The notes under the pieces are model-generated. The model did no database searches, was not told the origin of the DNA, and worked only from the letters and a program-made list of their open reading frames with translations. This document shows, piece after piece, positions 1-20,141 of a DNA stretch of 20,141 bases. Both the position numbers and the translations under genes were made by a program. Every line of letters begins with the position of its first letter. Position 1 is the stretch's first letter. This DNA is from a virus. The DNA is taken from positions 1-20,141 of the IMG/VR virus record IMGVR_UViG_3300042503_001864; one strand, 5' to 3'.

Positions 1-574
1 TGGTTCCCTTCGCGCTTCCTGTGTACGGCTTGAAACGAATGTCCTCCACCCATACTTGCACCGTCTTGTTGCGACCTTCAAAGTTCAGCCACACCTCGTT
101 CTCCACGCCGCCGCCAACAACGGCGATTGTATGCTCCATCGTCGTGTAGCCATCGCTGACCTTCAAGACAAGGTCGGCTATGTCGTCCTCGCACTTGAGC
201 CATACGCGCGGAATCATTGGTGTTGTCAACGCGCCTCCATCAACGCGAACTTGAACGCCGCGCTTGGTTGCTGCGCCGGGCAACGTGCTGTTGTCGAAGG
301 TTCCTATGGTTCCGCTTTCCCTTGGTTGCGCCTCTTGAACGTATTGCGACAAGTGAACGCGCAATTGGTCAAGAATCATCTGCCCTGCCGCGCGCATCTT
401 CTCGTCAATGAACGTCTGCGCGGTCAAGTACTTTCCCGGTTCAACCGCCGCAAGGCTGACTGTGCTGAAGCCGGGAAGGTCTTCAACGTACAATCCGCTC
501 TTTGGCGTTGCTACGGGAACGCCGGGGCATAGCGTTCGCGGAACGATGAAGCCTTCAATGCACGGGAGGTTCAT
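1..574 (-). CDS. Putative phage structural protein, 3' end cut by window edge
   Basis: This open frame starts at ATG 574-572 and runs without a stop off the left edge, giving at least 191 residues. I translated it directly. It begins MNLPCIEGFIVPRTLCPGV, then has a GLYVEDLPG segment near residue 32 and a helical stretch near residues 55-85. The rest looks beta-rich, with a VWLKCEDD motif. I do not recognise a named family. The short cysteine-containing N-terminus followed by a 'GLYVxDLPG' motif resembles structural proteins I have seen near capsid genes of Bacteroidota phages, so a head-completion, connector or neck role is an inference. The start overlaps the end of the preceding gene by 20 nt, and an AGAGG sequence lies directly before the ATG. 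The codon pattern matches the neighbours. Confidence is high that it is coding and low on function. Confidence 0.75.
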   Translation of the reverse strand, partial: MNLPCIEGFIVPRTLCPGVPVATPKSGLYVEDLPGFSTVSLAAVEPGKYLTAQTFIDEKMRAAGQMILDQLRVHLSQYVQEAQPRESGTIGTFDNSTLPGAATKRGVQVRVDGGALTTPMIPRVWLKCEDDIADLVLKVSDGYTTMEHTIAVVGGGVENEVWLNFEGRNKTVQVWVEDIRFKPYTGSAKGT

Positions 575-992
575 CCTCTTGCTGTTTGGCCTTGCGTGTC
601 TTCTTCACGGGCGCGGAAGCAACGCGTTCGTCTTTCGTCTTGGCCGTTCGCTTTGCCGCAACTTTCTTCGGCGCAACTTTCTTCGGCGCGGGTACTTCGG
701 CCTTGGGCTTGGCAAGCATAGCTTTCTCATCAAGCACCAACGCATTGCCATCAACCGACAGCGACACATTCATTCCCGCGTACAGCGCGGCAATCTTGGT
801 CAGAACCTTGTTGATGAGCGTTGCCGTGTCAAGTCCTCTTGGTGCGCTGATGACAACGAATGATGCCCTTGAGGATAGTTGGCCTCCCTCGCTCACGGCA
901 GCAACCACAACGCGCCGCTTCTTCAATGCCGAAACCGCGTCAATTGACGCGTTCCACAACGAGAAATGCAATCGATTGAATTGGATGTTCAT
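555..992 (-). CDS. Hypothetical protein with a lysine/alanine/proline-rich basic C-terminal tail
   Basis: This 145-residue protein has a compact N-terminal part of about 95 residues, mixed alpha/beta in appearance. Its C-terminal tail (about 95-145) is dominated by K, A and P, similar in composition to histone H1-like or nucleic-acid-binding tails. A perfect 15-bp tandem repeat (658-687) encodes a duplicated PKKVA unit in this tail. The gene starts in an ATGA overlap with the stop of the upstream 82-residue gene, which fixes the start and suggests translational coupling. It sits two genes downstream of the major capsid protein. No family is recognised. A head-associated or DNA-contacting role is only a guess from charge and position. 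Confidence 0.75.
   Translation of the reverse strand: MNIQFNRLHFSLWNASIDAVSALKKRRVVVAAVSEGGQLSSRASFVVISAPRGLDTATLINKVLTKIAALYAGMNVSLSVDGNALVLDEKAMLAKPKAEVPAPKKVAPKKVAAKRTAKTKDERVASAPVKKTRKAKQQEDEPPVH
658..687. repeat. 15-bp tandem repeat, two perfect copies
   Basis: The unit gcaactttcttcggc occurs at 658-672 and again at 673-687 with no mismatch. It lies in the basic tail of the 145-residue gene and duplicates the PKKVA unit in frame, consistent with replication slippage in a low-complexity tail. Confidence 0.9.
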
Positions 993-1237
993 CGTTTCTT
1001 GGGTGCTTGCGGTTGTTTGATATCGGCCAGCGTAAAGCGTTGCGCAAATGGGCGCGTTCCAATCGTTCGTATCGGCGGCTCTCCCTTGATTGGGCTTGGC
1101 TTGAACGTGACAATGGTCTTGGTTCGCCCCTCATAGGCAACACTCTTCTTGCCGATGGATGAGCGATTGAATGTTGCGGCGCGGCTCATAGGTTGAGCCT
1201 TGCGAATCGCGTTGCGTAGGTACTCGTTCGTGGGCAT
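989..1237 (-). CDS. Small basic hypothetical protein downstream of the capsid gene
   Basis: This 82-residue protein starts MPTNEYLRNAIRKAQPMSRA. It is rich in R and K with several prolines and has no visible membrane segment. The frame remains open upstream into the capsid gene, but the ATG at 1237 is chosen because it avoids overlapping the capsid protein by 149 nt and sits just after the intergenic hairpin. Its stop overlaps the next gene in an ATGA junction. Position directly after the major capsid gene is typical for head-completion or decoration proteins, but the sequence does not let me assign one. Confidence 0.7.
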   Translation of the reverse strand: MPTNEYLRNAIRKAQPMSRAATFNRSSIGKKSVAYEGRTKTIVTFKPSPIKGEPPIRTIGTRPFAQRFTLADIKQPQAPKKR

Positions 1238-1258
1238 TGTATCGATGATTGTGAGGTT

Positions 1259-1303
1259 GAGGGCGGGGCGGAACCCACTCCAAGGCAAAGTTGCCCCGCC
1301 CTC
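1259..1303 (-). terminator. Very stable GC-rich stem-loop after the major capsid gene
   Basis: Two perfectly complementary 11-nt arms, GAGGGCGGGGC (1259-1269) and GCCCCGCCCTC (1293-1303), flank a 23-nt loop. A further AAC/GTT pairing across a CC bulge could extend the stem. The structure starts 13 nt beyond the capsid stop codon. On the minus strand it is followed by AACCTCACAATC, with no U-tract, so it is not a textbook intrinsic terminator. Partial termination, or protection of the capsid mRNA 3' end from exonucleases, are the two likely roles. Confidence 0.65.
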
Positions 1304-1316
1304 TCGCTCATATGAA

Positions 1317-2372
1317 TCAGGGAGCCGGAACCAATACACCGCCCTTGTACAGGAAGGCGTAGTTGATGCGGTAACGCTCATCGCCCGGCTTGAACATCTC
1401 CTGCGGAAGCAGATGCAGTTCGTGGTGAACGCCGAACTGAAGACGCCATTTCTCGGCGCAATCATCGTACTTCCACTTCATGTCCAAGGTCAAGCCCGTA
1501 ACCGGGTCAACCATCGTGTCGTGGGCGTAATGGTTCTCAACCACGCGCCGGAACTCGCCACGATACTTGTTGTAAGTGGAGAGTTGAACCGCGCCGGGAT
1601 TCCAAACAATGATTGCATTGTCGGGTTCGCCGTCAGCAACAATCTGAACATCGCGGTCGCGGTAGAATGCGAACGAACCCGTGAGGTTGCTCACGTCCTG
1701 TCCGTAGTCATTGCAACAGCCGATTGCCGCAAGGCGGGCGTAACGGCTGACGATTCCGCTACCGACAACGATTGGGCGAACAACGCCGATGTCGGCCATG
1801 TCCTCCATCAGTTTGACTTCGCCATCGGGAATGAGTTGCTCCGTAACGCCGTCATCGTACAGCATATTCAGCGTTACGCTTGCCGGGGAATTTCCCATCG
1901 GGGTATAGCCCACTTGAGTCAGGTATTGCGCAATCAGTTTCTGATTCAGTTTCCGCATCACGCCGCCGATGTGTTGGGCGATACGCATAGTCTGAACCTC
2001 GCTGGGTTGCTCACAATACTTGCGCAGTTCGGATTCGGTGAACTCCATCACGCGGCTTCCCGTGTATTGGGTGATTTCAACGACATCCAAGATGCGGCCT
2101 TCCTCCGTTCCGCTTTCGCAAACGGATTGCTCCTCATCAACCGCTTCCGTGTAGGGAACGGGTTGCGCCCACTCGCGCACAACGCGCATCAGTTTCCCGC
2201 CGCCGTCATCGTGCATATACGATGTGGCGAACCCGCTTCGGTTCACATCGCTCACGACAGCGTCAAGGAACCCGGTGGGTTCGCGCTTCATTGCCGGATA
2301 GTTGTCTCCGGCCAATTCCGAAAGTTTCTGCTGTACAGTCGTACAGAGTTGTTCAAGTTGAATTGCGGCCAT
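1317..2372 (-). CDS. Major capsid protein (probable)
   Basis: This 351-residue protein is the candidate for the main shell subunit of the head. Size, position directly after a scaffold-like gene, and composition (soluble, mixed alpha/beta, no signal or membrane segment) fit an HK97-fold capsid protein. Features consistent with this are an N-terminal helix, an acidic segment around residues 75-95 that could be the extended loop, a helical 'spine-like' stretch near residues 125-155, and a C-terminal beta-rich region ending in KGGVLVPAP. The sequence is diverged enough that I assign it mainly by context. It is preceded by a 113-nt leader with a stem-loop and followed by a very stable hairpin, as expected for the most abundant late product. 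The start ATG at 2372 is preceded by a weak CAGGCA. Alternative: another abundant head protein. Confidence 0.8.
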   Translation of the reverse strand: MAAIQLEQLCTTVQQKLSELAGDNYPAMKREPTGFLDAVVSDVNRSGFATSYMHDDGGGKLMRVVREWAQPVPYTEAVDEEQSVCESGTEEGRILDVVEITQYTGSRVMEFTESELRKYCEQPSEVQTMRIAQHIGGVMRKLNQKLIAQYLTQVGYTPMGNSPASVTLNMLYDDGVTEQLIPDGEVKLMEDMADIGVVRPIVVGSGIVSRYARLAAIGCCNDYGQDVSNLTGSFAFYRDRDVQIVADGEPDNAIIVWNPGAVQLSTYNKYRGEFRRVVENHYAHDTMVDPVTGLTLDMKWKYDDCAEKWRLQFGVHHELHLLPQEMFKPGDERYRINYAFLYKGGVLVPAP

Positions 2373-2378
2373 TGCCTG

Positions 2379-2423
2379 TTAAGGTTGAAGTTTCACGCGC
2401 TCCATTTCGCAGGTCGAACGCAT
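2379..2423 (-). CDS. Possible 14-codon leader ORF upstream of the capsid gene
   Basis: The ATG at 2423 is preceded by GGAGG two nucleotides away and reads 14 codons (MRSTCEMERVKLQP) to a TAA ending 6 nt before the capsid start. The Shine-Dalgarno is strong for this window but unusually close to the ATG. It could be a short leader peptide coupling ribosomes to the capsid start, or chance. Confidence 0.2.
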   Translation of the reverse strand: MRSTCEMERVKLQP

Positions 2424-2464
2424 CACCTCCAATGCCCTTGTTGCAAGGCGGGCGGCCTCCAAAT

Positions 2465-2484
2465 GAACCGAACACCCTCGGTTC
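2465..2484 (-). terminator. Stem-loop between scaffold-like gene and capsid gene
   Basis: A perfect 7-bp stem (GAACCGA / TCGGTTC) with a 6-nt loop begins 1 nt after the scaffold stop codon. It is followed only by ATTT on the minus strand, so termination would be weak. It could act as an attenuator or RNA-processing site that separates capsid from scaffold expression. Confidence 0.5.
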
Positions 2485-2485
2485 T

Positions 2486-3334
2486 TCAGTTCCCCGTTTG
2501 CTCGGCGTGTTTCCGCGCCTTGTCCAAACCGGGCAACGTGTATTTCGCTTTCTTGACATCAACAGACTTTGCAACGACATTCGTCGTTCCCGCATCTGCC
2601 GTGTTGTTCTTCACAAAGTATCCCTGCGCTTCGCCGATGGAAGGAATGATGTCATCGATTCCAAGCGGCTTCGACTTGTCCTTGTCGCCATAGGCAAGCA
2701 AATCCTTGCCCTTCTGATAGACTGTGACTTGCTTATTTGCGCTGTTCCACTTGAGGTCGTATTGCTCCTTGGCATCGCCATAGAGCAATTCGATTGTCTT
2801 CTCCAATGGAAGGACTGTCTTGCGATTGTTGGCGGATGCGGCCTTCGCGATGAAGTTGCGAATCTGGAATCCGGCTTCAACCTCCGTTGCCTTGTTCAAC
2901 GCGCCGGGCAATTCAACTTCCTTCAGCGTCCGGATTGCTTCATCGCGTTGCTGAAGTTCGCCGCGCAACCGCTGAATCTCCTTGTCCGCATCGCCGTTCG
3001 GGGCGGTCGCGCCCATCTTCTCAACCAACAAGTCAACGACCTTGTTGAAGCGGTCTTGCTTGGGCAATCCTTCCAATTCCGCTTGGGTCAACAAGCCCTT
3101 GCTCGCCTTGACCAAGTATCGCTCCTTGCTTGAAAGCACTTCGCCTTGCCAATTGCCTTTCAATTTGCTGATGAAGGCATCGTCATTCTCCAAGGCCTGT
3201 TGTATGTTCTGCGTCACCTCGCCCGCAACCTCATCAACATCAAAGTCCGCATCCTCCTTGAGAATGGTATTGATGTGTTGGTCTGACAGGCCAATCTTCT
3301 TGAGCAATTCTTGAACTTTCTTCATGGTCAGCAT
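2486..3334 (-). CDS. Putative capsid scaffolding protein
   Basis: This 282-residue, charged and largely helical protein lies immediately upstream of the major capsid gene, the usual place for a scaffold. The N-terminal 100 residues are rich in E, K and L. A predicted coiled coil lies near residues 115-145 (KEIQRLRGELQQRDEAIRTL). A middle segment follows with 'GYFVKNN', and the basic C-terminal tail (residues about 255-282) matches the capsid-binding basic helix seen in many scaffold proteins. No protease-like catalytic motif is visible. The start used is 3334; an in-frame ATG at 3325 (MKKVQELL) is nearly as good, and neither has a clear Shine-Dalgarno. Identification rests on context and composition. 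Confidence 0.7.
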   Translation of the reverse strand: MLTMKKVQELLKKIGLSDQHINTILKEDADFDVDEVAGEVTQNIQQALENDDAFISKLKGNWQGEVLSSKERYLVKASKGLLTQAELEGLPKQDRFNKVVDLLVEKMGATAPNGDADKEIQRLRGELQQRDEAIRTLKEVELPGALNKATEVEAGFQIRNFIAKAASANNRKTVLPLEKTIELLYGDAKEQYDLKWNSANKQVTVYQKGKDLLAYGDKDKSKPLGIDDIIPSIGEAQGYFVKNNTADAGTTNVVAKSVDVKKAKYTLPGLDKARKHAEQTGN

Positions 3335-3368
3335 ACGTTACATCGTTTGCGTTTCGTGACGGCGGGAA

Positions 3369-3689
3369 TCAATCGTTCTTCGTGATTGCCGCCTTCTTCA
3401 CGTTTCCCAACGTGTACCGCTTGTACTTGCTCCTTCCTTCGGTGTAGGTTGTGGTTGACAGGATGTCGAACTGCCGCTTGCTCATCTTGCGTTCAACCTT
3501 CGCAACGTGGTCGTACACCATCACTGCGTTCGATTCCTTCCCGGCGGCGGTCTTGGCGTTCAGCGCGACACCTTCGGTTTCCGTTGTCGCTTTGATTGTG
3601 TCGGCAGGGAGTGCCATTGCCTTCTTCGATATGCGCGGCTTCCGAATCGGTTGTTTCGCTACGGCCTTCTTGGTAGTTTCCTTTGCCAT
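3369..3689 (-). CDS. Small basic hypothetical protein, first gene of the capsid transcript
   Basis: This 106-residue protein has a lysine-rich N-terminal tail (MAKETTKKAVAKQPIRKP), an alanine/threonine-rich middle, and a C-terminal segment with MSKRQFDIL and SKYKRYTLG near residues 68-95. There is no signal or membrane segment. It is the first gene after a predicted promoter and heads the scaffold and capsid genes, so it is probably expressed with them. The family is unknown. The basic tail recalls the 145-residue protein at 555-992. A head-associated role is a guess from position. Confidence 0.75.
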   Translation of the reverse strand: MAKETTKKAVAKQPIRKPRISKKAMALPADTIKATTETEGVALNAKTAAGKESNAVMVYDHVAKVERKMSKRQFDILSTTTYTEGRSKYKRYTLGNVKKAAITKND

Positions 3690-3706
3690 TGGAGAATGTG
3701 TTTCAG

Positions 3707-3736
3707 CAAAAGTAGTTCAAACAACGAGCGGTGCAA
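3707..3736 (-). promoter_or_regulatory. Bacteroidota-type promoter upstream of the scaffold/capsid genes
   Basis: On the minus strand TACTTTTG (3714-3707) matches the -7 element TAnnTTTG used by the Bacteroidota primary sigma factor. A TTG (3736-3734) sits 19 bp upstream, within the known 17-23 bp spacing for the -33 element. It lies in the 50-nt gap between the DUF5675 gene and the 106-residue gene. The predicted transcript would start around 3700, giving a leader of only about 10 nt. Confidence 0.55.
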
Positions 3737-3739
3737 CTA

Positions 3740-4183
3740 TCAGTAATTGATAGTGATGAATGCCCGCTTCCCGGCTTCAAGCCAAGAGGCAATATGCGGG
3801 TACACCTCCTTGTATGCGCGTTCGCTTGAACCCACGAAACACTCTTGTTTGTTCAATGTGGTTCCGGTCAGCAAGCATCCGGCTGTATGGCTGTTGTTGT
3901 TGCCGATGTGGATGAGGATGTACTTGAAGTCCGGCACGTTCATCAGTTCAATCATGCCCTTGTGCCAATCGCCGTACTTGCGCAGATACCGGGCGTGGAA
4001 CCCGCCGTGCTTGCGCATCTTCAATTCGTACCTCCCTTGAGGTATGCGCGTTTCTCCGTACACCTTCACCGGGCGCGGGCCGTCTTGCAGTATCAAACAC
4101 GAAGGCACGCCGTTGATGAACAAGCGGCTGATTGTGCAATCAACCGATTCGTGCATCTTCTTGATTCGCAACTCCATGTTCAT
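3740..4183 (-). CDS. DUF5675 family protein, possible lysis or cell-wall enzyme
   Basis: This 147-residue protein carries the hallmark pattern of DUF5675: an SCLILQDG segment (about 28-35), GETRIPQGRYELKM (about 43-56), a VPDF segment (about 83-86), IHIGN (91-95), then HTAGCLLTG (99-107) and a GSSERAY helix. The H-x-G-N...T-x-G-C arrangement recalls the His/Gly-Cys centre of YkuD L,D-transpeptidases, but no enzyme activity is established that I can cite. The start at 4183 is chosen because ATG overlaps the upstream stop in an ATGA junction; a longer in-frame start at 4282 would overlap the previous gene by about 100 nt. No signal peptide is seen. Together with the two membrane proteins upstream it may form a lysis cassette, in the slot where an endolysin would be expected. 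Confidence 0.8.
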   Translation of the reverse strand: MNMELRIKKMHESVDCTISRLFINGVPSCLILQDGPRPVKVYGETRIPQGRYELKMRKHGGFHARYLRKYGDWHKGMIELMNVPDFKYILIHIGNNNSHTAGCLLTGTTLNKQECFVGSSERAYKEVYPHIASWLEAGKRAFITINY

Positions 4184-4599
4184 CGCGCAAGGATTGAGCC
4201 AACCATGATTCCGCCGAACATCAATGACGCGAACCGCCATCTGTTCTTGCGTCTGTGTTGGTTGATGTATGCCGCCTTCCAATTCTCGGACACAACCTTC
4301 TGCTCAAGGTATGCCGATTCCATTTCGCCCTTCGCTTGTTCAAGCAACGCGGACTTGGCTTGTTCGTTCTTCAGACGAATGCGAACGTGTCCGTGAAGCC
4401 TTCGGAGCGCGGCGTATTTCTCCAACGCTTCATTGCCCGTGCCTATCTGCTCAATCACCAATCTCAATTCCTCCTTGGAGAAGCAGATGGTATCGTTCGC
4501 GGTTGATAAGGTAGGTTGCGGAAAGGCTGTCAAGGATGGCCCGCAAATCATCAGCACTTGCATTGCGAACGCGATTGCGATGCTTCGTGTATCGCTCAT
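4180..4599 (-). CDS. Membrane/secreted protein overlapping a spanin-like gene (possible second spanin or holin-like)
   Basis: Starting at ATG 4599 this is 139 residues. Residues 1-25 form a credible signal peptide (one Arg, then IAIAFAMQVLMICG, ending SLTA). Residues 40-120 are charged and helical, probably coiled coil. Residues 122-137 form a C-terminal membrane segment (FASLMFGGIMVGSI) preceded by a basic cluster HRRKNRWR. The cysteine at 18 lies in LMIC-G, which is only a poor lipobox, so a lipoprotein is doubtful. An in-frame ATG at 4623 would add eight residues before the signal peptide. The first third lies inside the upstream gene in another frame (149 nt overlap), the arrangement typical of Rz/Rz1 spanin pairs. 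Function is inferred from topology and context only. Confidence 0.65.
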   Translation of the reverse strand: MSDTRSIAIAFAMQVLMICGPSLTAFPQPTLSTANDTICFSKEELRLVIEQIGTGNEALEKYAALRRLHGHVRIRLKNEQAKSALLEQAKGEMESAYLEQKVVSENWKAAYINQHRRKNRWRFASLMFGGIMVGSILAR

Positions 4600-4855
4600 C
4601 AATGTTGCGAAGGCTGTCGGCATACAGCGAAGATACCTTGCTCAATTCCGCGTTGACGCGGTTCAAGGAATCGATATGAACTTGTAGATGTTGAGCGTTG
4701 CGAACGTGCGCATCTGCCTTGTCCGACGACGGCGGTTCAATGTCTTGCGGAGCGGCGCGGAGAATGACCAACACAAGCGTCCCAACGACAACCACGATTG
4801 CCGCGATGTGTAGGATGTGAATCCAACGGATGATTCGCAACGGGTCAGTCGCCAT
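4451..4855 (-). CDS. Rz-like inner-membrane protein (putative i-spanin)
   Basis: This 134-residue protein has an N-terminal membrane anchor at residues 12-33 (hydrophobic run AAIVVVVGTLVLVIL). A periplasmic, charged, helix-forming remainder follows, with heptad-like stretches at 50-95 and 100-125. This N-in anchor plus coiled coil is the topology of Rz-type inner-membrane spanins, which join an outer-membrane partner to disrupt the envelope at lysis. The start overlaps the preceding 63-residue gene by 11 nt. The 3' third overlaps the next gene in a different frame, as in Rz/Rz1. No sequence-level spanin family is recognised, so this is an inference from topology and overlap. Confidence 0.65.
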   Translation of the reverse strand: MATDPLRIIRWIHILHIAAIVVVVGTLVLVILRAAPQDIEPPSSDKADAHVRNAQHLQVHIDSLNRVNAELSKVSSLYADSLRNIDERYTKHRNRVRNASADDLRAILDSLSATYLINRERYHLLLQGGIEIGD

Positions 4856-5036
4856 CTATCAATTCAAATGGAATTGGTTTGGCAAGGCTTGCAACAAACC
4901 ACTCATGGCCCAATCCCTTCGGAGGATTTGAATCTTCCTTGATTTCCCTGTAAATGCTCCGCAGAGTTGTATAGTCATCTTTCAAAGATGCTTCCAACGT
5001 TTGCTGCGATAGTTCTTGTATCCGTTCAATTGTCAT
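4845..5036 (-). CDS. Small acidic hypothetical protein next to the MuF-peptidase gene
   Basis: This 63-residue protein is helical at the N-terminus (MTIERIQELSQQTLEASLKD) and net acidic, with no membrane segment. Its ATG follows the stop of the MuF-metallopeptidase gene by 1 nt (TGA-C-ATG), so translation is almost certainly coupled. It overlaps the spanin-like gene by 11 nt. The family is unknown. It could be the first gene of the lysis cassette or, because polymorphic toxins are usually followed by a small immunity gene, a candidate inhibitor of the peptidase domain. The sequence does not separate these options. Confidence 0.7.
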   Translation of the reverse strand: MTIERIQELSQQTLEASLKDDYTTLRSIYREIKEDSNPPKGLGHEWFVASLAKPIPFELIDGD

Positions 5037-5037
5037 G

Positions 5038-6705
5038 TCAGTAGGTGGTGACGGTGGCTTTGTCTATGCCGTACTCCTTCAACGTTTCCTCAAAGGCTTC
5101 GTATACTCGTGGGTGCTTGTTCTTCAGCCAAGCATTCGCGTGAACGTAGGCGGCGAAAGTTTCGCACCAAAACTCGTCTACGTTGCTTCGCCCGTATACC
5201 GAAGGAGCGTCTTGTAGAATCAATCCATATTTCCTCATCACTCTCGCAAACTTTGGCGCTCGTTCGCCCCGCGACATTGGATCCTTTTCAAAGCCTATCA
5301 GGTGCGCGTTCTCGTGAACTATGGTCGGAGCGATGTTCTTCTCAAAGCGCGCTATGGCATCAGATATTGTTCCGGGCGTGGTCGTTGTTCCGTAACGCTC
5401 GTTCATCTCTTTGCTGTATCCGCGTTGCGCTATGAATTCTCCGGGATTGATTCGTACCGATATGAGCCGTTTGTGTCTCCAAGCCAATCCGGCCGCATTC
5501 GTGTTTTCAAGAGTGTAATTCTCCGTGTCTATTCTCTCCTTTGTTCCTTCGTTTCTGAACTTTCCTTGACCAATCTCTTCGCCCGGCCCGCACAAGCCCG
5601 TGAAGGTTATGTTCTTCTTCATAATCTCGGCAACGCCGTCTTGGTCGTTGACAAGGGCGGCATACGAATCGTTGATTGCGTCCGTCTGATTTGACCCAAG
5701 ATATCCCTTGTCAAATTGAACTTTGGGTTTCGCGGGCGCGGGCGCGGGCTTTGGCGCGGGCGGTGGCGCGGGCGGTGGCGCGGGCGGCGGAGGTGGCGGA
5801 GGCGGAGGTGGAGGTGGAGCGGGCGGCTTTGTAACAGAGCCATCCGCCGTCCGGCGCGTTGGAATTGCCTTGTGACGGCAGTTGTATCCGCCGCGATTCA
5901 CAGGCCACAAGTCAACTGTCGTTCCGGGTATCCAACCGCTTCCGTTGTTGACGGCCCATCTGATTTCATCGGGCAATTCCTCTCCTGTAATGATTCCTTT
6001 CTCAACCCATCGCTTGCATTGCGGTCGCGTTCCTCCGGTACGCTTGCCTTGTTTGTTGGGCGCGCCGGGCAAGATGTTCCCAACGTATCGCCAATTGGTC
6101 AACCCGTATTGTTGCGCGACTTGCTTGTGAACTTGGCCTTCGTACTGATGGAACGAATCGCGCGCAACGCCTCCAACGTACTTGGTCAACACGCCGTTGC
6201 CGTCAACAGGCGAAATCAGATTGCGCAACGCTCGCTCCGTTTCAAGTATGCCCGCGCCAAAGTTGATTTGATTGTACAGGGTCTTGCGAACGGGGTCAGC
6301 GAATCGCGCGTTGTAACCGCTGGACACGATGTTGTCGACTGTCATTTGAAGCATCCTCTGCTTCGTGTCGTTCATCATCTTGTCGGCTACGCGGATTCCG
6401 CTTTCATCGCCGTGCATCGCCTTGACGTTCGCCGATATCTTGTCGAACTCCGGCAACAAGTCGCGCACCGCTGTCTTGATTTGCTTCTTGCCCGCCGTTT
6501 GCTCAAGAACGCTGTTGAGTTCATTGAGGATGCGCGTGGTCGTTTCATCAACCACAATCTTCCCGTTCTTCGTCGGTAACCTCCGTAGGTAATCGTTCAA
6601 GTCGGTAATCAATCCCTTCTCAAGGGTCTTGAACCGATTCTGAAGGTCGCGCACGCCCTTCTCCGCAATGCGTTCATTGAGTATGACGAGGTCTAACAGC
6701 GACAT
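5038..6705 (-). CDS. MuF-type minor head protein fused to a C-terminal HExxH metallopeptidase-like domain
   Basis: This 555-residue protein follows the portal by 4 nt, the usual place for a MuF (SPP1 gp7-like) head morphogenesis protein. Residues 1-130 are helical. The MuF domain spans roughly 140-285 and ends with the characteristic GGYNCRH signature (272-278) after PQC and W residues. Residues 293-328 are a proline/alanine linker with 12 consecutive prolines. The C-terminal domain (about 330-555) carries IVHENAHLIGF, an HExxH zinc motif at 464-468, and further on NVDEFWCETFAAYV, where E511 or E515 could be the third zinc ligand of a gluzincin. MuF proteins with toxin-like C-terminal domains are known as MuF polymorphic toxins, injected or released with phage particles. 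Whether this one is a toxin, a maturation protease or acts on the host envelope is not shown. Zinc coordination and activity are inferred. Confidence 0.85.
   Translation of the reverse strand: MSLLDLVILNERIAEKGVRDLQNRFKTLEKGLITDLNDYLRRLPTKNGKIVVDETTTRILNELNSVLEQTAGKKQIKTAVRDLLPEFDKISANVKAMHGDESGIRVADKMMNDTKQRMLQMTVDNIVSSGYNARFADPVRKTLYNQINFGAGILETERALRNLISPVDGNGVLTKYVGGVARDSFHQYEGQVHKQVAQQYGLTNWRYVGNILPGAPNKQGKRTGGTRPQCKRWVEKGIITGEELPDEIRWAVNNGSGWIPGTTVDLWPVNRGGYNCRHKAIPTRRTADGSVTKPPAPPPPPPPPPPPPAPPPAPPPAPKPAPAPAKPKVQFDKGYLGSNQTDAINDSYAALVNDQDGVAEIMKKNITFTGLCGPGEEIGQGKFRNEGTKERIDTENYTLENTNAAGLAWRHKRLISVRINPGEFIAQRGYSKEMNERYGTTTTPGTISDAIARFEKNIAPTIVHENAHLIGFEKDPMSRGERAPKFARVMRKYGLILQDAPSVYGRSNVDEFWCETFAAYVHANAWLKNKHPRVYEAFEETLKEYGIDKATVTTY
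5731..5826. repeat. Low-complexity tract coding for the polyproline linker
   Basis: GC-rich low-complexity DNA containing three perfect copies of the 12-bp unit tggcgcgggcgg (5752-5763, 5764-5775, 5776-5787), followed by GGA/GGT/GGC-type triplets that encode 12 prolines in a row on the minus strand. It separates the two domains of the MuF fusion and could expand or contract by slippage. Confidence 0.85.
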
Positions 6706-6709
6706 GCGT

Positions 6710-8620
6710 TCATCCCATTACGCGTTGGATGAACTCTTCGCGGTTGACAACGATTCCTTCGGCCTCAAAGTCTGCAAGGCTTGCTTCTGCTGACGACATT
6801 CGATTCTCCGCGTCCGCGATTCGGCGAAGCATTGACACGATGCCATTAATCATTTCGGTGTTGTCCTCCTCTTCGCCCTCCTCTTCGCCCGGCGATTCAA
6901 TGTCTCCCGGCGATTCCAACCGCGCGGCGGGCAACAAGGCTTCGACCTTGTCATCAATCAAATCGAAGATGTTGTCTTGGTACAATACATCTGCGCCGTA
7001 TTCGCGGGTCAATCGCTTCAGCGCGGCGGGCGCAAGCGTATGACGGCGTACCAACACATCGTCAATCAATCCCCCGGCGCGTTGGGCTACAATGTCCTCA
7101 TCGCTCATGCCGAACAGGACATCGTATTCGGCAAGCACTTCAACGCTCTTCACCAAGGTTGCTTGGCCGGGGAATCGCTTGCGAACAAACTCCATCCATA
7201 CCAAACCATCCATAGCAAACGGCGCGCCCGCTTGCTTCAGCGATTGCATTTCTGAGGTCAGGTCTTCCTCGCTTCTGACGATGAATGTCGGCGGCAGACT
7301 GATTTGGATATCCGTATCGTCAACGCCGAAGAACATCAGTTCCGCGATGTCTTCAATGGTGTGCTTCATCAACACCATATACAAGTGATACCCGATGGTG
7401 TCCAACTTGGCAACCTTGTGTTCGCGGTCAATGTTCTTCGCAACGCCGCTCTGCGCTTCGTCAATGAAGAGTTGGTTCAACTCCTTCTCAAGGTCGGCCT
7501 TGTAATCGCGCCAAGTCTTGTTCCCGAACTCAAGTATGCTTGGGTCGGGATTGATGAACTTGACCATGTCGCGGTCGCTTGCTCCGGTTTGGCCTTCAAG
7601 CATACTCGCCTTCTTGCGAATCAACACGCCATACGGGCCAAATGGCGCAACCTTGCCGCGTCCTTTGCACGATGGGCATGACTTGCGAAGAACCTCTTCG
7701 TTCAAGCCTTTCTCTGTGATGTATCCGTTGTGGCATCCCTTGTAGGCGCAGTCGATTCCTTCGACCTCGCGTAACGGGAATCCGGCTGTAACCAATACGC
7801 CTTGGTGGTCGCTCCATTGACGCGCACATTCATTGGCGTAGGGCATCGCATTCGCAACGAAGGACTGATACCAAACTTCATCCTTGTTGGTACGCGTGTT
7901 TGTCATCACGACCTCTTCGCCGCCAAGAACGTCAATCGGCAATCGGTTCAAGCGATGCGGGTAATGGACAAGCAATTCAAATGAGGCATCTTCCTTCCGT
8001 CCGTATTGCCGCAACTTATAATAGTTGACGCTGTCCACGATGTTGTAGACAATGCCTTCTTCCCGAACCTCGCTTCCATCGCGGGTCTGAACGATGATTT
8101 CGCTTCGCTCTTCCGCTTCCCACGACAGCACATCCTTGGTGAAATGCTTGATGTTCTTGCTCAACACCATCACCAACTCCGGCTCCACTTTCGCATTGGG
8201 CGCATCCGGAACTACGTTCACCCAACGAACCAATATGCCGTTGGGGTCTACAATCATTCTCTTGCACAACTTGCGGCTCCAATAGGAGCGCAAGTCCATT
8301 CCATCAAAGTTGTTGCCTTCAAGATAGTCTTGAAGGTCATCGTTGTTGACGTTCACGCTGACTTGCGTACCGCTGAACACCCGGCTCAAGTCGCTGTTGA
8401 ACCGCGCAAACGGCCCCTTGGTAACGGGTTCGTAGTTCTGCCTTCGATACAACGCGATGTCTTCGTCCTCGTAGGGTCTGCGGGTTTCAATCAGTTTGAT
8501 TGGAACTGTCCCGTTCACATGAACGCTGACCGCTTCGTACTCCCCAACCCACCGCTCTTGCAGAGGGGGGCTGGGGAGGTTGAAGAAGTCTTGGACGTAT
8601 CGGTTGATGTCGAACGCCAT
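6710..8620 (-). CDS. Phage portal protein with a four-cysteine insert
   Basis: This 636-residue protein is the probable dodecameric ring through which DNA is packaged and ejected. Support comes from its length, its place directly before a MuF gene, and a long helical C-terminal half. That half includes an LxKEL-type helix near residues 375-400 and an acidic Glu-rich tail (about 575-595) typical of portals. An insertion near 290-320 has C291-x4-C296 and C315-x2-C318 followed by KGRGK, a DnaJ-like CxxCxGxG pattern that may bind zinc. It begins 9 nt after the 189-residue gene and shares its predicted promoter. I place it in the portal superfamily by context and size, with no close family match claimed. 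Confidence 0.8.
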   Translation of the reverse strand: MAFDINRYVQDFFNLPSPPLQERWVGEYEAVSVHVNGTVPIKLIETRRPYEDEDIALYRRQNYEPVTKGPFARFNSDLSRVFSGTQVSVNVNNDDLQDYLEGNNFDGMDLRSYWSRKLCKRMIVDPNGILVRWVNVVPDAPNAKVEPELVMVLSKNIKHFTKDVLSWEAEERSEIIVQTRDGSEVREEGIVYNIVDSVNYYKLRQYGRKEDASFELLVHYPHRLNRLPIDVLGGEEVVMTNTRTNKDEVWYQSFVANAMPYANECARQWSDHQGVLVTAGFPLREVEGIDCAYKGCHNGYITEKGLNEEVLRKSCPSCKGRGKVAPFGPYGVLIRKKASMLEGQTGASDRDMVKFINPDPSILEFGNKTWRDYKADLEKELNQLFIDEAQSGVAKNIDREHKVAKLDTIGYHLYMVLMKHTIEDIAELMFFGVDDTDIQISLPPTFIVRSEEDLTSEMQSLKQAGAPFAMDGLVWMEFVRKRFPGQATLVKSVEVLAEYDVLFGMSDEDIVAQRAGGLIDDVLVRRHTLAPAALKRLTREYGADVLYQDNIFDLIDDKVEALLPAARLESPGDIESPGEEEGEEEDNTEMINGIVSMLRRIADAENRMSSAEASLADFEAEGIVVNREEFIQRVMG

Positions 8621-8629
8621 GATGGTAGG

Positions 8630-9199
8630 TTACGAACCGCTTCCGGTCGTTGCGAGAATCTCGGCAAGGCCGGGAATCTTGATGGGCTTGGTGATGAGGC
8701 GGCTCTTCACTTCCACCACGCATTCAATGACGGCATCTTCGTCATTGGGTTCGGTGCGCGTGTCGTCTACATCCAAGGAGTAGTCGGGGAAGAATCCGTA
8801 CAGCAGACCATCGCAAGTAAGGAATGCGATGTTCAGCGTGTCTTGGTTCTCGTCGATGTGCTGATAGAAATCGTATTCCGTCAGCGTGTCCAAGTCAGCG
8901 TTGCTGTCCTTCCAATTCCAAGTGCGCGTGTAGTTCGTAGTGCGCTCCGGCAAACATGAAGCAACGCGCCGTTTGGTAGCTGAGCCTTTCGGCTTGCTTC
9001 CAAGCACCCGGCCCGTTGAACCAATGTCGCCATTCGCAAGGGCTTCCGCCCATTCGTTGAGGTCTTGGATGTTCGCGAAGGTGTAATCGCAACGCTTGAA
9101 AATGACACGGTCAAATCCGGCGGGGCGCGTTACAATCTTACAAGCGGCTCCAACGACCTGTGGTATTGGGCTTGCACACCCTGTTCCGCAGAAAGCCAT
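8630..9199 (-). CDS. Cysteine-containing structural protein, possible major tail (tube) protein
   Basis: This 189-residue, mostly beta-rich protein has an N-terminal cluster CGTGC (4-8) and C20, followed by a KRCDYTF segment. The middle contains TNYTRTWNWKDSNADLDTL, whose 'threonine-rich strand then short acidic loop' pattern is common in tail-tube proteins. The C-terminal strand VIECVVEVKSRL is followed by a Pro/Gly tail. It is the first gene of a separate predicted transcription unit with a structured leader, fitting an abundant product. No tail-tube gene is otherwise apparent in this tail module. The assignment is an inference; it could instead be a head-tail adaptor, since the portal follows immediately. 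Confidence 0.6.
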   Translation of the reverse strand: MAFCGTGCASPIPQVVGAACKIVTRPAGFDRVIFKRCDYTFANIQDLNEWAEALANGDIGSTGRVLGSKPKGSATKRRVASCLPERTTNYTRTWNWKDSNADLDTLTEYDFYQHIDENQDTLNIAFLTCDGLLYGFFPDYSLDVDDTRTEPNDEDAVIECVVEVKSRLITKPIKIPGLAEILATTGSGS

Positions 9200-9279
9200 T
9201 GTTGATTGAGGTTTGAAGGTTCTTCGTTCGATTCAGCAGGGTGAACGATTGCCCTCAAGGTAACAGGCTTGCGCCTCAT

Positions 9280-9297
9280 CGCGCGGGGTGTCGCGCG
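9280..9297 (-). other. Stem-loop at the predicted 5' end of the 189-residue gene transcript
   Basis: Two CGCGCG arms (9280-9285 and 9292-9297) flank a 6-nt loop. It would lie at or within a few nucleotides of the transcript start predicted from the adjacent -7 element, where a 5' hairpin can stabilise mRNA. It has no U-tract and so is unlikely to be a terminator. Confidence 0.4.
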
Positions 9298-9300
9298 GAG

Positions 9301-9308
9301 CAAATATA
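9301..9308 (-). promoter_or_regulatory. Bacteroidota-type -7 promoter element before the 189-residue gene
   Basis: TATATTTG, followed by C, matches TAnnTTTG exactly and sits 9 nt beyond the stop of the 407-residue gene, inside the largest intergenic gap of the window (9200-9316). No good TTG lies 17-23 bp upstream, so the -33 half is missing or diverged. The predicted leader is about 95 nt. Confidence 0.5.
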
Positions 9309-9316
9309 CACTTGCC

Positions 9317-10540
9317 TCAACACGTTGTTGATGTATCGCAATCGGTTCTTGTGACCTCGAAATCAAGCCACCATAGTTCGCCCGTGTCGTTGTTCCGGCT
9401 CAAGTCGCCAACCTCCGAATAATTCTCGCCGTTGATGGTGAACTCCTTGGACGCAAGGATTGCGCGAATTGCATATGCTACTGACTTGGGCAATCCTGTT
9501 GTGCGCACACGCGTTGTCGTCCGCTCTTGCACGGATGTGAGCCTTCCGTTCTTCGTGAGTTCGCGCCGGGCTTCCAACTTGATTGTTTCTGCCGAACCAA
9601 GCACCGCGAAGTCCCATTGGAACGGGCCTCCAAGCCCGCCTCCAAATATCTCTTCGGGCAATTCGTGAACGAATCCTATGCAATCAACGCCGTTCAAGGT
9701 TGCGCCGAATCGCACGATGGGTTCATCGCATTTGCGAACGCGATACGACATGGTGTAGAAGTATTGGAACGCTTCTTCATCGGCGGGCGGCATTCCGGAT
9801 TGCATCACCAGTTTGCCTGTCGTTTCGTTGTACGAATAGAACGTGCCAAGGCTTGCGACATAAATCCATTCCCCGTCAGCGTATGGAGGCCTGATAAGGA
9901 ACCATCCATTTGGCCCCCACTCATAGATGTTTCCTTCGTCCGGCCCCGGCATGATGAGGTAACGGAATCCAATCGGCCACGGCCCGCCCGGAAGAATCGG
10001 CCCGGCGCGGTTCACAGACAAGTACTCCCCAGCGCCAAGCGATATCGTTGCGCGGAAGTAGAAGCAATCCGTACCAATCTCTTCAAGCAATCGCGCAACA
10101 TTGATGCTTGCGTATTGCATCGTGATTCCGTCCTCATTCGCGCCAACGTACCACGCGTCAGCAATCTCGCTGATGAATCCATCGAACACCACGTTGTTCC
10201 CGCTGTCAAGCACCTCAAGGCGGATGAAGTATTCGTCAATCGCATTGTTGTACCAACCCGCATCCGGGTCTGAAGGGTCGGCGTTGACTTGGTCGGGAAG
10301 TTGGAATTGGAGTTGGATGTTGTCCGCCTCTTCGACAATGAACATGAACGGCTCTTCGTCGCATCCGGTCTGACAGGCGAATGAATCGTCATCGCCGTAC
10401 ATAGGGTTGTCCTCAACAGTCAAGCAAGGGAACTTGCGCGGAAGGCAAACAACCTCCGTGACGGCGAAGAAATCGCGCGCCTCCGCGTCAAGGCGCGGGT
10501 TCGCGATGTCAATTTTTGTTGCTGGGTACGAGATGGACAT
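9317..10540 (-). CDS. Tail-tip/baseplate-associated structural protein
   Basis: This 407-residue protein begins MSISYPATKIDIANPRL. The start at 10540 is set by a TGATG junction with the previous gene; an ATG 63 nt further upstream (10603) exists but would overlap that gene needlessly. Cysteines are frequent, in an N-terminal CLPRKFPC, a CQTGC motif (about 54-58), and the very C-terminus CDTSTTC. A central segment (about 175-235) rich in G, P, W and Y, with GFRYLIMPG and DGEWIYVASLGTFYS, resembles small beta domains found in phage tail proteins. There is no membrane segment. It ends the tail operon and is followed by a promoter-bearing gap. Precise role unknown. Confidence 0.7.
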   Translation of the reverse strand: MSISYPATKIDIANPRLDAEARDFFAVTEVVCLPRKFPCLTVEDNPMYGDDDSFACQTGCDEEPFMFIVEEADNIQLQFQLPDQVNADPSDPDAGWYNNAIDEYFIRLEVLDSGNNVVFDGFISEIADAWYVGANEDGITMQYASINVARLLEEIGTDCFYFRATISLGAGEYLSVNRAGPILPGGPWPIGFRYLIMPGPDEGNIYEWGPNGWFLIRPPYADGEWIYVASLGTFYSYNETTGKLVMQSGMPPADEEAFQYFYTMSYRVRKCDEPIVRFGATLNGVDCIGFVHELPEEIFGGGLGGPFQWDFAVLGSAETIKLEARRELTKNGRLTSVQERTTTRVRTTGLPKSVAYAIRAILASKEFTINGENYSEVGDLSRNNDTGELWWLDFEVTRTDCDTSTTC

Positions 10541-13449
10541 CAGGCAAAGAATCGTGTTCGTGAGTAGCCTTGGAAGAATGTTCCTGTCGGCCCGCCGTAC
10601 CAAGCAATGCGGGTGTTGATGTTGTCGTAGTCTATCCCAGCAACGGTCATGTGGTCTTCCTCGCTTGCGGTGTAAAGGTCAACCCAAATGGCATCTAATG
10701 GAGAGAATACTTGGGCTATACCAATCCGGCACTCGCTGTACCCGCTTTCATTAGCATACACGTTGGTGTAGGTGCTGATAGACATCGCCTTGTGTCCTCC
10801 TGCGGGGTCGCTATCATTATCACGCGCAGGGTACAACCATTCGCGGGCAAACTTGCCGCTTGGGTACAATGCCGTGCCGTTGGCCGCTCCGCGAACCACG
10901 AAGTACTTGTCATAGTCGTTGAGGCTTGACCCCGCCGATGTGATGTAGATGACAGTTCCCGGCGCAAGCACTTGGATGTCCCACGATGAGCCGTTCCACG
11001 TTGCTTTGTTTCCGGTGTTCTGTTCAAACAGCGTTGAACCCGGCGGCGTTGCATTGGGAAGGTCGCGAATCAAGAATGTATCACCGGGCGATGCGCCCGC
11101 TTCAAGCCCCGCTTGCTCATCAGCGGTACACCAATACAGGATGTTCTCCATCACAGGCATATTCGGATAGTCACAGCACGGCCCGCATCCGCTTGTGAAC
11201 GAACCAAGGTCGTAATGACACGCGCCATCGCCCGCGCGTATGACTTGCACTTTCACGATGTCGGTGCAACCGAAAGGCCCAAGTATGTACAAGTTGGGGC
11301 CGCTCATATCCGTGATTGCGGGGCCGTTGTTGATGCTGTAGGACAAGCCTTCGACCACGAACACCTCATCATTCGCAACATCAATCTCAATGGTGAACGC
11401 GCTACTCAAGCAATCGTCAACCGATTGAGCAAGGTTGATGACGGGTTCCGGACACAGGCCGTTCACGGGTTCCGCAATCACATAGATGCAAGGCTTCTGA
11501 CCTACGGGAATGCCGCTGTAGTCAAAGGTGAATGCGGCTTCAAGCGTTCCGTTGTTGTCCTCAAAGGTTGCCGGAAGCAATTCGATTTCCGGTTGATTGA
11601 GTTGAGCGAAGTTGCCGCTGTATGATTCTTCCTCCGGAGTGTTGCTCGGACGGGCATCGTTGTTCGTCGCGAACCCGTATGGCTCCAATGCCCACTTGAC
11701 GCGAATGTTCCAATCCAAGCCGTTGTCTTGCGTTTCGTCCAACGTCACCTTCACCAAGGCAATGTCGCCTTGGCATAGGTTCGTCAACGGCATTCCGCTT
11801 GGGTAGTCAATCAATTCAATGCTTTGAATCTGCTTCGTGAAGTTGCCGTAGCCGTTGACCAATATGCGTTGCGGGTATCGGTACTCAACGCGCCACGTTG
11901 GTATCGCGGGGAACTCAACAACGAACGACCAAAGTACCTTGAGCGTGATGTTGCTGAAGTCGGGATTGCCGCCAATGTTCGGATACGCCGTATGCAACCA
12001 AAGGCTGTATTCGTTCCACCCGCCATCAATCGTTTCTTCAATGATGTTCGTTCCGTTGCCCGTCCACAATGAACCAACCTTCGTGAAGTTGTTCTCCCAT
12101 ACGGCAAGGTTCGTCGCCTCGTCAATGAATTGCACATTGATTGTGCGCATAGAATCGTTCCATATCGAATCCAACGCCGTGCTTTGCGGCAAGGCATCAT
12201 AGGCGTTGCGATTGACGCGAACAACGCAGCGAAGGTGGTCTACAATGGTACTGATGACGTTGTCGGTTCCGGGGTCGGTGTTGTAGTCAAGGATGTTGCC
12301 TTCAAACTCATCGCTCGTCAACGGAGGAGCGGCGGGAAGTCCATTCGCGCCTACGTTGTACAGGATGTAGGAATTGGTGAATGTGTCGTTTCCAACGCCC
12401 GGAACGCCACAAGCGACAACGATGATTGAATACAGCCTCGTTGGGTCAACCGCCGTTCCTACCTTGAATCGCAATCGGATTGATGGCGTTGATTGATGGG
12501 TGACTGACGCATAACAGGCCGTCACGCCAATGATGTTTCCGCCAAGGTCATCGCCATCCAGCGTCACGCCGAACTCCGATTCGGAGCCGTAGTTCTCGCA
12601 TCCGTATTGCTGTTGGAAGGTTGATAGGTTGTCGCCTACGGCGTTGTCAATCAAGTAGGCCGTGAACCGCTGTCCGACAGCAAGCGTTGGCGATTGGTCA
12701 ACGAGGTACAGAGATACCTCCGTTTCCTCATATTGGCTCAACGACACAACCACCTCCGAACCGCGCTTGAGTTCAAACTCGTAGCCATACGGAACCGAAC
12801 TCAATTCAGCAGAAGGCGGATTCGCCGTGTTGTTGGGCAATCCGCGCGTGTAGAACCGCGATTGATAGGCTTCCCAATGGCGCAATACAAACACCTCGCC
12901 CGCCGCAGACTGAAAGCGAACGAATGAGAACACGCCGCGATTGTTGAAGTTGTAGACGTTCTGCGGCGATGCCGTAGGCAACATCGTCACGGCATTGCGA
13001 TGAACAGCAAGCAATCGCTTCTCGTTCGGAAGTATCTGCCCGTTGATGGCTTGGCTCAAGTCCATCGTCATCACGAACGTGAAGCGAATCACGGCACGGT
13101 CGGTGTCAAGTATCTCCAACTCCGCCTCTACATTCTGATTGCAACTCTCGTAGGCGCTGGCCGTGGCAAACGGCAATGCAATGATATCCCCCACGTTGGC
13201 GGTGGCCTCCACCTCAAACTGATATCCGGCAATAGTGCTTACCGGGTCAACAAGCGGCAAGGACGGCGTGAACAGCGTTGGGTTGAATCGAATGCGCGAA
13301 GGCGCGATGTCCTCCGAAGATGTGTACTCCAATTCCATCTGAACCTTCGCGCCGATTGACGCGTCAGCGTTGGAATTGGTCTTCACGCCAACGTCCTCTG
13401 CGGAGAGGTTCTTGAACGTACAGGAAACGACCGAACAAGTGTATGGCAT
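10540..13449 (-). CDS. Large beta-rich tail protein (putative tail tip or fibre)
   Basis: This 969-residue protein is dominated by short beta-strand patterns with high N, S, T, G and Y content, as in tail-tip and receptor-binding proteins. No coiled coil or membrane segment is visible. An N-terminal segment (about 1-130) looks like a stack of immunoglobulin-like strands. Residues about 680-770 carry several cysteines including GCGPCC. A segment near residues 790-890 with GDTFLIRDL, NGSSWDIQ and GTVIYITSAG resembles small beta domains common in phage tail proteins. It follows the 575-residue tail protein by 2 nt and overlaps the next gene in TGATG, so the three are co-expressed. I infer a host-contact or tip-structure role from size, composition and position after the tape measure; no family is recognised. 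Confidence 0.7.
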   Translation of the reverse strand: MPYTCSVVSCTFKNLSAEDVGVKTNSNADASIGAKVQMELEYTSSEDIAPSRIRFNPTLFTPSLPLVDPVSTIAGYQFEVEATANVGDIIALPFATASAYESCNQNVEAELEILDTDRAVIRFTFVMTMDLSQAINGQILPNEKRLLAVHRNAVTMLPTASPQNVYNFNNRGVFSFVRFQSAAGEVFVLRHWEAYQSRFYTRGLPNNTANPPSAELSSVPYGYEFELKRGSEVVVSLSQYEETEVSLYLVDQSPTLAVGQRFTAYLIDNAVGDNLSTFQQQYGCENYGSESEFGVTLDGDDLGGNIIGVTACYASVTHQSTPSIRLRFKVGTAVDPTRLYSIIVVACGVPGVGNDTFTNSYILYNVGANGLPAAPPLTSDEFEGNILDYNTDPGTDNVISTIVDHLRCVVRVNRNAYDALPQSTALDSIWNDSMRTINVQFIDEATNLAVWENNFTKVGSLWTGNGTNIIEETIDGGWNEYSLWLHTAYPNIGGNPDFSNITLKVLWSFVVEFPAIPTWRVEYRYPQRILVNGYGNFTKQIQSIELIDYPSGMPLTNLCQGDIALVKVTLDETQDNGLDWNIRVKWALEPYGFATNNDARPSNTPEEESYSGNFAQLNQPEIELLPATFEDNNGTLEAAFTFDYSGIPVGQKPCIYVIAEPVNGLCPEPVINLAQSVDDCLSSAFTIEIDVANDEVFVVEGLSYSINNGPAITDMSGPNLYILGPFGCTDIVKVQVIRAGDGACHYDLGSFTSGCGPCCDYPNMPVMENILYWCTADEQAGLEAGASPGDTFLIRDLPNATPPGSTLFEQNTGNKATWNGSSWDIQVLAPGTVIYITSAGSSLNDYDKYFVVRGAANGTALYPSGKFAREWLYPARDNDSDPAGGHKAMSISTYTNVYANESGYSECRIGIAQVFSPLDAIWVDLYTASEEDHMTVAGIDYDNINTRIAWYGGPTGTFFQGYSRTRFFA

Positions 13450-13451
13450 GG

Positions 13452-15179
13452 CTATGCTTTGCCGCTCACCGCTATGGTTCCGGCCTTATGGTTGATGGTG
13501 ATGTTCGTGATGTAACCATTGATTCCTCCGGCGATTGGCAAAGGAACAACAGCGAACGGGTCGATTGTTGTGATATGCGCTTCGGTGAATTCAAATTCAA
13601 ACTTGAACCGGATGCGCCGCGAATTCAACAGCTTCGGATTGTCTATGGCGTGAAAGCGTCCATACAAGTTCCGGCCCGGAGAGTTGGACGGATAGGACGT
13701 GTTGGGCGTTGTATTCCATTCGTTGAAGTGCAACGGATAGTTGAAGTTACTTGCCGGAGGTCTGCCGTATGCGTTGTATCCGTTCTGTACGCCGCCAAAC
13801 GGCGTGGCCCCGTTCCATATCAACAACTTTGGCAACGACGCAACTCCGCGCGTGAGCAACATTGCGTTGCCGTAGAGGTTGGACGCTTGAACCATCGTCG
13901 GCCAAAATAGTATTGAATCAAGCGTATCGACCTCATACGCATCGCGTCGATTTCGGCACATTCCGAACTCAAACTGAATTGCATATTCGCCCTTCTGCGC
14001 CGGGTTGAACGGGTTGTTCCATTCAACTATGTCGCGGTACACGGCCCTTGCTTCATTGCCCGCTTCGTCTGACGGGTCTTCAGAATACCCGCCGTTCATA
14101 TACGCGGGCAACGCATCGCTGTCCCATTCATAGCAAAGGTTGTCTACCAACCTCCCTTCGTCCTTCAACACCATAGGGTCAACCCAAATCGCGGTGGTTT
14201 GGATTGCGTCCTTCCGCTCAAACACAAGCGTTGGAACGCCGCCAATCGTTCGGATTGCGTACTTGGCATTGAACACCGTCTTCAGTTTGCGCAACAATGA
14301 CGCGGGCGACATCACGGGAAGGTTCTCGCTTATGAGCGAACCCGTTTCCTCAAGCGTTCCCTTCTTGACTTGCGCGTTGAATAGGACTGTGTTGTAGTAT
14401 TCGCTTGCCGGGTCTGTGAATATGGTCGATTGGAACGCGCCGCCGCAGACTTGACATTGGTATTGGAAGATGCGCCGAATCAACATCGAAGGGTGCATCC
14501 TTCCGCAACCAATCAATCGCTCACCAAGCGTGAACGTCAAGTCTTGCCACTCTTGTAGGAGGTTGGTTGATTCGTCACCGTCGAAGTCAATTGGGTCTAT
14601 GCCCGCGCCCGTGATGTTGACGAATGCAATGATGGCGTTGATGACCGCGACAATCGTTGCGAATATGATAACGATTGGGGTAAGCACAGTCAAGATGATT
14701 TGGAGCAATTGCCCCAATATCAAAACAGTGATGTGAAGCCAATCGGGTCGAATCTCGTCACAATACGTCATGCGCGGATGCGCTTCGTCCAAGAGGCCGT
14801 CATACACCGTTCGGCTCTCAAGGCAATCCATCATCTGCGATTGCGAGGTCTTTTCAATGGCTGTGCACTCAACGCGGCATTCGCCTTCGCACCACGATAT
14901 CGTTTGTCCTTGTATCACTCCAACGAATACAACGACCGATTGCCCTTCGCAAACGTGTTCCACGCGGAACGGAATCTCCTTGAGCAATCCATCCGCCGGG
15001 TCAATCAATTCCGCCTTGATGTATTCGTATGTCGCGCCGTAGAATGTGAGGTTCTGCGTGACGCTCTTCTTCACGCTTTCGCCGTCCTCCGTTTCCACAT
15101 CGATGCTCGTTGTGATGTCCTGCGCCCCTTCAACATCGGACGCGGGAACCAAGACGTTGTTGATGTACAGCCTAATCAT
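13452..15179 (-). CDS. Tail hub/baseplate-like protein with an internal hydrophobic segment
   Basis: This 575-residue protein is encoded immediately after the tape measure (ATGA overlap), where siphoviruses place distal-tail and hub proteins. The N-terminal 125 residues are beta-rich (MIRLYINNVLVP...) and contain CEGECRVEC. Residues 148-190 are strongly hydrophobic (two runs around ILGQLLQIILTVL and IVIIFATIVAVINAIIAF), long enough for one or two membrane passes. A GCGRMHP motif (224-230) and a CQVC pair (242-245) follow, then a long beta-rich C-terminal part. The hub role is inferred from gene order. The hydrophobic hairpin is unusual for a virion protein and suggests membrane insertion during DNA entry. 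Confidence 0.75.
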   Translation of the reverse strand: MIRLYINNVLVPASDVEGAQDITTSIDVETEDGESVKKSVTQNLTFYGATYEYIKAELIDPADGLLKEIPFRVEHVCEGQSVVVFVGVIQGQTISWCEGECRVECTAIEKTSQSQMMDCLESRTVYDGLLDEAHPRMTYCDEIRPDWLHITVLILGQLLQIILTVLTPIVIIFATIVAVINAIIAFVNITGAGIDPIDFDGDESTNLLQEWQDLTFTLGERLIGCGRMHPSMLIRRIFQYQCQVCGGAFQSTIFTDPASEYYNTVLFNAQVKKGTLEETGSLISENLPVMSPASLLRKLKTVFNAKYAIRTIGGVPTLVFERKDAIQTTAIWVDPMVLKDEGRLVDNLCYEWDSDALPAYMNGGYSEDPSDEAGNEARAVYRDIVEWNNPFNPAQKGEYAIQFEFGMCRNRRDAYEVDTLDSILFWPTMVQASNLYGNAMLLTRGVASLPKLLIWNGATPFGGVQNGYNAYGRPPASNFNYPLHFNEWNTTPNTSYPSNSPGRNLYGRFHAIDNPKLLNSRRIRFKFEFEFTEAHITTIDPFAVVPLPIAGGINGYITNITINHKAGTIAVSGKA

Positions 15180-18100
15180 CGCCGTGTGTTGAGCATATTG
15201 GCCTTGCGGATGCGCCCTTGTACAAGCATACTGATTCCATCGCCGTCCATATACACGGATGTGCGCGGTTGAGATTCAATGGCCTTCACAATCCTATCCG
15301 TTCCCCGGTCACCTTCGATTCCAACTTGAATTGCCTTCTTGCCTGACATCATCTTCCCGATGTCAATCCGCCCGCGATGAATCTGCTCAAGCCATCGCTT
15401 GTTGTCGCCAAGGCTCACAACCTCGTGCGGCATTATGTATTCGTCGGCGTGATAGATGTACGGCTTTCCCCCAAGAATGGTGGAGATATTTTCGGGATTT
15501 CCGGAACCCGTGTATCCGCCAAGGCGCGACCAATCCGCGCTTCCGCCCTTTCGGAATGCGGGTATTGATGATGTTGTCAGCGCGCGGGCTTGCGCAAGGC
15601 CCGCTGTGAGGGCGATGATTGTCGAAGCAATGGTAATCGCCGTCAGGAAACCGCCGCCGTCAGCCGCCGCTCTTGCGATTGCAACCGCGCCCGCCGCCGC
15701 CGCTTCAAGTTGAGCAATTGCGATGCTTTGACGCGCCGCGCGTTTGCGTTCGTCGTTCAACTGTTGAAGTCGATTCTTCTCTTGTTCCAATACTGTCGCG
15801 TTGCCCTTGTCGGCAAGTTCGCGCGCCTCTTGTACGCGACCTTCTTGGGCTTGAATCTGAAGGTCTAATGATTTCTGTTGCGCATCTGACCACGCCTTCC
15901 ACGCGTCGATTCCAAGTTGGGCAATCTTCTGCGCATCCTCGGCAACCTTCGCAACATACTCACGCCGCTTCTGTTCGTCGCTCTTCGGTTGCGATGTCGG
16001 CAATCCAAGTTCGCCCTCAAGCAACGCAATATCGTTCTTCTGCTTCTGCAATTCATCGGCATCCGCCGTTCCACTTGCCTCAAGGATTGCAAGCCTACGC
16101 TTGGCAAAGTCCAACAACAAGCGCAACCGCTCTTGATTGCCCTCGCGTTCTATGGCCTCCAACTCTTCCTCTGATGCTTGACGATTCTCTGCGGCTGTCG
16201 TTCGCGCCCGCAAGTCCAAGGCGGCGAATGCCAACGTCACGCGTTGTTCCTCATCCAATCGCTCCAGCAATACCTTGGAACCATCTTCGCCGCCCCCGCC
16301 TATGCGCTCTTGAAGGCGTTTGATTTCAGCTTCAAGTTCCTTCACCTTCTTGGCCGCGTCATCGAATCCTTCCGCATCGCCCGGAAGGTTATTCAACTCC
16401 GCTCTCAACGTCTGCAGTTCTTGGTTCAACGCGTTCAACGAACCCGGCGGGAATATATCCTGCGCTTGCAATTGGTCTTGGGCCTCTTTCAACGCTTTCG
16501 TGACGGCCAAGTACTTGTCGCGAACCTCGTTGAACCGCTCGCTTCCAATCACCAACTTGTCGGTCAGAATTGTGCCAAGTTTCTTCTGCTCATCCTGTAA
16601 TGCTTTGATGCTTCCGGCGACAGCGGGCGATTCGCCGCCTGTGCCGCCGCCGCTTCCCGTCAATCGCTTGCGCAAAGCAATTTCGTCCTCAATCGCTTTC
16701 TTCTGAATCTCCAATTTGGCCTTTGCCGCTTTGGCTTCCGCCGCCGTGACCGCAACGCCTGTCAATTCAGCTGTTTTGGTCTTTAGGCGCAATTCGGCGC
16801 GGCTGGCATTCGATTGCTCGTCAAACTCTTCCCGCAACAGATTCAAATCAAACACCTTCAATCTGTCGGCCTCTGTTCGATACGCCTCGTTGAACTCCTT
16901 TTGAAGTTCAAGACCCCTTTCGTTGTCCTCTTTCCGCTGGGCCTCAACCTCCTTTCGCGCCTCTGCTATTCCGTCTGCAGCCTTTGCTTCTGCGGCAACG
17001 GCCTCAAGGCCCAATCGCTCATACTCGCCAATCTGTTGGTCGATATTGCCTTTCAAAGCCTCAAGTTGTCCCAAGTCCAAGGAGGCTTTGCCTTGTACTT
17101 GTAGATTGATATCGGCAACCGATGTATTGAGTTTGTTCCTCAACTCAATTTGCTCCTTCAATTTGGCGTTCAAATCGCTTTGCGCTTCTTCCCCGTCTTC
17201 TGTTGCCTCATTCCACAACAACAACGCGCTCACCGCTGTCGTGATTCCGGTCACAAGCAAACCAATCGGGTTCGCCGCTATGGCAAGGTTGAACGCCCGC
17301 GTTGCGCCCGCCGCGCCCGTTGACGCTATTGCATACAACCGCTTTGCGTTCGACAGAAGAGTTGTCGTTGCCGCATACGCTCTTGTGGCGATTGTGCTTG
17401 CGGATACCGCCAACCTGTACGACACGATTGCTTGAACGACCAAGCCCACAACCTTGAGAATCGTTCCAAGGTTCTCTGCAACGAAATTGACAACGCGCCC
17501 AAGTGTGCTTGCGCTTGTCGTGAATTGAAGGAACGCGTTCGTGACCGCGTTGCTCAACCGCGCGAATGAAGCGGAAAGTGTTTTGTTGTTGGTTTCGGCT
17601 TGGTCGTATCCGACAGATGAGCCGGTTACCGCAATCGTGAGCCGGTCAAACGTGTCGATATTGCTCGTCAATATGTTGCCCGCTGTAACGCTCTCCACGC
17701 CGAACAACTTGATTTGCGCTTCGGCGCGCTTCACCGGGTCTTGTATCGCATCAAACTCCTTCTTCGTTTGTTCAAGCGCGGCATTGATGTTGAACTGCCC
17801 ATCAACGAATCCTTTGCCCGATTGAACCAAGCGCAAGATGATGTTGCGCAATTGCGTTCCCGCTTCCGCTCCCTTGAGGTTCTTCTCGGCAAGCGTTTCC
17901 GTCAGCGCAACGCCTTGTTCGATTGTGATGTTGTTGGCGGAAAGGACTGTACCAACCTTGTCAATCGTTTCGCCAACCTCGCTGATGTTCGCCGCGCCTT
18001 CAAGCGAACCCGCCGCAAGCACGTTGATGATGCGTGACGCCTCTGATGCCGGAAGGTTGAATTGGTTCATTGCGCTCGCAACCGCCGCGCCCGCCGTACC

Positions 18101-18832
18101 AAGGTCAATCTTCGCCGCTTCTGATAGCGTGATTGCTTCCTTCGCGACAGCCGACAAGGCTTCCCCGTTCTTCAGCAAGTCCGGACGCGCCGAACCGATT
18201 GCCGTGAACGCCTTGGCTACATCAGCCGCGCCTACTGTGCTTGATTGGCTGAACTCAATTGACTTCTCGCGTAGGAAGTCAAGGTCATCGCCCGTTGCGC
18301 CCGTGATGGACGACAACTCGGCCAACGTATCATCGAACTCAACAATGGCATCAACCCCGCCACGGAAGGTGTTGAACACTCCGCGAACCAACGCGTCAAC
18401 CGCGAAGAATTGGGCGAATTGCTTTGCTGATTCGGAGAACACCCGGCCAAGCCCGCCAACCGATTGAGCCGCCTGTTGTGCCGCCTTTCCTTGTCGGTCG
18501 ATACCCGCCGCCGCCGCTTCAGCCGCCGTAACCAACGAACCGCTTTCCTTGCGCGCGCGACCTTGCGCGTCAATGAAGAATCGCATTCCGTTTGCCGCCG
18601 TTTGGAAGGTCTTGCCAAGCGTTGATGCGCTTGCCGCCGCTTGGTTGTTTGCTTGAGCCGCGCCTTGCGCCCCTGTCGTTCCCTTTCGAACCGAATCGTT
18701 GAACGAGTTGACTTGCTTCTGCGCTTCAGCATACTCCTTGTCAACCTTCTCAATGCTTGCCGCAAGCACAACAGGCGCGTCTTTGTCAGACACTTCGGTT
18801 GTGATTCTGAAGATGATGTTCTCAACCGCCAT
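15176..18832 (-). CDS. Tail tape measure protein (TP901 type)
   Basis: This 1218-residue protein sets tail length and is ejected through the tail with the DNA. Residues about 160-420 match the TP901-type tape measure core: FDDTLAELSSITGATGDDL, then an AAKIDLGTAGAAVASAMNQF-like stretch and a GAEAGTQLRNIILRL helix. Hydrophobic segments lie near 452-470 and 520-540 (NPIGLLVTGITTAVSALLL), typical of these proteins. Residues about 545-1080 are long charged helices and coiled coil. The C-terminal 180 residues include a second hydrophobic stretch (FLTAITIASTIIALTAGLAQA) and a globular-looking end. By the usual rule of about 0.15 nm per residue the tail would be about 180 nm (inference). The start has AGAGGA shortly upstream and overlaps the frameshifted chaperone product by 11 nt. 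Confidence 0.95.
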   Translation of the reverse strand: MAVENIIFRITTEVSDKDAPVVLAASIEKVDKEYAEAQKQVNSFNDSVRKGTTGAQGAAQANNQAAASASTLGKTFQTAANGMRFFIDAQGRARKESGSLVTAAEAAAAGIDRQGKAAQQAAQSVGGLGRVFSESAKQFAQFFAVDALVRGVFNTFRGGVDAIVEFDDTLAELSSITGATGDDLDFLREKSIEFSQSSTVGAADVAKAFTAIGSARPDLLKNGEALSAVAKEAITLSEAAKIDLGTAGAAVASAMNQFNLPASEASRIINVLAAGSLEGAANISEVGETIDKVGTVLSANNITIEQGVALTETLAEKNLKGAEAGTQLRNIILRLVQSGKGFVDGQFNINAALEQTKKEFDAIQDPVKRAEAQIKLFGVESVTAGNILTSNIDTFDRLTIAVTGSSVGYDQAETNNKTLSASFARLSNAVTNAFLQFTTSASTLGRVVNFVAENLGTILKVVGLVVQAIVSYRLAVSASTIATRAYAATTTLLSNAKRLYAIASTGAAGATRAFNLAIAANPIGLLVTGITTAVSALLLWNEATEDGEEAQSDLNAKLKEQIELRNKLNTSVADINLQVQGKASLDLGQLEALKGNIDQQIGEYERLGLEAVAAEAKAADGIAEARKEVEAQRKEDNERGLELQKEFNEAYRTEADRLKVFDLNLLREEFDEQSNASRAELRLKTKTAELTGVAVTAAEAKAAKAKLEIQKKAIEDEIALRKRLTGSGGGTGGESPAVAGSIKALQDEQKKLGTILTDKLVIGSERFNEVRDKYLAVTKALKEAQDQLQAQDIFPPGSLNALNQELQTLRAELNNLPGDAEGFDDAAKKVKELEAEIKRLQERIGGGGEDGSKVLLERLDEEQRVTLAFAALDLRARTTAAENRQASEEELEAIEREGNQERLRLLLDFAKRRLAILEASGTADADELQKQKNDIALLEGELGLPTSQPKSDEQKRREYVAKVAEDAQKIAQLGIDAWKAWSDAQQKSLDLQIQAQEGRVQEARELADKGNATVLEQEKNRLQQLNDERKRAARQSIAIAQLEAAAAGAVAIARAAADGGGFLTAITIASTIIALTAGLAQARALTTSSIPAFRKGGSADWSRLGGYTGSGNPENISTILGGKPYIYHADEYIMPHEVVSLGDNKRWLEQIHRGRIDIGKMMSGKKAIQVGIEGDRGTDRIVKAIESQPRTSVYMDGDGISMLVQGRIRKANMLNTRR

Positions 18833-19579
18833 CGTCCTCTGCTTCGCTTGCGGTTTGTTGCAAGTCGGACAGCCGCACGAAAGTACTCACTGTTTGATAG
18901 TAGTTCTCCGCTGTGCCGCTCAACAATCGGTCAACCTCGCTCGGCAATCGCTTACAGACCATGAACACTTGGGCGTTCAAGTCCTCGCGCCTTTCGTGAA
19001 GAATCTCTTGCGCCCAGCGGAGCCGTCTTTTGTCGCGGGCTTTCTCGTTGATTCGTTCGCGTTCCGAAGGTGTAGCACCTCCTGTGCTTTCAAATAACCT
19101 TGGATGTCGCTCTCTGAGAACGCCGAATAGCCCTTGGTGATGACGAACGCTTGCCGCAAAAAAAAACCACGACACTCCGAATCTTCCTTCCATCGTTGCT
19201 CCTTCAATTGGTCGTGTTGTTCGGTCTGCATCTGCAATGGTTCGTCGTCAAGGACGAAGTAGCACTTGGCAAGTTCCAACATACTCTTCGCCTCCATCGC
19301 CCATTGGATTCGTTGCTCCATGTAGTGAAGCGTTCCGAACATATCGACAATCTGTCCCTTGTTCCCCATTTCCTTCATCTTGTTGATGTAGGCCAATAGG
19401 TCGGCGGGCGTGAAGTTCATCAACGCCCATTCAGCGGCAAGTTCCGCGCCAACGGCCCTCGCGGCGGGCATAGCCAAGGGCTTGTCGAAGGCGTACCATA
19501 CACCTCCTTTGCTGTCGCTGTAGATGGGCGAAGCATCGTGCGCAACGCCGTATTGGTCAGTCCAAGTTCGTTTGTCCAT
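18822..19579 (-). CDS. Predicted -1 frameshift product of the tail assembly chaperone (GT-like)
   Basis: If ribosomes slip back one base on the nine-T run, the first 140 residues of the chaperone are joined to 112 residues of the -1 frame, giving a 252-residue fusion ending at 18822. The -1 frame stays open for the whole distance and overlaps the tape measure start by 11 nt. Its C-terminal part is charged and helical (TPSERERINEKARDKRRLRW, then a segment ending DNN-free and rich in E, D, S). In lambda the analogous G/GT pair is made by a -1 shift directly before the tape measure gene, and the T domain recruits the tail tube. Alternatives: an independent 46-residue gene starting at ATG 18962 in the same frame, or a homopolymer sequencing error that split one gene. 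Confidence 0.6.
18977..19579 (-). CDS. Tail assembly chaperone (G-like), unshifted product
   Basis: This 200-residue, largely helical soluble protein lies directly before the tape measure gene, the conserved location of tail assembly chaperones. Helical segments include MPAARAVGAELAAEWALMNF (about 37-56), a TPADLLAYINKMKEMGNKG stretch (57-75) and MEQRIQWAMEAKSMLELAKC (about 87-106). The C-terminal 40 residues are basic (STRKPATKDGSAGRKRFF). The ATG follows the stop of the 55-residue gene by 1 nt. A T-run at codons 138-141 is a probable frameshift site (see the separate entry). There is no sequence-level match I can name; the call rests on position, size and the frameshift signal. Confidence 0.65.
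   Translation of the reverse strand: MDKRTWTDQYGVAHDASPIYSDSKGGVWYAFDKPLAMPAARAVGAELAAEWALMNFTPADLLAYINKMKEMGNKGQIVDMFGTLHYMEQRIQWAMEAKSMLELAKCYFVLDDEPLQMQTEQHDQLKEQRWKEDSECRGFFLRQAFVITKGYSAFSESDIQGYLKAQEVLHLRNANESTRKPATKDGSAGRKRFFTKGART
19158..19166 (-). promoter_or_regulatory. Nine-T slippery site for programmed -1 frameshifting
   Basis: The minus strand reads GGT TTT TTT TTG in the chaperone frame, containing the T_TTT_TTT heptamer that allows both tRNAs to re-pair after a -1 slip. A GGAG lies 8 nt upstream, similar in spacing to Shine-Dalgarno-like stimulators known from dnaX. It is the longest homopolymer I noticed in the window. I could not establish a downstream pseudoknot. Confidence 0.6.
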
Positions 19580-19580
19580 G

Positions 19581-19748
19581 TCAGTTCAAGCAAGCGACAA
19601 TCGTGTAGACAACATCGTATTCAACATCCGGCTCCATACGTTGCAAGGCCACCACTTTCTCGTACACCTCGCACGGGTATGATTCACCCAAGGGCGGAAT
19701 GCTCACGGCAATCAACTCCATTGGCCTATCAACCCATCGCCTGTTCAT
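19581..19748 (-). CDS. Small hypothetical protein between terminase and tail chaperone
   Basis: This 55-residue protein starts MNRRWVDRPMELIAVSIPPL and contains a PCEVYEKVVALQRMEPDVEY segment; it looks like a small alpha/beta fold. The frame is open further upstream into the terminase gene, but the ATG at 19748 lies 19 nt after the terminase stop and avoids a 90-nt overlap. An internal ATG (MELIAV) is an alternative start. The stop is followed after 1 nt by the chaperone ATG. Function unknown. Small genes at this position in other phages sometimes encode tail-completion proteins, but nothing in the sequence shows this. Confidence 0.6.
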   Translation of the reverse strand: MNRRWVDRPMELIAVSIPPLGESYPCEVYEKVVALQRMEPDVEYDVVYTIVACLN

Positions 19749-19767
19749 TGCTTCGCAATCTATGCCA

Positions 19768-20141
19768 TCAACTCTTTGGCATCGCGACAAAGTCGAAGAG
19801 CGTATTGTGCATGGCGTATCTCGTGCAATCCAACAAGTGGCCCATGCTGGCCGCGCCAAGCGGAGCGTGTTTCAATTTGCCTGTCTTCTTCATCTTGATT
19901 TCGCCTTGCGTGTCACGCATGATTTCAACGAAGTTCAAGTCGTGCTTCGTCCACTTGCAACGCGGGTGAAGACGCACCTTCGGGAACCTCGTCCAAATCG
20001 AATTGCAGAACATACGGCTGTCGCTGATGCCCGGATTGCTTGCCGACAACACGAATCGGTCGTCACTCAATTGCAATTCTTGGGCGATGACGTTGTATTG
20101 GCTCAGATGATTCCTCAATCCGCTCATCCGCGCAATTCCGC
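19768..20141 (-). CDS. terL: Terminase large subunit, C-terminal nuclease part (5' end cut by window edge)
   Basis: The frame is open from the right edge to a TGA at 19768; 123 full codons are visible. It shows the end of the RNase H-like nuclease domain of the packaging motor: a SASNPGISDSRMFCNSIW segment, then RLHPRCKWTKHDL, a DTQGEIK strand-turn and the closing MGHLLDCTRYAMHNTL motif. In that motif the aspartate after HLL is the usual metal-binding acid of terminase nucleases (family knowledge). The N-terminal ATPase and the first part of the nuclease lie outside the window. The internal ATG at 20127 is not the true start, since the codons before it (G-I-A-R) remain open. It heads the visible transcription unit. 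Confidence 0.85.
   Translation of the reverse strand, partial: GIARMSGLRNHLSQYNVIAQELQLSDDRFVLSASNPGISDSRMFCNSIWTRFPKVRLHPRCKWTKHDLNFVEIMRDTQGEIKMKKTGKLKHAPLGAASMGHLLDCTRYAMHNTLFDFVAMPKS

What the first reader, a model, noticed from the sequence alone, without database searches (positions are those of the whole stretch)
5038..6705. Minor head protein fused to an HExxH metallopeptidase-like domain through a 12-proline linker
The sequence shows a MuF domain ending in GGYNCRH, a Pro/Ala linker and a C-terminal domain with HENAH (464-468) and a downstream ExxxE (511-515). MuF proteins with variable toxic C-terminal domains are an established class (MuF polymorphic toxins). That this domain is a zinc peptidase delivered with the virion is my inference. 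Alternatives are a capsid-maturation protease or an enzyme that helps breach the host envelope.
Basis: partly seen in the sequence, partly recalled or inferred. Interest (0 to 1): 0.72.

Follow-up and report, generated by a model that had tools for sequence, protein, structure and literature searches.

The report
Swappable protease–inhibitor cassette on phage head
A virus that infects bacteria carries, fused to a protein of its head, a zinc-protease domain built like anthrax lethal factor, together with a tiny partner gene; among near-identical viruses this pair is exchanged as one cassette, the hallmark of a toxin and its antidote, and it turns up in viruses that show no sign of the dormant lifestyle that such head toxins were thought to require.

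Summary
The gene follows the portal gene and encodes a MuF head protein, a Pro/Ala linker and a 226-residue C-terminal domain (CTD). The CTD is a lethal-factor-like (ATLF) zincin: confident model (pLDDT 82.6) and Foldseek matches to anthrax lethal factor and Pro-Pro endopeptidases. H464, E465, H468, E511 and E515 are kept in 19/19 relatives, Y504 in 18/19; the Y-x6-E spacing is that of PPEP-3, so E511 is the likely third zinc ligand. In phages with 79-97% identical flanks, CTD plus small ORF is replaced as one block by another zincin pair, a zeta toxin, or nothing. This is toxin-immunity cassette swapping, so a MuF polymorphic toxin is well supported; delivery and toxicity are inferred. Metallopeptidase MuF toxins were known (about 20%, Jamet 2017), but reported only in temperate phages; no recombinase, ParA or repressor profile matched here. 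The polyproline linker is not a family feature.

The parts
5038..6705 (-). MuF-zincin fusion gene (555 aa), immediately downstream of the portal gene
   Evidence: relatives match Phage_min_cap2
5857..6705 (-). MuF head-protein part, residues 1-283, ending just after GGYNCRH
   Evidence: 70% identical to the relative L002, 33% to the CTD-less L004
5719..5856 (-). Pro/Ala-rich linker, residues 284-329 (12-Pro run at 5782-5817)
   Evidence: not conserved in most relatives
5041..5718 (-). C-terminal lethal-factor-like zincin domain (type A), residues 330-555
   Evidence: AlphaFold2 pLDDT 82.6, pTM 0.85; Foldseek anthrax lethal factor E 6e-5, PPEP-1 5e-4; profile vs PDB lethal factor E 2e-4
5302..5316 (-). 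HENAH, residues 464-468: two zinc-ligand histidines and the general-base glutamate E465
   Evidence: H, E, H invariant in 19/19 type-A domains
5194..5196 (-). Y504, predicted oxyanion tyrosine
   Evidence: conserved 18/19; Y-x6-E spacing as Tyr190/Glu197 of PPEP-3
5173..5175 (-). E511, predicted third zinc ligand
   Evidence: 19/19; equivalent to Glu197 of PPEP-3
5161..5163 (-). E515, second-shell glutamate (inferred)
   Evidence: 19/19
4845..5036 (-). 63-aa partner ORF, putative immunity/inhibitor protein; start codon 1 nt after the stop of the MuF gene
   Evidence: same family behind type-A domains on MuF2 carriers and (grouped by BLAST) on portal-MuF fusions; 9 of 9 reciprocal hits sit behind a type-A domain; three-helix model pLDDT 84.6
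6710..8620 (-). portal protein (context)
   Evidence: PHROG 7376 portal, E 3e-14

Best explanation
The gene encodes a MuF polymorphic toxin. The MuF part is a minor head protein at the portal. The C-terminal part is a zinc metallopeptidase of the lethal-factor (ATLF, M34-like) fold that uses H464/H468/E511 to hold zinc, E465 as general base and Y504 to stabilise the transition state. It is made late in infection, packaged in a few copies at the portal, and released into the next cell with the DNA, where it cleaves a bacterial target not yet known. The 63-aa protein encoded right behind it, probably translationally coupled, is its cognate inhibitor (immunity protein), which keeps the protease off in the producing cell and in cells already infected by the same phage. 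CTD and inhibitor form one cassette that recombines between phages at the end of the conserved MuF sequence and at the end of the small ORF. Shown here: fold, catalytic residue pattern, obligate partnership, block exchange. Inferred: zinc binding, peptidase activity, packaging, injection, inhibition, toxicity.
For: Fold and catalytic pattern. MuF context. Same CTD on MuF2 carriers, on Mu portal-Phage_Mu_F fusions (Portal_Mu 5e-74, Phage_Mu_F 2e-15) and on another Phage_Mu_F-like carrier. Small-ORF family follows CTD type: A, B and D each have their own, MuF-only L004, L013 and L015 have none. Four tree cherries (support 100/99 or better) in which near-identical MuF cores carry different CTDs: L099(A)/L016(B), L010(A)/L012(B), L018(A)/L021(B), L103(A)/L014(zeta)/L013(none). 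DNA comparison: L103 vs L013 is 90% identical to 4420, then 96% from 5507, and the small ORF ends at 5506; L010 vs L012 matches to 6798 and resumes at 7979, the end of the small ORF. The zeta-toxin replacement (Pfam 2e-14) is a known toxin class. [quoted passage not shown] MuF toxins Bxa and Apk2 are neutralised by neighbouring immunity proteins (PMC11699363).
Against: No activity, packaging or toxicity data. The window protein alone is below every Pfam cut-off (ATLF E 0.006-0.017). A dedicated immunity gene is expected in lysogens, yet these phages show no lysogeny genes, so the small protein could be a chaperone, packaging adaptor or assembly-phase inhibitor. L108/L109 small ORFs do not group with the main family by BLAST. 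Foldseek alignments to lethal factor have high rmsd (6-7 A) and TM-score near 0.5, so only the core fold is shared. Model coordinates could not be inspected, so clustering of the zinc residues was not measured directly.
Confidence: 0.68

Rival explanations
1. Non-lethal early effector: the injected peptidase destroys a host defence or regulatory protein at the start of infection, and the small ORF is an assembly-phase inhibitor or packaging chaperone rather than an immunity gene against rivals.
For: Apparently non-temperate phages gain little from lysogen immunity. Jamet et al. suggest peptidase MuFs may be only mildly toxic and act on host decisions or defences (PMC5576092). Polyvalent-protein zincins are viewed as early effectors (PMC5512222).
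Against: Replacement of the cassette by a zeta toxin, and the exact joint exchange with the small ORF, look like toxin-immunity diversification.
Confidence: 0.2
2. Structural or self-processing protease: the domain cleaves head or scaffold proteins during capsid maturation, or cuts its own MuF carrier before or after packaging.
For: It sits in the head gene block; zincins of phage polyvalent proteins have been proposed to process their own polypeptides (PMC5512222). No separate prohead protease was seen in the window's head block.
Against: Relatives with the same portal, scaffold and capsid genes but no CTD (L004, L013, L015). The domain is exchanged for a zeta-type toxin in an otherwise 91-97% identical phage (L014). 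The Mu-like Vibrio phage with a similar CTD has its own protease gene.
Confidence: 0.08
3. Envelope-breaching enzyme: the domain cleaves cell-wall peptides or envelope proteins to help DNA entry.
For: Some virion-borne enzymes do this (established knowledge).
Against: The fold is that of protein endopeptidases, not of known wall hydrolases; MuF proteins sit in the head at the portal, not at the tail tip; a wall enzyme needs no cognate inhibitor and would not be exchanged for a zeta toxin.
Confidence: 0.04

Closest known systems
MuF polymorphic toxins (Jamet et al. 2017, PMC5576092; Bxa, PMC11699363; Apk2)
   Same: MuF N-terminus encoded next to the portal, variable C-terminal enzyme, small ORF directly downstream; metallopeptidase domains reported in 20% of putative MuF toxins.
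   Different: Those were reported exclusively in temperate phages, mostly of Firmicutes; here no recombinase, ParA or repressor profile matched in records that include three apparently end-to-end genomes. The CTD and small-ORF pair is a family without Pfam or PHROG model, and swapping of the whole cassette is seen directly between near-identical phages.
Lethal-factor-like metallopeptidases (Pfam ATLF; lethal factor, PPEP-1/PPEP-3)
   Same: HExxH helix, Y-x6-E arrangement, core fold.
   Different: About 14-18% identity, different N-terminal half, phage head carrier; the target is presumably bacterial.
Tox-ALF-MPTase of polymorphic toxins (Zhang et al. 2012, PMC3482391)
   Same: Lethal-factor-like zincin used as a toxin tip.
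   Different: Listed there for PVC and T2SS toxins, not for MuF; partner there Imm-SuFu, here an unrelated 63-aa helical protein.
MPTase domains of polyvalent proteins (Iyer et al. 2017, PMC5512222)
   Same: Zincins packaged with phage particles.
   Different: Type B extensions (L012) resemble MPTase-PolyVal weakly; the window's type A does not match that model.

Membership tests
MuF polymorphic toxin | MuF domain gene immediately downstream of the portal gene | tested here: met
   portal 8620-6710, MuF 6705-5038; Phage_min_cap2 matched by 14 of 19 aligned relatives though not by the window protein itself
MuF polymorphic toxin | variable C-terminal extension on a conserved MuF core | tested here: met
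   tree cherries and DNA breakpoints
MuF polymorphic toxin | C-terminal domain belongs to a known toxin class | tested here: met
   lethal-factor-like zincin; alternate cassette is a zeta toxin
MuF polymorphic toxin | small immunity ORF directly downstream | tested here: met
   (position and co-exchange; inhibition not tested)
MuF polymorphic toxin | carried by a temperate phage | tested here: inconclusive
   window is a 20-kb fragment; no integrase, resolvase, ParA or rve match in 19 related records and no HTH_3 in three
MuF polymorphic toxin | toxic to a bacterial cell and neutralised by the partner | not testable with these tools
   needs expression experiments
Lethal-factor-like metallopeptidase (ATLF/M34) | HExxH with a downstream Glu zinc ligand and catalytic Tyr in Y-x6-E | tested here: met
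   19/19 H, E, H, E; 18/19 Y; PPEP-3 comparison
Lethal-factor-like metallopeptidase (ATLF/M34) | passes the Pfam ATLF score cut-off | tested here: not met
   window E 0.006, 16.7 bits vs 27.4; best relative L011 3e-6, 27.3 bits
Lethal-factor-like metallopeptidase (ATLF/M34) | same core fold | tested here: met
   Foldseek prob 1.00, E 6e-5
Pro-Pro endopeptidase (PPEP) | cleaves Pro-Pro bonds, with S-loop aromatic and edge-strand residues | not testable with these tools
   fold match only; most relatives have no Pro-Pro linker
Prohead maturation protease | present in all phages sharing the capsid and scaffold genes | tested here: not met
   L004, L013, L015 lack the domain

The most novel reading that the evidence does not exclude
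Obligately lytic phages carry exchangeable toxin-antidote cassettes on the portal-bound head protein and use them against rival phages: the injected protease poisons cells already taken by a phage lacking the matching 63-aa antidote, while kin infections are protected. MuF toxins would then be weapons of phage-phage conflict and not only of lysogens. A further unexcluded detail, specific to the window and its nearest relative, is that the Pro-Pro-endopeptidase-like domain could cut its own polyproline tether.
Probability: 0.25. Interest if true: 0.82.

Novelty: new variant of a known kind. Interest (0 to 1): 0.62.

Why it matters
MuF toxins were described as exclusively temperate. Finding complete toxin-plus-antidote cassettes, with clean exchange between near-identical phages and no lysogeny genes in sight, asks what an antidote is for in a lytic phage and makes the question testable with two small genes. 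The sister phages L103 (zincin), L014 (zeta toxin) and L013 (empty) are a natural comparison set. The partner family is unnamed in Pfam and PHROGs and offers a compact candidate inhibitor of a lethal-factor-like protease.

Tried and rejected
Whole-protein and CTD scans of about 85,000 prokaryote genomes found no relative; CTD in plasmids: none; portal in named phages: none. The Bacteroides phage Versailles hit (H14) is a separate 201-aa gene, not a MuF fusion, and was dropped. NCBIfam and PADLOC gave nothing useful. A PHROG scan of the window MuF gave no significant family. The small-ORF family as a whole (A4) was too divergent for a pattern scan; a closer subset (A6) worked. Polyproline self-cleavage was considered and kept only as an unexcluded detail, because most type-A linkers have no PP. 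Capsid-maturation protease rejected (see rivals). A residue-by-residue display of the lethal-factor alignment was not needed and not made.

Full report
OBSERVATION. The reported gene lies on the minus strand, 6705..5038, 555 aa, with GGYNCRH at 272-278, twelve prolines at 297-308, HENAH at 464-468 and E511/E515. The window is a whole 20,141-bp IMG/VR record and most likely a fragment of a phage genome (no end repeat). The gene order on the minus strand is tape measure, tail genes, portal (PHROG 7376, E 3e-14), MuF protein, a 63-aa ORF, two small transmembrane proteins (by eye), a DUF5675 protein, scaffold-like and capsid-like genes (scaffold and capsid by position and by comparison with relatives).

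RELATIVES OF THE WHOLE PROTEIN. The closest genome found is IMGVR_UViG_3300042453_000938 (L002; 45,955 bp; portal 86% and capsid 92% identical). Its MuF part is 69.5% identical to the window's but its CTD only 37.5%, so the CTD diverges faster than the rest. A more distant relative (L004, capsid 35%) has a MuF protein that stops right after GGYNCRH. The CTD is therefore an optional extra.

THE CTD IS A LETHAL-FACTOR-LIKE ZINCIN. A six-sequence alignment (A3) gave a confident model (mean pLDDT 82.6, pTM 0.85, catalytic half mostly above 90). Foldseek against the PDB ranks anthrax lethal factor first (E 6e-5, probability 1.00), then Pro-Pro endopeptidases PPEP-1 and PPEP-3; by sequence profile the best PDB match is also lethal factor (E 2e-4). 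Alignment rmsd is large (6-9 A, TM about 0.5), so the statement is about the core fold. In 19 type-A domains H464, E465, H468, D475, E511 and E515 are invariant and Y504 is kept in 18. In PPEP-3 the zinc ligands are His153, His157 and Glu197 with Glu154 as base and Tyr190 seven residues before Glu197 (PMC12828418): the window has the same arrangement with Y504 and E511. E511 is therefore the likely third ligand and E515 a second-shell residue (inference).

THE CARRIER. A scan with CTD-only patterns found 24 loci. In the 20 that were newly read the ORF is in every case a head protein: MuF ending in GGYNCRH (16), a single ORF with Mu portal plus Phage_Mu_F plus CTD (L106, and L107 by sequence; Pfam Portal_Mu 5e-74, Phage_Mu_F 2e-15 for L106), or another MuF-like protein ending in NCSC (L108, L109; Phage_Mu_F 1e-5 for L108). 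Some of these records are near-duplicates. So the same domain has been put on three kinds of MuF carrier. None was found in about 85,000 prokaryote genomes or in 72,556 plasmid records at the sensitivity used.

THE PARTNER ORF. Directly behind type-A MuF genes, usually overlapping the stop as ATGA, lies an ORF of 61-73 aa. In the window it is 5036..4845. It has no significant Pfam or PHROG match and is modelled as three helices (pLDDT 84.6). By BLAST the type-A small ORFs form one group (17 of 19; L108/L109 form their own), four of five type-B zincins share another family, type-D a third, and the MuF-only genes L004, L013, L015, L023 and L024 have no adjacent ORF of that size (two of seven MuF-only loci have an adjacent ORF of an unrelated family). 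Searching the collection with the small ORF alone returned nine loci, and all nine have the type-A CTD directly upstream.

THE CASSETTE SWAPS AS A UNIT. A tree of MuF cores without the CTD shows type changes inside tight, well-supported cherries: L099 (A) with L016 (B), L010 (A) with L012 (B), L018 (A) with L021 (B), and L103 (A) with L014 (zeta toxin) and L013 (no CTD). At the DNA level L103 and L013 are 90% identical up to 4420, about 45 bases after the GGYNCRH codons, and 96% identical again from 5507, one base after the small ORF ends; L010 and L012 likewise rejoin at the last bases of their different small ORFs; L103 and L014 rejoin at 97%. The zeta-toxin cassette (Pfam Zeta_toxin 2e-14) has a convergent 75-aa ORF in the same interval. 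This joint exchange is what a toxin-immunity pair predicts and what a structural protease does not.

LIFESTYLE. Jamet et al. (PMC5576092) found MuF toxins only in temperate phages and none with a known toxin domain in virulent phages. In 19 related records (about 0.56 Mb) there is no tyrosine integrase, serine resolvase, ParA-type ATPase or rve transposase match, and in the three records that look complete (G001, G003, G009; matching ends) no HTH_3 repressor either; control genomes were positive for each. The non-structural genes with named PHROG matches in G001 and G003 are mainly recombination, replication, packaging and lysis genes. These phages are probably not temperate by a standard route, but plasmid-like or unknown lysogeny is not excluded, other records may be fragments, and the window itself is a fragment. 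A Mu-like Vibrio phage (vB-Vv-ZX4290) shows a related MuF-zincin with an overlapping 65-aa ORF and a separate protease gene; Mu-like phages are usually temperate.

MECHANISM. [quoted passage not shown] Fold, residue pattern, partnership and block exchange are shown; enzyme activity, packaging, delivery, inhibition and toxicity are inferred.

NOVELTY. MuF toxins with metallopeptidase tips are known, so this is a variant of a known kind. New, as far as the tools reach: the lethal-factor-like CTD with its unnamed partner family, its presence on three MuF carriers including a portal-MuF-zincin single ORF, the directly visible swapping of whole cassettes, and its presence in phages without detected lysogeny genes. 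BFVD already holds phage entries annotated 'Lethal factor' and 'Minor capsid component' with similar folds.

Noticed in passing
L014:1076-2791 and 2785-3012(-): MuF protein with a zeta-toxin C-terminal domain and a convergent 75-aa ORF as possible antidote, in a phage otherwise 91-97% identical to one with the zincin cassette.
   Followed up: partly
L106:2346-5330, L107:2352-5330: One ORF of about 995 aa joins a Mu-type portal, a MuF domain and the zincin domain (portal and MuF confirmed by Pfam in L106).
   Followed up: partly
L057:4022-7609: 1,195-aa MuF protein with an HEFGH region, an ART-like stretch (by eye) and a C-terminal match to the topoisomerase I catalytic core (Pfam E 1e-23): a polyvalent head protein.
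   Followed up: partly
window residue A408 of the MuF protein: A cysteine in an NGxC motif is present in 17 of 19 type-A domains but is Ala in the window and in L002; a zinc-blocking (cysteine-switch-like) role in the others is conceivable.
   Followed up: no
L012, L016, L020-L022, L039, L040, L043, L044, L052, L066, L071, L085: Several other HExxH extension types on MuF proteins, with second motifs such as EWFAHASENYW, YAQTNxDEFWAEAF and STEAFA, mostly below Pfam cut-offs; types B and D have their own downstream small-ORF families.
   Followed up: partly
window 4855-3740 (-): Two small transmembrane proteins (spanin-like by eye) and a DUF5675 protein lie between the MuF cassette and the scaffold gene, so a lysis-like block may be embedded in the head block.
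   Followed up: no
G001 (L110:1-135 and end of L112): Both ends of the 45,955-bp relative lie in an array of 10-bp tandem repeats (AACGGATGCT-like); the genome also has a queuine tRNA-ribosyltransferase-like gene, as does cyanophage MED4-184.
   Followed up: no
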